DNA from: Moesziomyces globuligerus
Taxonomy: Eukaryota > Basidiomycota > Ustilaginomycetes > Ustilaginales > Ustilaginaceae
Direction of reading: 5' to 3'
Assembly (NCBI GenBank): GCA_030849465.1
Contig: JARVLF010000006.1
Coordinates: forward strand, 744,001 to 808,000
DNA: 64,000 nt
Numbering within the stretch: position 1 is the stretch's first letter; each line of letters starts with the position of its first letter. Below the pieces are notes generated by a model. It was not told the DNA's origin, did not search any database, and worked only from the letters and a program-made list of their open reading frames with translations. Below are positions 1 to 64,000 of this stretch, piece by piece. The translations under genes and the position numbers were made by a program.

Positions 1-1544
1 CGTGCAGACCACATGCGCGACGGCTGCGCGAACTCGGCCCATGGCTCGGCATAGTACGCCGCAGCATCGGCGCGCATGGACCCGGGCAGCGTCTCATCGG
101 ATAGCGTCACGGGGATCGTCTCGTCGTCCGGATGCAGCAGCCGCGCACGAGATCCGCGCGGCGGATAGCCACCAATGTGTCCAGTGTCCGGGAAGGGAAT
201 CGGATACTGCTGCTCTGTCCCAGCTTCTCCACTCTTCGCCTCGGTAGGTTCGGCCGACGCAGGCGCTCGTGTGGCGAAACCAGCCTCGGCAGCAGGCGAC
301 GAGGAGAGGTAGCTGGCCGACGGCGACGATAGCTGGTGGATGAGATCGGGCAGTCCGCCTCCCTGGTCGGAGATGCGGATGATCAGATCCTCCTCCGGCG
401 GTCCCTCGACAATGGTCACCCTGACCGCCCCGGGGTCCTCGTTGTTTGCATTGCTCCTGATCGTGGCGCGGATGGCGTTCTTGAGCAGCTCGAAGACAAT
501 GTACTCGAGATGCTCGGGGATATACGCAAACCTCGCCTTCAAGTCACCGTCCACCTCTACCCTCGGAATCCTGTCGCTCGTCACGCCCTGGACGCTGGCG
601 AACATCTGGGTCAGCAGCTTGATCCCCTTATTGACCACGCTCGCCACGCTCAATCTGGTGTAGATGATGCCGACATGGTCGCCGACGGCGTCGTTGCCAC
701 TGACATCGACCTCCTCATCGTCCTCCTCGTGTCTGCGGACGGGTTCATTGAAGAAGTGGAACGGATCATCGAGCGCTTCTGAGAGCGCAATATGTTGTTC
801 GGCGAGGACGCGGCGTGAGATGCGCGATCGGAGCATGCGTTCCATGAATTTGTCGAGCTGCTGGGGCTGGAGATGGTGCGACGACTCGACGATGCCGATG
901 GTCAGCGACGGGATGATGGTGAGGTGATCGTCGAGCAAGCGGCGGAGGAGGTTGCAGAAGCGTTCGTTGTCGTCCATCGACTTGATGTGCGGGAAGCGAC
1001 GAAAGGTCTCGAAGGCGGACCAGTACTTTTGGTAGACATCCTCGAGGTGCTGGTTGGTCATGACGACGAAGGGCAGCGCCTGGAGGTCGCGGATGCGGTG
1101 CGCGATGCGCACGGGCAGTTCCTGGCGCACGTAGTTGGCACTCTTGAGGATCTTCTCTCGGTCGCGACCCAGCGTGCGACCGAAGAAGATGAGCTGGCGC
1201 AGAGTCATGCGTGTTGCAGGCTTGGCCGCCCATTGCTCGAGGACCTTGTTGAGGTAAAAGTGTCGGCCCAAGTCCGCCTCCGAGTCCATCCCGAGCCGAG
1301 CAGGGCCGGCGCCTGGGGTGCTGCTCAGAAGACGCAGCCCCGGTGGCGGGATCCGCGTCAGTTTCATGTGCGTAGAGTTGGCGAGGTGGCCATGGTCGGA
1401 CGAACTGCGCTCCTTGCCCTTCGATGAAGCTATGCGCTGGTGGGATGCAGCCGTTGGTGCGGAGGACGAGGCATAGTGGCGTGGCCGCGAGGCGCCAGAG
1501 GCTGGGCGCGGCACAGTCTTGCCGAGCCGAGCGACTCGCTTCAT
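1..1544 (-). CDS. Mitochondrial pyruvate/branched-chain alpha-ketoacid dehydrogenase kinase (PDK/BCKDK family), 3' part missing
   Basis: The reading frame runs from ATG at 1544 off the left end (514 codons present). An in-frame TAG lies just upstream of this ATG, which fixes the start. The first 30 residues are rich in Arg/Ser/Ala without acidic residues, as in a mitochondrial presequence. Next comes the family's helical N-terminal domain: FYLNKVLEQW, LRQLIFFGRTL, a stretch ending ELPVRIAHRIRDLQALPFVV, and RMLRSRISRRVLAEQHIAL. The GHKL ATPase N-box ELLKNAIRAT is near residue 345 and the G1 box DQGGG near 392. Known members phosphorylate the E1 subunit of PDH or BCKDH in the matrix and switch the complex off. 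The fungal Pkp-type pattern is clear, but the substrate cannot be assigned. Odd points are an acidic insert near residues 268-282 and more than 110 low-complexity residues after the G1 box, where the glycine-rich ATP lid is expected. Confidence 0.9.
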   Translation of the reverse strand, partial: MKRVARLGKTVPRPASGASRPRHYASSSAPTAASHQRIASSKGKERSSSDHGHLANSTHMKLTRIPPPGLRLLSSTPGAGPARLGMDSEADLGRHFYLNKVLEQWAAKPATRMTLRQLIFFGRTLGRDREKILKSANYVRQELPVRIAHRIRDLQALPFVVMTNQHLEDVYQKYWSAFETFRRFPHIKSMDDNERFCNLLRRLLDDHLTIIPSLTIGIVESSHHLQPQQLDKFMERMLRSRISRRVLAEQHIALSEALDDPFHFFNEPVRRHEEDDEEVDVSGNDAVGDHVGIIYTRLSVASVVNKGIKLLTQMFASVQGVTSDRIPRVEVDGDLKARFAYIPEHLEYIVFELLKNAIRATIRSNANNEDPGAVRVTIVEGPPEEDLIIRISDQGGGLPDLIHQLSSPSASYLSSSPAAEAGFATRAPASAEPTEAKSGEAGTEQQYPIPFPDTGHIGGYPPRGSRARLLHPDDETIPVTLSDETLPGSMRADAAAYYAEPWAEFAQPSRMWSA

Positions 1545-1992
1545 GCTGTGGAAGAAGGCGCGCGCAGGTGTTTGGAGCTATGGTGAAGATCGTGTATGGT
1601 GCTCGGAACGTGGAGAGGTGATGGCGTCAGCAGAGAGTGAGTGTGTGGTGAAGGAGGCCGAATCTGAGAGCCGGCGTCGATGTTGGCCTGGGCGCGGGCG
1701 CCGCGAAACCCGAGTGCGCTGTGCTCTCTCCCTTTCCTGGGTCGGAGTTCGGACTTGTTTGCGCACGGCCACCAGTCTCATCTGCCGCGTTCGGCTTTGT
1801 GTCCCCCGCGCTTTCCTCGCTCACATCCGCATCCACCCTCGCTCTCCTTATTCTCTCACTCTCGCGCCATAAACGCATCTTCTGCAATGATATCGAATGA
1901 ACGAGAGCAAAGGGAGAAAAGGCAAGCTATGATGTACAGTACAGTGTGGATTCCTGGGCACGGGGTATAGGCGTCGCTTCGACAGTTGACGA
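1545..1992. promoter_or_regulatory. Spacer: upstream of the kinase gene, downstream of ASE1
   Basis: Both flanking genes are on the minus strand, so this 448-bp spacer should hold the kinase promoter and the ASE1 3' end. It is pyrimidine-rich on the plus strand around 1715-1870. No coding signal or recognisable motif was found. Confidence 0.4.
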
Positions 1993-4900
1993 TCACGCAG
2001 CTAGCGCATGCGCCTCGGGTGGAGCATAGTAGGGTTCCTCTGGCTCCTGTTCGCCGACGAGCTCCCAGTTGCTGCTTCCGGACCTTGTCAGCCTGGGCGT
2101 CTCCGCTTCGGCCTCGTGGAGCCCTGCACCAGCGATGCGCAGGCCGTCCTTCCAGCCATGGACCCTCGCCCTGCTACCGTCCTCGGCGGCAGCGACAATG
2201 TCGTCCGACGACGAGACGCTGCGAATTGACGAGATGCCCAAGTCCCTCGCCTCGTCGCCCATGCGTGCCTTGCCGTGCGAGCTCGATGCGGCGAGATTTG
2301 CGAGGCATGCCTCGAGCGACATGCTCGGAGCGCGTCGCGTGCGCTTGGCGGGCTCGGGGGCCTTGGCCGAGCTGGCTTGCGGGTGGATGACGGTAGTGAT
2401 GTCTGTGTGGATGGAGCTGCTGGCCGAGATGCTCGACACGTCGCGGTGCATGTGCGTGGGCTGACCGGCGGCAGGCCAGCGGGGCGGGCCCATCTCGCCC
2501 CACTTGCTCGCGCGGCCTGGTGAGACCATCTCAGCATGCGCGGCAGTACCTCCGACGACCATGGCGTTGCGAGGCACCTTGGCCACGAGCGAGGGGCGTG
2601 GTCGGAAACTCTCGCGCTGCGTCTTGACCGTGCGTGCAGCAAGACCGACCGACGAGGCAGTCGCGTGCCGCGCGCCCATCTTTGCGTATGATGGTGCGGG
2701 CGGTGGAGCGCCGAACGGTTTCGATACGAGGTGCGGCGAGGGCCCAGGGATTCGAGATGGACTGCTGGTGCCTGCCGCGTACGAGGCACTGCTAGCCGTC
2801 CGGTAGCTTCCCGCCATGGATGACGCCGGACGCTGGATGCCACCGCCACCGGTCGCAGAGTAGTGCGTTTTTGGGGCGGCTGACATGGGCACACGCGCCG
2901 ATGTCATGCGCGACACCGAAGCCGGCACGCCATTGTGCCTGACGGACATGGATCTTGCGGTGGGTGCTGCAACGGTCGCAGGTGTCGCCGCGATACGCGG
3001 CTTCTTGAGCGTCCCCTGACTTGGGGTCATGGACCTCATTGGCGTTGCGGCGACACCTCGGTTCGACGATGCCGAAGGCACGAGCGCTCCGCGTCGGACG
3101 CTTGCTGGTGCGCTCACCGGCGGCGCGGTGGGCTGTGCTCCCGACACGGTCCTGGTGCGCTTGCGATTCGCGTTCTCCTTTGCATCTTCGACCTGCTCCA
3201 TCAGCTCGTCGAGGTAGCGCACTCCATTGATGGTGAACGGCTCGCCATGCTCCTCCTCCCATGCCGGGATCACTCTGAGCAGCTCGGCCTCGATCTTGGG
3301 CTTCTGGATCTTGACTCGCTTGCGCATCTTCTCCTCGCGGAGCAGACGACCAGGGTCGCCACGGTTCGACCTTCCCAGCAGGCGCGAGCCATCGGAGGCC
3401 GATTCGTCGAGCTGCCTCGCCTCGTCGATGAGCTCCTTGTACCTGCCGATGACCTTGAGAACTGGTGCCTTGACGCGGACCTGCTCCGTGAGTAGGTCGA
3501 TCATCTGTTCATGCGAAGCGAGGATCTCATCGGTCGGGAGCGGCTCGTCGAGGTTCGGGTCGGCGTCAGCGGAGACGTCGATGAAGTAGGGCGGGAAGGC
3601 AGCCTGGCGCTCGTCGTCGGTGAGGAAGAGCGCATCCCAGAGCGTGGCGATGCGCTCGCGCGTCTTTGTGATGAAGAGCGACATGTGCTGCGCCTTGAGC
3701 TGCTTCATCTTGTCGAGCTCGGCCTGGTAGGCGTGGATGACGTCGAGGGTGCTGCCGCGGTGATCCATGACAAAGGCATCCATCTCGTCCTCGGGGACGT
3801 CGAACTTGGCCCAGAGCTCGCTGAGCTCGTCGTAGAGCTCCTGGATGAGCAGCTCGCGGCGCTGCTTCTCGGCCTCGAGCCACTGGAGCCGCTTGGCGGC
3901 GCGTGCCAGGTTGGCTTCGGACGGCTCGAGCAGATGCGAAGGCGCCGCCGCCGCCGTTGCCGGCGCAGCGGCAGCCTTGGAAGACGAGGAGAGCTGGAGG
4001 GCGAGATCGCCGCTATTGCGAGCTGGCTGTCCACCGAGCGAGGCGCGGGTGGGCGTGTCGGAGAGGAGATCTTCGATGGCGCGGGAGCTGGAGGAGGGAG
4101 GTGCATCGCGACGCTCGGGCTGTTCGGTGCTGACGAATTCGCCGGTGAAGCGATCCGCCTCGTCGTCGTGGATGGGTTGAAGCTGGAGGTGGGCAAGGAT
4201 GGCGCGGTCGAAGCCGAGTGTGCCTCCGCCGCAGTCCACGTCTCCGCCAACGAGCTCCGAGTCGAAGACGTGCTCGTCGGAAAGCGCCGCGGGCTGTGCA
4301 GGCTCGAGCTGGAGTTCGGACCAGAGCTGGACGATCTCGAGCAGCGCGTTCTGCAGCCTTTCTGCCCTCGCGTTGACCTCCTTGGAGCAGCGGATGATTT
4401 CGGCCTCAAACGATGCTATCCTTGGCTGCGAGACATCGCGGAACGCATTGGCAGGTGCGCCTTCGCCAAGGACCTGAGATGGCGAGTCTTGTGTGGTCTC
4501 GTCTGGCAGGTTGACAAACTTGCCGAGGAGAGGCACGTAGGTCTGCAACTTTGCCGACAGGCGGTCCAGCTGCGCCTCTCGTGCGGCGTAAGAGGCCTTG
4601 AGGCGTGTCTGATCGATCTGAAGCTGGGAGCGGCGCTGGAGGAGTGGCTGTGCGTCGGAAAGGGCGGATGCGGATGCGGATGCGGATGGCGAGAGAGAGG
4701 CGGCCGAGACCATGCGCTTGCCGATGGCGTTTTGGAGGGATGGATTGGACGAGGTTTGCTTTTCCCCCAGCGCGCGTTTTATGAGTGCATTGTCGGCTTC
4801 GATGCGAGCGCACTCTGTGCTGAGGTCGTGTGCCTCTCGCTGGACCTTGCCGATCTGGTCATCGACAGCCGACTTGAGCGCCTGGTGGAGGGCGTCGAGT

Positions 4901-5001
4901 GCGCCTTGCAACGCCTCGGGCGGATGGCCGATCTGAGAGTGCAAGCCGACGAGCTTGGACGTGGAGTCGGCAAGGAGCGTGGCAAGAGCAGCCGCGTCCA
5001 T
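1993..5001 (-). CDS. ASE1: Microtubule-bundling protein of the MAP65/Ase1/PRC1 family
   Basis: A 1002-residue protein from ATG at 5001; the frame is open slightly further upstream only via GTG. The N-terminal half is predicted coiled coil with the family's spacing of heptads (KLQTYVPLLGKFVNL, then LYDELSELWAKFDVPEDEMD). The conserved spectrin-like microtubule-binding core lies near residues 550-620 (LLREEKMRKRVKIQKPKIEA, then WEEEHGEPF). The C-terminal 380 residues are Ser/Pro/Arg-rich with many SP/TP sites, typical of the Cdk-regulated tail of Ase1. Family members crosslink antiparallel microtubules at the anaphase midzone. It is longer than yeast Ase1 (about 885) and human PRC1 (about 620) because of low-complexity insertions. 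A KEN tripeptide lies at about residues 608-610. It is divergent from the CDC11/NUD1-like gene. Confidence 0.92.
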   Translation of the reverse strand: MDAAALATLLADSTSKLVGLHSQIGHPPEALQGALDALHQALKSAVDDQIGKVQREAHDLSTECARIEADNALIKRALGEKQTSSNPSLQNAIGKRMVSAASLSPSASASASALSDAQPLLQRRSQLQIDQTRLKASYAAREAQLDRLSAKLQTYVPLLGKFVNLPDETTQDSPSQVLGEGAPANAFRDVSQPRIASFEAEIIRCSKEVNARAERLQNALLEIVQLWSELQLEPAQPAALSDEHVFDSELVGGDVDCGGGTLGFDRAILAHLQLQPIHDDEADRFTGEFVSTEQPERRDAPPSSSSRAIEDLLSDTPTRASLGGQPARNSGDLALQLSSSSKAAAAPATAAAAPSHLLEPSEANLARAAKRLQWLEAEKQRRELLIQELYDELSELWAKFDVPEDEMDAFVMDHRGSTLDVIHAYQAELDKMKQLKAQHMSLFITKTRERIATLWDALFLTDDERQAAFPPYFIDVSADADPNLDEPLPTDEILASHEQMIDLLTEQVRVKAPVLKVIGRYKELIDEARQLDESASDGSRLLGRSNRGDPGRLLREEKMRKRVKIQKPKIEAELLRVIPAWEEEHGEPFTINGVRYLDELMEQVEDAKENANRKRTRTVSGAQPTAPPVSAPASVRRGALVPSASSNRGVAATPMRSMTPSQGTLKKPRIAATPATVAAPTARSMSVRHNGVPASVSRMTSARVPMSAAPKTHYSATGGGGIQRPASSMAGSYRTASSASYAAGTSSPSRIPGPSPHLVSKPFGAPPPAPSYAKMGARHATASSVGLAARTVKTQRESFRPRPSLVAKVPRNAMVVGGTAAHAEMVSPGRASKWGEMGPPRWPAAGQPTHMHRDVSSISASSSIHTDITTVIHPQASSAKAPEPAKRTRRAPSMSLEACLANLAASSSHGKARMGDEARDLGISSIRSVSSSDDIVAAAEDGSRARVHGWKDGLRIAGAGLHEAEAETPRLTRSGSSNWELVGEQEPEEPYYAPPEAHALAA
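4665..4688. repeat. (CGGATG)4 hexanucleotide repeat inside ASE1
   Basis: Four perfect CGGATG units; on the coding (minus) strand they encode alternating Ser-Ala in a linker between coiled-coil segments. Being a multiple of three, length changes would keep the frame. Confidence 0.85.
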
Positions 5002-5169
5002 CGTATTGTAGGATGGGATGCAGGCCTGCACCCTCTAGGAAGATGAATGATGGTGGCCTGGCGGATGGGCGGGTCGCATGCAGAGGACGTGTTCCTCGAT
5101 CCGGGCCGCCTTCTGGTGTGTGCAGTGAAATAAGGTTCTATGTTGCGAGAGGAGGCGATGGCGAATGGC

Positions 5170-5196
5170 GGATGGATGGATGGATGGATGGATGGA
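5170..5196. repeat. (GGAT)n tetranucleotide microsatellite
   Basis: About 6.5 perfect units of GGAT, interrupted after GGACAG and followed by looser GATG-type sequence to about 5225. Noncoding, in the shared upstream region. Confidence 0.9.
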
Positions 5197-5579
5197 CAGA
5201 TTGATGAATGGAAGGGTGATAGGAAAGATGATGGTAGCGTTGGACGGCGGTGTTGGATCGGCTCGTGTATGGCATCAACTTCCACACTCTGTGACTCTTC
5301 GGATGCCGCGTTCGGGCGCGGTTGCATGGCAGCGCAGCTTCTGCGTGGCAGAGCAACACTCGCAACGCGCTCGGCTCAGTTTGGGCCTCCACAAAATCGC
5401 CGCCTGCTGGCGTGTTGGATTTTTGGATTTTGGGCTCCTTTTTCCGCTCATGAACGCGTAGAGGACGAGATGGGTCACGTGCCTGTAGGTTGGCGGCGCC
5501 GAAAATCAAACACGAGGTTCGGCGTGGGCTGCAGGCGATGCGCGTCGGAGAGGGTCCGTTTGGCTTTGCGCGAGCAGCT

Positions 5580-5580
<1 letters not shown>

Positions 5581-5613
<33 letters not shown>
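5581..5613. repeat. (CAG)11 trinucleotide microsatellite
   Basis: Eleven perfect CAG units preceded by CAGCTG. It lies about 370 bp upstream of the CDC11/NUD1-like ATG, in presumed promoter or 5' UTR, so it is probably not translated. Confidence 0.9.
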
Positions 5614-5616
<3 letters not shown>

Positions 5617-5984
5617 GAGCAGGAACAGGCGCGGTGTTGCTTTGCTTTGGCTCGCCAACCCGTTGCTGCGGGGTCCTCTTTACACCTCGCTCCACACTGT
5701 CCATATCGCGCCTTCACCTCTGTCTCTCGCTTGTCATCGCCCCTTTACGCTACTCTACATCTCCCAAATCGCACGCTTCGCACAGCAATCGCAGCGCACA
5801 GTACCGATCCGGGCATCGTTTCCTATCACCTGCCGGTCGTATACCCGCGCGCCTCTCACGTGCACACCACGCCAACGCATCCTCGTCCTCCCTTTGGCTC
5901 GCAGCTCAAGGGCTATATGGTGTCATCCATGTCTTCGAGCTCATAGACACCACTGCTTCACTCCTTCTTCCAAGAATCGCCACC

Positions 5985-8900
5985 ATGGACACGCAGGACC
6001 TACGCTCCTTTGACACGGCTCGTTCCATGCAGGACCCAACACGACCACTGGAGCCAGCTGCAGCACCTTCCGGTTCACGCTCGCCGTCCGCGCACAGCAC
6101 CGCATCGACAGAAAGGCCCACAGAGACACAGAACGATCGAGCCGCCTCGCCCAATCCTGCACCTTCCGTCGATTCCAATTTCTCCAGCGTGCAGGGAAAG
6201 ATGGCCGGCACTCCCCCCGACACAGAGCAACCCACCGATGCGGACGACACGGTCAGCTCCATATGGGATCAATCTGATGCGGAGAAGCACGACGCTGCCG
6301 CCACGCCCCGTGCAAGCGTGGCTGCACCGTCATCTGCGTCCACTCGCCCAGACTGGATGACGGACGACCTAGATGAGTCGTGGCCCGAAGAAGAGAACGC
6401 TTCAGCAGCAACGCCAGTACCTGGCCCCAGCAATGCTGACCGGACTGACACCATCGACCTAGCCGCGCCTGATGCGGAAGCTCAGACGCGAGCCACGATC
6501 CAAAGCGAAGTTCCTGCCACGCCTGTGGTCACCGCCCGTCCTCCCATGGTCACAAAGCTTGGCGCTCTTCCCGACCCCGCTTTCTCCGCAGCTCGGCATC
6601 AAGCACGTCGAGCATTGCTCAAGGGGCGAGCTTCCGCCGCCGCCGCCACTGCTGCCGCGCCCACGCCTACAACAAATGCACAGAGGCGAGTGTTGCAGGC
6701 CGGACCGTCCACCACTTCTTTCCGCCTGCCCAGCCACCAGAACAGACGTGCCCGCCTCTCGCGCAGTGCGCCACAGAACGACGAGGGCGACAGCACAATA
6801 TGGTCCGAGTCCGACTCTGAGTCCGACTCGGCTTCGTCCGGCTCGGCTCAGGACGACTTTGCCAGCGCTCGCGGATCGCTCGCCGAGAACTCGCGAATCA
6901 CCAACGTCCAAGAACAGCAACCATCCCGGAATGCATCGCACCAGCCTCCACGCTCGCCGTCGGCTGCATCGGACGCCTCGGGTGCAAAAGGCACCTTCAT
7001 TCACAGAGCAGACGTGTCCTCGCTTCCACCTGTGCTTCGACCCGTGTGGCAGAGTCCAGCCAAGGGTCAGAATGCGCAGCACCGCAAAGGGATCAGCGCG
7101 CTCGGTGGCGACATTTTCACCCCCATGCGTCTGCAGACCATGTTCAAGACTCCCACGCCTCCGGATAGGCCCATGCTCAACATTATGGCTGCCATCGCCG
7201 CGGACCCCGCAGTGCAGGCTTCGCCCAGCCCGCAGGATGCCGCCGAACAGCTAGGAGCAGAGGACCAGCCACAGGGAGAAGAGCGGACCGAGAACGAGGC
7301 GGCTGCTCCATCATCACAGACAGCTACGCCCTCTCCTGAGATCCACGCAGAGGCGCCACCTGCTCAGGCGCTCAACGCCGGCGTCCCTAGCTCGGCGTTC
7401 ACGTTTCAAAGCCCGCACGCATCGGTGCAAGCGCCAACGCAAGCCTTCCGCGGCATGGTACCGTCTCAGTCGCTTCAGAACATGCAGAGTCTGCATCCCA
7501 ACCACATGCATGCCTCGGTGCTGGCTCGACCCGCTTCCGCCGCAGCCGATCTCGGCCTTGCCTCGCCCGCTCTCCCGGGTAATGGCGCCAGCTTGCTCTC
7601 GGGTCCCCCGACACCGCACACTCCCATGCGTCTGTTCAAGTTCAACTACGACGATGCGGTGACGCGCGCCAAGTTGGAGATGATGGTCAACGAGCGTACG
7701 CCTGCGCCTGTCGAACAACCGATGCGTGCGGGAGAGATCGAGCGCGAACGCAAGAGGCTTAGGCTAGACGTTCGCCCGCGCAAGGTCATCACCGGCGATC
7801 TCATGTCTATGCCCACCCTCGCTGATCCTTCGCCTGCACCGTACACTGATCTGCAAGCGCAAGATCCTGCGTCCAATGGCCAGCCTGTCGTCGACTACGT
7901 CAAGGAGTCGACCGATTTCATGAGCGCGCTCCAAGATGCGGTCAGGACGCACTCGCCACCGCGCGATCCTTCGCCAGAATGGGCAACCGAGGAGGACGAG
8001 GCGAGTAGTGCGGAACGGCGCCAGGTCTCGTTCCACCAAGGTAAGACCGATGCGGCTCAGACCCCCAATGGCTCCTCGCCAGCGCGGCGCAGACGCTCGT
8101 TTGGACCGAGCCACAGGTCGCTCGTGTCTCCGGCCCGCGACGACGTGATGCCCTTGCAAATGGATCACGGAAGTCCGCAGCGCATCTCTTCGCGAAGGCT
8201 TCCGGAGGACTCGTCGTTCATCACCGAGTCGAGTTCAACCGACATCCCCATGTCGTCGACGCTCAAGTCGCGTGCCTCTCTCTCGCGCCGCATCGCTGAG
8301 CAGGTCAAGGCGACCGAATCGCCGCGCAAGCTGCTGCGCCGCATCAGCGCAGCTGCAATCGCTGAGGACGAGGTGGAGCAAGAGTTTGATCAACGGCCAT
8401 CCCAGCCGGGAGCGATTTTGGAACTGGTCACGCCGTCGGAAGATGCGGTGGCGTATCGCGACCAGCAGATCCGTCAGCTCGAAGAACGTATTGCACGACG
8501 CCGACAGCTATTCACCCCGGCAAAGTCCAGCGCACGTGCCGAGGAAGCGCACGAAGATCCCCTTCGCACGGTGCAGAGGCCGCAGCTCATCACGCTGCAC
8601 GAGCCGACCCTTGATGTGATTGCGGCGCAGCATCGCGAAGATGACAGCGACGTCTCGGACGAAGAGTCGCGCATGGACAGCGACGCACAAGGACTTGGGC
8701 AGCACGACGGCAATACGCGCCGGTTCCAAGACGGCATCGTCCTGTACGATTCCGAGCGCATCCCAGATCCGCCGATCCCCGAACCGACGAGGATGCTCCG
8801 CAACATCGCCTCGGCGGTGGAGCTGCGTGGCCGCAATGTGGACCGAGCGAGCATGGCGCGTGCGACCTCGCTGCTGGCCCTGCCGGCCCAGCCTGACGCG

Positions 8901-11900
8901 GCTGCAGCGGCTCTGCAAGGTAGCGAAGCACCGCGACGCGGCGACCGGACGGCCTCGTCCAACACGCTCGTCGATCCGAGCGTCGCGCGCACGGTATCGG
9001 GAGATGTCGGCTCCCAGCTCACGCTTTCGGACCTGGGCGGCAAGGGGGCTACGATCACCCGGACGGGGAGCCTCTTCAACATCAGCCAGATCCCCGAGCA
9101 GGAGATCGAGATGCTCGGCCGCGGCAAGTTGACCTTCAACAAGCAGCTGAACCGATGGGAGAAAAGACCGAGGTCGAGAGCGTCGCACGAGGATCTGAGG
9201 TCCGCGGCCGCCTCGCGCAACGAAGAGGTGGAAGGCGGCGCGGGTGGGACGCTGCCGACGAGCAGGACGCCGATTCCAGCGATCGCGGAGGCGTCGGCCG
9301 AGATCTCGAGAAGCGTGGACGTATTCTCCGAGTCGCCAGAGGAGCATCAGGCAAGGGTACAGGCGGGTGTGCGCTCCAACTCCTTCCAGCAGAGGCTGGA
9401 TAGTCTGCCCTCAACGAGTCTCGGCGCGGCGGATCCGCAGCACAGCGCAAGCAGCGACCCGTTCCGAGATTTCGAGAGCTTCGGGCAGAGCTCACGAGCA
9501 CCGGCATCGCTGTCGGACGAAGCTGCTGACGAGTCCACACCCAAGGCGGTCAAGTCGCGACTCTTTGTGGCGGGTCGTGAGACTCGACAGCCACCCTCTG
9601 TCTCCGACACTGCGAAAGCAACGCCGTCCACATCAGAAGCACCTCCGGCTCAGGGACGCGGACCTGCAGCCACGGTCACTGTGGGGGCGACAGGCAATGG
9701 CGTCAGCGTCTCGCACAAGAGCAGTACAGCAAATGGACTGGCCCCAAGAGCACTGCCGACGAGCACGGTCCCCAGGTCCAGCTCTTCGCTGCGCAACGTT
9801 GTCACGTACAGTCCTGACTCGACGGCCAGCAGCCACCTGTCAAGCTCGGGGCACGCGGCACTCGAGGCTCGGGATGAGCGTGTCGAGCAACTGGGCCCGA
9901 GTCCCGTGGCTGGAAATCGAGCGAGCTTAAACGGTGCGCGTGTTCGAGCGTCGGAGGCTGTCAGCACACCGGGACGGCAGCCGGCCTACCACGCCTTTGG
10001 CACTCCCACGCCCAAGGCATCGCTGTCGTCAGTCTCGACGCCCAAGTCTATCCTCAAGCCGTCTACTGGACGGCCGAATGCTGGCTCGCAGAGCACGTCG
10101 GCCAACTCGGGCGCGGGCGGCGGAACGCCGAATCGGACCATCAGCTTTGCAGACCCACCCCTGCGTGCACGCGATTTAGGTTTAGCTCCCTCCGCACGCG
10201 CCCGCCTGGCCCGTGCCCCACCCGCCCACGACGACGACGACGATGAAGCCGCACCCGAAGACGGGCGAACACGCGCTATATCTTCTGCGCTCAAGGTGCT
10301 GGCAGATCTGACGCTCGGAGACGAGTCTGCCGTCGTGCCCGCCCCTGTAACCAAGATGTTGGATCTGGATGCAAACCGGTCGCACTGGTCGTACCGTACG
10401 CTGCGTCGGCCGCGCAAGACGAGGGACGATGGCGAAGAAAGCTGGCAGAGGGACGAGTCGTACGACGAGCTGCATGGCTATCCGGACATGACGCTGCTCA
10501 CCGACGCCTCGTTCAACTTTGCGCACGACAAGGTGCTCGAGGCGATCACGGATGTCGAGCCCTGGGAGCCCGGCTGGGACGAGCTGCAGGCGATCGATCT
10601 GAGCCGCCGAAGGCTCGAATCGTGTGTGCGGCTCAAGGAGTTCCTTCCCACGCTGGAAGAGGTCGACTTGCGCAGCAACGAGCTCTCTTACCTTACGGGC
10701 ATTCCTGCCTCGGTGCGCGTGCTCAACGTCAGCCTCAATCGCCTCACGTCGATGGCCTCGTTTGGCCATCTGCTCCACCTCGAGGAGCTCGACATCAGCG
10801 GTAATCAGCTCGACTCGCTCTCGCATCTGAGCTGTCTCAAACACCTGCACACGCTGCGGGCCGACGGCAATGCCATCGCCTCTCTTGACGGCATCGATCG
10901 AATTCGCAGTCTTGTCCACGTCAGCCTCGCGCGCAACAGGCTCAAGGGCATCAACCTCGCCATGACGCAGTGGGTCGGGCTGGAGACGCTGGATGCATCG
11001 CACAACCAGCTGCTCTCGGTGCGTGGGCTCGCGGCGATGCGCAGGCTCAAGTCGCTCAACCTCGACTACAACGAGCTGGCCATGGTCGATCTGGCGCCGA
11101 CGATGCCCAAGCTACGTGTGCTGCGCGTGAGCGGCAACGTCAAGCTGCAGAGCCTCGACGTGGCGCCTGCCAAGAGGCTGAGGACGCTCTATGCCGACTA
11201 CTGCGACCTGGACCGGATCGATCACTTGGACCAGCTCGTGGCGCTCGACAATCTCAGCATGCGCCAGCAGGCCGAGGCGGCCATCACCTGGCCTGCCAAC
11301 CAGCTGCGCGACGTCCGTCGTCTGTTCCTGTCTGGTAACGCCTTCCCGCAAGGCATCACAACCGTCGCTGCAGCGTTGGAGGACAAGCTGGCACCAGCAC
11401 CGCTGGTGCAGCCGCTTCGATTCCTCAATCTCGTGTATCTGGAGCTCTCGGCGTGTCAGCTGACGCATCTGCCCGAAGACCTTGCGCAGATGGCTCCCAA
11501 TCTGCGCTCGCTCAATCTGGACCACAACCTGGTCTCGACGCTGCCGAGTCTGTCGGGGATGCAGCGGCTGAAGCGCTTGAGCCTGGTCGGATGCCGGGTG
11601 CGCAAGAGCAAGTCGCTCATCACCTCGCTCCGCGGTCTGTCCGAGCTGCAGGTCCTCGACTGTCGCACGAACCCGTGTACACTCGGCCTGTATGCGCCGC
11701 TGATTGCTCCCTCCTCGACGCCGCACCGGGGGGAGCTGCACGACGGTGGCGAAGTGGATGTGATGGGGCCGTCTTGGTTGCCGCCGGTTCCGAACGCGCA
11801 GATCGTCCAGCCGGACCTCGCGGCCGCTCGGCAGCGCCGTCAAGCCCAGGCACAGCGCGAGCAGCTGGAGCGCATCGACAAGTCGCACTTCCACAAACGC

Positions 11901-12212
11901 GCCGCGCCGCTCGCCGATTACGCCGTCGATCCCGACGCGACGCTCGCCAAAGCGGCGCTGGCCAAAGAGACGGAGCGCAGGGCCGGCGAGGTGGGCGCCA
12001 ACTACTCGGCGCTGTTCCAGGCGGCGGATGCGAGGTTCGTAAAGACCCTCCCCCGACCGTTCTACGAGCGGAGACTGCTGCATAGAGGATTGCTGGCCAT
12101 GGCGTGTCCGAAGCTTAGCTGGATCGATGGGCTTGTGGTTCAGCAGGACGAGATCGACCAGGCAGACGAGCTGGTCCAGAGCCATCGCTACGACCGCGCC
12201 CCCGTCGAGTAG
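5985..12212 (+). CDS. Leucine-rich-repeat spindle-pole scaffold, Cdc11/Nud1-like
   Basis: A 2075-residue protein. The start at 5985 has a perfect GCCACCATGG context; the frame is open upstream only through a GTG. The first 1500 residues are disordered, Ser/Pro/Ala-rich, with many SP/TP sites and acidic patches. From about residue 1530 to 1910 there are at least ten leucine-rich repeats (for example LEEVDLRSNELSYLTGI, LEELDISGNQLDSL, LKSLNLDYNELAMVDL, LRSLNLDHNLVSTLPSL), followed by a capping segment and a helical tail. A long disordered N-terminus with C-terminal LRRs is the plan of S. pombe Cdc11 and S. cerevisiae Nud1. Those proteins anchor the septation-initiation/mitotic-exit network at the spindle pole. 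Orthology is inferred from architecture; another LRR scaffold cannot be excluded. Confidence 0.75.
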   Translation: MDTQDLRSFDTARSMQDPTRPLEPAAAPSGSRSPSAHSTASTERPTETQNDRAASPNPAPSVDSNFSSVQGKMAGTPPDTEQPTDADDTVSSIWDQSDAEKHDAAATPRASVAAPSSASTRPDWMTDDLDESWPEEENASAATPVPGPSNADRTDTIDLAAPDAEAQTRATIQSEVPATPVVTARPPMVTKLGALPDPAFSAARHQARRALLKGRASAAAATAAAPTPTTNAQRRVLQAGPSTTSFRLPSHQNRRARLSRSAPQNDEGDSTIWSESDSESDSASSGSAQDDFASARGSLAENSRITNVQEQQPSRNASHQPPRSPSAASDASGAKGTFIHRADVSSLPPVLRPVWQSPAKGQNAQHRKGISALGGDIFTPMRLQTMFKTPTPPDRPMLNIMAAIAADPAVQASPSPQDAAEQLGAEDQPQGEERTENEAAAPSSQTATPSPEIHAEAPPAQALNAGVPSSAFTFQSPHASVQAPTQAFRGMVPSQSLQNMQSLHPNHMHASVLARPASAAADLGLASPALPGNGASLLSGPPTPHTPMRLFKFNYDDAVTRAKLEMMVNERTPAPVEQPMRAGEIERERKRLRLDVRPRKVITGDLMSMPTLADPSPAPYTDLQAQDPASNGQPVVDYVKESTDFMSALQDAVRTHSPPRDPSPEWATEEDEASSAERRQVSFHQGKTDAAQTPNGSSPARRRRSFGPSHRSLVSPARDDVMPLQMDHGSPQRISSRRLPEDSSFITESSSTDIPMSSTLKSRASLSRRIAEQVKATESPRKLLRRISAAAIAEDEVEQEFDQRPSQPGAILELVTPSEDAVAYRDQQIRQLEERIARRRQLFTPAKSSARAEEAHEDPLRTVQRPQLITLHEPTLDVIAAQHREDDSDVSDEESRMDSDAQGLGQHDGNTRRFQDGIVLYDSERIPDPPIPEPTRMLRNIASAVELRGRNVDRASMARATSLLALPAQPDAAAAALQGSEAPRRGDRTASSNTLVDPSVARTVSGDVGSQLTLSDLGGKGATITRTGSLFNISQIPEQEIEMLGRGKLTFNKQLNRWEKRPRSRASHEDLRSAAASRNEEVEGGAGGTLPTSRTPIPAIAEASAEISRSVDVFSESPEEHQARVQAGVRSNSFQQRLDSLPSTSLGAADPQHSASSDPFRDFESFGQSSRAPASLSDEAADESTPKAVKSRLFVAGRETRQPPSVSDTAKATPSTSEAPPAQGRGPAATVTVGATGNGVSVSHKSSTANGLAPRALPTSTVPRSSSSLRNVVTYSPDSTASSHLSSSGHAALEARDERVEQLGPSPVAGNRASLNGARVRASEAVSTPGRQPAYHAFGTPTPKASLSSVSTPKSILKPSTGRPNAGSQSTSANSGAGGGTPNRTISFADPPLRARDLGLAPSARARLARAPPAHDDDDDEAAPEDGRTRAISSALKVLADLTLGDESAVVPAPVTKMLDLDANRSHWSYRTLRRPRKTRDDGEESWQRDESYDELHGYPDMTLLTDASFNFAHDKVLEAITDVEPWEPGWDELQAIDLSRRRLESCVRLKEFLPTLEEVDLRSNELSYLTGIPASVRVLNVSLNRLTSMASFGHLLHLEELDISGNQLDSLSHLSCLKHLHTLRADGNAIASLDGIDRIRSLVHVSLARNRLKGINLAMTQWVGLETLDASHNQLLSVRGLAAMRRLKSLNLDYNELAMVDLAPTMPKLRVLRVSGNVKLQSLDVAPAKRLRTLYADYCDLDRIDHLDQLVALDNLSMRQQAEAAITWPANQLRDVRRLFLSGNAFPQGITTVAAALEDKLAPAPLVQPLRFLNLVYLELSACQLTHLPEDLAQMAPNLRSLNLDHNLVSTLPSLSGMQRLKRLSLVGCRVRKSKSLITSLRGLSELQVLDCRTNPCTLGLYAPLIAPSSTPHRGELHDGGEVDVMGPSWLPPVPNAQIVQPDLAAARQRRQAQAQREQLERIDKSHFHKRAAPLADYAVDPDATLAKAALAKETERRAGEVGANYSALFQAADARFVKTLPRPFYERRLLHRGLLAMACPKLSWIDGLVVQQDEIDQADELVQSHRYDRAPVE

Positions 12213-12754
12213 AGCCGAGGCAGAGACACGAAGCTGTGAGAAAGAGCTTTTGTACTTTTAATCATATACCATCTATCGCTCTCATCAACTTGAATGTGAT
12301 GGTCACAGGTCTGCTGAGGGCTGGTGGTGGGAGCAGGGAGCGCGGACCGCGGCAAAGAGAAGCAAACAGATGCAGGGCGGGGAAAAGAAAGCTTAAATCC
12401 GACCGACCGAGGCGGCCAGCCGCGGCGAATCATCGCTCACCGGTCATTTCCATTTAGCTGGCGCCAATTTCTAATCACCGCCGACACCTCGAACCTTTCC
12501 CGACGACCTCGACCTTGCACCGACCTTTCCGTTCGACCACCACATCTTCCCGTTCGGAAAGCTCGTATCTCTTCAAGCTGCTTCTGCCTATTCGTGCTTT
12601 CGCGGGTCGGTTCTTCCTTCCCGGCCGGCCACCTCTTGCGCTCGTTTTAGCAGTGCGGACGTTCGCCACACACTCTTCCACGCCGCCCGCTTCCCGTCTT
12701 GGCCATTCCGCCCACAGCTCATCTAGCTATCGGGCATATCACTCATTCGGCAAG
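12213..12754. promoter_or_regulatory. Spacer upstream of the hemerythrin-like gene
   Basis: A 542-bp spacer between two plus-strand genes. The right part (about 12515-12754) is open in the same frame as the downstream gene but has no ATG, only a TTG. It is therefore read as a C/T-rich 5' leader and not as coding sequence. Confidence 0.5.
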
Positions 12755-13279
12755 ATGGGAGATCCCTGGGACTGCCTGTACGAAGGGATGCTGCCGTTCC
12801 ACGAGCACTTCCGCCACACGCTCTCGCAGATCTCTGCGCTCCTGCTCACACTCTCACCGAGCGCGCCGTCCAAGTCGAAACCCACTGCGCTGGCGAACCT
12901 CTTGTATCTCACTGCGACGCTGTGCCAGCATCTGGAGACGCACCATACGATCGAGGAGCGCTTCATCTTCCCCACGCTCGCCAAGAAGCTGCCGCAGTTC
13001 GGCCACTCGAGCCAGCACATCCGCGAGCACGCGCAGATGCACACCGCGCTCGAACAGATCGAAGCCTACGTCGACCAGGTCGCCAAGAGGCTCAGAACAG
13101 GCAAGGTCAAGGACGCGGAACTGGACGAGGTCTACGACCACGCAAAGATGACCGCTCTCGTGACGCAGTTGAAGGAGACCCTCCTGCCTCACCTCGCGGC
13201 CGAAGAGGCCAGCCTCAGAGCACCGGTCGTCAAGGAGGCCGGTTTCCAACTCGCCGAGATCAAAAACCTCATCCGCTAA
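12755..13279 (+). CDS. Hemerythrin/HHE cation-binding domain protein
   Basis: A 174-residue protein starting MGDPWDCLYEGM; no earlier in-frame ATG exists. It is almost entirely one four-helix hemerythrin-like domain. Candidate iron ligands stand in the expected order: FHEHF (helix 1), HLETHHTIEERF (helix 2, HHxxEE), HIREHAQMH (helix 3) and LPHLAAEE (helix 4). Fungal single-domain HHE proteins bind non-haem diiron, but their in vivo role is mostly unknown. No transmembrane segment is present. It is convergent with the next gene, 108 bp away. Confidence 0.85.
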   Translation: MGDPWDCLYEGMLPFHEHFRHTLSQISALLLTLSPSAPSKSKPTALANLLYLTATLCQHLETHHTIEERFIFPTLAKKLPQFGHSSQHIREHAQMHTALEQIEAYVDQVAKRLRTGKVKDAELDEVYDHAKMTALVTQLKETLLPHLAAEEASLRAPVVKEAGFQLAEIKNLIR

Positions 13280-13387
13280 TTGCCCAAAGGCCTGGAACTA
13301 GATAGATGTGTACGATAGCTTGCTTTCAAGATCGCTCGATTCGGAGGATTGTGTATTCGGGGTATATGTCTTGGCCTCGGTGCAGGG

Positions 13388-14785
13388 TTACAGAGTGCGA
13401 ACGCTTCGCGGGCCTGCGGAAGCGTCCTCGTCGTCGGCAATGTCGATATCTGCTGCCCAATCGTTGGAAGCGTTGGTCGAGCTAGCGGCGTTGTCGAGGC
13501 GCTGGCGATACTCGCGCATGTACGTCGGGAACTTTTCGTACACGGCGAGCAATCCGCTCTTCTTGGCAAAGACGACCTTGACCAACGCGATGGCCACCTC
13601 TTCCGGCACCACCGTTGGCTCCTCCTCCCGCTCGGCCAGGAGGCCTTGGAAGAGCAGCTCGTCTTCATTGGCAAACTCTGAGCTTGGAAGGGAGGCTGCG
13701 TCGAGTGCGTCATCGATCCATGCGCGCGGGATGACGCGGTGTTGGTCGAGGATGAGCATAGCGAGCTCGAGCCGTCGCGGTCTGGGGATTGCCTGGAGCG
13801 CCGACACGACCGCTGTCTTGGCTACGACTTGCAGAGCGACGATGGTCTTCGAGCTTGAGCTCGCGGGAGCGAGTGTGTGAGAGAGGGCGGTGAGTTCGTG
13901 GGCGAGCGCGAGGAGGACGCGCCAGAGCTGGCCGCGACAGGCGAGGAAGAGCGTATGCGCCTCGATGGCTGTGCGCCACAGCCCTAGCTCCAGAGCTACA
14001 TCACCTGCTGTGAGTGCGAGACCGTGAGTCACCGTCCAGTTCTGTTGCCCGACCTTGTCCATGTCCACGCTCTTCCTCCCACCTTCGGGAGCGGCGATCA
14101 CCATGCCGGAAAAGCCCGAGCGCGTGTCGCCGGCACCGACACGAACCTCTCGCATCGCAAAGACGAGGAACCCACGTGCGAGCGCACGAAGCTCAAGTCG
14201 CGTCCACTCGTACGCCTTCTCCGTCTGCTGAGTAAGACCCCAGCCAGCGATGGTTGGGCATTCTGCCTGGGAAGAACGGAGGAGGGTGAGGAGGGCACGC
14301 ATGCCGACATCCACGACATCCTTGACCACGCTCCAGTTCTTGCTAAGCTCGCGCTCCTGCTTCGACCGCCGCAACGCCATCTGCGATGTATCCACTTCCT
14401 CCATATCAGCAGAAGTGGACGGGAAAGGGATGTTCATCGACATGGCGAACGAGACGACGTAGGCAAGGCATAGCTCAAAGTGGCCTTGCACGTAGAGGTA
14501 GTTGGCTGTCCATTCCTGACTCGTCGCGCCCGTGCGGTCTGCCTTCCGCTCTGCGAGGAGCTCCGTTGGGCATGGAACCCGAAAGTTGGCAATGTCGAAC
14601 GGAGCGGTGGAGCTCGAGGAAGTAGGGACGAAGCCGGCCGGGTTGTCGATGCGCGCCGTGTACTCGGCCTTGGCGCGCTCGAAGAGCGCCTGGAGTTTGG
14701 CGGCGCGTGGATCCTCGGTGCCCTTTTCTTCGATGTCGAGCTCGTCGAGCAGCCCGTCCAGGGCAGATAGGTCGTGTTCTGTCAT
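13388..14785 (-). CDS. Conserved-looking hypothetical helical protein
   Basis: A 465-residue protein from the ATG at 14785 (MTEHDLSALDGLLDELD). The frame stays open upstream with ATGs at 14908, 15202 and 15214, but those residues look like translated leader and run into the promoter of the divergent transporter, so the shorter start is preferred. The family is not recognised. The protein is mostly helical with Leu/Ala-rich segments (for example HGLALTAGDVALELGLWRTA and ALVKVVFAKKSGLLAVYEKF) that could form a TPR-like or HEAT-like solenoid, and it ends in an acidic Asp-rich tail. No signal peptide or clear membrane span was seen. Regular codon use and a long open frame support a real gene. Confidence 0.75.
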   Translation of the reverse strand: MTEHDLSALDGLLDELDIEEKGTEDPRAAKLQALFERAKAEYTARIDNPAGFVPTSSSSTAPFDIANFRVPCPTELLAERKADRTGATSQEWTANYLYVQGHFELCLAYVVSFAMSMNIPFPSTSADMEEVDTSQMALRRSKQERELSKNWSVVKDVVDVGMRALLTLLRSSQAECPTIAGWGLTQQTEKAYEWTRLELRALARGFLVFAMREVRVGAGDTRSGFSGMVIAAPEGGRKSVDMDKVGQQNWTVTHGLALTAGDVALELGLWRTAIEAHTLFLACRGQLWRVLLALAHELTALSHTLAPASSSSKTIVALQVVAKTAVVSALQAIPRPRRLELAMLILDQHRVIPRAWIDDALDAASLPSSEFANEDELLFQGLLAEREEEPTVVPEEVAIALVKVVFAKKSGLLAVYEKFPTYMREYRQRLDNAASSTNASNDWAADIDIADDEDASAGPRSVRTL

Positions 14786-15261
14786 GTCGGCGTAGAGGTG
14801 GTGGTAGGATGTGGTCGGGTGCGGCGATCTGTGGCCAAAGTCCAAGTGTCCGTTCTTCTCAGGATGGGCGCTGAATTTGGACGCCGAGGCGAGTGGGAAA
14901 AAAACCATCGCCGATGCCCTTTGTTGGTTTGTTAGTTGGAACAGATCGGACGATGGGCTGGATCGGCCTCCACTGCGCGTCGAGATTGCATTCGGTGGTT
15001 TGTGCGGCGCTGCGATTTCAGCGGAAAGGTGGAAATCGCGCGCGTTGGCCGAGGCGAGCCGATGCTCCTCGCTGAGCGATGGCAGTGGAAAGGCGTCCGA
15101 GATGCTGGTCTCAGCAGCCGAGCCCACTCGCACAGCTCTCGTCAGGGTCCACAAGACCGCAACCCAACCATTCCTGGCTCTTTGCTCCCACCTCCTTCGC
15201 ATCCTGCCTCGCATGCATCCTTACACTTCCTGATCCTTGATCCCTATCGCCTTGTGCCAAG
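14786..15261. promoter_or_regulatory. Divergent promoter region, hypothetical gene / ADP1-like gene
   Basis: 476 bp between start codons of opposite genes. It includes a C/T-rich stretch before the transporter ATG and a short A-run at 14897-14904. No specific factor site is asserted. Confidence 0.5.
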
Positions 15262-18200
15262 ATGCGGGTGCTCTCACCTGCGCCAGCTCGCGCGATGCTG
15301 CCGCTTTTCGTAGCGCTGCTGGGCTTTCTCGTCCTCTTGATTCCGGCAAGCGCCTCGGACTCCCGCGCAGCCAATGTGCGCGGCATGGCCCCCTCGCTGG
15401 AGCGCCGCTATATGCAGACTTACCGATCGATATTCACCAACACATCTGCGCTTCCTGGGGGTGGAGATCGTCCGCCAAACTGCCCTCCGTGTCCCGAACC
15501 CAACTGCTTCAACTGCCAGCTGCCCGCCAACGAGTGCTACCAGTTCGGCGAATGCAACGAGTACGACGGACTCTGCAGCTGCCCAGTCGGCTTTGGTGGC
15601 CCTGACTGTCTTTCGCCCCTCTGCGGCTCGCCCGCGGACGGCTCGAAGCGCTTTCCAAAGGGTGAGCCTGGCGACGACAAGTCCTGCGAGTGTTCCGACG
15701 GCTGGCAGGGTCTCAACTGCAACGTCTGCAGCAACGATGCGGCCTGTGCCAACTTCATGCTCGGCGGCGAGCGGCTCGGCGAGAACGGTACTTGCTACGA
15801 CGGCGGCGCCACCATCCAGCAGAGCTTCCAGGAGTGCGACGTGACCAACCAGAAGATCGTCGACATGCTGCCCGACCGCCCGCCACAGGTGACGTTCAGC
15901 TGCGACAAGAGCGACGCGACGTGCAACTTCCAGTTCTGGATTGGAGGACGCGAATCGTTCTACTGCGGCCTAGACGAGTGTACCGAGTCGATCGAGCTCG
16001 GGAAGACGACCAACAGGACGTCGTACGACTGCAACAAGGTCTCGTGCAAGTGTATCCCAGACCGCATGCTGTGCGGCGAATCGGGTAGCATCGATATCTC
16101 CGAGTTCCTCACCGAGGAGATCAAGGGCCCCGGCAAGATGTCCTGCAAGACCGATGCGGGCGGCGAACGCAAGTGCCGCTTCGAGGAACCCGGCATGAAC
16201 GGTCTTATCTCGGACGTCTTTGGCGACGAGGCGATCTTCATCACGTGCAAATCGGGCGAGTGCATCCACTTCAGCCAGGTGCCCGGCTACCAGGCGCCCG
16301 TGGCGCCCGAGAGGCCGGTGACCTGGGTGGTGATCAGCGCCATCGCAGCCATCCTCATCGTGCTCGTCTCGGTGAGCTTGCTCTGGATGCTCGGCCGACA
16401 CTACAAGGACGACGAGATGCGTCTCGGCAGCGTCCGCCTACCTGAAGAGGAGGCGGACCTGATGAAGGACCACATCCCCGCAGCGCTGCACTGGGAGAAC
16501 GTCGGCTACCGCATCGGGTCCAAGGCGCTCCTCGACGGCATCACCGGCTCGGTCAAGCCGGGCGAGGTGATGGCCATCGTCGGCGCGAGTGGCGCGGGCA
16601 AGACCACCTTCCTCGACATCCTCGCGCGCCGGGACAAGCGCGGCACCACGTCCGGCACGGTGCTCATCAACGGACGTAAGATGGCCGATCAGGAGTACAA
16701 GCGCGTCGTCGGATTCGTCGATCAGGAGGATCTGCTCATGGAGACGCTCACCGTCTATGAGACGGTGCTGTACTCGGCGCTGCTCAGGCTGCCCAGAGAC
16801 ATGTCGCTCGAGGCCAAGAAGTTCCGTACGCTCGAGACGATGCAGGAGCTCGGCATCCTCGGCATCCGCGATAGCCGCATCGGTGGATCTGGCTTTACCG
16901 CGGGAGGCAGCAAGGAAGGCCGCGGGATCAGCGGAGGCGAAAAGCGCAGGGTCTCGATCGCCTGCGAGCTCGTCACAAGCCCCAGCATCCTCTTCTGCGA
17001 CGAGCCGACGTCCGGTCTGGATGCGTACAACGCGTACAACGTGGTGCAGTCGCTCGTCACGCTCGCCAAGACGTACAAGCGCACGGTCATCTTCTCCATC
17101 CACCAGCCGCGGTCGAACATCGTGGCGCTCTTCGACAAGCTGCTGCTGCTGGCCGAAGGACGTGTGGTGTACTCGGGCCCGTTTGCGCGCTGCAGCGACT
17201 ACTTTGATCAGGTCGGACACGCGTGTCCGCCCGGCTTCAACATCGCCGACTTCCTCATCGACCTCACGGCTCGCCGGAACAAGAGCCAAGGACACGACGA
17301 GGTCAGGGGCGTCGAAGAAGGAAGGGCGCATCGCGGGGAGACGAGCATTGCTACGACGGGAAGCAGCTCGCGGGACGAGTCGACCGAGCTGCGCACGCGA
17401 CCCAACTCGATCGCCGAGGAGGCTGGGCTGCGGAAGCGAACGAGCCGGCTGGCGGACGGTCTGCGCAGCGCGTTTGCGAACGGCCAGTCCAACGGCCACG
17501 ACGTGTGGATGCCGGCGCTGAGCAGCGGTAAGCTGGTTCAGCTCGTCAATGCGTTTGCCGAGTCCGACATTGCCGGCGAGACCAAGGTGGAGCTGGACGC
17601 GTTCCTGGGCAGGACCGAGCAAGGGGTGAGGAACGAGCTGAGAGACGTCGCCAACGAGGGGGTGTTGCTCAAGAGCTACAAGAAGGCAGGGCTGTGGACG
17701 CAGTTCAAGATCCTGAGCGGGAGGGCGTTCAAGAACCTGTACCGCGATCCGATCCTGATGTTTGCGCATTTTGGCCTGGCGATCGTGCTCGCGCTCTTCT
17801 GCGGCGTGCTGTACCACGGCGTGACCAACGACATTTCCGGATTCCAGAACCGGTTGGGACTGTTTTTCTTCATCCTGGCGCTGTTTGGCTTTTCGTGCCT
17901 GACGTCGCTCGGCGTGTTTGCCAACGAACGTGCGCTGTTTGTTCGCGAACGCAGCAACGGATACTACAGTCCGCTGACCTACTTTACCAGCAAGCTGCTC
18001 TTTGACATCCTTCCGCTGCGCGTCGTTCCGCCGTTCCTGTTCGGTGGCTGCGTCTACTTCCTCGTCGGTCTGGTGCCTGGTGTGGCCGAGTTCTGGAAGT
18101 TCATCCTTACCCTCGTCCTCTTTTCGCTCTCGGCTTCGTCGGCTGTCTTCCTCATCTCGATCGCCATCGAAGATACGGGGCTGGCGAACCTGGTTGGATC

Positions 18201-18525
18201 GTTGACCATGCTCTTCTCGCTCCTCTTTGCTGGATTGCTGATCAATCGAGATCGAATCCCTACGGGACTCAGGTGGTTGCAGCATCTCAGCTTCTTCCAC
18301 GCCGCCTACGAGGCTCTCATCGTCAACGAACTCCGAAACCTCAGCCTCAAAGAACACAAGTACGGCATCGACATCGAAGTCCCCGCAGCCAGCATCATCA
18401 GCTCGTTCGGCTTCAACTCCCAGGCCTTCTGGTTCCCGGACATCGTCACCCTCGCTTCGCTCTTTGTCGTCTTCACCGCACTCAGCCTCATCACCCTTGT
18501 GCTCTTCGTCCGCGAACGCAAGTGA
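15262..18525 (+). CDS. ADP1: ABC transporter of the ABCG (White) half-size type with an extracellular EGF-like region, Adp1-like
   Basis: A 1087-residue protein starting in the context CAAGATGC. Residues 1-33 form a signal peptide. Residues about 70-165 are Cys-rich with EGF-like spacing (CPPCPEPNCFNCQLP, CSCPVGFGGPDC, CECSDGWQGLNC), predicted to lie in the ER lumen or outside the cell. A first membrane span is at about 353-378. The nucleotide-binding domain follows, with Walker A GASGAGKTT near 441, signature ISGGEKRRVSIA near 555 and Walker B ILFCDEPTSGLD near 576. A C-terminal ABC2 membrane domain of about six spans completes it. Length and order match S. cerevisiae Adp1 (1049 aa), whose substrate is unknown. 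The linker at about 680-760 is charged and Ser-rich. Confidence 0.93.
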   Translation: MRVLSPAPARAMLPLFVALLGFLVLLIPASASDSRAANVRGMAPSLERRYMQTYRSIFTNTSALPGGGDRPPNCPPCPEPNCFNCQLPANECYQFGECNEYDGLCSCPVGFGGPDCLSPLCGSPADGSKRFPKGEPGDDKSCECSDGWQGLNCNVCSNDAACANFMLGGERLGENGTCYDGGATIQQSFQECDVTNQKIVDMLPDRPPQVTFSCDKSDATCNFQFWIGGRESFYCGLDECTESIELGKTTNRTSYDCNKVSCKCIPDRMLCGESGSIDISEFLTEEIKGPGKMSCKTDAGGERKCRFEEPGMNGLISDVFGDEAIFITCKSGECIHFSQVPGYQAPVAPERPVTWVVISAIAAILIVLVSVSLLWMLGRHYKDDEMRLGSVRLPEEEADLMKDHIPAALHWENVGYRIGSKALLDGITGSVKPGEVMAIVGASGAGKTTFLDILARRDKRGTTSGTVLINGRKMADQEYKRVVGFVDQEDLLMETLTVYETVLYSALLRLPRDMSLEAKKFRTLETMQELGILGIRDSRIGGSGFTAGGSKEGRGISGGEKRRVSIACELVTSPSILFCDEPTSGLDAYNAYNVVQSLVTLAKTYKRTVIFSIHQPRSNIVALFDKLLLLAEGRVVYSGPFARCSDYFDQVGHACPPGFNIADFLIDLTARRNKSQGHDEVRGVEEGRAHRGETSIATTGSSSRDESTELRTRPNSIAEEAGLRKRTSRLADGLRSAFANGQSNGHDVWMPALSSGKLVQLVNAFAESDIAGETKVELDAFLGRTEQGVRNELRDVANEGVLLKSYKKAGLWTQFKILSGRAFKNLYRDPILMFAHFGLAIVLALFCGVLYHGVTNDISGFQNRLGLFFFILALFGFSCLTSLGVFANERALFVRERSNGYYSPLTYFTSKLLFDILPLRVVPPFLFGGCVYFLVGLVPGVAEFWKFILTLVLFSLSASSAVFLISIAIEDTGLANLVGSLTMLFSLLFAGLLINRDRIPTGLRWLQHLSFFHAAYEALIVNELRNLSLKEHKYGIDIEVPAASIISSFGFNSQAFWFPDIVTLASLFVVFTALSLITLVLFVRERK

Positions 18526-18635
18526 ACCGTCTCGCCATCGTCGGAGCCAATGCATAGACACGTTTCTCTGATCGAACGCATCGGACTGAAATTTAGCGCG
18601 AGTGGGAGAAAAAGTACGACGACGGGCGAGAGGTG

Positions 18636-20027
18636 TCAGAAGACGGTGCCGTCCGAGATGACGTTGATGGGGGGACCCTTGGACTCGGGTCTCTTTTCGG
18701 CCGCGATCTGCCTGCCTCCCTTCCACGTCGCCGCCTCGAGCACCTGTTTCAAGTTGAGCTGTTGCGGCTGGAGTCCGAGCTGTGCTCTGATCTTCTCTGC
18801 GGCCCGGTCGAGTAACACCACCGTGAGGGCACGCCACTCGACCACCGCAGGATGTTCTGCAGGGATCGCCGGGATCTCGCCCTTGGGAGCCGTGGAGGCA
18901 TCGAGGAGCGACTGCTTGGGGACGAGCACGCCGAGATCAACGAACAGGCCTCCATTTCTGTACTCGGGCAAGCCCGTGCCATGCTCTGCGTCGATGAACT
19001 CCCAGCCGAGCGTGGCCGACATGGCTTCCTGGAGCGAGTAGCACATCCATTGCGAGAGCTTGTGGAAGGGCACCATGGCTGCTTGGTCGTCGAGCTCGAC
19101 GCGGTTGAGCTTGGCTAGCGTGGCGTTGGGCCAGACGTCGCCCATGGCGACGTTGTCGAGGTGCGTTCGGGAGGCGGGCCAGATGGGCGCGAGACCGTAC
19201 ATCAGCACCTCCCACAGCACGGGCAGACTGACCTGCGTCTTGCCGCCTTGCGTGCGTGTCGTCGGGTGCGTTGCAAGGTAGTCGACCAAGAACCCCGGTC
19301 GACGTTGAGCAGCAGGACAGTTGGCAGGACCGTGGAAGAAGTCGTGTGCGTCCGACTCGAGCGCGCGTCCGAGCTTCACCAGCAGCGCAGCACGACCCTC
19401 GAGGCCAGTCATCGGGTTCGAGTCCGGGTGCACCTGCATGTCGATGGCCAGCATGTCGCTCGACAGATTCTGCAGCCCTGCAGCTGTCACCTTGTGCCCA
19501 CTCCCCGCTTCGGCGTCGGCCTCGGTGCAGAATCGACCGGCGGTGAACATGTCGAGGCTCGCCACGGCCAGGCCCTCCGACCGACCATAGCTGAGCCCGG
19601 TCCTCTTCTCTTCGTACTGCCACTGCGTGCCTGCTCCTGCATCCAGCAGCACCGACACCATGAAGAGATCGATGAGGCGTCGTGCGGCTTCCGTCGCATC
19701 GACCGCAAAAACAGTGTCGCTGGAAGGGATCGGAGGGAGCTTGGCCCAGGAGGAGAGCAGCGTCGTGATACGCGGGATGCCGCCCACGTCGAAATGTCGC
19801 CACCGTCCGTGAGGAGGGATCGAGGCATAGTCGGTACCGTAGTCGCGAGAGATGATGTCGATGCAGTACGCAGCCACAGCTTCCTCGCGCGAGGCGTCGT
19901 ACCGGAAGTACTCGAGCTCTCCGTCCGCAGACGCGGCCGAGAAGATCTTATAGCATCGCTCGCGCACCGCGGGCAGCGTGCGCAGATACGCCACCGCAGG
20001 TGATACGCTCGCACTTGCAGAACTCAT
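18636..20027 (-). CDS. URC4: Uracil catabolism protein 4 (DUF1688 family)
   Basis: A 463-residue protein from the ATG at 20027; the open frame extends only to a TTG beyond it. Diagnostic DUF1688 stretches run through the protein, including GRWRHFDVGG, LLDAGAGTQWQY, GLSYGRSEGLAVASLDMF, LEGRAALLVKLGRAL, VLWEVLMYGLAPIW and FHKLSQWMCYSLQEAM. In Lachancea kluyveri Urc4 is one of the URC proteins needed to use uracil as sole nitrogen source; its exact reaction is not settled. No other URC gene is in the window. The stop lies 110 bp from the end of the convergent transporter gene. Confidence 0.9.
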   Translation of the reverse strand: MSSASASVSPAVAYLRTLPAVRERCYKIFSAASADGELEYFRYDASREEAVAAYCIDIISRDYGTDYASIPPHGRWRHFDVGGIPRITTLLSSWAKLPPIPSSDTVFAVDATEAARRLIDLFMVSVLLDAGAGTQWQYEEKRTGLSYGRSEGLAVASLDMFTAGRFCTEADAEAGSGHKVTAAGLQNLSSDMLAIDMQVHPDSNPMTGLEGRAALLVKLGRALESDAHDFFHGPANCPAAQRRPGFLVDYLATHPTTRTQGGKTQVSLPVLWEVLMYGLAPIWPASRTHLDNVAMGDVWPNATLAKLNRVELDDQAAMVPFHKLSQWMCYSLQEAMSATLGWEFIDAEHGTGLPEYRNGGLFVDLGVLVPKQSLLDASTAPKGEIPAIPAEHPAVVEWRALTVVLLDRAAEKIRAQLGLQPQQLNLKQVLEAATWKGGRQIAAEKRPESKGPPINVISDGTVF

Positions 20028-20563
20028 GATGATGGAGGACAAGGAAGGTGACGGTGATGATCGCAGGTCGCGGTGGAGCGAGTCTTAAGACCAGGAGGGA
20101 TGCAGGAGGGAGGTGGAACGGTGGCTCGTGCGGCAACACACGCGCGATATGGCACGGCACTGCAGCCCACTTCCGACCATCCGACCCGCATCCAAGGGTC
20201 TCACTCCATGCGACACGTCAAGCTCCGCGCGGCGCACACAGTGAGCATGTTAGGTTGAAGCGAGCTTGATCCGCCTTATCTCGATCCGCTGTAAGATAGC
20301 CCCTCCCGAGCTCCCGTCCATACCTCCTCTGGGCCCCGCAACGAGCATCCCGGACAAAGCCGTCCCTCCACAGTCGTCGAATTGTCGCCGGAATCTGCGA
20401 TGCCCCGGAATGGGAACGTCAGTCGGCGATTATAGCTGAACGTCCGCTCGAAATTATGAAGTGGTATCAATAAATGAGGTTGGCTCGCCGAGGAGCCGAT
20501 ATGCTAAGGGGAAAAGGAGTGTGTTCTGTGCCTGCAAAGGCTTGTGTATGTGTGGTTGCGGCA
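20028..20563. promoter_or_regulatory. Upstream region of URC4 with GATA-type sites
   Basis: A 536-bp spacer between two minus-strand genes. It contains CTTATC at 20275-20280 (GATAAG on the other strand) and AGATAG at 20294-20299, about 250-270 bp before the URC4 ATG. These fit sites of fungal GATA nitrogen regulators, but such short motifs occur often by chance. Confidence 0.35.
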
Positions 20564-23500
20564 CTATGGCGCGCCTGACCTTTTGCGAAGGTACTCTTCG
20601 TGCATCTCCCTGCGTGTCATGGACGAGCCTTGATCACGCTGCTGCGCAACCATCGAAGCGGGTCGGGCCGGAGGTGGCGGCATCGTCGCCGCCGCCTGTT
20701 GCTCCTTCTGACGTTCGCTCTCAGCTTGAAGCTTCAGCACGCGCTCGGAAAGGTCTTCGAGCACCGCCAGCCGGTCGTCCTGCCGGCTAAAGGCTGCATC
20801 CGGAGATGATTCGCGCCTCATCATGGGCCCGCCCATGCTCTGACTCCGTGCGTGGGCTAACAAGCTCCGCGATAGCTCGCCACTGCCTGAGTGAAGTTGC
20901 GAGAGGGAAGACGGCTGAAGGGTGCCGAATTCGTCCACTGACGAGGAGACGCCCCGTGGAGGCAAGATTCCCTTCGTCCGTCGCAATGTGCGACCCGGTT
21001 TGGAAGGCGATTCAGCGCCGGTGAGAGATCGTGCGTCGACACTGGCACTGGCCTCCCCTGGGATCTTTGTATCGCCTTTTGGTTTCTGCTGAAGGAACGT
21101 TCGAAGAGTGTCTAGGGCCACAGAAACTTCGTTGAAGCCGATCTTGCCTTTACACTGGCTCGATAGCGATGGGAATGTGCGCAGCGACTCCAAGTCTGCC
21201 GCGGGTTCGACCGCGGATTGCGGGCGGCGAACACCGATGGAGGTGCCTTCGCTACTCTTCGCGGTCCTCTGCAGCGCGATACTGTGCCTGACATTTGTTG
21301 CCGGCAGCAGCGAGCTGTTTGGAGACAGGAGGGCGTCGCTTGATCTGGTGAGCTTCATCGAGCTGGCGCTTGCACCGGATGGCGACATGCCAGCTTGTGA
21401 CATTTCCCGTGCACGTCGGAGCGCAAGTGCAGTGCCAGAGACGCGCTCGCTGGCGGAGACCCCAGCATCGGAGTGCAGCCCACCACTCGAGCCTGTTCTT
21501 GTCGTCATTGACATGCGGAGCGAACCTGATGCGATGTAGGAACGCGGCCGGGTTGGGCCCGTAGTTCCGCTCGATGTCTGGCTGTCCTGCGACGCCAAAT
21601 TGCCCACGGAGCTGCGACTGCTTGTGCTTGCACTGCTGCTTGGCCTAGCCGATCGCATGTTCTTGTTGTAAGGCTCGGCCAAAAGTCTGGACCGCGTCGA
21701 AGACGAAGAGATCGAGAGGGAGTCTAACGATGTTCGCTCATCAGTCCAAGCAGCCTGGACTGAAAGGGATGCTTCAGGACTAAGGGGCAATGCTGGAGTC
21801 GACGCCCGGTCTCTCAGCGAAACGACGGCATCGCGGTTTCTGGGCCACGTCCGCCATCGTTCCTCGGCCATTTGCTCGATCGAGACGGACTGTCCAAACT
21901 CGCTGAAGTCGTGCATCGCCACTTCAGGTGTTTCTCCCGATCGTAAGAGCTGGCCCATAGCTCCCGCAGCTGGTTTGTCCGCAGCGAGGGAGCGATTATG
22001 GCTGAGACCGATGGAGGAGGCCGGCGTAGAGTCGGACTCGTCGTCGGCAGAAGCCGAGCTTGGCCCGCGCACCGAGCTTTGTATGTCTTTGAAAGAGGTG
22101 TCCCAGGTCGACGAGTTGCTCGCGGATGTGAAACTTCTCTCGGTAGTGGCGCCTAGTGATGCGTACGAGGGTTCGTTCCGATGCCAACGATCGGCTGGAC
22201 GATACAGACCTGCAGCCGGATGGCTTGACATGTCCGACGACGACGAGCGTGAGCCGTCTGAGCCAACCAACCACCTGCCCATTTCATCGACCAGCATATG
22301 AGGACCGTTGGCGTTCGTAGAAGATGCCGAAGAGAGCTGCATCGGTCGAGCCGAAGGAGCGGGACCAAGTTCGAGGTCGAGGCCAAGACCGGACAGCTGC
22401 TCTTCTTCAATCGGCTTGCTTGGGAAGCTGCGGTTGTGATGGTATTGCTCGAGAATGCCCAAATCGTCGTCTTTCGCAAGATTAGCTTGGCGCTGTGCAT
22501 GGAATGACGGTTTGCCTTCGCTGCCGCCAATCTTATGATCAAGATGGCCTTCAGAGACCTCCCTTACTGCAAGTGTTGGAGGAGAATTGAGATGCGCAGA
22601 AGTGGTTGACGGCGCCATCGGCCGGAGAAAGACACGGGCAAGCGCCTCTCCTTCCGTGACCGCTTGTGAACGATTCGCTAAAACGTGCTGTCCCGTCCTT
22701 ATCGGAGGATGACCGACATCGTCAGATGAATGCTGCGACGCAAGAAATCGAGCATCTTGGTGACGCAGCTGGTCGGTGAGGTCACTGCTGGGAAGCTGGT
22801 GCGTAGATAAGCTCGGGGTTTCCTGCTCGAAGATTGAGGTTAGGAAGGCGCCGTCATTGAAACTCGTAGGAAAGGCCGACATGAGCTGAATCGGCGAGAG
22901 GGAGGCGTTGGAAGATGGACTCAGCATGGTCATGCCCATGTGATTATCGGAAGGGGCCGACTCGTAGATTGAGATTCGCGATTCGCTGCCCGGGTGCTCG
23001 CGGTACGCTCGGAAAGCACCCGACTGAGTTTCTGTCACACCAGCAGCATCGGTGCCCTCCGAAGCTGTCGTGGGCCCGGCCATGCTGGCGACTTTGGCAA
23101 GGGTCTGCTTCGATGCGCTAACGGATGAGCCGGGCGGATGAGCTGCGACTTGAAAATAGTGCGCCTTCGAGCCAACATGGAAGATGTTGAAAGTCTTTTG
23201 TGTTGAAGATCCGGACATGAGCCACTCCTGGTCCTGCACCGGGGCACGAGCCTGCTGCAGATGGCTAGCAGACGGTACCAGCGACGATGTCGAAGCTCCC
23301 GATTCGACCGCGCCGAGAGGCGCAGCCGCCCAGGGCGAGACTGGGGTGCCGGGTGAGTTGAAGGCTTCATGGCCCGAGAGCGTGAGCAGCTGCGGCGCAT
23401 GTGTGTGGCGCGTGGGCGTTCGCAGAGCTTCGTTCTGCGCGGGTGTTGCCAAATGGGACGTCGGTGTGGCGTGCGAAAGAAGAGAAGCGGCTGTCTGTGG

Positions 23501-23674
23501 CTGGGGTGGGCTAGTGGGCGTGGCCTTCCTGGCCGAAGTCGGCGTCGTGATGTTGAGAGCGTGGCTGAGTGTGGAAACATAGGAGGAGGAGACGGTACTT
23601 CGGCGATGTGATGGGGAAGACGCGAGTGATGGTACGCCTTGCTGTTCCGGTTGATTGTCATTGGAACGCTGCAT
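20564..23674 (-). CDS. Large Ser-rich, mostly disordered protein of unknown function
   Basis: A 1036-residue protein from ATG at 23674 (MQRSNDNQPEQQGV). Ser, Thr, Ala and Pro dominate, with many SP/TP and RxxS sites suggesting heavy phosphorylation. More structured pieces are a hydrophobic/basic strip near residues 840-870 (KIGFNEVSVALDTLRTFLQQ), which looks like an amphipathic helix, and a C-terminal coiled coil near 965-995 (RLAVLEDLSERVLKLQAE) followed by a basic end (RREMHEEYLRKRSG). No enzyme, DNA-binding or membrane domain was recognised. A cortical, cytoskeletal or signalling scaffold would fit, but this is a guess. A 2.9 kb gap lies upstream. Confidence 0.8.
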   Translation of the reverse strand: MQRSNDNQPEQQGVPSLASSPSHRRSTVSSSYVSTLSHALNITTPTSARKATPTSPPQPQTAASLLSHATPTSHLATPAQNEALRTPTRHTHAPQLLTLSGHEAFNSPGTPVSPWAAAPLGAVESGASTSSLVPSASHLQQARAPVQDQEWLMSGSSTQKTFNIFHVGSKAHYFQVAAHPPGSSVSASKQTLAKVASMAGPTTASEGTDAAGVTETQSGAFRAYREHPGSESRISIYESAPSDNHMGMTMLSPSSNASLSPIQLMSAFPTSFNDGAFLTSIFEQETPSLSTHQLPSSDLTDQLRHQDARFLASQHSSDDVGHPPIRTGQHVLANRSQAVTEGEALARVFLRPMAPSTTSAHLNSPPTLAVREVSEGHLDHKIGGSEGKPSFHAQRQANLAKDDDLGILEQYHHNRSFPSKPIEEEQLSGLGLDLELGPAPSARPMQLSSASSTNANGPHMLVDEMGRWLVGSDGSRSSSSDMSSHPAAGLYRPADRWHRNEPSYASLGATTERSFTSASNSSTWDTSFKDIQSSVRGPSSASADDESDSTPASSIGLSHNRSLAADKPAAGAMGQLLRSGETPEVAMHDFSEFGQSVSIEQMAEERWRTWPRNRDAVVSLRDRASTPALPLSPEASLSVQAAWTDERTSLDSLSISSSSTRSRLLAEPYNKNMRSARPSSSASTSSRSSVGNLASQDSQTSSGTTGPTRPRSYIASGSLRMSMTTRTGSSGGLHSDAGVSASERVSGTALALRRAREMSQAGMSPSGASASSMKLTRSSDALLSPNSSLLPATNVRHSIALQRTAKSSEGTSIGVRRPQSAVEPAADLESLRTFPSLSSQCKGKIGFNEVSVALDTLRTFLQQKPKGDTKIPGEASASVDARSLTGAESPSKPGRTLRRTKGILPPRGVSSSVDEFGTLQPSSLSQLHSGSGELSRSLLAHARSQSMGGPMMRRESSPDAAFSRQDDRLAVLEDLSERVLKLQAESERQKEQQAAATMPPPPARPASMVAQQRDQGSSMTRREMHEEYLRKRSGAP

Positions 23675-26542
23675 TACGCGAACCGGCCGCGCTCGGCTGC
23701 CTTCACCAAAGAAGACGTTCTTTGGCCCCGACTACGATTGGCCGATTGCGAGGCTGGGTGATTGTGGGCATGGAACGACCAAGATTGCTGCCGAGCAGAA
23801 GTACACGCTGAGGGTGGTGCGAAGAGAATGCTGCTCAGTGCACAGGGACTTTCGCTCTGCGGATCACGAGGTTCAGTCGGTGTTGTCGGTGCTGTCGACG
23901 ACTGATTTAGGCAGGCGGTGCTTTTAGATGGACGAGGCGATGTGGTGATCGGCGAGATGATGTTCAACTATCTTTGGTCGTCACCCGGCGGTGGCTGGGA
24001 AGACTGGACGGATTTTGTAACCGCTCAAAGAGACGGAAGTGCGCAGAAGGTGATGTGGCGAGGAGAACGAGCTGAAGAAAAGGGCGACGAATAGCTGAGA
24101 AGGTCCAGGGCAGTGCGGAGGAGTGTGGAGCATCTGCGGGCCCCTGAGCAACACTTTTCGAGCGCTGTCAAGAGAGCCGAGCAAGGCACGAGTCGATGTG
24201 CGGTACCGGAGGTGCTCGTTGGGGACAGACTCGAACGGAGCTGAGCTGGGTCAGGATGCCGCTTGTGGCTGCTCTCAGATCGGCGCCAGAGACTCGGTGT
24301 GCAGACGCGAGCTGCCGGAGGTTCAGAGAGGTCGGAGCTTTTGACTGAGCGACACCTGTTACTGGGAGCCGATGCACGAGGCGACGCCGTCTAGGGCAGT
24401 TCCGTAGGATGGTGTGGAGCTGCGGAAGCTGCGGGGCACATGGAAGCAAGCGACAGGCAACCTACGAAAACCTCGCCGGAACCGAGGTGGCGAGCCTGAG
24501 GTGGGTCGCTTGCGAGATACTGGTTTGCAGCGTCGCAGGGCAAGGGTTCGGACGACTGTCACCGTATGTGTCAAGGTTCGGCGGCGGCCTAGCTGGGGTC
24601 GGTCAACGGCGAAGAGCGAAAGGCAGCGGGCGGTGAAGGAAAAGCGGAGGAGAGTCAAAAGAAGCTTGCCATGCAGCTGCACACTGACGCAGAAGTTCAG
24701 CGCCCTGAGCCAGTAGCAGAGAGTGTGTTCAGAGCCGTCAAGAACCCGCGGAGCTTGAGGAGACAAGCTTGGACGCTGCAGAGATGCATGCCATCGCGAG
24801 CCGGCAAATGTGCATCCGCCCTGACCGTAAGAAGAAACTGAGCAAGTCGCAGGCAAAGACAAGCCAGCTGCGCGGTGCTGCATGGCCAAGCGAGCCGATC
24901 CACCGCTCTGCAGAAGGAGCCAAATTCTCAAGTGTTGGTCTCTGCGACGCGAGCGGGCCGAAGCGCGTTTGATGGGCACGCAGGCCGGAGCAGTGGCCGG
25001 AGCTGAGTGGACTTGCAGGCTGCTTTTTTCCACGATGCGAAATCACAACCGGCATGCAGCAGACGATGCTTCTCACAAGTCCGCTTCACTCCCTCATCGA
25101 ATGGCAGACATTCGTAGGATGACCATGGAGCGTCGAGTCAAAGACAGTAGGTGCAGTAGCAACACCAGTCTGGCTCAGTCAGGTCCCGCTTTCACTGGCC
25201 TCTCCTTTCCACTTCGAAGTCGGGCCTGATATCAAGGACAGTGTATGCAGCGGAACAACGACACGCGACCGATCATGATCAAAGGGGAAAGATGCACGTC
25301 CTTTGTCGCGGCACAGCCAAGCCTGCCGAGGTGCTCAGCGAGCTGTGCCGACTCACGACAGGGCGGACACGCAGCAGCATCTGCCACCCTTTGAGGCACA
25401 GCCGGTGGGGCCCACACGGCCCGCATAGCGTCGGTGCCGCATCAGAATCGAAATTCTTTTCTCGCTCGTGCCGGCATAAGCGATGGCCACCTGGACCACG
25501 AAATTCGACCATGCGTTCCGAGGTGTCTCGTGCTATACTTGGCTCATCCGACCACGCAACAATTGCAGCCGCAGTTCGCTATACACGCCGACAGCGCAAT
25601 GATCTGAATCGCCCCTTGACATGTTCACCGGCAGGACTCATTGTCTGCGAGGTGGCCGGCTCAAGGCGTCCGCCGCAAGCCCGCGCGGACGCGGGAAAGC
25701 GTCTGCTCATGCATCATGCACGTCCTAGTTCATCAAGAGACCCGGTCAAGTGCCGCGCCTGACGCCGAAGTCCACGCGCCAAGCGTTCGCAAGCGTCCGC
25801 AGGGCCGCCGTGCAGGACGGAAGCGAGCACCGTTCGGTGAACCCCAGAAGCCTCGACGTGGCAAGCGAGACAGAAGAGCGACGATCGCTGCACCGAGGAT
25901 CCTTCTGCGTTGACCTGCGGCGGAATCAGGTTGGCTCGAAGACTCAGCAGCTCCGAGACCTTACTGACGCCTTACAGAGGCGACACGGGCTAGAGCATGT
26001 GGGCGTTGCAGCCGATCGGTCGCCGCTATCGGACCGCCGCGCATCTCCCATGGGAACGGATTTCCGATGATCAACGTGGCTCTCGTCCGTCTCGCAAATC
26101 GAGCGCCTCGCCTAAAGCTTGGATTTGTTTGGACCCCGTTGTCTGCTTTGGTTGACAGGCGGAGAGTGAGACAACGCCTCAGCCCGCTGGGACCAACAAA
26201 CAAATCCCCAAGTTCGCCACTCTTCGGCTTCGGCGCCCTTTCCTCCGTCGACGTGCCTCGGACGCACCCTCCCCGTCTCGCGGCATGCGCTGCTCTGGCT
26301 TGCTTTCTCCTCGTCAAAATAAGAGCGAAAATCACTTTCCCAGACCGACTCTCCGCCCAACGCAAGGCTGCGTCCCGAAACTGCAACCTCGTTCCCTGAT
26401 GTCCAATTCGGGCCAGCGACTCGGCCACCTGCTGTGTTCCACCGCAGCATCACAGTCTGCTGACAACTTGGAACTCTTCATTTTCTTAGACATGAGCCGG
26501 CTCGGAACAGGTAATCTACGCGATGGGGACGGGAAAAGGGGT
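23675..26542. other. 2.9 kb stretch without a convincing gene
   Basis: This is the longest gap in the window. Short open frames exist in all frames, the longest 224 codons at 24359-25033 on the minus strand. Their products are Arg/Ser/Cys-rich without domain-like segments, and their codon use does not resemble the neighbours. The left part should hold the promoter and a possible long 5' leader of the Ser-rich gene, the right end the LYS2 3' UTR. A noncoding RNA or a multi-exon gene missed by eye is possible. No repeat family or transposon remnant was seen. Confidence 0.4.
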
Positions 26543-29500
26543 CTAGTTGGCGGATCCACGACCGATGGCCTTCATCTCGGCTCCGATGTTAGCAAGCTTG
26601 GGCAGGGGTTCCGCATCCGTCTGGGAGGGGGCAGGAAGGAAGCCGACCGCCAAAAGCCAGGCGAGGTACGTGCCGACGAGCGAGCGGTCCACGCCCATGA
26701 CCGTGCCCTGGGCCTTGCCCTCGTTGGCTGCGTCGAGGATCGCCTGGGTGTGGCGGTCGTCGAGCTCGGGCGACTTGGTCGACGTGGGCAGGTCGTCGAG
26801 CACAAAGTGGAGCAGAGGGAAGAGCGCGTTGTCCTCGACCGATCCAGAGCCGCTGCTGAGCACGTGCTCCTCGAGCCTGGCGCGCCAGTGCACGTACTCG
26901 GTCTTCTCCACCTTCCAGCCGTATCGGCTGAGCTGGCCGAGCATGTCGTTGAATCGGATGCTCGGGTGGTTGGTTACGTGGAACACCTTGGCGTGCGTGC
27001 CGGCGGTCCTGTTGATCGTCTCGAGCTCGCGCGCGTTGTTGAGACACGCCAGCGTCGCAATGCGCGCCACATGGTCGACGGGCACCATGTTGATCGGGTT
27101 GTGCATGTCCGGCACCAGACCGAGCTGGATCGAGCCCTTGACGAGACGCCAAAGGAAGTCGTCAGTGTTGGTCACAGCCGTCTTGGAGTCGCCCACAACG
27201 TATCCGGGTCGTACGATCGACGCTTTGAGACCGCGCGATGCAGCGATCATGATCAGTTTCTCAGCGACCCACTTGGATTGACCGTAGCCCGTGGTGAGGC
27301 CGCGAGCGTTGGCCTCGATATCGTCGGTCTCAGGCACACCGTGCAGCTGCTCGGCAGCTCCGGCCTGCGCAGGGTCGCGTCCGTGTACGATCGAATCCGA
27401 GAGGCGGATGTAGTGGTCGGTGTCCAGGGCCGACGTACTCGAGACGAACGTGAGCGTCTTGGCCTTCTTGCCCGTGTTGCAGAGCTTGATCGCGCAAATG
27501 GTCGAGCCAACATTGGCGGCACGCAGCTTGCTGTACGGATAGACCCAGTGGACCAGGGCTCCGTTGTGCAGGATGTCATCCACCTCGTCCGCCAGCTTGG
27601 CGTACACCGCTTCCGACATTCCCAGGCGCTGGGGTGCCGCGAGGTCACCTAGAACCACCTCGAGACGACCTTCGCTCACCCAGCGGTCATCCCAGATGCC
27701 TCGGCCCTTGCAGCCTTCGCGCAGACGCTCGAGCGCGTTCGCCTCGTCCTTGGCTCGCACGTGCGCGTAGACCTTGGCGACGCTCGACGCGCGCTTGGTC
27801 AGCAGATCGTACAGGACGAAAGCGCCGAGGAAGCCGGTCACACCGGTCACGAGCACGGTACGCGGTCCCTCGGCAGCCACACGGACCTTGTCGCCCGCAA
27901 AAGACTCGGGCAGGCTCGGCGTGAGTGTGGCAACGTCGGCGCCGTAGTTCTCGTCCAGGCTCGCCTCCTCGCTCTGCTTAGTCGAAGGTCCCGATCCGTT
28001 TGCCTGCGAAGCACCAAGGCCGAGATCAGCCTGGCGCAGCGAGTCGACCGCCTTGGCCAGCCCGCGGACGGTGGGCGCGTCAAAGACAACACCGAGCGGC
28101 ACGTTGATGACGAACTGCTTTCGCATCTCGAACACCAGGCGCGTGGCCAGGATCGAGTGGCCGCCGAGGTCGAAGAAGCTCTCGTCGAGGGGAATCGGCG
28201 AGGGCGCGTTGGGCAGCAGTCGCGACCAAAGCTCAGTAACCAGGCGTTCGGTCGGCGTGGCCGAGGCCAATGCAGCCGCAGCATCGGTACCGTTCTTGGC
28301 GCCCGATGAGCTGCCCGAGGACGCTGCAGCCACCATAGCCGTGTCCGGGAAGGGCAAAGCGGGCTTGTCGATCTTTCCGTTCGGGTTGAGCGGCATCTTG
28401 TGCAGGGGCACGAACAGCGTAGGCACCGAGTAGGCGGGCAGCTTGCGCTTGAGGTGATCGCGGATGTCCTTGATCAGCTTGCGGTATCGGCGCATGCCCT
28501 TGACGAGCATCGCATCGCGGGCAGCCTTGCCGCCGGCAGCAGCTGCGCCCTCGTCATCCTCGGTGACCTCCTCCTCGAACTCGGCTGCACCGGCGCCAGG
28601 CACAAAGTAGGAGACGAGGACCTTCTCCTCGTCCTTGTCACGACGCACCAGCGTGACGTTCTCGCGCACGTACGGGTGACGCGAAAGATGCGTGTCGATC
28701 TCGCCGAGCTCGATACGGAAGCCGCGGATCTTGATCTGGTCGTCCGCACGGCCCGTGCACTCGACGGTGCCGTCGGGCAGGTAGCGGCCCAGATCGCCCG
28801 TCTTGTACATGCGGTCACGGATACCCTTCCAAAACTGGCCCTCGGGCTTGTCCTTGACGGTATCAGGGAAGCTGAGGTTGGGGGCAAGGAAGTTGGGCAT
28901 GAACTTCTCCGCCGTCACCTCGGGAGGGCCCAGATAGCCCTCGGCGAGGCCACCGCTTCGGACGTAGATCTCGCCGACCTCGCCGACGGCGCAGGTGGCG
29001 GTACGCTCGTTGCGGTTGACGACGAGCAGCTGGACGTTGATCATGCCCTGACCCGCAGGCATGATGTCCTTCTGCGTCTGCAGGAAGGTGGTCGAGGTGC
29101 TGACGGGAGGGATGGCAAAGTAGCTGACCGCACGCTGCGTTTCGGTCGTGCCGTACATATTGATGATGCACACGTTGGCCGCAAGCGCCTGCAAACGCGT
29201 GCAGTCGCGCTTGGTGAGCACATCGCCGACAAAGAACGCGTTGCGGAGCGAGGGGATCAGCGCAGTGGCCTGTGCGCTCAACAGCTGACCCATGGCCGGG
29301 GTGAGGTGCGTGACGGTCGCTTTGGTGGCAGCCATCCACTCAGCGAGACGGCCAGGCGTACCGATGTCCTCGGACGTAGGGATGTGCAGCTCCGCGCCGA
29401 AGAAGAGCGGTGTGAAGATGTCTCTCTGGATCGGGTCGTGGGCGATACCAGAAAGCATGGTGAACCGTTCGTGGTCGCCGAGGCCGAAGCGTTCGCCCAT

Positions 29501-31099
29501 CCACGGGAAGAAGTGGGTAAGCGAGAAGTGTCGTCCCTTGACACCCTTGGGAATACCGGTCGAGCCGGAAGTAAAGGAGAGCGTGCCGACGCTGTCGGGG
29601 CCGAGGACCACGTTGGTGCTCTCGCCTGCCAAGGCCTGCTGCTTTTCAAGCGTGTCCGCACCGCCCTGCGACGAGACACCTCCTCGTACGGATCCATCGT
29701 CCTGCAGCTCAAGCGCAGGGATCTCGGTGCGCAGTTCGAGCTCATCTTGGATGCACTTGCGGACCGAGGACTGGAGGGTACCAGCCTTGGCCAGCACGAT
29801 GAGCGCGCGGGGCTTGGCGACCTGCAAGTAGATGTTCTGGCGGGAAGGCGGGTAGGCCGGATCGATCACCGAAAAGGTGGCACCGGCCTTGAGGGTACCC
29901 AGGACAGCGACGACCAGGTCGACGCCTCGATGAGCGTAGGTGGTAACGACCTCCTCACGCTGGACGCCTGCTTGGAGGAGGTGGTGGGCGACGACGTTGG
30001 AAGCGCGATCGAGCTGACCGTAGGTGATCTCGCGCACGCGACTGGCGGGTGCAGATGGTTCGGCAAGCGAGCTGTTCTCATCAGCCAGCGACTCGACGAT
30101 GCATCTTCGATCCGGATGCGCGCGCGCGTTACGCTCGAAGATCTGGGTGATGGCTCCGCGCCATCCGCACCACTCGAGGTCCTTGGTAGGGTCTGGGAGG
30201 AAGGCGTTCTCCTTCGGCGTTCGGATTGGCAAGCTGCCGATAGCTGCAGCTGGGTTGGCCGCGGCGACGGAGATGAGCTGCGAGAGCTGGGCGAGGATAA
30301 GCTGCATGCGCTGCGAGGAGAAGAGCAACGAGTTGTACGACAGGTGGACCGCAATGTTGGGCACAAGCGAGTCGCGGAAGGTATGCGTGGCTGCGGCTGC
30401 CGACGAGGGCGTCGCCGATTCCGTCGGCGTGGCTTGACTCGCCGAGTCGTCGCCAGGCGTTGCCCCGGGCTTGGTGAGGAAGACGGTCAGATCGGTGGTG
30501 AGCGAGGTGGACTGCATGAAGTTGCGCGCCTTGCCGCCTGTCTCGTCGAAGAAGCGAACGCGGAAGATGGGTGCGCTTTGGACGCCTTCGGGGAGAGGAC
30601 CCTCACGCTCGGCTCGCTCGGCTTCGACGCGCTTGACGATCTCGTCGTAAGGCACGGCATCGGCGGCAGCCTCCTTCTCGACCTGCTGGATGCGGCGGAC
30701 GATCTGCCAGAAGGGGTCGTTGGGCTCGATGGGAATCCTGAGGATGAGCGGCTCGCCTGTGTATGGGTTGGAGGATCCGACGACGAGGTCCGTGTCGCCG
30801 GTATATCGATGGAGGAGCACGCAGAACGCGGCGAGGAGGAGGTGGAACGGGGTCGGACTGGCATTGTCGTCCTCGTCATCGTCGGCGTGCTCGGCGGGGT
30901 GGAGGTCGAGCTCGTGGTGAAGAGCAAGACGCACGAGGTCCTTCCTTGTAGCCGACGAGAGCGAGGACGAGGCAAGCGCCTGAACGAGCTGGGAGGTGGC
31001 GGGACGAGGATAGTCTGTGGGCAGAGCGATGCTCGGAAGCGAGGTCAGCCGCGCCGACCATCGATCCAAGCTCGCCTGCAACGTCGCGGAAGTGGACAT
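26543..31099 (-). CDS. LYS2: L-2-aminoadipate reductase (large subunit), lysine biosynthesis
   Basis: A 1518-residue NRPS-like enzyme starting MSTSATLQASLDRW at 31099. The frame continues upstream to 31267, but those 56 residues look like leader. The order is a condensation-like N-terminal region, an adenylation domain with core LSFTSGSTGIPKG near 507, a carrier domain with FFDLGGHSILATRL near 973 (Ser is the phosphopantetheine site), and a thioester-reductase domain with the NADPH loop VLVTGVTGFLGAFV near 1080 and the catalytic YGQSK near 1271. It activates alpha-aminoadipate with ATP, loads it on the carrier and reduces it to the semialdehyde; a separate Lys5 enzyme installs the arm. Length slightly exceeds yeast Lys2 (1392). 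All key motifs are intact. Confidence 0.97.
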   Translation of the reverse strand: MSTSATLQASLDRWSARLTSLPSIALPTDYPRPATSQLVQALASSSLSSATRKDLVRLALHHELDLHPAEHADDDEDDNASPTPFHLLLAAFCVLLHRYTGDTDLVVGSSNPYTGEPLILRIPIEPNDPFWQIVRRIQQVEKEAAADAVPYDEIVKRVEAERAEREGPLPEGVQSAPIFRVRFFDETGGKARNFMQSTSLTTDLTVFLTKPGATPGDDSASQATPTESATPSSAAAATHTFRDSLVPNIAVHLSYNSLLFSSQRMQLILAQLSQLISVAAANPAAAIGSLPIRTPKENAFLPDPTKDLEWCGWRGAITQIFERNARAHPDRRCIVESLADENSSLAEPSAPASRVREITYGQLDRASNVVAHHLLQAGVQREEVVTTYAHRGVDLVVAVLGTLKAGATFSVIDPAYPPSRQNIYLQVAKPRALIVLAKAGTLQSSVRKCIQDELELRTEIPALELQDDGSVRGGVSSQGGADTLEKQQALAGESTNVVLGPDSVGTLSFTSGSTGIPKGVKGRHFSLTHFFPWMGERFGLGDHERFTMLSGIAHDPIQRDIFTPLFFGAELHIPTSEDIGTPGRLAEWMAATKATVTHLTPAMGQLLSAQATALIPSLRNAFFVGDVLTKRDCTRLQALAANVCIINMYGTTETQRAVSYFAIPPVSTSTTFLQTQKDIMPAGQGMINVQLLVVNRNERTATCAVGEVGEIYVRSGGLAEGYLGPPEVTAEKFMPNFLAPNLSFPDTVKDKPEGQFWKGIRDRMYKTGDLGRYLPDGTVECTGRADDQIKIRGFRIELGEIDTHLSRHPYVRENVTLVRRDKDEEKVLVSYFVPGAGAAEFEEEVTEDDEGAAAAGGKAARDAMLVKGMRRYRKLIKDIRDHLKRKLPAYSVPTLFVPLHKMPLNPNGKIDKPALPFPDTAMVAAASSGSSSGAKNGTDAAAALASATPTERLVTELWSRLLPNAPSPIPLDESFFDLGGHSILATRLVFEMRKQFVINVPLGVVFDAPTVRGLAKAVDSLRQADLGLGASQANGSGPSTKQSEEASLDENYGADVATLTPSLPESFAGDKVRVAAEGPRTVLVTGVTGFLGAFVLYDLLTKRASSVAKVYAHVRAKDEANALERLREGCKGRGIWDDRWVSEGRLEVVLGDLAAPQRLGMSEAVYAKLADEVDDILHNGALVHWVYPYSKLRAANVGSTICAIKLCNTGKKAKTLTFVSSTSALDTDHYIRLSDSIVHGRDPAQAGAAEQLHGVPETDDIEANARGLTTGYGQSKWVAEKLIMIAASRGLKASIVRPGYVVGDSKTAVTNTDDFLWRLVKGSIQLGLVPDMHNPINMVPVDHVARIATLACLNNARELETINRTAGTHAKVFHVTNHPSIRFNDMLGQLSRYGWKVEKTEYVHWRARLEEHVLSSGSGSVEDNALFPLLHFVLDDLPTSTKSPELDDRHTQAILDAANEGKAQGTVMGVDRSLVGTYLAWLLAVGFLPAPSQTDAEPLPKLANIGAEMKAIGRGSAN

Positions 31100-31803
31100 G
31101 ATGCCAAATCGATCGCAGACCAGTGTGTGAGGCACCAGTCGAAATCGAGCTCGTTGGACGGAAGGAAGATGACGGCGAGCAAGGATCTCGCGACTTTCTT
31201 CCAGCTCTGTTGCCGCTTTGGGATGCCACTCTTTCTCTGCTCGTTTGCTCGCCCATTCGCCCCTCACCCTTTTCGACGCTCGGTGAGCTTCGGCATTTTC
31301 CCGTGGTTGGCATGTTGCACTGACCGCTCAAAGGACCGAGTCACAAAAACCTCATGCACGTTCAAACCCACTCTTGCTGAATCATCCTGACTCGTCCAAT
31401 CACGCGCCCTAACATCTTTGATGTATTTTCGGCAAAGCCACCTCCACAAGCCGTGCCGTTCGGCAGCCTCGCGACCGGCCGATCCACGTGGGGTTCGGTG
31501 CCTACTGTCGGTCTCAGAGGCACTGTAGCAACGCTCGGCTGTGCATGGGAATCGCCATCCATGACCGCTGAGCCCCCTGTACCTCCTGCTCGCATTGTGT
31601 CTCTGTCGGGCCGAGATAGGATCCAGCAGCACCACCTCCAGCTTCATCGACACAGGACGTGACATCCGCCTCGGAACCCATCGCTTCATTGGACCCCTGA
31701 CTGCATGCCTGTCCTCCGCTTGACGTCCAACTCAACCTACCTGCGCGTCATGCCGTGCTAAGACTGGTCTTCCCTTCAGATCCTTGCGTGGATCCTGCTT
31801 GTG
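31100..31803. promoter_or_regulatory. Divergent promoter region, LYS2 / IQM-like gene, with Gcn4-like half sites
   Basis: 704 bp between opposite start codons. GAGTCA at 31338-31343 and TGACTC at 31388-31393 are inverted copies of the Gcn4/Cpc1 core, each matching six of seven consensus bases, about 240 and 290 bp upstream of LYS2. A CCAAT box at 31396-31400 follows the second. Confidence 0.45.
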
Positions 31804-33513
31804 ATGACCATGACCCCCTCCGGAATCACGCCTGCGGTCGGCGGCACCGAGATGGCAAAGCCTGCATCCTCCCCGGGGGCGGGGCCTGCCCTATCGCCCT
31901 CGGCGGCCGACGAGTTTGCTCGTATCGATGCGGCAGATCGCGTGAGGTCCGCCGTGCGCACCAAGCGCCTCGAAAAGACGCTCGAGGAACAGCGCAGCGG
32001 CGAGAAGAACGACCCTCTCTCGCGCTGGCAGCGCGCAGGTGTCATGGCTGAGCAGCTCGGCCAGCAGGACCATGCACCGCCGGCGGCCGTTCGAGGCAAG
32101 CCTCCGTCACCTCCACCTCGACTACGCAACCGCAACTCTTCCTCTTCGGGCCATGTGCCGACAGTCGACTCGCTCTCTCAACAGCTTCTCGGCACGAGCT
32201 TCTTCGACAAGCTCCCCTTCACATTTAAGAACGAGGCGGAAAAGAAGGAGTTCATCCGCGAGTCAAAGACCTTGACCAAGCGCATGGAGGATCAGAACTG
32301 GCTCGAGATGCTCGATCCCAAGCATCGGTATGGTAGCAATCTGAAGCACTACCACCGCCACTGGAATCTCAAAGCCGACACGCGCCAGAACTTCCTCCAC
32401 TGGCTCGACGAAGGCGAGGGCAAGCACCTCAGCCTCGAGGAATGCCCTCGCTCCAAGCTCGAGGCCGAGTTGATCACGTATCTAACTCCCGACGAACGAC
32501 GCAACTACCTCACCTACGTGGACAATGAGGTCAAGCTGCCACCAAATGATCATCTGCACGATCTGCGCACGCATCTCAAGTCGCAGCCCGGCAGGGGCCG
32601 GCTTCGTTGGTGTCGCTCCGGCGAACTCGTCAACACGTCCAAGTACGACCACGGCGATCTCGGCAGGGGTCGTGGAGTTGCGCTGCGCGAGTCGCAGGAA
32701 TGGCAGAATGCCGTCGCGCGTGGAGAGGCCTGCGACGTGCTGCGCGACGACAAGATCAAGTTCCGCCGCACGACATCCGCAAGCTCCTCTGATTCTTTCA
32801 CATCCAATTCGGCCCTGTCCGACGAAGACTTATCCTTGCACCATGAGTCGTCGCCAGAAGCCAGCTCACATAATCGGACCTCCGCAAGTCCGAGCGTCCC
32901 CACATCGACTCGCGATCCCGACGAGAAGCAGCAGAGCCGCAAAGAAAAGCTGCTCGAAAAGGCCAATCTTGGACCGAAGTATCTGCTCAAGCACAAGCTC
33001 GGGCTGTATTCCTCTTCCGAGCGACAGCAGATGGTCAAGGGGGAACAGCAGGATGAATCCGATGGCCAAAGTGCACACCGAGACAAGGACGCCCTGATTC
33101 GCAAGCGGAAAGCCGACACTTGGATCTTTGTCACGGATCTCTCGTACAACATGTACATCGGCATCAAGCAGCGAGGCCGTTTCCAGCATTCCTCGCTTTT
33201 GGCTGGATCCCTGGTCACGGTTGCTGGTGTTCTCAAGGTCAAAGACGGCGTTATCGTCTCGATCTATCCCTGGAGCGGCCACTATCGTTCGTCGTCGCAG
33301 CACTTCGAAGAGTTTGTTCGACGCCTGCAGGAACGCGGACTCGACACGAGCCAGATCAACGTCACCAAGAGCAAGTGGGTCATCGAGGTCGTCAACAGGT
33401 ACGGCACGTATCGCAAGAAGAAGGATCGCAAGCTCAAGGACGTCAAGGACAAGGTTCGCGAGACCTGGGACGCGCGCTCCTCGCCAAGCCAACCACGAGA
33501 TGAACACGTCTGA
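31804..33513 (+). CDS. IQM-like protein (fungal relative of plant IQ-motif calmodulin-binding proteins)
   Basis: A 569-residue protein; the start is the ATG at 31804, directly after an in-frame GTG. Two conserved blocks match plant IQM proteins. The first, about residues 130-245, includes WLEMLDPKHRYGSNLKHYH, NFLHWLDEGEGK, LEECPRSKLEAELITYLTP and RRNYLTYV. The second, about 440-525, includes TWIFVTDLSYNMYIGIKQRG, FQHSSLLAGSLVTVAGVL and IYPWSGHYRSSSQHFEEF. Between them is a Ser-rich, phospho-rich linker. At residues 43-57 the segment RVRSAVRTKR sits where plant proteins carry the IQ helix, but the hallmark Ile-Gln is missing. The biochemical function in fungi is not established. No signal peptide or membrane span was seen. 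Confidence 0.85.
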   Translation: MTMTPSGITPAVGGTEMAKPASSPGAGPALSPSAADEFARIDAADRVRSAVRTKRLEKTLEEQRSGEKNDPLSRWQRAGVMAEQLGQQDHAPPAAVRGKPPSPPPRLRNRNSSSSGHVPTVDSLSQQLLGTSFFDKLPFTFKNEAEKKEFIRESKTLTKRMEDQNWLEMLDPKHRYGSNLKHYHRHWNLKADTRQNFLHWLDEGEGKHLSLEECPRSKLEAELITYLTPDERRNYLTYVDNEVKLPPNDHLHDLRTHLKSQPGRGRLRWCRSGELVNTSKYDHGDLGRGRGVALRESQEWQNAVARGEACDVLRDDKIKFRRTTSASSSDSFTSNSALSDEDLSLHHESSPEASSHNRTSASPSVPTSTRDPDEKQQSRKEKLLEKANLGPKYLLKHKLGLYSSSERQQMVKGEQQDESDGQSAHRDKDALIRKRKADTWIFVTDLSYNMYIGIKQRGRFQHSSLLAGSLVTVAGVLKVKDGVIVSIYPWSGHYRSSSQHFEEFVRRLQERGLDTSQINVTKSKWVIEVVNRYGTYRKKKDRKLKDVKDKVRETWDARSSPSQPRDEHV

Positions 33514-34394
33514 ACACGAACAGCGATGGGATGACCCTGCGACGAACACTTCAACCCACACATTCGCAATTGTGCGCCCCTTCATCTGCAGCCTGCCCTG
33601 CAAGCTTCAAGGCATTCCTGCCTCCCGGCCTGCGACGATCCACCCATGCCCATACCCACCTGACGGAATGAAATCTCTCCTGCAAAGTCGAGTACCTCCT
33701 CCCGATTCCCGGCTTGACCAGCTTGCATTCTTGTGCCCCTTCGGTCGCATTTCGGCATGTAAGTGCAGCGCTTCGATCCGGCGGTTGTGATTGCGCTGAG
33801 CTTCATCGCGGCGTTCCGGGTCGATAACGGCTTGAGCATTGAAGGGAGGGATGCCGTGCGACGACCGTGAGCGCATCTCATCTGCCGAACGGATGCAGCC
33901 AGAGAAACCACGCATCCACCCGAATGCAATGGGGTCGACATCGATGGCAAAGCGCATGCATATCATGTCCTATTGTCATTCCAGTCCTTGTTTTTCGCCC
34001 ACTTCTACAGGCTCAACCGAGATACAAGCCACTTATGAAGCATCAGTTGGAGCACAGCGGCCTCAAGTGGGGTCCCACCAGGCGACCCCTCTCTCCTAGT
34101 CAATACTTAAAGGACACACCCACTAGCGCCCTTTACTGAGCCTACCATACGTTCCATTCGCTTCTCCTCGCTGAATTCTCCCCGCCGGATAGTCTGCTAG
34201 CCAGACATCGAAACATCACAGTCATTTCAGCCTCTTTCTTGATCGTTCTATTCCCATTTCACAAGCAGAGGCTATTGGTACGTACACGATGACGATACTC
34301 GCGCTCACGTGAAGTTGCGCTGACGAGGACCGGATGATGATTTCTCTCTGCAGGGTAGCGTCAACTCAAGCGCCAAAACTCTCACAGTTGGGCG
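33514..34394. promoter_or_regulatory. Upstream region of the secreted precursor gene
   Basis: 881 bp holding the IQM-like 3' UTR and the promoter and leader of the next gene. A TATA-like ACTTAAAG lies at 34105-34112, about 285 bp before the ATG, and a probable leader intron at 34278-34353. Base composition is more A/T-rich than in coding sequence. Confidence 0.45.
34278..34353 (+). other. Probable 5'-UTR intron of the secreted precursor gene
   Basis: GTACGT donor at 34278, GCTGACGA branch-type sequence near 34319 and a pyrimidine-rich TTTCTCTCTGCAG acceptor ending at 34353 give a 76-bp intron, 41 bp before the start codon. This matches the size and signals of the coding introns in the gene. 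Confidence 0.6.
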
Positions 34395-37300
34395 ATGAAG
34401 GTGGCTCTCCTCTGCGCCATCGTCTTTGGCGCCGTTTCGGTGGCCGCTTCCGCCTCGGTTGCGGTTGACCCGGACTACCATGTGCAGCTTCATCGTCGCC
34501 AGCGTTCTTCCGCCCCCGCTCCCAAGAAGCGGGACGTGCAGAAACGCGATGCTAGTGTCAATGCCCGAAGTGCTACGCACTATGGACGTGAGCTAGAGCG
34601 TCGTGACGAAACGGAACTGCTCAGAGCAGCTGCCGGACTGTTGGGCGGCAGCGGCAAAACTGAAGCTGCCGAGGCGGGTCGGACTGTGATCCACAACCAC
34701 GTCTCGCCCTTCCCGCACGAAGTGCCCGGTGGTGCTGGTGGTTACGCCCATCAGATGCCGGGTGGTGGCGGCTACGCTCATCCCCAGTACTTTGCTCAGT
34801 CGGGAGGCGTGGATGCCGCTACGGCCGCCAAGCTGGAAAAAATCCAGAAGCACCTGGGCAAGCTCAAGGACAGCAACAAGCACAACGCCGAACAGATCGC
34901 GCTCATGCAGGAGCTCCAGGCCAAGCAGCTCGCCGGAGCTAACCCTGGCGTAGCTGCCGCCGCTACCGGCAACGTCAAGCGAGGCGGCATCGGCAAGGGC
35001 TGGATGGCTGCCGGTATTGTCGGTGGTCTTGGTCTCGGCTACGTCGGCACAAAGATGTTCGACACCAAACCCGCCGACACCACCACCGGATACAGCCCCT
35101 CCGAGATGGCCGCTATGCAGGCCGCTGGTGCGGCCGCTCCCGGTACGATGCCCGTCGATGGCGGCGCAGGCGCTTACATGCCTGTTTCTGGCGGTGCGGC
35201 CGGTGGTGCGCCCATGCCGGATGCCGGCGCCGCCGGAAGCCCATACAGCATGGCTGGCCCGAGCGCTGCCGGAGGTGCCTACCCCGCTGGTGGCGTCGCT
35301 GGCGGTGCCGCAGGTGGTGCCACAGGTGGTGCCGCAGGTGGTGCCGCAGGTGGTGCCGCAGGTGGCTCGACCCAAGCTGGCGCTGGTACTCGACCCGTCT
35401 ACGACCCCGAGGTTCAGATGTACTATGTGATGGGCCCCGGCCAGGGCGGACAACAGATCAGGTACTACATCGATCCAAGCAGCGGCTACTTGATCAACTC
35501 GGTCAACTTCGATGTCAGCGACCCCAAGACCGGTCAGATTGTTCAGTACGGCAGCCAGATGGGTGCTGGTACTAGTGCTGGTGCTGGTGCCCCTGCCGGA
35601 GCCGGTGCTGGTGCAGGCGCTGGTGCCGGTTCGGGCGCTGGTGCTGGAGCTGGTGCGGGCGCTGGTACTGGTGCCACTACTGGCGCTGGTGCTGGAGCAG
35701 GCGCTGATGCTGGTGCCCCTGCTGGCGCTGGTACCGATGCCGGAGCTAGTACTGGCGTCGCTGGGGCCAGCTCCGGTGCTGGCTCTGGACGCCTGACGAA
35801 GCGCTCGATCCGATTTCAAAAGGTATGAAACCTTCCGGCTCTATCCTTTCCATCTGCAGCGGGCTGCCAGCCCTGTCAGTCTCAGCGGTTGATCAGCGTA
35901 CTCCCCGTCTGTATCGACATCGCGACTCTACGATCCCATTCATTTTTCAATGTCACGTTTCTGATGACTTCTTTGTATGAACACGCTGTCTGTCGTCTCG
36001 GTGTACAGGTCAACAAGAGGCAATTCTCCAACGCCGCGCTCTAGTGAGTACTGCGCCTCTAGCTCCGTTCTCGATGCAAGCCTAGACATGCTGGGTCGCA
36101 CTTTGCTGACACTTCCGTGTCCTCCCTTCAATAGTGCTGACAATCCGCTTTTGAGGGAGCAAGCACGGCTGGCCATGGCAGGCGGTGGTAACAATGCCGC
36201 CAATGTCGCCAAAGTTGGCGGCAAGGGAGCAATGATCGGCAAGATCGCTCTCGGTGGCACTGCGCTCATTGCGACGATCTTCGCACTCGACATGTATGCC
36301 CATCCCAAGCGAAAGGGCGTGACTGAGAGCAACCCCTACGGCCTGACCCCCACCGCCATCTGCGACCAGTACTCGCAGCCGATCATCAAGGACTTCCGTG
36401 GAATCCTGTGGAGCAAGTCGACCTACTCTCGCCTCGACATGAAGAACCTTCCTCCGCTGCACATGTGCTCAGACCAAGAGCTTGCAGATGCCGGTGTTTC
36501 GGCCAATCCTGTTGGCCTTGGCGGCCCTGGCGGCATGCCAGTAGCGAAGCGCAGCCTTCCCAAGTCGTCGGAGGTAAGTCCGTCCCCTTTCTTAGACTCG
36601 TGTCTCGATGCACATGTCGAAACGTTTTTCGCTGACTCATGGCGACGCTCGTCATTCCGGACAACAGAGCGAGCTGTCCGATCTGTCCGCTGTCGTTAAT
36701 AAGGATGTAGAAGCTCAAGTTTTCGACAAGCGCACTGATCACGCAGACGTCAGCGAAACCGCCATGGACGAGATCCTGCAAAAGCGAGCCGTGCACGAAG
36801 AAGCTCCTGCCCTGGAGGAGCGACAGGGCAAGGCTGCGGCGGCAGCAGGAGCTGCAGGAGCAATGGCCTTCGTTCCTAGCCTCGGCATGGGAAGCGTGCT
36901 CGCCGTTGGAGCTGCAGCGCTGGTCACCACTATCTATCTGCACAATATCCACGTTGCGAAGAAAAAAGCCCTGCTGGCCGACTGGAACAGCAAGTTCCAC
37001 TCGGCAGGCGAGGCGGCTGGTTCGGTGGGCAATGCGATCACGACGGGCGCCAACGGCCAGCTTTTCAACCCGATCACGGGCGACCTTGTCCTCGTCGACC
37101 CCAACACGGGCCTCTACTACGACTCGGGATCAGGAGAGCAGGTGAACCCCAAGACGGGCATGCCGTTCCGATATGGTGGTGGCGGCGCCAGCGACTCTAA
37201 GAAGGGCGATTCCGGATCAGCCCTCGACCAGGTCAAGACGCAGCCTTTGCCGCTGGATGCAAACGGAGCCATGTCGAGCGAGTCCCCCGAGGTCCAGAAG

Positions 37301-37654
37301 GCGATGGCGCAGTGGAATGCCATGACACCTCAGCAGCAGCAAGAGCTGTTCCAGAAATACGGCAGCACCGCCTCGCAGATTCTCAACTCGCCCGACCCGA
37401 ATGCAGCGCTCCAGCAGTGGAGCAGCAGTCAGACGCAGCAGATGCAGCAGCAAATGCAGGCTTCCCTTCAGCAGCCCCAGTACTCTCCTCAACAGCCTCA
37501 GTACGACCCTCAACAACCGCAGTACTACCCTCAGCAGCCACAGTATGCCTCGCAGCAGCCCGGCTACTCGACCGGAGGCGGCATGGGGGGTGGCATGGGT
37601 GGTGGCCGCGGAGATGTTGCTGCTAATGCCGGCGGAGGAGGACCTGTGATGTGA
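34395..37654 (+). CDS. Secreted multi-module precursor with KR (Kex2-type) sites, silk-like GA tract and PQQPQY tail
   Basis: The predicted four-exon gene has exons 34395-35822, 36009-36043, 36135-36573 and 36668-37654, encoding 962 residues. Introns of 186, 91 and 94 bp have GTATGA, GTGAGT and GTAAGT donors. Residues 1-20 are a signal peptide. KR or KKR sites lie near 46, 51, 196, 470, 480, 627, 656 and 674. Three Gly/Ala-rich hydrophobic segments, possible membrane spans or glycine zippers, lie near 198-218, 516-541 and 690-728. Residues 390-465 are GA-rich with a silk-like GAGAGS pattern. DPxxG turns occur near 337-380 and 768-797, and five PQQPQY-type units lie at 902-934, then GGGM repeats. 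No known family is recognised; KR-cleaved repellent-type or cell-wall precursors are the nearest general concept. There are only two Cys after the signal peptide. Confidence 0.8.
35301..35360. repeat. 12-bp tandem repeat (GGAA codons), five units
   Basis: Five units of GGTGGTGCCGCA with one or two substitutions each, encoding Gly-Gly-Ala-Ala (one unit Gly-Gly-Ala-Thr). The near identity at DNA level suggests recent slippage or unequal exchange inside exon 1 of the secreted precursor. Confidence 0.85.
35562..35786. repeat. GA-rich codon tract, silk-like
   Basis: GGTGCT/GGAGCN codon pairs encode alternating Gly-Ala with occasional Ser, Thr, Pro and Asp over about 75 codons. Third positions vary, so the repeat is older or more diverged than the 12-bp array upstream. 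Confidence 0.8.
37469..37567. repeat. 18-bp degenerate repeats encoding QQPQY units
   Basis: Five consecutive units of about 18-21 bp encode QQPQY or QQPGY separated by one or two variable residues (SP, DP, YP, AS). They form the Gln/Pro/Tyr-rich tail of the secreted precursor. Confidence 0.8.
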
Positions 37655-38500
37655 TTTGCAAGGCATCACCGATCCTGAATCTCCCTCGTCTTACAATTGT
37701 CGCCCACGTTTCGCCTTCAATTCCGCTCAATTGCCCTCTCTTTTCAGCGTGCCGAGACCTTTCGCTTCCCCACTTTCCTCCTAGATCAAATCGTACTTTC
37801 TTTGCTGCCCTCTGCGTGTGGTTTGACTCGCTTCGCCGCTGCCTCGTCGCATGCGATTGAACGGGTCGGCAGGTTGCCGGTGCTACCTGTCGATGTCGTT
37901 GACGAGTTCGCCAAATTTCAGAAATGTTACGCCTGCCTATACAACAAAATCGCGAATTCATCGACGTGCCGGATCGCGTGTGGAGGAAGGCTCTACGCCA
38001 ACGCCAAGCGCGGTTCGCGTGAACTGACAGGCGACGTGTTGCACTTTTTTCCGTGCCTCTGCACGGCGCGAAGGTCGTGACTGTCCAAAACCGCGCGAGC
38101 TACCTCGAGCCGCTCGAGACACCGCGCGAGCAGCTTTGTGCACACGAGACAAGGAACGGGTCAGCCAGGCGCGGTACGGTCGTGTCGGCGGCTCGTGTCG
38201 AGGCTGCACCTGGCGGCCTCGCGTTGCTGCAAGCGCTGGGCTTAGGACTTGACTTGGGTCCTACTCGAGCTTTCCTCCTGACCACCTATCATCAACCACT
38301 TCCTGCGACCACCACCTCAAGACTTCGATAGACTTGTCCCTGGCTCTTCAACGACTCGGTAGAAAGACATTGCTTGGTGAGCGTCGCGTCTTCCCGAGTG
38401 CGCCTCTCCGCCAACGCGCCTTAGCCCTCGCGATTGTCATCGGAAGGCCCGTCGACGCGCAATCCTTTCATTCCACCACACGCGCTGTGACTTCGCCAAC
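37655..38500. promoter_or_regulatory. Spacer between the secreted precursor and the FHA gene
   Basis: 846 bp with pyrimidine-rich stretches after the precursor stop and before the FHA ATG. No coding segment was convincing. It should hold a 3' UTR and the FHA promoter. Confidence 0.4.
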
Positions 38501-41104
38501 ATGATGCACGACCTTCCCACGCCAGCCCCGTCGTCGGATCCTCCGATGCCGGGCTCGTCGCCGGTCAAGGGCGCCAGGCAGGACAAGCCGCTGATGGCTG
38601 CCAAGGCCGCGGCTGCCGCTGCTGCAGCGCGACCTTTCACGCCGCTCGACCTGAACATTGTCGGCGCACGCGTCAAGGCTTTCCAGGAGACCAGAGAGAA
38701 GGCCGGCGCCACGCCTCCGCCTTCCTCGCCTCCCGCCTCATCCATCTTCCTCTCGTCGCCCGTCGCTCAGCCGCAACAGCAGGCACTTGGCTTCTCGCCC
38801 GTCAAGCAACAGCGCGCGTTTCCTGCACGAGCCCCGGCTCCTCGCAGCAGCATTAGCCAGGCCATCTCGCCAAGCTCCGACGAGCGCGTCCAGGAGCTCG
38901 GAAGCCAGGTCCTCGGTCTGGTCCCGAACACGGAGCTCGACTCGGCGATCGAAGGGGTGCCCAACCTGCTCTTTGGCAGCAAGAGCGTGAGCCTGGTCAT
39001 CGGCCGATCCAAGCCCTCGGGTGAGCCTCACAACCTCTCGCAGCCGTCGCCCACGGCTGATCTGCCGGCCTCGATGCAGGGCCTCGGCGCCAAGAAGATC
39101 CTACGAGTCAACCTTCCCAACGACGCGCGTCACGTCTCGCGCGTGCATGCGATCGTCGAATGGATCCCTTTCGTCGCGCGGCCAGCTCCGACCAGGAAGG
39201 GCGTCTCGAGCTTCACTGCAAAGGGATCGCCCGTCGCCGCTCGCCTTGCCTCGCAGAGTGCGGGCGGTTCGAACGGAACTTTCATCGTTCGCATCGTCGG
39301 TCAGAACGGCCTGATCGTCGAGGGCAAGCGACGCCGCGAGGGCCAGGTGCTGCGCCTCACTCCCGGCAAGACAATCATCGACTTCTTCGGCGTCAAGTGC
39401 CGCTTCGAACACATCCCTGCCAGTAACGAAGGCCCCGCCTCGCCCGTCAAGTCGTCGCAGGCCCGCGTGCAAGAATGGACACAGAGAATCACGTCGCCCG
39501 TCAAGAAGGGTGCGGCCACCGCGCAGATCGACACGCCGGCGTCGGAGCGGGTCCCGGCCAGCTCGCCACCCGCTAGCTCGCCACCACAGATGCTCGTCTT
39601 GCTGTCGCCCAGCAAGCGCGCCGCCAACCACGGTCGTGCTGCTGCCACACTGGATGAGGATGATGACCAGGAGCCTGACGACGTCGGCAGCTCGCCCACG
39701 CCCGCCCTCCGTCGCGGTGGTGGGCTCGTTGCCGGACCGCTCAACATCCAGCAGGTCCGAGCGGGAGACAGCGACGACGAGATGATGGGCAACGGCAGGG
39801 GACTGTTGGACGACGATGAGGATGACGAAGATGACGAGAGCGACGACGAGGACTACGTTCCTGCCGAGTTCGAGCCCAAGGCCAAGCCTGTATCGAGCCC
39901 GCGCAAGGCGGTCGCTGTTGCTCCAGTTGACGACGACAGCAGCTCGCTCTCGGATTCCGACTCGGGCATTGTGGATGAGCAACTCGGCGAGGGAGCGTTG
40001 GCAACCCAGCCGACCGGTGCATCGACGCAGACCTCACGCAAGCGTACTCCTACGAGCGAGGGAAGCGCCTCGAAGCCGGCGGTGGCTGGTGATCTCACAG
40101 AATCGCAGGCCAAGATGCCTCCTCCGGCGGCGACTGTGGCTGCTGTGCGCAACGCGGCGCGGAGGTCGGCCAGCAACAGCCCCGCGCCTTCATCGCCGCT
40201 GTTGGGCTCGTCGGTTCAGGAGCTGCAGACGCTCGCGCGCAACTGCGTGCGCCAACTCGCGCCGACGTACGATCTGCCCGGCCTGTTGGCGGGAGCGATC
40301 GTCTTCCACCGCACGGCGACGATCAGTGCATCGGAGGCGGTGCGATCGGTGCTCACCACCACGCCTGGGCTGATGAAGGGCGAGGCGGGCGAGCACTCGG
40401 TGGCGTTCAGCCCGTCGAAGCGCAAGCTGCCCGGCGCGGCGACTTTGCAGCAGGGCTGCATCGTCGAGGGCTGGCCGACGCAAAGCGAGACCAACGAGCG
40501 CTGGACATCCATCGCCAGGAAAGCGTGGCGCGAACACCTCGAGGTGGTGCTGCAGTCGTCGCCCATGTTCGGCGTGATCCAGCGGCTGGGCAAGGACGCA
40601 TCCGGCAACCCGCTCGAGTGCTGGTACCACTACGACAAGGAGAACGACCCGGACAAGGAGCGCGCCGAGAACCTCGGCGTCTTCGCCAAGCCCATGCGCA
40701 AGGCGCTCAAGGGTCAGAAACCCATCTTCTGGAAGCGCAGCGGCTACGCCTCGCACCAGCAGGAACAGGCTCCGGAACCCAAGGTCTGGGCTGCCGAGGC
40801 CATCACTTCGGCATCGTCTTCGGCCATTCCGGCTGACCAGGAGTCGATCGACATTGCAAGCGCCCCCTTGCCTTCGTCATCGGTGGCAAACAACCGCAAG
40901 AGGAAGGCCTCAGCGGCGCAATCGCCGGCGGAGACGCAGACCGCAGGAGCAGGAGCAGGCGGGGATGACGAGGAGAGGCGGCGCGAGAAGCTCCGCGTCA
41001 AGATTGCTCGTAGCGGACTATGGGACGAGACACAGCCCGAAGAGAAGGAGGCCCCCACGTGGGACCGCAAGGGCGACCAGGATTATCGGAAGGGCCGCAA
41101 GTAA
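38501..41104 (+). CDS. FHA-domain nuclear protein (Tos4/Plm2-like architecture)
   Basis: An 867-residue protein starting MMHDLPTP in the context GCCAACATG. An FHA phosphothreonine-binding fold lies at about residues 156-305: SLVIGRSKP for the conserved Gly-Arg, HVSRVHAIVEW for the Ser/Arg-His core, and GSNGTFI for the Asn loop. About 80 residues are inserted between the first and second motifs. The middle is disordered with acidic runs (DDDEDDEDDESDDEDY-type) and SP sites. A second conserved block at about 647-747 (WREHLEVVLQSSPMFGVIQR, ECWYHYDKENDPDKERAENL, PIFWKRSGY) resembles the C-terminal region of fungal FHA proteins near Tos4. Those act in checkpoint-linked transcription. Exact orthology is uncertain. 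Confidence 0.82.
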   Translation: MMHDLPTPAPSSDPPMPGSSPVKGARQDKPLMAAKAAAAAAAARPFTPLDLNIVGARVKAFQETREKAGATPPPSSPPASSIFLSSPVAQPQQQALGFSPVKQQRAFPARAPAPRSSISQAISPSSDERVQELGSQVLGLVPNTELDSAIEGVPNLLFGSKSVSLVIGRSKPSGEPHNLSQPSPTADLPASMQGLGAKKILRVNLPNDARHVSRVHAIVEWIPFVARPAPTRKGVSSFTAKGSPVAARLASQSAGGSNGTFIVRIVGQNGLIVEGKRRREGQVLRLTPGKTIIDFFGVKCRFEHIPASNEGPASPVKSSQARVQEWTQRITSPVKKGAATAQIDTPASERVPASSPPASSPPQMLVLLSPSKRAANHGRAAATLDEDDDQEPDDVGSSPTPALRRGGGLVAGPLNIQQVRAGDSDDEMMGNGRGLLDDDEDDEDDESDDEDYVPAEFEPKAKPVSSPRKAVAVAPVDDDSSSLSDSDSGIVDEQLGEGALATQPTGASTQTSRKRTPTSEGSASKPAVAGDLTESQAKMPPPAATVAAVRNAARRSASNSPAPSSPLLGSSVQELQTLARNCVRQLAPTYDLPGLLAGAIVFHRTATISASEAVRSVLTTTPGLMKGEAGEHSVAFSPSKRKLPGAATLQQGCIVEGWPTQSETNERWTSIARKAWREHLEVVLQSSPMFGVIQRLGKDASGNPLECWYHYDKENDPDKERAENLGVFAKPMRKALKGQKPIFWKRSGYASHQQEQAPEPKVWAAEAITSASSSAIPADQESIDIASAPLPSSSVANNRKRKASAAQSPAETQTAGAGAGGDDEERRREKLRVKIARSGLWDETQPEEKEAPTWDRKGDQDYRKGRK

Positions 41105-42398
41105 TCTCGGCATCCTTAGAGGCCGAAAGTTAGCTTACGATCCCGTTCCCGTGTTGTGACCGATTGCCGTTCCTTGCCCGTAATCAGATCTGCCCATTCT
41201 TTCCCATACAAACGTTGGATGCGAGTTCAGAAGCTTGTTCAGCGTGGCTCGCGAAGCCAACTTAAGGTTCAGAGGGGGTCGGTCGGGCAAACGTAAGTCG
41301 GGGTCGGAATCGGCGCAGTTGGTTCGAAATCGGGCGGCCTCTGTGGACTTGGATGTGAGCCCTGTATCGCAGGCCACATCGATGCGGAACACAGCCGCAC
41401 CTTGACCAGTTGGTTAGACACTGTCATGGATAGACAACCCCGACGAGAAACCATAATTCCGAACGGAGCATTTTCGACGTTTCGGGATCGGGGTTTCTGC
41501 GCTTCTTGGGGCGCGTTCGACTGATGCTCGGCGCGGGACTTGGTGTGTTCTTCTGCAGGCTTTTGGAGGTTCGTCATCGCGCTTCTTGGACCCCGACTCG
41601 CCAGATTCTCCCTCGCGTACGGAGCCTGGCCCCTAACGACCCTCTTCGACGTCCGCGATGCAATTCGCGGCACTTCAACATCATTCAGGATCGACCATGA
41701 GCTCATAGTGTCGTCAAGATCTGCTCAGGCTTGCTTTGTGAGGAACGATGAAAGGCATCGGTTCAGATGAGCCGGGGCCGCGTTTTTGGCGAAGCCACAG
41801 GGGCGGGCTCATGCAAAGAAGATCTTGCTTTGCCGCGTGGAGGCAAAAGTGGAATCTGGTTTCTGCTTTTTTGGGGCTTAGGGCGCGGGGTCGCAACGTT
41901 GTGATTATGTGTTCAGCCCGATGCGTTGTGGCGCGGTTCACACTTTGTCGGGGAAAAACAAAGCCAAGCCTGTGAGTGGTACACAGTAATTTATTATTTA
42001 TTTTTACCCTTCAAAACAGCAAACACCGAAGTGCCATCCCGATCCCGAAAGGGATGCCACCAAAAAAGGAGCAGGCTCGGACGCTGCTCGTTGCTACAGT
42101 AGCCATCCTCCGCTCCACCCTCACCTTGCCGCTCGCTCGCCTTCGGTATCGGCATCTGAGCTTACATTCTTGGCGTCACCGGTGTACGCTCGCCACATAA
42201 GGCTCATGACCTGCACGCGCTGAGACCTGCTTCATCTTACTCTGACTCGCGGTCGCCGAGGTCGGCTGGTCCTCATTTACCTATAAGCTGGACCCTCCCC
42301 TCCTTCCATCCTGCCACCACCAGCATTGTTCCATCGATCTCATGCGCATCGTCCGTACAACCTTTCGTTGATACGGGCGCGCCGAATCTTTGCCCGTC
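41105..42398. promoter_or_regulatory. Upstream region of the BOR1-like gene
   Basis: 1294 bp between two plus-strand genes. It contains an AT-rich block at about 41987-42010 (TTTATTATTTATTTTT) and a TATA-like CTATAAG at 42281-42287, about 115 bp before the ATG. No gene or tRNA could be supported. Confidence 0.4.
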
Positions 42399-45116
42399 AT
42401 GAACGCCATCGATCCAGGATCCGTCCCGGCTCTGCGGGCCGTGCAAGCTCAGCGAGCCTCAGGCAGCTCCGGCACCAGCACCGCACGGAGCTCGCACGAC
42501 GCCGACTCTGTCACGGCTGGATCTTCATCGCATAACGTTTCGAGCAATGGACTGACCAGTCGCAAGATTGCGGCGAAAGCATCATCCCAGAGCGGCAACT
42601 CTCCAAACGCGGAGAAACAGCGTCGAAAGCGCAAGGATCCCACCGCCTATCCGCTGTTCCCTGGCGACAAGCCGTGGTCGCAAAGGTCTTGGGCGTACGA
42701 GCTGCGTCCGTTCCGTGGCATGTGGTACGATCTGCGCCGCCGCAAGCCGTTCCTGGCGAGCGATTGGACCGAGGGACTCGAGCCCAAGAACTGGTGGACG
42801 CTCGTCAACAGCATCATCCGCATGTACTTCATCAACCTCATGCCCGCTCTCGCGTATATCCTCGACATGAACTACCGCACCGGCGGCTCGTACGGCGTCA
42901 ACGAAGTCATCCTCGCCTCGGCTCTGGCCGCCATCGTTTTCCCCATCTTCTCGGTCCAGCCGCTGACGTTTGTCGGCGTCACGGGTCTGATCAACCTGGT
43001 CAACTACACGCAGTACAACATCTTTGTCGGATACTACGGCTTTGACAACATGAACTACCTCCGCATCCAGGCCTGGTCGCTCATCTGGGCCGCCGCCTTC
43101 CACTTTATCGTCGCCATCTTCAACGTGTGCGACTTCACCCGCTTCATCACCGACATGACCTCGGAGACGTTCGGCTTCTACGTAGGCGTCATCTACATCC
43201 AAAAGGGCATCGAACTGCTGATCGAGGAGTTCGAGCCGCTGCCCCTCGACAATGCCACCGGATGGCTCTCGGTCACCATCGCCATCCTCTTCACCGTCTC
43301 GGTCTACCTCGTGGCCAAGGTGGGCAATACCTCGTATCTACCCTTCCGCGCGCGCAACTTTGTGGCCGGCTATGCCTTTGCCGCGGGTTGCATCTTCTGG
43401 ACCGGATTCAGCCACTTCCCCAAGAACTCGCTCAAGCTCGTCCCCGTAGAGCGATTGCCGATCACCAAAGCCTTCTTCCCTACGCTTGACCGCCCGTGGT
43501 TCATCGACTTTTGGAACATCGAGCTCAAGTACGTCTTTGTCGGAGCGCCGCTCGGCTTCCTTATCATGCTGCTGTTCTACTTCGACCACAACGTCAGCAG
43601 TGTCATGGCGCAAGCGAGGAATTACCCCGTGAGGAAGCCAGCGGGCTTCCATTGGGATTTCTTCCTGCTCGGTATCACCACTCTGGTCTCGGGATTCCTG
43701 GGACTGCCCGCGCCGAACGGTCTAGTTCCTCAAGCGCCGGTGCACACAGAGACGCTCTCGGTCTACCAGCAGGTCGAGAAGCCCGAAGTGGACAAGCGCA
43801 TCGCGCGCGAGACGCTGTCCAAGCGCAAGACCAAGATGCGCACCGTCAAGCAGCAGCACATTGTCAATGCGCGCGTCGTCGAGGGCCGCATCTCGCACCT
43901 GGTCATCGGCCTGCTTACGCTCGGCACCATGACCAGGCCGCTGCTCGTCGTACTCGGCACCATGCCCCGCGCCGTGTTCGCGGGCATCTTTATCCTCGTC
44001 GGATGGGCATCGATCGAACGCAACAGCATCACCATGCGCACGCTCGCCATCTTCCGCGACCGCCGCCTGGCTCCCGCCGACGAGCCGCTCAACACGGTCC
44101 GCCGGAGCAAGATCGCCCTCTTCGTCGGCATTCAGTGGGTCTTTGCTGCCATGACCATCGCCATCTCGGCGACGATCGCAGGCATCGGATTCCCCGTCAT
44201 CATCACCCTCCTCATCCCCGTTCGCTACTACCTCGTGCCGAGGTGGTTCAGCCCGCTGGAGCTCAAGATCCTCGATGCACCCACCGCAGATGCAGACGGC
44301 GTCCTCGCCTCGCTCGGCCACGAACCGGAGCGTGTCACCGGCCGCGGCGTCGAGATCGCGCTCGACACCAAGATCGCCGGTACCCTTTACCACAAGAAGT
44401 CGTTGGATGACGAATCGGACGATGAGGACCAGGGTCCGCGCGACGGCGAGAAATCGGCTGCCCAGTATCATGCTGATCAGGCCAAGCACAGCAGATCCCA
44501 CGACGATGAGGAGGCGCGCGGTGCTCAAGACACGGCGGACGCCGCTGAGGACGACGTAGACAGCGGCGCGCCCGAACCGAGAGAGGCTACGCGCACCGTA
44601 GCGGGAGTTGGAGGCCGCGAGACCGCCGATCCTGCCCGTACAGTTGCAGCCGCCTCCGGCGCGGGTATCATCGCTTCGGGACTCGGATCGGGCGCCGCAG
44701 CAGCGGCCGAAGACGACCGGCGCCAAGAGGCCGAGGAGCTCGCCGAGGCCGAGGATGCCGAGGAGACTGAGCAGGCTCCAGTGCAGATGCAGCAGGAGGC
44801 AGCCGCACCGACCTCGGCGACCGCTGTCGACACAGCGAGAACGGACGCAGTGCGATCCGCACCACTGGCCGTTGCGACTGGATCCGCCACTGCGGCTGAG
44901 CCCGCTGCCCCGGCCGGGTCGCGCTTCATCGAGCAAGAAGCGGAGCGCGCCTCCGAGGAGCTCAACTCGGACAGCGCATCCGAGGAGCCCGTCTTGGAGC
45001 CCAAGTCACCGCGCAAGCGACGCTTCGTCTCGGTCGAGAACCCGCCGCGCGGCGCGGGATCTCCGCCCCCGCCTGTTCAGTGGCGAGGTATGCCCGAGCT
45101 GCCTGAGAGGCAATAG
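42399..45116 (+). CDS. BOR1: SLC4-family anion (borate) transporter, Bor1-like
   Basis: A 905-residue protein from ATG at 42399 (MNAIDPGSVPAL); the frame extends only three codons further to a TTG. Residues about 90-620 form the SLC4/HCO3-transporter membrane domain with 10-14 spans. Typical stretches are RPFRGMWYDLRRRKPFLASD, FSVQPLTFVGVTGLINLVNY, ALAYILDMN, HWDFFLLGITTLVSGFLGLPAPNGLVP split by short loops, and RISHLVIGLLTLGTMTRPLL. In yeast and plants Bor1 exports borate across the plasma membrane. The N-terminus is Ser-rich. The last 260 residues form a long acidic, Ala/Glu-rich tail with no domain, longer than in S. cerevisiae Bor1 (576 aa). The tail could regulate trafficking or turnover. 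Confidence 0.93.
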   Translation: MNAIDPGSVPALRAVQAQRASGSSGTSTARSSHDADSVTAGSSSHNVSSNGLTSRKIAAKASSQSGNSPNAEKQRRKRKDPTAYPLFPGDKPWSQRSWAYELRPFRGMWYDLRRRKPFLASDWTEGLEPKNWWTLVNSIIRMYFINLMPALAYILDMNYRTGGSYGVNEVILASALAAIVFPIFSVQPLTFVGVTGLINLVNYTQYNIFVGYYGFDNMNYLRIQAWSLIWAAAFHFIVAIFNVCDFTRFITDMTSETFGFYVGVIYIQKGIELLIEEFEPLPLDNATGWLSVTIAILFTVSVYLVAKVGNTSYLPFRARNFVAGYAFAAGCIFWTGFSHFPKNSLKLVPVERLPITKAFFPTLDRPWFIDFWNIELKYVFVGAPLGFLIMLLFYFDHNVSSVMAQARNYPVRKPAGFHWDFFLLGITTLVSGFLGLPAPNGLVPQAPVHTETLSVYQQVEKPEVDKRIARETLSKRKTKMRTVKQQHIVNARVVEGRISHLVIGLLTLGTMTRPLLVVLGTMPRAVFAGIFILVGWASIERNSITMRTLAIFRDRRLAPADEPLNTVRRSKIALFVGIQWVFAAMTIAISATIAGIGFPVIITLLIPVRYYLVPRWFSPLELKILDAPTADADGVLASLGHEPERVTGRGVEIALDTKIAGTLYHKKSLDDESDDEDQGPRDGEKSAAQYHADQAKHSRSHDDEEARGAQDTADAAEDDVDSGAPEPREATRTVAGVGGRETADPARTVAAASGAGIIASGLGSGAAAAAEDDRRQEAEELAEAEDAEETEQAPVQMQQEAAAPTSATAVDTARTDAVRSAPLAVATGSATAAEPAAPAGSRFIEQEAERASEELNSDSASEEPVLEPKSPRKRRFVSVENPPRGAGSPPPPVQWRGMPELPERQ

Positions 45117-45437
45117 TAGAGACAGTGACCTCAGCATTCCGTAGATACCATGCACCTAGATCTCGATGCATTTGCAAAACACTCTTTCACGCCTCTAGTC
45201 CTCGATGTGAGGCCTCATGCAGCGTTCATCTAGCGAGCAAAGTCGTGACCGAAAGAGGGGAGCGCTGGGAGTAGAAACAGATGGAGGAAGGATCGAATCA
45301 AATCGCGGAAGTCGGGCAATTTTTTCTGGGAGCCACTTGACCCAGGCTCTTTCTTCTTCTCGCCCTTGGAGCTTCTCGCTTTCTGCTCCTGCTGAACCCG
45401 ACATTCTTTCTCGACGTCATCGCCGTTGCATCGCAGC
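45117..45437. promoter_or_regulatory. Spacer between BOR1-like gene and MEF2
   Basis: 321 bp between two plus-strand genes. TCTTTCTTCTTCTCGCCC at about 45349-45366 is a pyrimidine tract close to the MEF2 start. Nothing else was recognised. Confidence 0.4.
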
Positions 45438-48341
45438 ATGAGCCTGGCACGTCTCGGCTCGAGCAGAAGCCATGGTCTCGCATCATGTCTGCGGCTGACG
45501 TCTCTTAGATCAACGGTGGTGAGCACGGTCGCGGTACCTCGCTCCGCTCCAATCGTCTCGAACCGAATCCAGACGGCCCACCTCACATATATGACGGGTC
45601 CGGTCGGGCGCTCAACGACGCACGCACATGCACGCTGCTTCTCTGCATCTGCGCGCTACCAGGCTGCCGATGGCGGGCTACCGCATGCCGAAACGCACCC
45701 GGTCTCGGCGCTGCGCAACATCTCGATCATTGCACATATCGATGCGGGCAAGACGACACTCACGGAGCGGCTGCTGCATCTAACCGATGCGCTGGGAGCA
45801 GGAGGGGGAAACGGGAGCTCGGGAGCACTTCCGGGAGACGTCGACTCGGGCAGTACAGTGACAGATTTTCTCGAGCAGGAGCGACAGCGTGGAATCACGA
45901 TTCAGTCCGCGGCCGTAGGACCCGTGTGGTGGCCGAAGCCGTCGACCAAGGCACCGGCCAAGGGCGAAGCAAGGCCGACGGTAGGAATCACGCTGGTCGA
46001 CACGCCAGGCCACATCGACTTTGGCATCGAGGTGGAGCGTGCGCTGCGCGTGGTCGATGGTGCGGTTGTTGTGCTGGACGGCGTCGAAGGCGTCGAGTCG
46101 CAGACGGAGAACGTGTGGTCTCAAGCAGCCAGATACGACGTCAAGGCGTCGATCCTGTTCATCAACAAGCTCGATCGAATGGGCAGCTCGGTGGCGCAAT
46201 CGCTGCGCAGCGTCATCCGCTCGGGCATGCACCAGCGTCCGCTTCTGCTGCAACTGCCCATCTCGCTTCGCAGCAAGGATGAACCGGGCATCTCGGGTCT
46301 GGTGGATCTCATCGAGATGCAGATCCTGACGTTCTCAGGCAAGGCGGGCGACATTGTGACGCGCAAGCCGCTGCAGGAGTCGGACGAGATGTACGACGAG
46401 GCCCGACAGGCGCGCCATGCGGTGGTCGAGTGCCTGGCATCGCTCGACGATCAGCTGCTCGAAGAGCTCTTCAGCCTGCCTACGGGATCGAACGAAGAGC
46501 CGCATGGCAAGATGCCTGCTGCCTCGCTGCGCCAGGCGATCCGACGTCAGACGCTTGCGGGCAACGTGCTTCCCGTGCTGTGCGGCTCAGCGGCGAAGAA
46601 CGTCGGCGTCCAGCCCCTGCTCGACGCGATCGTCGACTTCCTCCCCAGCCCGGCGGACAAGCCCAGCGTGAGCGGTACTGTTGCGGCGCCGGCAGCCAAG
46701 GACGCGGCAGTGTCCGAGTTCAAAGAGGTGGCGGTCTCGCTGGCGGATAAGAGGACGACGGCGCTCGCGTTCAAGGTGGTGCACGACAAGAGACGCGGGC
46801 CGACGACGTTTGTGCGCGTCTACTCGGGGACGCTGCAGCGCTCGTCGGTGCTGTTCAACACGACGACGGGCGCGCGTGAGCGGCTGTCGCGCGTGCTCTT
46901 CCCCTTTGCCGACCAGTACGTCGAGACCGCTACGCTGCGCGCGGGCCAGATCGGTGTGATCCTCGGTCTGCGCGACACGCGCACGGGCGATACGCTCGTC
47001 GACATCTCCTCCGCCCCCGCCGCCGCCAAGCAGGCGGACAAGAGCATCGGCGTCGCAGACGCAAAGACCCTCCGCCTCAGGCGCGTGCACATCCCGCCGC
47101 CCGTGTTCAGCATGTCGCTCGAACCGGCGAGCAAGTCGGACGTCGACGCCGTGTCCGATGCCCTCAACCTGCTCATCCGCACCGATCCCTCACTCCGACT
47201 CGACGAGGGATCCGCGGCCGGTGCGGGCACCACGGGCCAGACCGTGCTCAGCGGCATGGGCGAGCTGCATCTCGAGATCGCAAAGGACCGGCTGGAGAAC
47301 GAGTTTGGCGTCAACGCCAGGATGGGTGCCGTCCGTGTGTCGTACCGCGAAACACTCGATGAAGGCAGCGGCGTGCTCGAGGCGAGCGAGGTGGTCGAAC
47401 GAGACTTGGCAGGGAAGCGCATCAAGATCGGTGCAACGATCCGAGTGAGCGCACTCCCAGAGGACGAGATGCACCGCGTCAGCGAGCCGGACGCTGCCAT
47501 ATTCGGAGGCAATATCGTCAGCATCGACCTCGCCTCGACGACCTCTAGCGAAGGCGGAAAGGAGGAGGATATCGAGGCGTACACGACCGATGCGCCTCGC
47601 TCGGGTCGCGGCAAGGGCTCAGGCAAGGCAACGGGAAGCAAGGACGAAGCGTCGGTGGCAGGACTGCCGGCTGGGGTGGATCTGGGCACGGTCGAGGCGA
47701 TGTTCAAGTCCGGCATGGTGGCCGCGCTGTCTCGCGGGCCGCTGACGTCGAACCCGCTCATGGGGTTGCGCGTGACGGTGGACAACGTGCAGATGTTCGG
47801 CGAGCTCTCGTCGTCGGCGGCGATCTCGTATGTGCTGTCGCACCTGGTGCGCAAGGTGCTGCGCACCGAGGCGCAGCACGACGCATCGACCGGCATGGTG
47901 GTGCAACCTGCGCAACCCAGGACGACGCTGATGGAGCCCATGATGACGACGCGCATGCTCGTCCCCGCCGTGCATCTGGGCAAGGTGATCAACGACATCA
48001 CCGCCGAGCAGGACGGCGTGGTGCACGACGTCGTGCACCAGTCCTCCCAACAGGACTCTGCCCACGCCGAGGAGGATGCCCAAGATGCGGTCTACATCCC
48101 CTCGAAGCAGAGCAGGTTCGAGCTCCAGTCGTCCGCCGCCGTCTCGGGTCAGGAGGATGCGGAGAAGGCAGCGGGCAAGGCCGAGATCCACGCCGTGGTG
48201 CCGCTCGCCAACCTGGTGCGCTACTCGTCCAAGCTCCGCGCGCTCACCGCGGGCAACGCCCAGTTCAACATGCAGCTCCAGGGCTTCGCCCGCGTCTCGC
48301 ACCACCGCCAGGCCGAGATCCTAGCCGACCTCGGTCGTTGA
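45438..48341 (+). CDS. MEF2: Mitochondrial elongation factor G2 / ribosome-recycling GTPase
   Basis: A 967-residue protein from ATG at 45438; upstream codons begin at TTG. The Arg/Ser-rich N-terminus (MSLARLGSSRSHGLASCLRL) is a likely mitochondrial presequence. GTPase motifs are AHIDAGKTTLTERLL near 100, the G2 loop with TVTDFLEQERQRGITIQSAA, DTPGHIDF near 187 and NKLDRMG near 242. EF-G domains II-V follow. The GDVDSGSTVTDFLEQERQRG form of the switch I region is typical of MEF2/GFM2, not MEF1. Such proteins split mitochondrial ribosomes after termination together with the recycling factor. Extra Ser/Gly-rich insertions lie near 700 and before the last 60 residues. The stop is only 90 bp from the convergent dehydratase gene. 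Confidence 0.92.
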   Translation: MSLARLGSSRSHGLASCLRLTSLRSTVVSTVAVPRSAPIVSNRIQTAHLTYMTGPVGRSTTHAHARCFSASARYQAADGGLPHAETHPVSALRNISIIAHIDAGKTTLTERLLHLTDALGAGGGNGSSGALPGDVDSGSTVTDFLEQERQRGITIQSAAVGPVWWPKPSTKAPAKGEARPTVGITLVDTPGHIDFGIEVERALRVVDGAVVVLDGVEGVESQTENVWSQAARYDVKASILFINKLDRMGSSVAQSLRSVIRSGMHQRPLLLQLPISLRSKDEPGISGLVDLIEMQILTFSGKAGDIVTRKPLQESDEMYDEARQARHAVVECLASLDDQLLEELFSLPTGSNEEPHGKMPAASLRQAIRRQTLAGNVLPVLCGSAAKNVGVQPLLDAIVDFLPSPADKPSVSGTVAAPAAKDAAVSEFKEVAVSLADKRTTALAFKVVHDKRRGPTTFVRVYSGTLQRSSVLFNTTTGARERLSRVLFPFADQYVETATLRAGQIGVILGLRDTRTGDTLVDISSAPAAAKQADKSIGVADAKTLRLRRVHIPPPVFSMSLEPASKSDVDAVSDALNLLIRTDPSLRLDEGSAAGAGTTGQTVLSGMGELHLEIAKDRLENEFGVNARMGAVRVSYRETLDEGSGVLEASEVVERDLAGKRIKIGATIRVSALPEDEMHRVSEPDAAIFGGNIVSIDLASTTSSEGGKEEDIEAYTTDAPRSGRGKGSGKATGSKDEASVAGLPAGVDLGTVEAMFKSGMVAALSRGPLTSNPLMGLRVTVDNVQMFGELSSSAAISYVLSHLVRKVLRTEAQHDASTGMVVQPAQPRTTLMEPMMTTRMLVPAVHLGKVINDITAEQDGVVHDVVHQSSQQDSAHAEEDAQDAVYIPSKQSRFELQSSAAVSGQEDAEKAAGKAEIHAVVPLANLVRYSSKLRALTAGNAQFNMQLQGFARVSHHRQAEILADLGR

Positions 48342-48431
48342 ACTCACCACCTTTGCACAGAAGCAGTGTCGAAAGTTCAATGCAGAGTCGTCATTCCACT
48401 GAGATCAAGGCGCGAGAGTGGCCAGCGTGTG

Positions 48432-49598
48432 TTAGGGTGAGGCGGGGAGGTCTTGGCCGTTGATGCGGATGCGGTCTCGAGCGGGCATGGTGCCTGTGCT
48501 GGAGCGATAGGTGTTGACGAGGTCGGCGTTGACTTTGCTGCCACCACACACCTCGATGACGAGCGTGAGCTTGGCGCCGGCGTCCGCCTTGCGGGCGAGC
48601 GCGGGCGATCGCTCGATCAGTGCCTGCAGGATCCACGGGTGGAAGCAGGGCGTGAGGGCCGAGGCGCAACTAAGCTCCACCAGACGCGTGCGTGCATCGG
48701 CCTCGAGCTCGGACGCCGTATCTGAGAACTGCCAGCAGGCTGATGCCGACAGGTCATCGGTCACTGTCAGAGTGGTCACATCGCCGTCATATCGGATGGC
48801 ATCATGAACCGTCGTCAGCGAGCAACGCTTGGTGCCCATCGAGGTGCACTTGCTCTGGATCGCCTCGAGCGTCACCACATCCCCTGGCAGCTCGGTAGCC
48901 TGGGCGCGACGATGCGAATCGAGAGAGCGGTTGAACGAGTCCACGCCAAAGTTCTGCACCGCCACGAGCGTAGGCTTCTCGCCCGACTGGCGCGCGGTTC
49001 CTTGAACGATGCCACGCAGCAGTCCGCCGCCTCCTACCGAGCAGACGATCGCGTCCACCTCGGTGGTGGCGTGACGGCGCAACTGTTCGTAGATCTCGTC
49101 GACGAGTCCCGAGTGTCCTGCCACCAGCTCGTCGCCCTCGAACGGATGAACGTAGACCGCACCCTCGGTTGAGCCGACCAGCTTGCGCGCCGCGGCATCC
49201 GCCTGATCCCACGAATCGCCACCGACAACGACGTGCGCACCGATGCTGCGCAGCTTCGCCACCACCTCCGCCTCGGTCGACAAAGGCACAAATATCGTGC
49301 TCGCCACGCCGGCACGGCTCGCAGCATACGCAGCAGCGAGACCTGCATTGCCGCCAGACGACGTGACGATGTGCGTCGCTGGGCCGTAGCGTGCGATGGC
49401 CGACTGGCAGATCCTGCCGACGCCGCGGATCTTGAACGACCCGGACGGCTGGTCGCAGTCGAGCTTGAGCCAGATGTGGTGACCCGTTGTAGCGCTCAGC
49501 CGCTCCGAGTAGAGGAGCGGCGTGACCGCGTGAAGGGGCTTGTCCATGGGCTTGGAGGCAGCAGGCACCTCGCCTGTCGGCGACAGAACAACTGTCAT
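48432..49598 (-). CDS. L-serine/L-threonine dehydratase (PLP-dependent, fold type II)
   Basis: A 388-residue enzyme from ATG at 49598. The PLP lysine is K56 in QPSGSFKIRGVG. The Asn loop is SSGGNAGLAAAYA near 78 and the phosphate-binding loop is SVGGGGLLRGI near 190. These motifs and the length match SDS/Cha1-type deaminases that turn serine to pyruvate or threonine to 2-oxobutyrate plus ammonia. No ACT-type regulatory domain follows, so this is the catabolic and not the biosynthetic (ILV1) form. No mitochondrial presequence is obvious. The family also contains serine racemases, which cannot be fully excluded. Confidence 0.9.
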   Translation of the reverse strand: MTVVLSPTGEVPAASKPMDKPLHAVTPLLYSERLSATTGHHIWLKLDCDQPSGSFKIRGVGRICQSAIARYGPATHIVTSSGGNAGLAAAYAASRAGVASTIFVPLSTEAEVVAKLRSIGAHVVVGGDSWDQADAAARKLVGSTEGAVYVHPFEGDELVAGHSGLVDEIYEQLRRHATTEVDAIVCSVGGGGLLRGIVQGTARQSGEKPTLVAVQNFGVDSFNRSLDSHRRAQATELPGDVVTLEAIQSKCTSMGTKRCSLTTVHDAIRYDGDVTTLTVTDDLSASACWQFSDTASELEADARTRLVELSCASALTPCFHPWILQALIERSPALARKADAGAKLTLVIEVCGGSKVNADLVNTYRSSTGTMPARDRIRINGQDLPASP

Positions 49599-50009
49599 GG
49601 TGAATATCGTTCTCGAGTCGAGATGCGCAGCGTCAAGAGGGAATATGTATCCGGGTCGCTTCCCGAGCGATGAACCGTGCTCCTAGTTCATAGAAGACTG
49701 GAATCTAATGCGTCCACGGCAGTCGTTATGGCCGTTCCTGGTGGCGAAGAGAGACAGTGGACCGGAAAGAAGCTACAAGGAGCTCAGGCAACGTGTCAAA
49801 AGTGGCTTGGTCGCGGGCCCCCGCTGAGCGGCGACCAGCTCGGCGAATTCTCAGGCGAAACCTTCTGACGCGCAGATGCCGGCTCAGGGTCCGCGTCTTC
49901 GCTCGACTTCTCCCTCCTTCCGCCTGACTCACTGCTGCTGCCCTTGGAATCCTGACGCCACACGACACATTCGCACTGTGCTGAGCTTTGACATCGCATT
50001 TCTCATTGC
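49599..50009. promoter_or_regulatory. Upstream region of the serine dehydratase gene
   Basis: 411 bp between two minus-strand genes, with the SRS2 3' end on the right. No motif could be asserted. Confidence 0.35.
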
Positions 50010-53000
50010 TCAGAAGCGGCGGCCCATTCCGAGCCGGCGCCGTCCCCTAGCCTGGCCATTGGAAGCGTGGCCGCTGCCGTTCGAGTCCGACACGACGATG
50101 GGCGAGCTGGGAGATCCGCCCGCGCCCGATGCCGCATCTGCGGGCAGCATGTTGAGCATGCTGCTGATTCCCTGCGAGTGAGCCTGCTGGAAGCTGTTGA
50201 GGTCCGCACGCGGTCTCGGTGCCGTGCCGTCCTCGCGCGCCAGCGCTACCGAGTCTTCTGGTCGCGCTTTGAGCCTCACTGCGTCCGTGAACGACGGCGG
50301 TGCAGGCGGTTGCGCTTGCGCCTGTCGAGACGGTGGCACCAAAGGCTGCTTGCGCCTCCCTCCTCCGCCCCCGCCCTGCGCAGGACGAGTCGAGAACGCT
50401 CCCAGCGCTCCACTCGTTCCAGCCCCGTTCAGCCCTCCTCCTAATGATGACGCGCGCTGGAAGCCCGAGAACGCCGGCGGCGACGCATCGTCATCCACGG
50501 CGGACGCAAAGCTCGCCATGGCGGGCGGAGCAAAGCCGAGCTGGCTCCTCAGATTCGCATCAGCAGCGCCAGTACCTCCCCCACGCGAATTGAGCCGGTC
50601 GTCGCTGAAGAGGCCGAAGCCCATCTGCGAGTTCCAGCCGCCAGTCGCACCGCTATGCACACCGGACGCCGTATACCCGCTGCTGCCGCCGTAGCTCGAG
50701 TAGGCTCCGAAGCCGGTCATGCGACCCAGATTCATCTGGTCCACCTGCTCCACCTCCTTGCCGCCCGCCGTCTTCTTCCACTCGTCCACCGCCTTCTTCA
50801 CCTGCTCCTCGCTCGGCGGAGACTTGCCCGTCACCTTGGCCACCGTCCGCACCGTCTCGACATCCAGCTCCGGTCGCTCGGTGCAAAAGCCGATCGCCTC
50901 CTTGGCGTCGCACGATCCGCCGTTCCGCTTCGGCGTCACGGCCGCCACAAAGCTGCTGAGGATCTTGTCCTGTGTCTCGCCACCCTGCATGCGCGCCGTC
51001 GCATGCGAGAGGTAGAGGACGCCCTCGGCGCGCGTCATGGCAACGTAGAGCAGCCGGCGTTCCTCGGCGATTTCTTCGGGCTTGTGACAACGGAAGGATG
51101 GGAAACACCCCTCCTCGATCGCAGGGATGAACACCACGGGCCATTCTAGGCCTTTGGCCGCATGACACGTAGACAGCGTCACTTTGGGCTTGGCCTTTTC
51201 GTCCTGCTGCTCGTTGTCCGCGTCCATGTCCGTAGCCAGAATCGAAGCTTCCAAGAATACGCGCAGCGGAGTCTTACGCTCCTCGTCCGACTGCTCACCG
51301 TCCTCGTTGTTGTCCGTAACAACGTCGAGCATCTCCAGCAGCGATGGCTTCTTGTCGACTTGCTCCTCATTTTGATGCTGTTCCTCTCCCTCCTCTCTCT
51401 TCTGCGTTCGCGCCACTTTGGCTGGAGCTGGCTTGGAGTCATCTTTCGCGCCCTTCTCGTCCGCGTCGGCCTCCGCTTCGTCGTCCGAGTCGCAAAGGTC
51501 GATGATTTCGCTTTTGGCCGCCGCCTTTTGCCGTTTTGAAGCCCGCCCGAAGAAGGGATGAGTAGAACGTTTCCCGCTTGTGGAGCACACGCTCCGGCCA
51601 GCTGCTTCGATGTCCACCTCCTCGAAATCATCCTCATCTTCGCTGTCGTCGGGCACATCTGCATCGGCAGTACGACCCTCCTGATTGGAGAGTGAATGCG
51701 ACAGCATTTCTTCGAGCCGGACAGCCGGAGCTTTGGCGTCTGGATCGGACGAGTTCTGCGCGACGACGGTGGAGAAGGCGATGAGCTCCTGGACGTTGCC
51801 CCAGCGCGACTCGTAGTCCTGCTGGGCCTTTAGGTAGTTTTCGTAGTTGATCTTTTCAATCAGCAGCTCGATGAGCTTGGACACGGGCTCGCCCGAGCTG
51901 GCCGCTTGGCGCACAGCAGAGACGGCGTCGACAAGCTCTTTGAGTCCCTTTTTGGTGGCGGGTTTGATGCCCGGATTCTTACCGCCTTGCACGACACGCT
52001 CGGCAAGTTCCACGGGCTTGCAGCCCTCGGCCTTGGCCATGTTGAGCAGGTCGGTGACGCTCTTTTCGCCGATGCCGCGTTTGGGCACGTTGACGACTCG
52101 AATGAAGGCCGGAGTGAAGCCTGGGTTGTCAGCGAGCGCAAGGTAGGCGAGCAGGTCCTTGACCTCCATGCGGTCGAAGAACTTGTGGCCGCCCATCATC
52201 CTCGAGTCGATGCCTCGTGCCTGTAGTTCGGCTTCGATGGAGCGCGAGAGGTAGTTGAAGCGGAGAAGGATGGCGATGTCGTTGTAGTCGAGCATGCCCG
52301 CAGAATGGGCGACGAGACGCTTGATCTCGGAGGCAATATAGGCGGCCTCGAGCTGAGCGGACCCATGACATTTGAGCACGACTGGTGGACCTCGAGGATG
52401 CGAGGTGTACAGATCTTTTTCGACGCGGTTCGTGTCTTGCTGGACGATGCGGAGCGCAAGCTCGAGGATGGCGCCGGTGCTGCGGTAGTTCTCTTCAAGG
52501 CGAGCTTGCTGGGTGCCCTTGAACTCGCGCGTCATCTTGTCGAGGTTGCCGATCTCTGCGCTGCGCCAGCCATAGATGCTCTGGTCCGGGTCTCCGACGA
52601 TACTGACTGCCTGGGAGGCATCTGCTACCAGGCGCATGAGCTCGTACTGGGTGATGTTGGTATCTTGGAACTCGTCGACGAGCACGTGTCGGATGTTGCG
52701 TACGACCTGGTTCTGGCGCCGGAAGAGCTGGACGCCATACACGAGCAGGTCGTCGAAATCGAGCGCATTGGCCTCAACGAGCTGCTGCTGGTACATGGTA
52801 TAGATGGTTGCGATGATCGCTTTGAACGGAGCGGAGCCGGTGAATTGTTTTCCGATGGGTGCACGCTTTGATTGCGCCTTGGCAGCCTCCTCTTCTGCGA
52901 GCTGCCGGTATCTGATGGGGTCGATCTCGCGTGCCTTGGCTTTGGAGATCTCGGACATGGCGTCCTCGGGCTTGAGGGAGAGGTGCTCCTTGTCGAGCTC

Positions 53001-53525
53001 GGGCTTGAGCTCCTTGAGGATGGATTTGAGCATGCGTTTGGCGTCGTCCGAGTCGATTATGGTGAAGTTGTTGGGGAGCGATATGAGGCGTCCGTACTTG
53101 CGCAGGTAGCGGGCACAGACGGAGTGAAAGGTGCCGATGACGAGGTTGTCGACGCGCTCCTTGCCGATGAGCTTGATGAGACGGAGCTTCATCTCGTTGG
53201 CGGCCTTGTTGGTGAAGGTGACGACGACGATATCTTCGGGCTTGAGCTGGTTGCTGGGATCGAGGATGAGCCAAGCCACCCTCGAGGTCAGCACGCGCGT
53301 CTTGCCCGAGCCTGGCCCGGCCAGGATCTGCAGGCATGAGGACGGCGGGTGGGTGGCAGCCGCGAGCTGCGACTTGGACAGAGACCGAAGGTATGCTGGC
53401 ACATTGGCGAGACTCGAGCCGGATAGCTCAGCGTGCGCAACCTGCTTGCTGCTGCCGGGGTCGGAGCCGGCAAGCTTTTGGGACGATGAGCCCGACGCCT
53501 TGACCGAGGCGGTCTTGGCCACCAT
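50010..53525 (-). CDS. SRS2: UvrD/Rep-family 3'-5' DNA helicase, Srs2-like
   Basis: An 1171-residue superfamily 1A helicase from ATG at 53525. Motifs in order are I LAGPGSGKTRVLT (about 69), Ia FTNKAANEM, II VLVDEFQDTN, III GDPDQSIYGWRSAE, IV RLEENYRSTGAIL, V CHAAKGLEWPVVFIP and VI ERRLLYVAMTRAEGVLYLSH. A roughly 150-residue acidic, low-complexity insertion splits the 2B/2A region at about 620-770. The C-terminal 250 residues are disordered, Gly/Ser-rich, and end basic (GRRRLGMGRRF). Srs2 removes Rad51 from single-stranded DNA and limits recombination at forks. Length matches S. cerevisiae Srs2 (1174). Two SUMO-interaction-like motifs are visible (see findings). It is divergent from DRG1. Confidence 0.92.
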   Translation of the reverse strand: MVAKTASVKASGSSSQKLAGSDPGSSKQVAHAELSGSSLANVPAYLRSLSKSQLAAATHPPSSCLQILAGPGSGKTRVLTSRVAWLILDPSNQLKPEDIVVVTFTNKAANEMKLRLIKLIGKERVDNLVIGTFHSVCARYLRKYGRLISLPNNFTIIDSDDAKRMLKSILKELKPELDKEHLSLKPEDAMSEISKAKAREIDPIRYRQLAEEEAAKAQSKRAPIGKQFTGSAPFKAIIATIYTMYQQQLVEANALDFDDLLVYGVQLFRRQNQVVRNIRHVLVDEFQDTNITQYELMRLVADASQAVSIVGDPDQSIYGWRSAEIGNLDKMTREFKGTQQARLEENYRSTGAILELALRIVQQDTNRVEKDLYTSHPRGPPVVLKCHGSAQLEAAYIASEIKRLVAHSAGMLDYNDIAILLRFNYLSRSIEAELQARGIDSRMMGGHKFFDRMEVKDLLAYLALADNPGFTPAFIRVVNVPKRGIGEKSVTDLLNMAKAEGCKPVELAERVVQGGKNPGIKPATKKGLKELVDAVSAVRQAASSGEPVSKLIELLIEKINYENYLKAQQDYESRWGNVQELIAFSTVVAQNSSDPDAKAPAVRLEEMLSHSLSNQEGRTADADVPDDSEDEDDFEEVDIEAAGRSVCSTSGKRSTHPFFGRASKRQKAAAKSEIIDLCDSDDEAEADADEKGAKDDSKPAPAKVARTQKREEGEEQHQNEEQVDKKPSLLEMLDVVTDNNEDGEQSDEERKTPLRVFLEASILATDMDADNEQQDEKAKPKVTLSTCHAAKGLEWPVVFIPAIEEGCFPSFRCHKPEEIAEERRLLYVAMTRAEGVLYLSHATARMQGGETQDKILSSFVAAVTPKRNGGSCDAKEAIGFCTERPELDVETVRTVAKVTGKSPPSEEQVKKAVDEWKKTAGGKEVEQVDQMNLGRMTGFGAYSSYGGSSGYTASGVHSGATGGWNSQMGFGLFSDDRLNSRGGGTGAADANLRSQLGFAPPAMASFASAVDDDASPPAFSGFQRASSLGGGLNGAGTSGALGAFSTRPAQGGGGGGRRKQPLVPPSRQAQAQPPAPPSFTDAVRLKARPEDSVALAREDGTAPRPRADLNSFQQAHSQGISSMLNMLPADAASGAGGSPSSPIVVSDSNGSGHASNGQARGRRRLGMGRRF

Positions 53526-54158
53526 GATGTCTCAGAACGTGTTTCCTTCCCTCCCCTGCGTGAAGTATGGGCAGTTGTGCTCGAGTGGTGGTCGAAGTGG
53601 CGGGCGAGCAGCTGTGGGCTGGCGTGACTTCGAGATAGACCAGATTCGTAGGCAGGTGGCGCCGGCCCGGTTGCCATGTCCCAGATGCTAGTGGCGAGGG
53701 GAGGTGTTGCTGTGCCACCTTTCGAACCAGCTTCCAACGCGCCCAGGCCTGATGAAGTCGGACGCGCGAGCTCACCAGGAGCCTTGCAAGAGGTCAAAGT
53801 GGCTCAGGAGCTGTCTCGGCACTTTTTTGCCTCCACCTTTTGTGTCACTTTCCTGGCGTTTCGCCATCCGCGTCCAATTTGCGCGTCGGCTTTCTGTCCA
53901 GCTTTGGCACAGGAGCTCATCGGGCTGCAGATCGAAGCGATCCGCATCTGTTCAGTCTTGTCCTAACAGCGAAATCCGAATTCAAATCGCCGTTGTCTGC
54001 ATTTTTCCAGAACGCCTCAGCCGGACGCCCAAGCCAGGCTGCTGCGCTTTTTCCAACGAAACGCCTGCATCTCCAACCTCGACCTGGCCATCCTCGTCGT
54101 CTTCTCACACTAACGCCGCAACAGCTCACTCTCCGTCTCCGCTCGATCAGTCGCCAAG
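53526..54158. promoter_or_regulatory. Divergent promoter region, SRS2 / DRG1
   Basis: 633 bp between opposite start codons. C/T-rich leader sequence precedes the DRG1 ATG. No factor site is asserted. Confidence 0.45.
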
Positions 54159-55342
54159 ATGGGTGTCGTCGAAAAGATCAAGGAGCTCGAAGATGAGGTC
54201 GCAAGGACCCAGAAGAACAAGGCTACAGAGTGAGTCCCCATTCCAGTGCGGTCTTTGACTATAGCGCCGCAACCATGCTGATCTCGATGACGACCCTACC
54301 CTTGCACAGATACCACTTGGGTCAGCTGCGTGCTAAGATCGCCAAGCTTCGCCATGAGCTGCTCGAACCTCAAAAGAAGTCCGGCAAGCCCGGTGAGGGC
54401 TTCGACGTGATGAAGTCGGGCGATGCACGAGTCGCGCTGATCGGCTTCCCCTCGGTCGGAAAGTCGAGTTTCCTCTCCAAAGTCACCGATACCAAGTCCG
54501 AAGCCGCCGCATACGAGTTCACCACGCTCACCTGTCAACCAGGCGTGCTCGAGTACGAGGGCGCTAAGATCCAGATCCTCGATCTGCCCGGTATCATCGA
54601 GGGCGCGTCCGAGGGCAAGGGTCGTGGTCGCCAGGTCGTCGCGGTCGCCAAGACCGCCGACATGATCATCATCATGCTCGACGCCACCAAGCCCGACACC
54701 CACCGCGCGCTGCTGGAGCGCGAACTCGAAGCCGTCGGCATCCGCCTCAACCGGTCCAAGCCCGACGTCGTCCTGCGGAAGAAGAACACGGGCGGCATCG
54801 TCGTCACCAAGGCAATGGGCCTCACCCTCACCAAGATCGATGAGAAGATGATTCGCTCCATCCTTCAGGGCTACAAGATGCACAACACCGATGTGATGCT
54901 GCGAGAAGACATCACCGTCGACGAGTTCATCGACGTCGTGCTCGGCAACCGCAACTACGTGCCCTGCCTCTACGTCTACAACAAGATCGACTCGATCAGC
55001 ATGGAGCAGATGGACAAGCTCGCACGCCAGCCCAACTCGGTCGTCATCTCGGTGGAGAAGGACCTCAACATTGACTTCCTCAAGGATGTCATGTGGGACA
55101 AGCTCGGCATGAACCGCATCTACACCAAGAAGCGCGGCGAGAGACCCGATCTCTCGGATCCGCTCGTCGTGCGCAGGGGCGCCACCATCGAACACGTCTG
55201 CCACCAGGTCCACCGCGCTTTGGTAGACAAATTCAAGTATGCGCTCGTCTACGGCAAGAGCAGCAAGTTCCCCACCAGCCAAAAGGTCGGTCTCAACCAC
55301 GTCGTCGCCGCCGACGATGTCGTTAGCATCTTCACAAAGTGA
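54159..55342 (+). CDS. RBG1: Developmentally regulated GTP-binding protein 1 (DRG1/Rbg1)
   Basis: There are two exons, 54159-54229 and 54310-55342, with an 80-bp intron (GTGAGT donor, GCTGATC branch-type site, TTGCACAG acceptor). The start has the context GCCAAGATGG. The product is 367 residues, exactly the length of human DRG1. Exon 1 gives MGVVEKIKELEDEVARTQKN, and the splice joins KATE to YHLGQLRAKIAKLR as in the family. G motifs are GFPSVGKSSFLSKVT (G1), LDLPGIIEGASEGKGRG (G3) and YVYNKIDS (G4), and a C-terminal TGS domain follows (LVVRRGATIEHVCHQVH). Rbg1 binds translating ribosomes with its partner Tma46/DFRP1 and helps resolve stalls. Confidence 0.97.
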
Positions 55343-56161
55343 AGGCTTGATTGCGCTTCCGCCCTGCCTCGTGTGCTCTCTTCTGCCGCATCATTGTATT
55401 TTAGCTCCATCCCGCATGTAATCTGTCACAGTCGTCCTTTGCTTTCGTCCGAGCGCATCGTCCCTATGAGAAGCAGTCACAAGTGTAGAGTACTTCCCCC
55501 TCATCCGTCCGTCAGCACAGTAATTAATTGTTGCTGTGCTGAATGTTTGAGGATGTGGAGGAAAAGTCCAGTAAGAGGTGCGGCTGTTGCAGATCAAAAA
55601 AATAAAAAAAGGGACCAAAAAATTGAGGATGCGGAAATTGAGTTGGCTGCTGGCTCACGGCCAAAAGGGAGGCAGGCGCCTTTGGGCGAGCCTGGATGAT
55701 GCGGAGATTTTAGATTCTGCAGACCGGCAAAAGCTGAGCTCTTCACTCGTTCCTCTCGACTGGCTCCGCCGTCCTTCGTTTCCACCACTACCACCACCAC
55801 CCACACCGCCACCATCAATCTCGCCCGCGCATCCCTCTCCGTCCTCACGCCCCATATCAGAATTCGCGATCCAACCTCCGTCTTCGCATCGCCTCAGCAC
55901 CGTCGGTGCTTTCGGAATCGCAGACCCGTGCGAACGTGCAAGCCAGCCGTACACAACCCGATTTAGGCAGGCCTGAACAGCATCGCAGCCCACACTACCG
56001 CATCCGTACCTCTCCTTTCACCTTTCTCCCTCGGATCTCCTCTCGGCTTCCGACCGAATCCGCCCGTGCAGGTCCGCACCGCAGAGCACGTCGGCCAGTT
56101 CTGCCACTCGCATTCGTCACACCCCAAAACAATCTCACAGCTCCTCCGTCAGCACTTAAGC
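55343..56161. promoter_or_regulatory. Spacer upstream of MEX67 with an A-rich tract
   Basis: 819 bp between plus-strand genes. An A-rich run at 55594-55624 (AAAAAAATAAAAAAA, then AAAAAATT) stands out in this GC-rich DNA about 540 bp before the MEX67 ATG and may disfavour nucleosomes. C/CA-rich sequence at 55780-55815 follows. Confidence 0.5.
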
Positions 56162-58477
56162 ATGTCTAGACGAGGTGGTCGCGGTGGTCACACGATTGCG
56201 GGTGCTGCGCTGCGCGGTGCAGGCCTCGCGGTCGATGGCGACGTGGGCATGCGCGATGCCGCAGGCCCCAGCCGCAGCCGATCCGGCGGCGGTGGCAGGA
56301 GAGGCCAGAGGAACGGCGGCGCCGATCCATCCAACTCTGTAAGTCACCCCACACCCGAAACGTAGACCGGCTGATCGCCACTCTCCAGACAGGCTCGCTT
56401 GTTCAGCAAGTCGCCATTGCTACGACGCAAGGCGGCAACTGGTCCTTCGGCTTGCAGTCTCTACGGTATTCCCTGCAAACCAACAGCGCAACCAACTGAT
56501 CATCCGTTCCGTCCGACAACGCTCCTCATCACTTTGCGCTGGCAATCAATCCATCCTGGCACGCCACCTCGAACTACTCTGCATACTCGTCCCCGCCACA
56601 GAATGGGTCGGAAAACCCTCTGCAAGGCCGCATCGCACGCCAACGAGCCAACCCCCTCGGTAGTCGTCCTTCGGGGAGAGGCAAGAAAGCTGCCATCAAC
56701 GTCAACGACGGACTCCGAGCTGGCAACACAGCTTCCGTCCTCAAAAGCATCTCATCATCAAAAGCACAGGGGGGCGGCCGCATACCTGGCGGTGGCGGCG
56801 CCCTTTTCTCCGGAAACGATATGCCAAAGACCCAGAACGTCGTCTCCCTCATCAAGCGATTCCTCGAGTCCCGCTGGAATGCACCCGCCAAGTTCCTCAA
56901 CCTCGAAGTATGTTCAAGCCTCCATCTCATCCTCGCACGGTCAACAAGTGCAGATCAACTGACTTTGCTCTCCTTCCTTCTCACAGAACATGCGCGCCGA
57001 TCCCATCCTTCAAGCCGAGGGCATCAAGGCCCCAGGCGTCCCCGGCGCTCCCAAAGAGCTCGCCAACGTCATCTGGAAGCTCTGCTCCGAAACCTACCCC
57101 GACGTGGTCACCATTTCGCTCGCCAACAACGCGCTGCGCAGCCTTGGACCCGTCAGCTCGCTGCCATCCTACTTCCCCAACCTGCAGAACCTGTCTCTGG
57201 AAGGCAACGAGCTCAAATGGACCAAGGATCTCGACACCTTTGCCTCGAGGAAGAGCAAGCTGCTCAGCCTCAAAGAGCTCTTGCTCACGGGTAACCCTGT
57301 CCATGCGAGTGCCGTCGCCGCCGGAAACGAGGAGGGCTACCGTCGCGAGGTCCTGTCCAAGTTCCGTCAACTCACCATGCTCGATCAGAAGCCCGTCACG
57401 CCTACCGAGTCGGGCTTTGCGAATCTGCCTGCGTCCGGCAAGTCCAAGAAGGCCGACGCAGAGGCAGCCCAGGTGCCGCTGCGCAACTTTCCCGTGCCCA
57501 ACAAGCCGGGCTTTGTCGATGCCGAAGCCGGCGCGATCATGCCCAACTTCCTCTCCAAGTACTTTACCCTCTACGACACGGATCGTTCGCAGCTCAGCGA
57601 GGCCTATGCGCCTCAGGCGCAATTCTCGTTCTGTCTCGATGTGGTGCCGCCTCCTCGAGCGCGTGCCGCAGGCTTCCTGCACACGATGCCGCATCAGAAG
57701 GAGCTCAACTTCGATCGCTACCAGGACAACGGCAACCGCAACCTCATGCGCGTTCACGCACCCAAGGTGCGCAACCAGTCGCTGCACCACGGACCGGGCG
57801 CGATCCTCGCCTGTCTCAAGAAACTGCCCAGGACGTCGCATCCGCTCCACGACGCGTCCAAATTCGTCGTCGATGCTTGGGTGTTGCCGAACAACGTGAT
57901 CGGTGCCCGACTCAAGGGCGAGGAACGTCCCGAGGCGTTGCTGTACATCAACGTGCACGGCGAGTATGCCGAGGCGCCTAGCCAGGGGATCCGATCGTTC
58001 GACCGCACGTTTGCCGTCGCGCCCGTTCCGGCGGATAGTGCGGCGGCGGGCGCTGGCTGGCCGTGCGTCATTCTGTCGGATCAGCTCGTGGTGCGCCACT
58101 ACTCGAGCCCTGCAGCTTGGGCGCCGGACAGCTTGATCACGGGTGAGGTGACGGCCGAGCAGACGCAGGCGTTGCAGGCGGCGCAGCAGCCGACGCCGAA
58201 CGCGATGCCGCAGCCGGGCGTGCCTGGTGCAGGAGCCGTCATGCCGGCGCCTGCAGCTTTGCCCCCGCATTTGCAAGGCCAGGCACCCGCAGCGGGCATC
58301 GACGAGCAGCAGCACACAATGTCGCTCCAGCTCGCCGCCCAGTCGGGTCTCATCTACCCCTTTGCCGTCCAGTGTCTCCAGGAAAACGGCTGGGACTACA
58401 ACATGGCGTTTGCCAACTTCCAGAACCTCAAGGCGAGCAACGCCATCCCCCCACAGGCGTTTGCCCAGCCCGTCTAG
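56162..58477 (+). CDS. MEX67: mRNA export receptor Mex67/TAP
   Basis: There are three exons, 56162-56338, 56602-56907 and 56987-58477, all phase 0, giving 657 residues. Intron 1 (GTAAGT, ACTGATC, CCACAG; 263 bp) is required because the frame between contains a TGA at 56497; intron 2 is 79 bp (GTATGT...TCACAG). The N-terminus is Gly/Arg-rich (RGG-like, RNA-binding). An RNA-binding-like region precedes LRRs at about 185-300 (LRSLGPVSSLPSYFPNLQNL, LKELLLTGNPV). An NTF2-like domain at about 330-510 (FLSKYFTLYDTDRSQL) would bind the Mtr2/p15 partner. A TAP-C/UBA domain ends the protein (LIYPFAVQCLQENGWDYNMA) and would bind FG nucleoporins. The first intron boundaries are inferred by frame. Confidence 0.92.
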
Positions 58478-58927
58478 CATGTACACGTGCGGAGGCGAGT
58501 GCATCGTGCCTTCAACCCCCCTCCCCCCCTTTCTCCCTTTCTCTCACGTAATCTCCCGGATGACTGCAGTGTCTCGTTTCGCCCCACTCTGTTTCAGTGC
58601 AGATACAAGACTGAGGCTGAGGCACAATAGCCTCGATGCAGTAAAGACGCTTTCATCTCGGTTCCTCGATTCCTCGGCGCGTGTGGCTTTGGACTGTGTT
58701 GTGCTTTTCGAGTGGCTTCATCTCGTGAATCGTGAGTTGGTGGGGGGCGCTTGAGACGGCATGTGGTCCGATCGACGGGATGCTTGCGCAGAGGGAGGGC
58801 GGATAGACGTGAGGAGTGTGCGGGTCTTACTCCTTCGCCTTTTTTTATCTCCCCACCAACCCGGGCAGCTTCTACCCCATTCGCACCCTTTCCCCGCATC
58901 TCTGGACTTCGGCGTCTGTCTGCAACG
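58478..58927. promoter_or_regulatory. Upstream region of a secreted protein gene
   Basis: 450 bp between plus-strand genes. The frame of the next gene is open upstream to an ATG at 58751, but those 59 residues hide the signal peptide and look like leader. A TTTTTTT run at 58840-58846 precedes a C/T-rich stretch. Confidence 0.4.
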
Positions 58928-59881
58928 ATGTACTGGGGGCAGCGGCTTGTGCTGGCGCTCACGATCGCATTGGCGCTTTCTACTCTCGCACAAGGTGCAG
59001 ATCTTGACCCCTCCACATCTGGTGATACCGACACTTTGCACGAGGCTGGAGGAGGATGTAAGGATTCGAAGCGATTCTGCTATCTGCGTCGATCGACCGA
59101 CACCAAGCCTGTAGCGAAGCGGGGGATTCCAGCTCGACCAGGCGATATCGAAGTGATGGGATTCTACGGTGCGCTGCTCGCCATCCCGAGCCTGCTCTCG
59201 GTGATGGGCATCGTGACCAACTACAACCTGCAAAAGTCGTACTTCAACTCGCAGCTCAAGGCGCAGTACTACCGCAACGAGCGCGCCATGCTCCGCGCCC
59301 ATGCCGCCCAGCTGGCCTACGAGCAGGAGCAGAAGTTCGCCAAAGCTGGTCAGACCTGGAACGGCATGATCTACGATGACAAGGGCCACGTCAATCCAGG
59401 CGCCCTCATGCCTAGTTTCAACGGCCATGTTCTCGCTCCAACCCCAGACGATCCTCCCAAGAAGTCGGACGACGACCAGGCTGGTTCATCGAAGACCGGT
59501 CTCCGCAACCCTCCTCCCTCGACAGATCCTTCCCACGCTGCTAACAGCTCTAATGGTCCTGCCGACGCTGGCAGTGGCACGAACGGGCCTTCCAATGCTG
59601 CGAATAGCCCTGGTGGTCCTTCCAACGCTGCTGATAGCCCTACCGGACCTTCCAACCCCGCCAGGGGCCCGACCGATCCAGCAGGTCCGATCGCCTCGAT
59701 TGGCTCGACCGAGTTCCCAGGGATCGCCAATGGAAGGGATGCTAGCGATGCGCAAGGGGGCGTCGGTGGCGCTGGCACCGGTGCTGGCTCTGGCGAGGAT
59801 ACTTTCGGTGGTACTGACCAGGGAGCTGACCGTGGCACTGGGCCCACTGATGATGGAGAGGAGCTCAAGAGAGACTCCTGA
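58928..59881 (+). CDS. Secreted protein with KR site, hydrophobic segment and GPSNAA repeat tail
   Basis: A 317-residue product if started at 58928 ([20 protein letters not shown]), which gives a clear signal peptide ending near residue 23. Cys at 44 and 51 flank a KR. A second KR at 64-65 precedes a strongly hydrophobic segment at about 76-98 ([19 protein letters not shown]). A charged amphipathic helix follows (about 105-140, [20 protein letters not shown]). The C-terminal 130 residues are low-complexity, with about five decapeptide units of the type [10 protein letters not shown] at 206-250, then Gly-rich acidic sequence. No family is recognised. The order of parts resembles the larger secreted precursor at 34.4 kb. 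It could be a Kex2-processed or a type I-like membrane protein. Confidence 0.72.
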
Positions 59882-60294
59882 GCAGAAGAGAGAGCCGCGA
59901 GGACAGCAAGGTCCACGTCAGCACTCTTTATTTTGTCGGTCGCGACGCATACGAGCTTTGTCTTGCACAGCGCAGTCCGAGCTCCATACACACAGTCGTT
60001 TCGAGTTCACGATAGCGACAGAGAACACTCGGGCTTGTGCTGGACACATTCCAACAGAAACGCATTCTTCATTCGCTTGATCGAACAAAAGAGACACACG
60101 CATACTGAGGAATACGTTGAGCAGATTGAAAGAAGATGAAGGTCGACCTTCAAAATTAAGGGAGGTCTTGATGACAGGGATGCAGAGGGTTGAGTGACGA
60201 AGAAGCTGAGTGACACAAGCAAAAGCCGAAAGCGCGGAGCGGACATGGTAAGAAGGCCGTGTACACGGCAAGCAGTGTGAAGTCGTCGAAGGCT
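59882..60294. other. Spacer between two convergent secreted-protein genes
   Basis: 413 bp that should hold both 3' UTRs. Nothing else was recognised. Confidence 0.4.
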
Positions 60295-60897
60295 CTAAGG
60301 TAGGATGACGTTTCCGACTGCGTCGCGGTATTCGGGCTTATCGAGGGCGTACGGATGGCCGTCTTTGTACTGGACGGGACCGGCATCTTTGCCTGTGGCA
60401 ACAAAGTCAGGCTTGGACTTCTTTGTCGACTTGTGGGCCTTGAGGACCTTGTGCCAGTCGAGGTCGTTGCCGTTGATGGAGAGGAGCACCTGGTTGTGGT
60501 CGGTGATGGTGAGGTTGAGGTCGATTCTGGTATCCTTGAAGTGGACGCCTACGATGCTGCTGAGGCCGTGGGGCATCCAAGTGAAGCCACCACCCACACC
60601 GTTGCTACCATCGCCACCGTCGAAGCCAGCGTGAACCTGACCCTGACTCCAGTCGATACCGCAGCCGACGCCCATCTCGCTCGAGCTCATGGCGGGGAAC
60701 ATGCCCTTGACCGAGCTACCCAGCCCACCTCGGCTCTGGTTGACAGTCTTGGCCTTGGTCTGCTTCCAGGTGACGCCGTACGGCTCCGAGGACTTCTCGC
60801 CTGCCCATTCAGGACTCGGCAAGCCGGCGCCATGGACTTCGGAGACAAACGCAAGGCTGACAAGCGAAACAAGCGCAGCAGGTCCAGCGATCTTCAT
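60295..60897 (-). CDS. Small secreted protein, candidate effector or cell-surface protein
   Basis: A 200-residue protein from ATG at 60897. Residues 1-23 are a signal peptide (MKIAGPAALVSLVSLAFVSE then VHG). The mature part has one Cys, is Gly-rich in the middle (GFDGGDGSNGVGGGFTWMPH), then shows alternating hydrophobic strands (VGVHFKDTRIDLNLTITDH, QVLLSINGNDLDWHKVL), consistent with a beta-sandwich. The C-terminus is Lys/Asp/Tyr-rich. One N-glycosylation sequon is NLT. No family is recognised. Small secreted proteins of this size are common in smut secretomes, but neither plant-related expression nor function can be judged from sequence. Confidence 0.75.
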   Translation of the reverse strand: MKIAGPAALVSLVSLAFVSEVHGAGLPSPEWAGEKSSEPYGVTWKQTKAKTVNQSRGGLGSSVKGMFPAMSSSEMGVGCGIDWSQGQVHAGFDGGDGSNGVGGGFTWMPHGLSSIVGVHFKDTRIDLNLTITDHNQVLLSINGNDLDWHKVLKAHKSTKKSKPDFVATGKDAGPVQYKDGHPYALDKPEYRDAVGNVILP

Positions 60898-62319
60898 GTT
60901 GGCTAGAACTAGGCTTCTATGGAAGGAAAGGATGAAAGGGAAGTGTTGGGTGCGAGACGGAGGAATGACCAGCTAGCAAGACTCAGGACCATTTATGGCT
61001 TCACGACGCCCGGATTTCAGACGTGATCTTGGCAAATCGATCAATGAATGGCTGTGCTGCTTTCAGTATCGTTCGGAAGGACAAATCCGAGCGGCGACCT
61101 CAAGAGAGTCAGGGGTGGTGGTGGGATTTCAGACTTTGCTCAAATGAAGCTGGCCCGAGCTCGATCATGGAGAGGTGGGACCTTGAGAATGCGCCGATCC
61201 CAGCACGATGTCAATGCTCTGGTGGCTCGAGACGGTCAATTTGTTATCAAGCTGCGCACATGACTGCCTCTGCGGGTGCACAAAAGTGCTTGAAGCGCTC
61301 GAGCTCACCGGAGTGAGGAGCTACGCTGCGCGTGCTTTCATATCGATGTGCTTAAGGCAGAGGTCCAAGCTAGTCCGCGACCGGTGCCAGAAGCTGAGCC
61401 TCAGGTGCAGCGTCTGGCGATGCAAATAATAAGCTGAGCCGCCGCCCCAAGCCGCATCGACACTCGTAGTTGAGTATGAACACCTCGGAGCAACGTGCTG
61501 TACCTGGTCGCAGTGGCAAAGCGCTTTGGGGAACCACGAAAATTTGGGAATTGTTAGGGCGTCTACTACGCACAACCGGAACGCCATCTCAGGCACGTGA
61601 CCTAGCTTCGATCGGGGAGGTGACGCCTGCTTGCTGCGATTGGATGCTGCCTGCGGCTGGGCGGAGGACGAGGGCCGGCGGGGCGGGTGAGTATAGACAA
61701 CACAACGATATGTCCTTGTCGGCACACCCGGACGAGCACCTTAGCGTAGTGTGTGCACTTGGCCGGTGCTACTGGATAAGAGCAACACCTCTGGCGGGGC
61801 CCTCTCGGCTCGCTTCCGCGCGTGCTCTTCAAAGGGGTGAGACGAGTGTTGTTCTGCACCGACCTCGGCGCGTCGAGGCGAAAAATGCAACCAACAAAAA
61901 CACAAATCGGACCCTCCCAGCAGCGCGGCTGCGCTCGCCAACAACACTCCAACACACTCTGTGTTGGAGCAGCACAGCGCACGCACAGCGCACGCACGCA
62001 CGCTCCCACTCATCCACTCACTCGCTCAATCGCTCACTCTCTCTCACGCTTCGCCCTCGGCTCGGCTCTTTTTTCGCATTTGCACATCGCCAGCTACAGC
62101 CAGCTACAGCCAGCTACAGCCACGCACACTTGTTTCGCTATCGGCGCCTCGCTCGCTCATCCCGCTCGACTGCCATCGTCTCTAGCAGCGACCCCTCCAC
62201 CATCGCTTGTCGGCTCGCCGTGGATGTCGCGCATCCCCCTCCCCGTCCGCCCCGAGGATTCGTCTCCGAGCCCGCTCCAAACTTCCACCAACCTGCCCCG
62301 CTCCACCTCGACCTCCAAC
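60898..62319. promoter_or_regulatory. Divergent region between the small secreted protein gene and the CBS-PB1 gene
   Basis: 1422 bp between opposite start codons. The left half has mixed composition and no motif. The right 250 bp are CA/CT-rich with ACGC and CTCA runs (61979-62048) and a 10-bp tandem repeat (62091-62120), probably the CBS-PB1 leader. No gene could be supported. Confidence 0.45.
62091..62120. repeat. Three perfect 10-bp tandem units (CAGCTACAGC)
   Basis: Three identical copies, each an imperfect inverted repeat around CTAC, about 200 bp upstream of the CBS-PB1 start. Noncoding. Confidence 0.9.
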
Positions 62320-64000
62320 ATGAGCTCCACCGGCAGCTTCCGCGACGCCACCGACACTCGAAAGAGGCAGTCCAAGCGAGATGAAGTACGTTTGCTCGAG
62401 CCCGAGTCTTTCCGCATGCTGTTCCCGTGTTCGTGCTGACACTGGCTCTTCTTCCGCCATGCAGGCTATCCGCAAGAAGATCGAGGGCGAACTCCAGCGC
62501 AAGTCGGGCAAGCCCGCGACTCCGATCGCATCGCGCCGTTCCAAGCGCACCGCCCGCCCGCCCGCCGCTGCTGCCGGTACCGTCTCGGCGCTGCGTCCGC
62601 TGCCCGCCCTCACGGTGCCGCAGTCGATCAGCGTCGCCGATGCGAGTCAGCTGTGCGCCGCCAAGCGCACCGACTGCGTCCTCGTCGTCGACGAGGACGA
62701 GCATCTGGCCGGCATCTTCACCGCCAAGGACCTCGCCTTCCGCGTCGTCTCGGCCGGCCTCGATGCGCGCAACACGCCCGTCTCGGCCATCATGACGCGC
62801 TCGCCCATGGTCACGCGCGACACCACCTCGGCCACCGAGGCGCTCAACACCATGGTCACGCGCGGCTTCCGCCACCTCCCCGTCTGCAACGAGGACGGCG
62901 ACGTCGTCGGCCTGCTCGACATCGCAAAGGTGTTTTACGAGGCGCTCGAGAAGCTCGAGCGCGCGCACGGCTCCTCGCAGAAGCTCTACAACGCGCTCGA
63001 GGGCGTCCAGAGCGAGTGGGGCGGCTCCGCCGGGCCGCAGCAGGCTATGCTCCAGTACATCGAGGCGCTCCGCCAGAAGATGAGCATCCCCGACCTCTCG
63101 TCGATCCTCGACTCGCGCACGCTCCCCTGCTGCGTCGGCGTCCGCACCACCGTCCGCGAGGCCGCGCGCCTCATGAAGGAACACCACACCACCGCCGTCT
63201 GCGTCATGGAGTCCACCGGCACCGGACCCGGCACCGGCCAGATCGGCGGCGGCGGCGCCGTGTCGGGCAAGATCGCCGGCATCTTTACCTCGAAGGATGT
63301 GGTGCTGCGTGTCATCGCTGCGGGGCTGGATCCCAAGACGTGCTCCGTGGTGCGCGTCATGACGCCGCATCCCGACACGGCGCCGCCCTCGCTCACCATC
63401 CAGGAGGCGCTGCGCAAGATGCACGACGGGCGCTACCTCAACCTGCCCGTGGTGGACGTGGACAGCCGTCTGGTGGGCATCGTCGACGTGCTCAAGCTCA
63501 CCTATGCGACGCTGGAGCAGATCAACAGCATGAACGACGAGCAGGCGGGCGCCGACGGCAGCGCCGCCGCCGGCGGCCCCATGTGGAACCGGTTCTGGAA
63601 CTCGTTTGGCCAGTCCAACTCGATCGCCGGCGACGACGAGTCGGCGGTCTCGGGCAGCATGCGCCACTCGGAGAGCCAGTTCGAGCCGCCGACGCCCAGT
63701 AAGCTCGGCGCGGGCATGGCCGACATCTCGTCGGACCTGCATCCCAACGATTCGGCGAGCGCCGTGGGGCATGCGCTCAACGCCGACGACGGCGCGAGCG
63801 CCGTCGGTCTGCCGTCGTCGGCGGCGGCCATCGAGGCGGACGATGGCACGTATCTGTTCAAGTTTGTCACGCCCTCGGGTAGGACGCATCGGTTCCAGGC
63901 GAGGTACGATAGCTACGAGACGATCCGCGAGATTGTGTGCATCAAGCTCGGTGGCGATCCGTTCTTCGAGCCCGTTTCCGCGCCCGTCGTGGCCGAGGGT
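62320..64000 (+). CDS. CBS-domain and PB1-domain protein (3' end cut by the window)
   Basis: Exon 1 is 62320-62385; the intron 62386-62464 (GTACGT donor, CTGACACTGG branch-type site, CATGCAG acceptor) is phase 0; exon 2 runs off the right end. So far 534 residues are encoded. The start MSSTGSFRDATDTRKRQSKR is preferred over an in-frame ATG at 62224 because fungal homologues begin with this short RKRQSKRDEAIRKKIE-type element. Four CBS motifs form two Bateman modules: about residues 70-190 (CVLVVDEDEHLAGIFTAKDL, RHLPVCNEDGDVVGLLDIAK) and 245-395 (AGIFTSKDVVLRVIAAGLDP, LNLPVVDVDSRLVGIVDVLK). A PB1 domain starts near 490 (YLFKFVTPSGRTHRFQ). Bateman modules usually bind adenosine nucleotides; this family's role is not known. 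Confidence 0.92.

What the first reader, a model, noticed from the sequence alone, without database searches (positions are those of the whole stretch)
35823..36134. A 35-nt microexon acts as an all-or-nothing gate between two halves of a secreted precursor
Exon 1 ends in phase 0 at 35822. Keeping intron 1 gives one more codon and then TGA (35826-35828). Skipping the 35-nt exon joins exon 1 to TGC TGA, a stop after one codon. Including the microexon but keeping intron 2 gives a TAG split across the donor (TA|GTGAGT). Only removal of both introns with microexon inclusion yields the 962-residue form; every alternative gives a protein of about 476-487 residues ending shortly after the KR site at 470. 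This could be a splicing switch between a short GA-rich product and a longer polyprotein, or simply tight selection for NMD of misspliced RNA.
Basis: partly seen in the sequence, partly recalled or inferred. Interest (0 to 1): 0.75.

Follow-up and report, generated by a model that had tools for sequence, protein, structure and literature searches.

The report
Conserved stop inside a splice donor
A smut-fungus gene for a large secreted precursor has an intron whose first six bases hold a stop codon, and six relatives appear to carry a stop at the same place, so an unspliced message would end at the seam between two halves of the protein; whether the short product is used or is only a safety stop is not known.

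Summary
Exons 34395-35822, 36009-36043 (35 nt), 36135-36573 and 36668-37654 encode 962 aa; keeping intron 1, skipping the microexon or keeping intron 2 gives 477, 477 and 487 aa. The three stops are not equal. The intron-2 stop is the ordinary result of a GTGAGT donor in phase 2. The exon-skip stop cannot exist at that place in 3 of 4 full-length relatives, nor the TA|G split in 3 of 4. The intron-1 stop differs: six relatives' N-terminal records (P0014-P0019) end at the same column as the window's retained frame, S[ILV]R..[KQT]V, so intron position and a stop at its second codon look conserved at 38-49% identity (relatives' DNA not seen). Intron 1 is 186 nt (3n), and the donor TGA is its only frame-0 stop. 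The microexon peptide with its second KR is conserved too. So the long form is real, and the gate is the intron-1 donor, not the microexon. Most likely it is a fail-safe stop for unspliced mRNA; a working short product remains open. No RNA evidence was available.

The parts
34278..34353 (+). probable 5'UTR intron, 76 nt, GTACGT...GCTGAC...GCAG
   Evidence: read; canonical donor, branch-like motif and acceptor; no RNA
34395..35822 (+). exon 1: signal-peptide-like start, several KR/RR sites, Gly/Ala-rich stretch, ends in phase 0 after ...[12 protein letters not shown]
35799..35804 (+). KR at residues 469-470, last dibasic site in exon 1; KR in the 5 full-length proteins, KY in P0016
35823..36008 (+). 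intron 1, 186 nt (3n), phase 0, donor GTATGA, branch-like CTGAT about 45 nt from the acceptor
   Evidence: position inferred to be the same in 6 relatives
35826..35828 (+). TGA inside the intron-1 donor, second codon of the retained intron, its only frame-0 stop
   Evidence: records of 6 relatives end at the same column
36009..36043 (+). microexon, 35 nt: [11 protein letters not shown] + TA of the split Tyr-488 codon; carries the second KR (479-480)
   Evidence: peptide aligned without gap in 4 of 4 full-length relatives
36044..36134 (+). intron 2, 91 nt, phase 2, donor GTGAGT, branch-like CTGAC about 26 nt from the acceptor
36042..36044 (+). TAG formed across the intron-2 donor; the donor would give TGA in the next codon in any case
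   Evidence: phase-2 effect described in PMC2911113 (passages)
36135..36573 (+). exon 3: hydrophobic segment at residues 521-539, conserved YAHP and NxYGLxPT motifs
36138..36140 (+). TGA read only if the microexon is skipped
   Evidence: impossible at this place in P0001, P0003 and P0004
36574..36667 (+). intron 3, 94 nt, phase 0, GTAAGT...GCTGAC...ACAG; no stop inside it in frame if retained
36668..37654 (+). exon 4: borderline hydrophobic stretch near residues 690-729, conserved GANGQLFNP...[12 protein letters not shown] stretch, Q-rich tail, stop
   Evidence: weak OCRE-like match below the Pfam cut-off

Best explanation
One gene with four coding exons encodes a secreted, Kex2-type precursor whose main product is the spliced 962-residue form. 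Intron 1 lies in a short linker between two KR sites ([12 protein letters not shown]). Being 3n long and otherwise open, it would keep the frame if retained, except that its own 5' splice site carries TGA as the second codon. Shown: the gene model by sequence, the otherwise open 3n intron in this genome, and seven sequences whose unspliced exon-1 frame ends at the same column. Inferred: the relatives' donor stop, and that selection keeps it so that unspliced or slowly spliced mRNA ends translation at the module seam, giving a clean N-terminal fragment and exposing the mRNA to nonsense-mediated decay. The 35-nt microexon is an ordinary small exon carrying the second KR.
For: Six relatives' N-terminal records end at the same column. 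A close pair shows it is an intron: P0003 reads RHRQ-LGKR in its annotated protein, its 87%-identical relative P0014 ends RHRQV. The donor TGA is the only frame-0 stop in the window's 186 nt (the shuffled remainder stays open in 14.6% of trials, so openness alone is not remarkable). A stop at donor +4 to +6 occurs in 0 of 20 other predicted introns. Genome-wide pattern counts, both strands: AG|GTATGA 0 (reversed control 7), AG|GTATGT 8 (3), AG|GTAAGT 38 (4; one donor counted twice, and this gene's intron 3 among them). Retention made up 114 of 193 alternative splicing events in a U. maydis EST study (PMC2219887, passages), and intron-boundary stops with NMD of unspliced transcripts are described in Yarrowia (PMC2911113, passages).
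Against: Any stop within the intron would serve NMD, so keeping it at exactly codon 2 in all seven is more than a fail-safe needs. A 477-residue truncated product could be stable. In Cryptococcus, a section heading says the intron-retention level is mostly independent of NMD (PMC5006051, passages). No RNA was seen; the relatives' intron lengths, donor letters and other stops are unknown.
Confidence: 0.45

Rival explanations
1. Regulated two-product switch: intron 1 is kept in some cells, giving a secreted N-terminal protein ending S[ILV]RHR[KQT]V (SIRFQKV in the window), while splicing adds the second half with hydrophobic, possibly membrane-spanning segments. The stop is kept because the exact C-terminus matters, and the unusual donor because the choice is regulated.
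For: Both alternatives look conserved: the exon-1 end with its stop in 7 of 7 and the microexon peptide in 4 of 4. Donor GTATGA is rare in the genome, and the branch-like motif of intron 1 lies farther from the acceptor (about 45 nt) than those of introns 2 and 3. The long form adds hydrophobic stretches in exons 3 and 4 that the short form lacks; that in exon 4 is borderline. By eye, the exon-1 tail is well conserved within a fast-changing region.
Against: No transcript or protein evidence. The tail also encodes the linker of the long form and the exonic part of the donor, which could conserve it alone. V is forced by any GT donor in phase 0. The CTGAT branch motif is not in itself weak: it is the only or the nearer motif in 4 of the 20 other predicted introns. 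P0016 has KY instead of KR just before the tail.
Confidence: 0.3
2. No selection on the stop as such: the ancestral donor happened to hold a stop and has been kept by splicing constraint or slow change.
For: Splice donors are constrained; one inherited state explains all seven without repeated events. At 3.17% by shuffling it is not an extreme ancestral accident.
Against: Exon-1 proteins are only 37-61% identical in 54 of 55 pairs, and the window's donor departs from the commoner GTAAGT and GTATGT, which splicing constraint would favour. At intron 3 the one relative that seems to read through (P0005) has V-R where the window has V-S, by eye, so donor letters can change there.
Confidence: 0.2
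3. Two adjacent genes: a 477-aa secreted protein and a separate downstream gene, with no splicing between them.
For: One NCBI record (P0016, U. loliicola) ends at the short form. The hydrophobic segment of exon 3 could in principle serve as a membrane anchor of a separate protein (not tested).
Against: The microexon peptide with its KR and AA residues is conserved and colinear in four annotated relatives; P0003 and P0014 show an intron at the junction.
Confidence: 0.05

Closest known systems
Intron-boundary stop codons and NMD of intron-retaining transcripts in Yarrowia lipolytica (PMC2911113; passages read)
   Same: Stops arise from the 5' splice site itself (phase-2 GTGAGT/GTAAGT), exactly the case of intron 2 here; 3n introns, stop-free ones above all, are under-represented.
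   Different: The key stop here is in a phase-0 intron through a rare GTATGA donor and seems kept at one codon across relatives.
Intron retention in Ustilago maydis (PMC2219887; passages) and isoforms in U. maydis, U. hordei and S. reilianum RNA-seq (PMC5414199; passages)
   Same: Smut fungi; retention is the main form of alternative splicing in the EST study; retained introns had more degenerate sites.
   Different: This gene was not named in the passages I read; no expression data for it here.
Peroxisomal isoforms made by alternative splicing or stop read-through in fungi (PMC4207609; passages)
   Same: One fungal gene, two C-termini.
   Different: Those add targeting signals to enzymes; the read-through motif TGA CTA is absent here (TGA AAC).
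Kex2-processed repeat proteins (KEPs); smut Hum3 and Rsp3 are mentioned there (PMC7329392; passages)
   Same: Signal-peptide-like start and many KR sites.
   Different: Segments between KR sites are of unequal length (5 to 288 residues) and, by eye, not tandem repeats.
Microexons in basidiomycete P450 genes of Phanerochaete chrysosporium (PMC1184071; passages)
   Same: Exons of a few to about ten codons in a basidiomycete.
   Different: Different genes; no conserved stop is mentioned in those passages.

Membership tests
KEP (Kex2-processed repeat protein) | ER signal peptide | tested here: inconclusive
   hydrophobic N-terminus (6-24 in the window, 3-21 in P0001-P0004) by hydropathy only; no signal-peptide predictor was run
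KEP (Kex2-processed repeat protein) | at least 3 tandem repeats of at least 8 aa between Kex2 sites | tested here: not met
   KR-bounded segments are 46, 5, 145, 274, 10, 67, 80, 29, 18 and 288 residues (the call prints 289 for the last, counting the stop) with unlike sequences by eye; the published detection program was not run
Intron with donor-embedded stop (Yarrowia type) | stop codon formed by the 5' splice site in the exon's frame | tested here: met
   introns 1 and 2
Intron with donor-embedded stop (Yarrowia type) | unspliced mRNA accumulates when UPF1 is removed | not testable with these tools
   no RNA data
Functional alternative isoform by intron retention | conserved stop position and exon end across relatives | tested here: met
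   7 of 7 sequences reaching the exon-1 end, stop inferred in 6; P0020 set aside because its frame departs earlier
Functional alternative isoform by intron retention | retained transcript or short protein observed | not testable with these tools
   no RNA or proteome data at hand
Stop-codon read-through (TGA CTA type) | TGA followed by CTA | tested here: not met
   TGA AAC at 35826-35831
WW or OCRE domain protein (WW is the name in UniRef for P0002-P0004) | curated Pfam cut-off reached | tested here: not met
   window protein: OCRE 14.9 bits against 24.7, no WW match at E <= 1; 5 of 5 members match OCRE at E <= 0.5, best 5.8e-05, and WW is not among the 6 families listed; whether a relative reaches the OCRE cut-off is not shown

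The most novel reading that the evidence does not exclude
A stop codon built into an unusual 5' splice site has been kept across the smut fungi so that one gene makes two secreted products: a Gly/Ala-rich module ending S[ILV]RHR[KQT]V when the donor is not taken, and a longer Kex2 precursor with extra hydrophobic modules when it is. The splice donor would then be at once splice signal, stop codon and product terminus.
Probability: 0.28. Interest if true: 0.72.

Novelty: new variant of a known kind. Interest (0 to 1): 0.42.

Why it matters
Stops in retained introns are usually taken as by-products. One that seems to keep its exact codon in a rare donor, among proteins only 37-61% identical in 54 of 55 pairs, lets one ask directly whether fungi conserve donor-embedded stops for decay or for a second product. 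It may also explain why one NCBI record (P0016) holds only the short half, and it gives a simple test on existing smut RNA-seq data.

Tried and rejected
Microexon as the gate: rejected, because its two specific stops are not conserved. Paralogue in the genome: besides the gene's own three pieces only a weak match to the Gly/Ala-rich stretch, E 1.2e-4 on contig C8. Stop read-through: motif absent. Larger second exon from acceptors 35870-35885: in frame, but the 41- to 46-residue insert is absent from 4 of 4 full-length relatives. Relatives' DNA: one scan each of genome contigs and viral contigs with P0001 found none, so the relatives' donor letters are inferred from the record ends, not read. 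Likeness of a motif in the two halves ([16 protein letters not shown]): profile comparison 18.5% probability, E 0.0013, left open. Structure of the exon-4 part: mean pLDDT 52.2, not searched further. PDB by sequence: 2 matches at E <= 1, best 0.011, not taken as meaningful. Papers naming P0001, P0003, P0004 or P0016 by locus tag: 0.

Limits of the searches: the three protein searches each scored only the 7992 to 7996 candidates sharing most words, so relatives may be missing; no absence in any species is claimed. Weak points of the null: 20 introns from my own unvalidated gene finder, of which several look false (e.g. donors GTCGGC, GTTTCG, GTGGGG), and only 6 of the 20 are in phase 0. The pattern counts cover only short introns with CTRAC and CAG, which intron 1 itself does not fit; the two GTATGT matches on C2 and C21 are near-identical; GTATCA gave 0 with control 0.

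Full report
What is there. The window lies in an 18.5-Mb, 24-contig genome, and the protein relatives found that bear names are from smut fungi; window GC is 61.8%. The gene reads: exon 1 34395-35822, exon 2 36009-36043, exon 3 36135-36573, exon 4 36668-37654, 962 residues (my first border for exon 3 was one base short). Introns are 186, 91 and 94 nt in phases 0, 2 and 0. A 76-nt 5'UTR intron is probable. The protein begins with a signal-peptide-like segment, has KR pairs ending at residues 46, 51, 196, 470, 480, 547, 627, 656 and 674, a Gly/Ala-rich stretch, and hydrophobic stretches at about 521-539 and, borderline, 690-729. Pfam gives only a sub-threshold OCRE match and one weaker match for the window protein.

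The stops. Retained intron 1 gives 477 aa, skipping gives 477, retained intron 2 gives 487. Alternative acceptors in intron 1 (35870, 35879, 35885) and in the microexon (36017) would give in-frame proteins of 1008, 1005, 1003 and 959 aa, so the claim that every alternative truncates is too strong; the four full-length relatives show no such change.

The spliced form is real. Four full-length relatives (P0001-P0004; U. hordei, S. scitamineum, P. hubeiensis, K. brasiliensis; 46-49% identity) run through the microexon without a gap: [12 protein letters not shown] (window) / FHKRSYEQAALY / HDKRSYTAAAFQ / LGKRVYPSAAYQ / LEKRQYSTAAYK (the last residue is the split codon). K479, R480, A485 and A486 of the microexon, and A489 at the start of exon 3, are invariant in the five. 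I take these records to be gene predictions; their introns were not seen.

The intron-1 stop looks conserved. A profile search with exon-1 sequences (scoring the 7992 candidates sharing most words) returned ten proteins: three of the full-length ones, six that end at the end of exon 1 (P0014-P0019), and one (P0020) whose frame departs earlier and was set aside. The six end RSVRHRQV, RSLRHRKV, YSIRHRQV, RSIRHRTV, RSLRHRKV and RSIRHRKV; the window's retained frame ends RSIRFQKV. V is what any GT donor gives in phase 0, so the information is that the intron lies at the same codon border and that its second codon is a stop. The stop is inferred: six records ending at one column are not explained by contig ends, but their DNA was not seen. 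P0003 (annotated protein, RHRQ-LGKR) against its 87%-identical relative P0014 (ends RHRQV) shows that this is an intron. P0016 is an NCBI record, U. loliicola, that ends there; just before the tail it has KY where the others have KR. Exon-1 proteins of the six are 38-49% identical to the window, and 54 of 55 pairs among eleven are 37-61% identical, so unconstrained sites should have changed.

Is that unusual? A shuffled intron 1 puts a stop at codon 2 in 3.17% of trials. Among 20 other introns predicted by my own gene finder in 264 kb, none has a stop at donor +4 to +6, though only 6 are in phase 0 and several look false. Genome-wide patterns with AG|donor, CTRAC and CAG at short spacing gave, on both strands, GTATGA 0 (reversed control 7), GTATGT 8 (3), GTATCA 0 (0) and GTAAGT 38 (4). 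At 3.17% per independent lineage, four lineages give about 1e-6; the true number of independent lineages is unknown, and inheritance of one state is the main alternative.

The other two stops are not conserved. With the residues that relatives have at the same places, and assuming the same exon-3 border, the exon-skip stop is impossible in the first two codons in P0001, P0003 and P0004 and possible in P0002 only with Ala GCT followed by Ser AGY; the TA|G split is impossible in P0002, P0003 and P0004 and possible in P0001. Intron 2's donor GTGAGT in phase 2 gives TGA anyway, as described for Yarrowia (PMC2911113, passages read), and 3 of the 4 other predicted phase-2 introns here also stop in the donor.

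Why keep it? Intron 1 is 3n long and its donor TGA is its only frame-0 stop; a shuffled remainder is open in 14.6% of trials, so openness itself is not remarkable. In this genome the TGA is thus the only thing that keeps a retained intron 1 from staying in frame. That fits the under-representation of 3n introns, stop-free ones above all, reported for Yarrowia (PMC2911113, passages); that decay cannot see such introns is the inferred reason. The stop also falls between two KR sites. Against a pure fail-safe: any stop in the intron would do, yet the codon is the same in seven. The rival, a working short product, fits the exact position and the rare donor; the branch motif is distant but its letters, CTGAT, also occur in 4 of 20 other predicted introns. 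Nothing shows that the short form is made. Retention made up 114 of 193 alternative splicing events in a U. maydis EST study (PMC2219887, passages); isoforms were reported for about 11, 9 and 7% of genes in U. maydis, U. hordei and S. reilianum (PMC5414199, passages).

Verdict. The finding is a real gene structure, correctly read. The microexon is ordinary. The element that looks conserved is a stop codon inside the first donor. I put 0.45 on a fail-safe, 0.30 on a two-product switch, 0.20 on inherited chance or splicing constraint alone, 0.05 on two genes. The species was not identified by any search; a Moesziomyces-like smut is my recollection from genome size and GC only.

Noticed in passing
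window 36574-36667; P0005: Intron 3 has no in-frame stop when retained; P0005, from an unnamed 1710-base contig, appears by eye to read straight through it (KVRCSSRVPVGKSAVTHGDSCCSPQ), so retention there would only insert residues.
   Followed up: partly
window 36135-36141 and 36159: Exon 3 begins TGCTGAC right after the acceptor, the same letters as a common branch motif of this genome's introns and of intron 2 just upstream; a weak GAG acceptor ending at 36159 would allow in-frame skipping of the microexon (942 aa).
   Followed up: partly
window 35570-35790: Silk-like GAGAGAG stretch near the end of exon 1; other Gly/Ala/Gln-rich, quickly changing sequence stands there in relatives.
   Followed up: no
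window 35460-35550 and 37060-37180: Similar motifs [13 protein letters not shown]...VSDPKTGQ and [23 protein letters not shown] in the two halves hint at an old internal duplication (profile comparison weak).
   Followed up: partly
P0003 and P0014, residues about 530-625: These two proteins carry an extra KR-bounded copy of the YYID..TG module before the exon-1 end.
   Followed up: no
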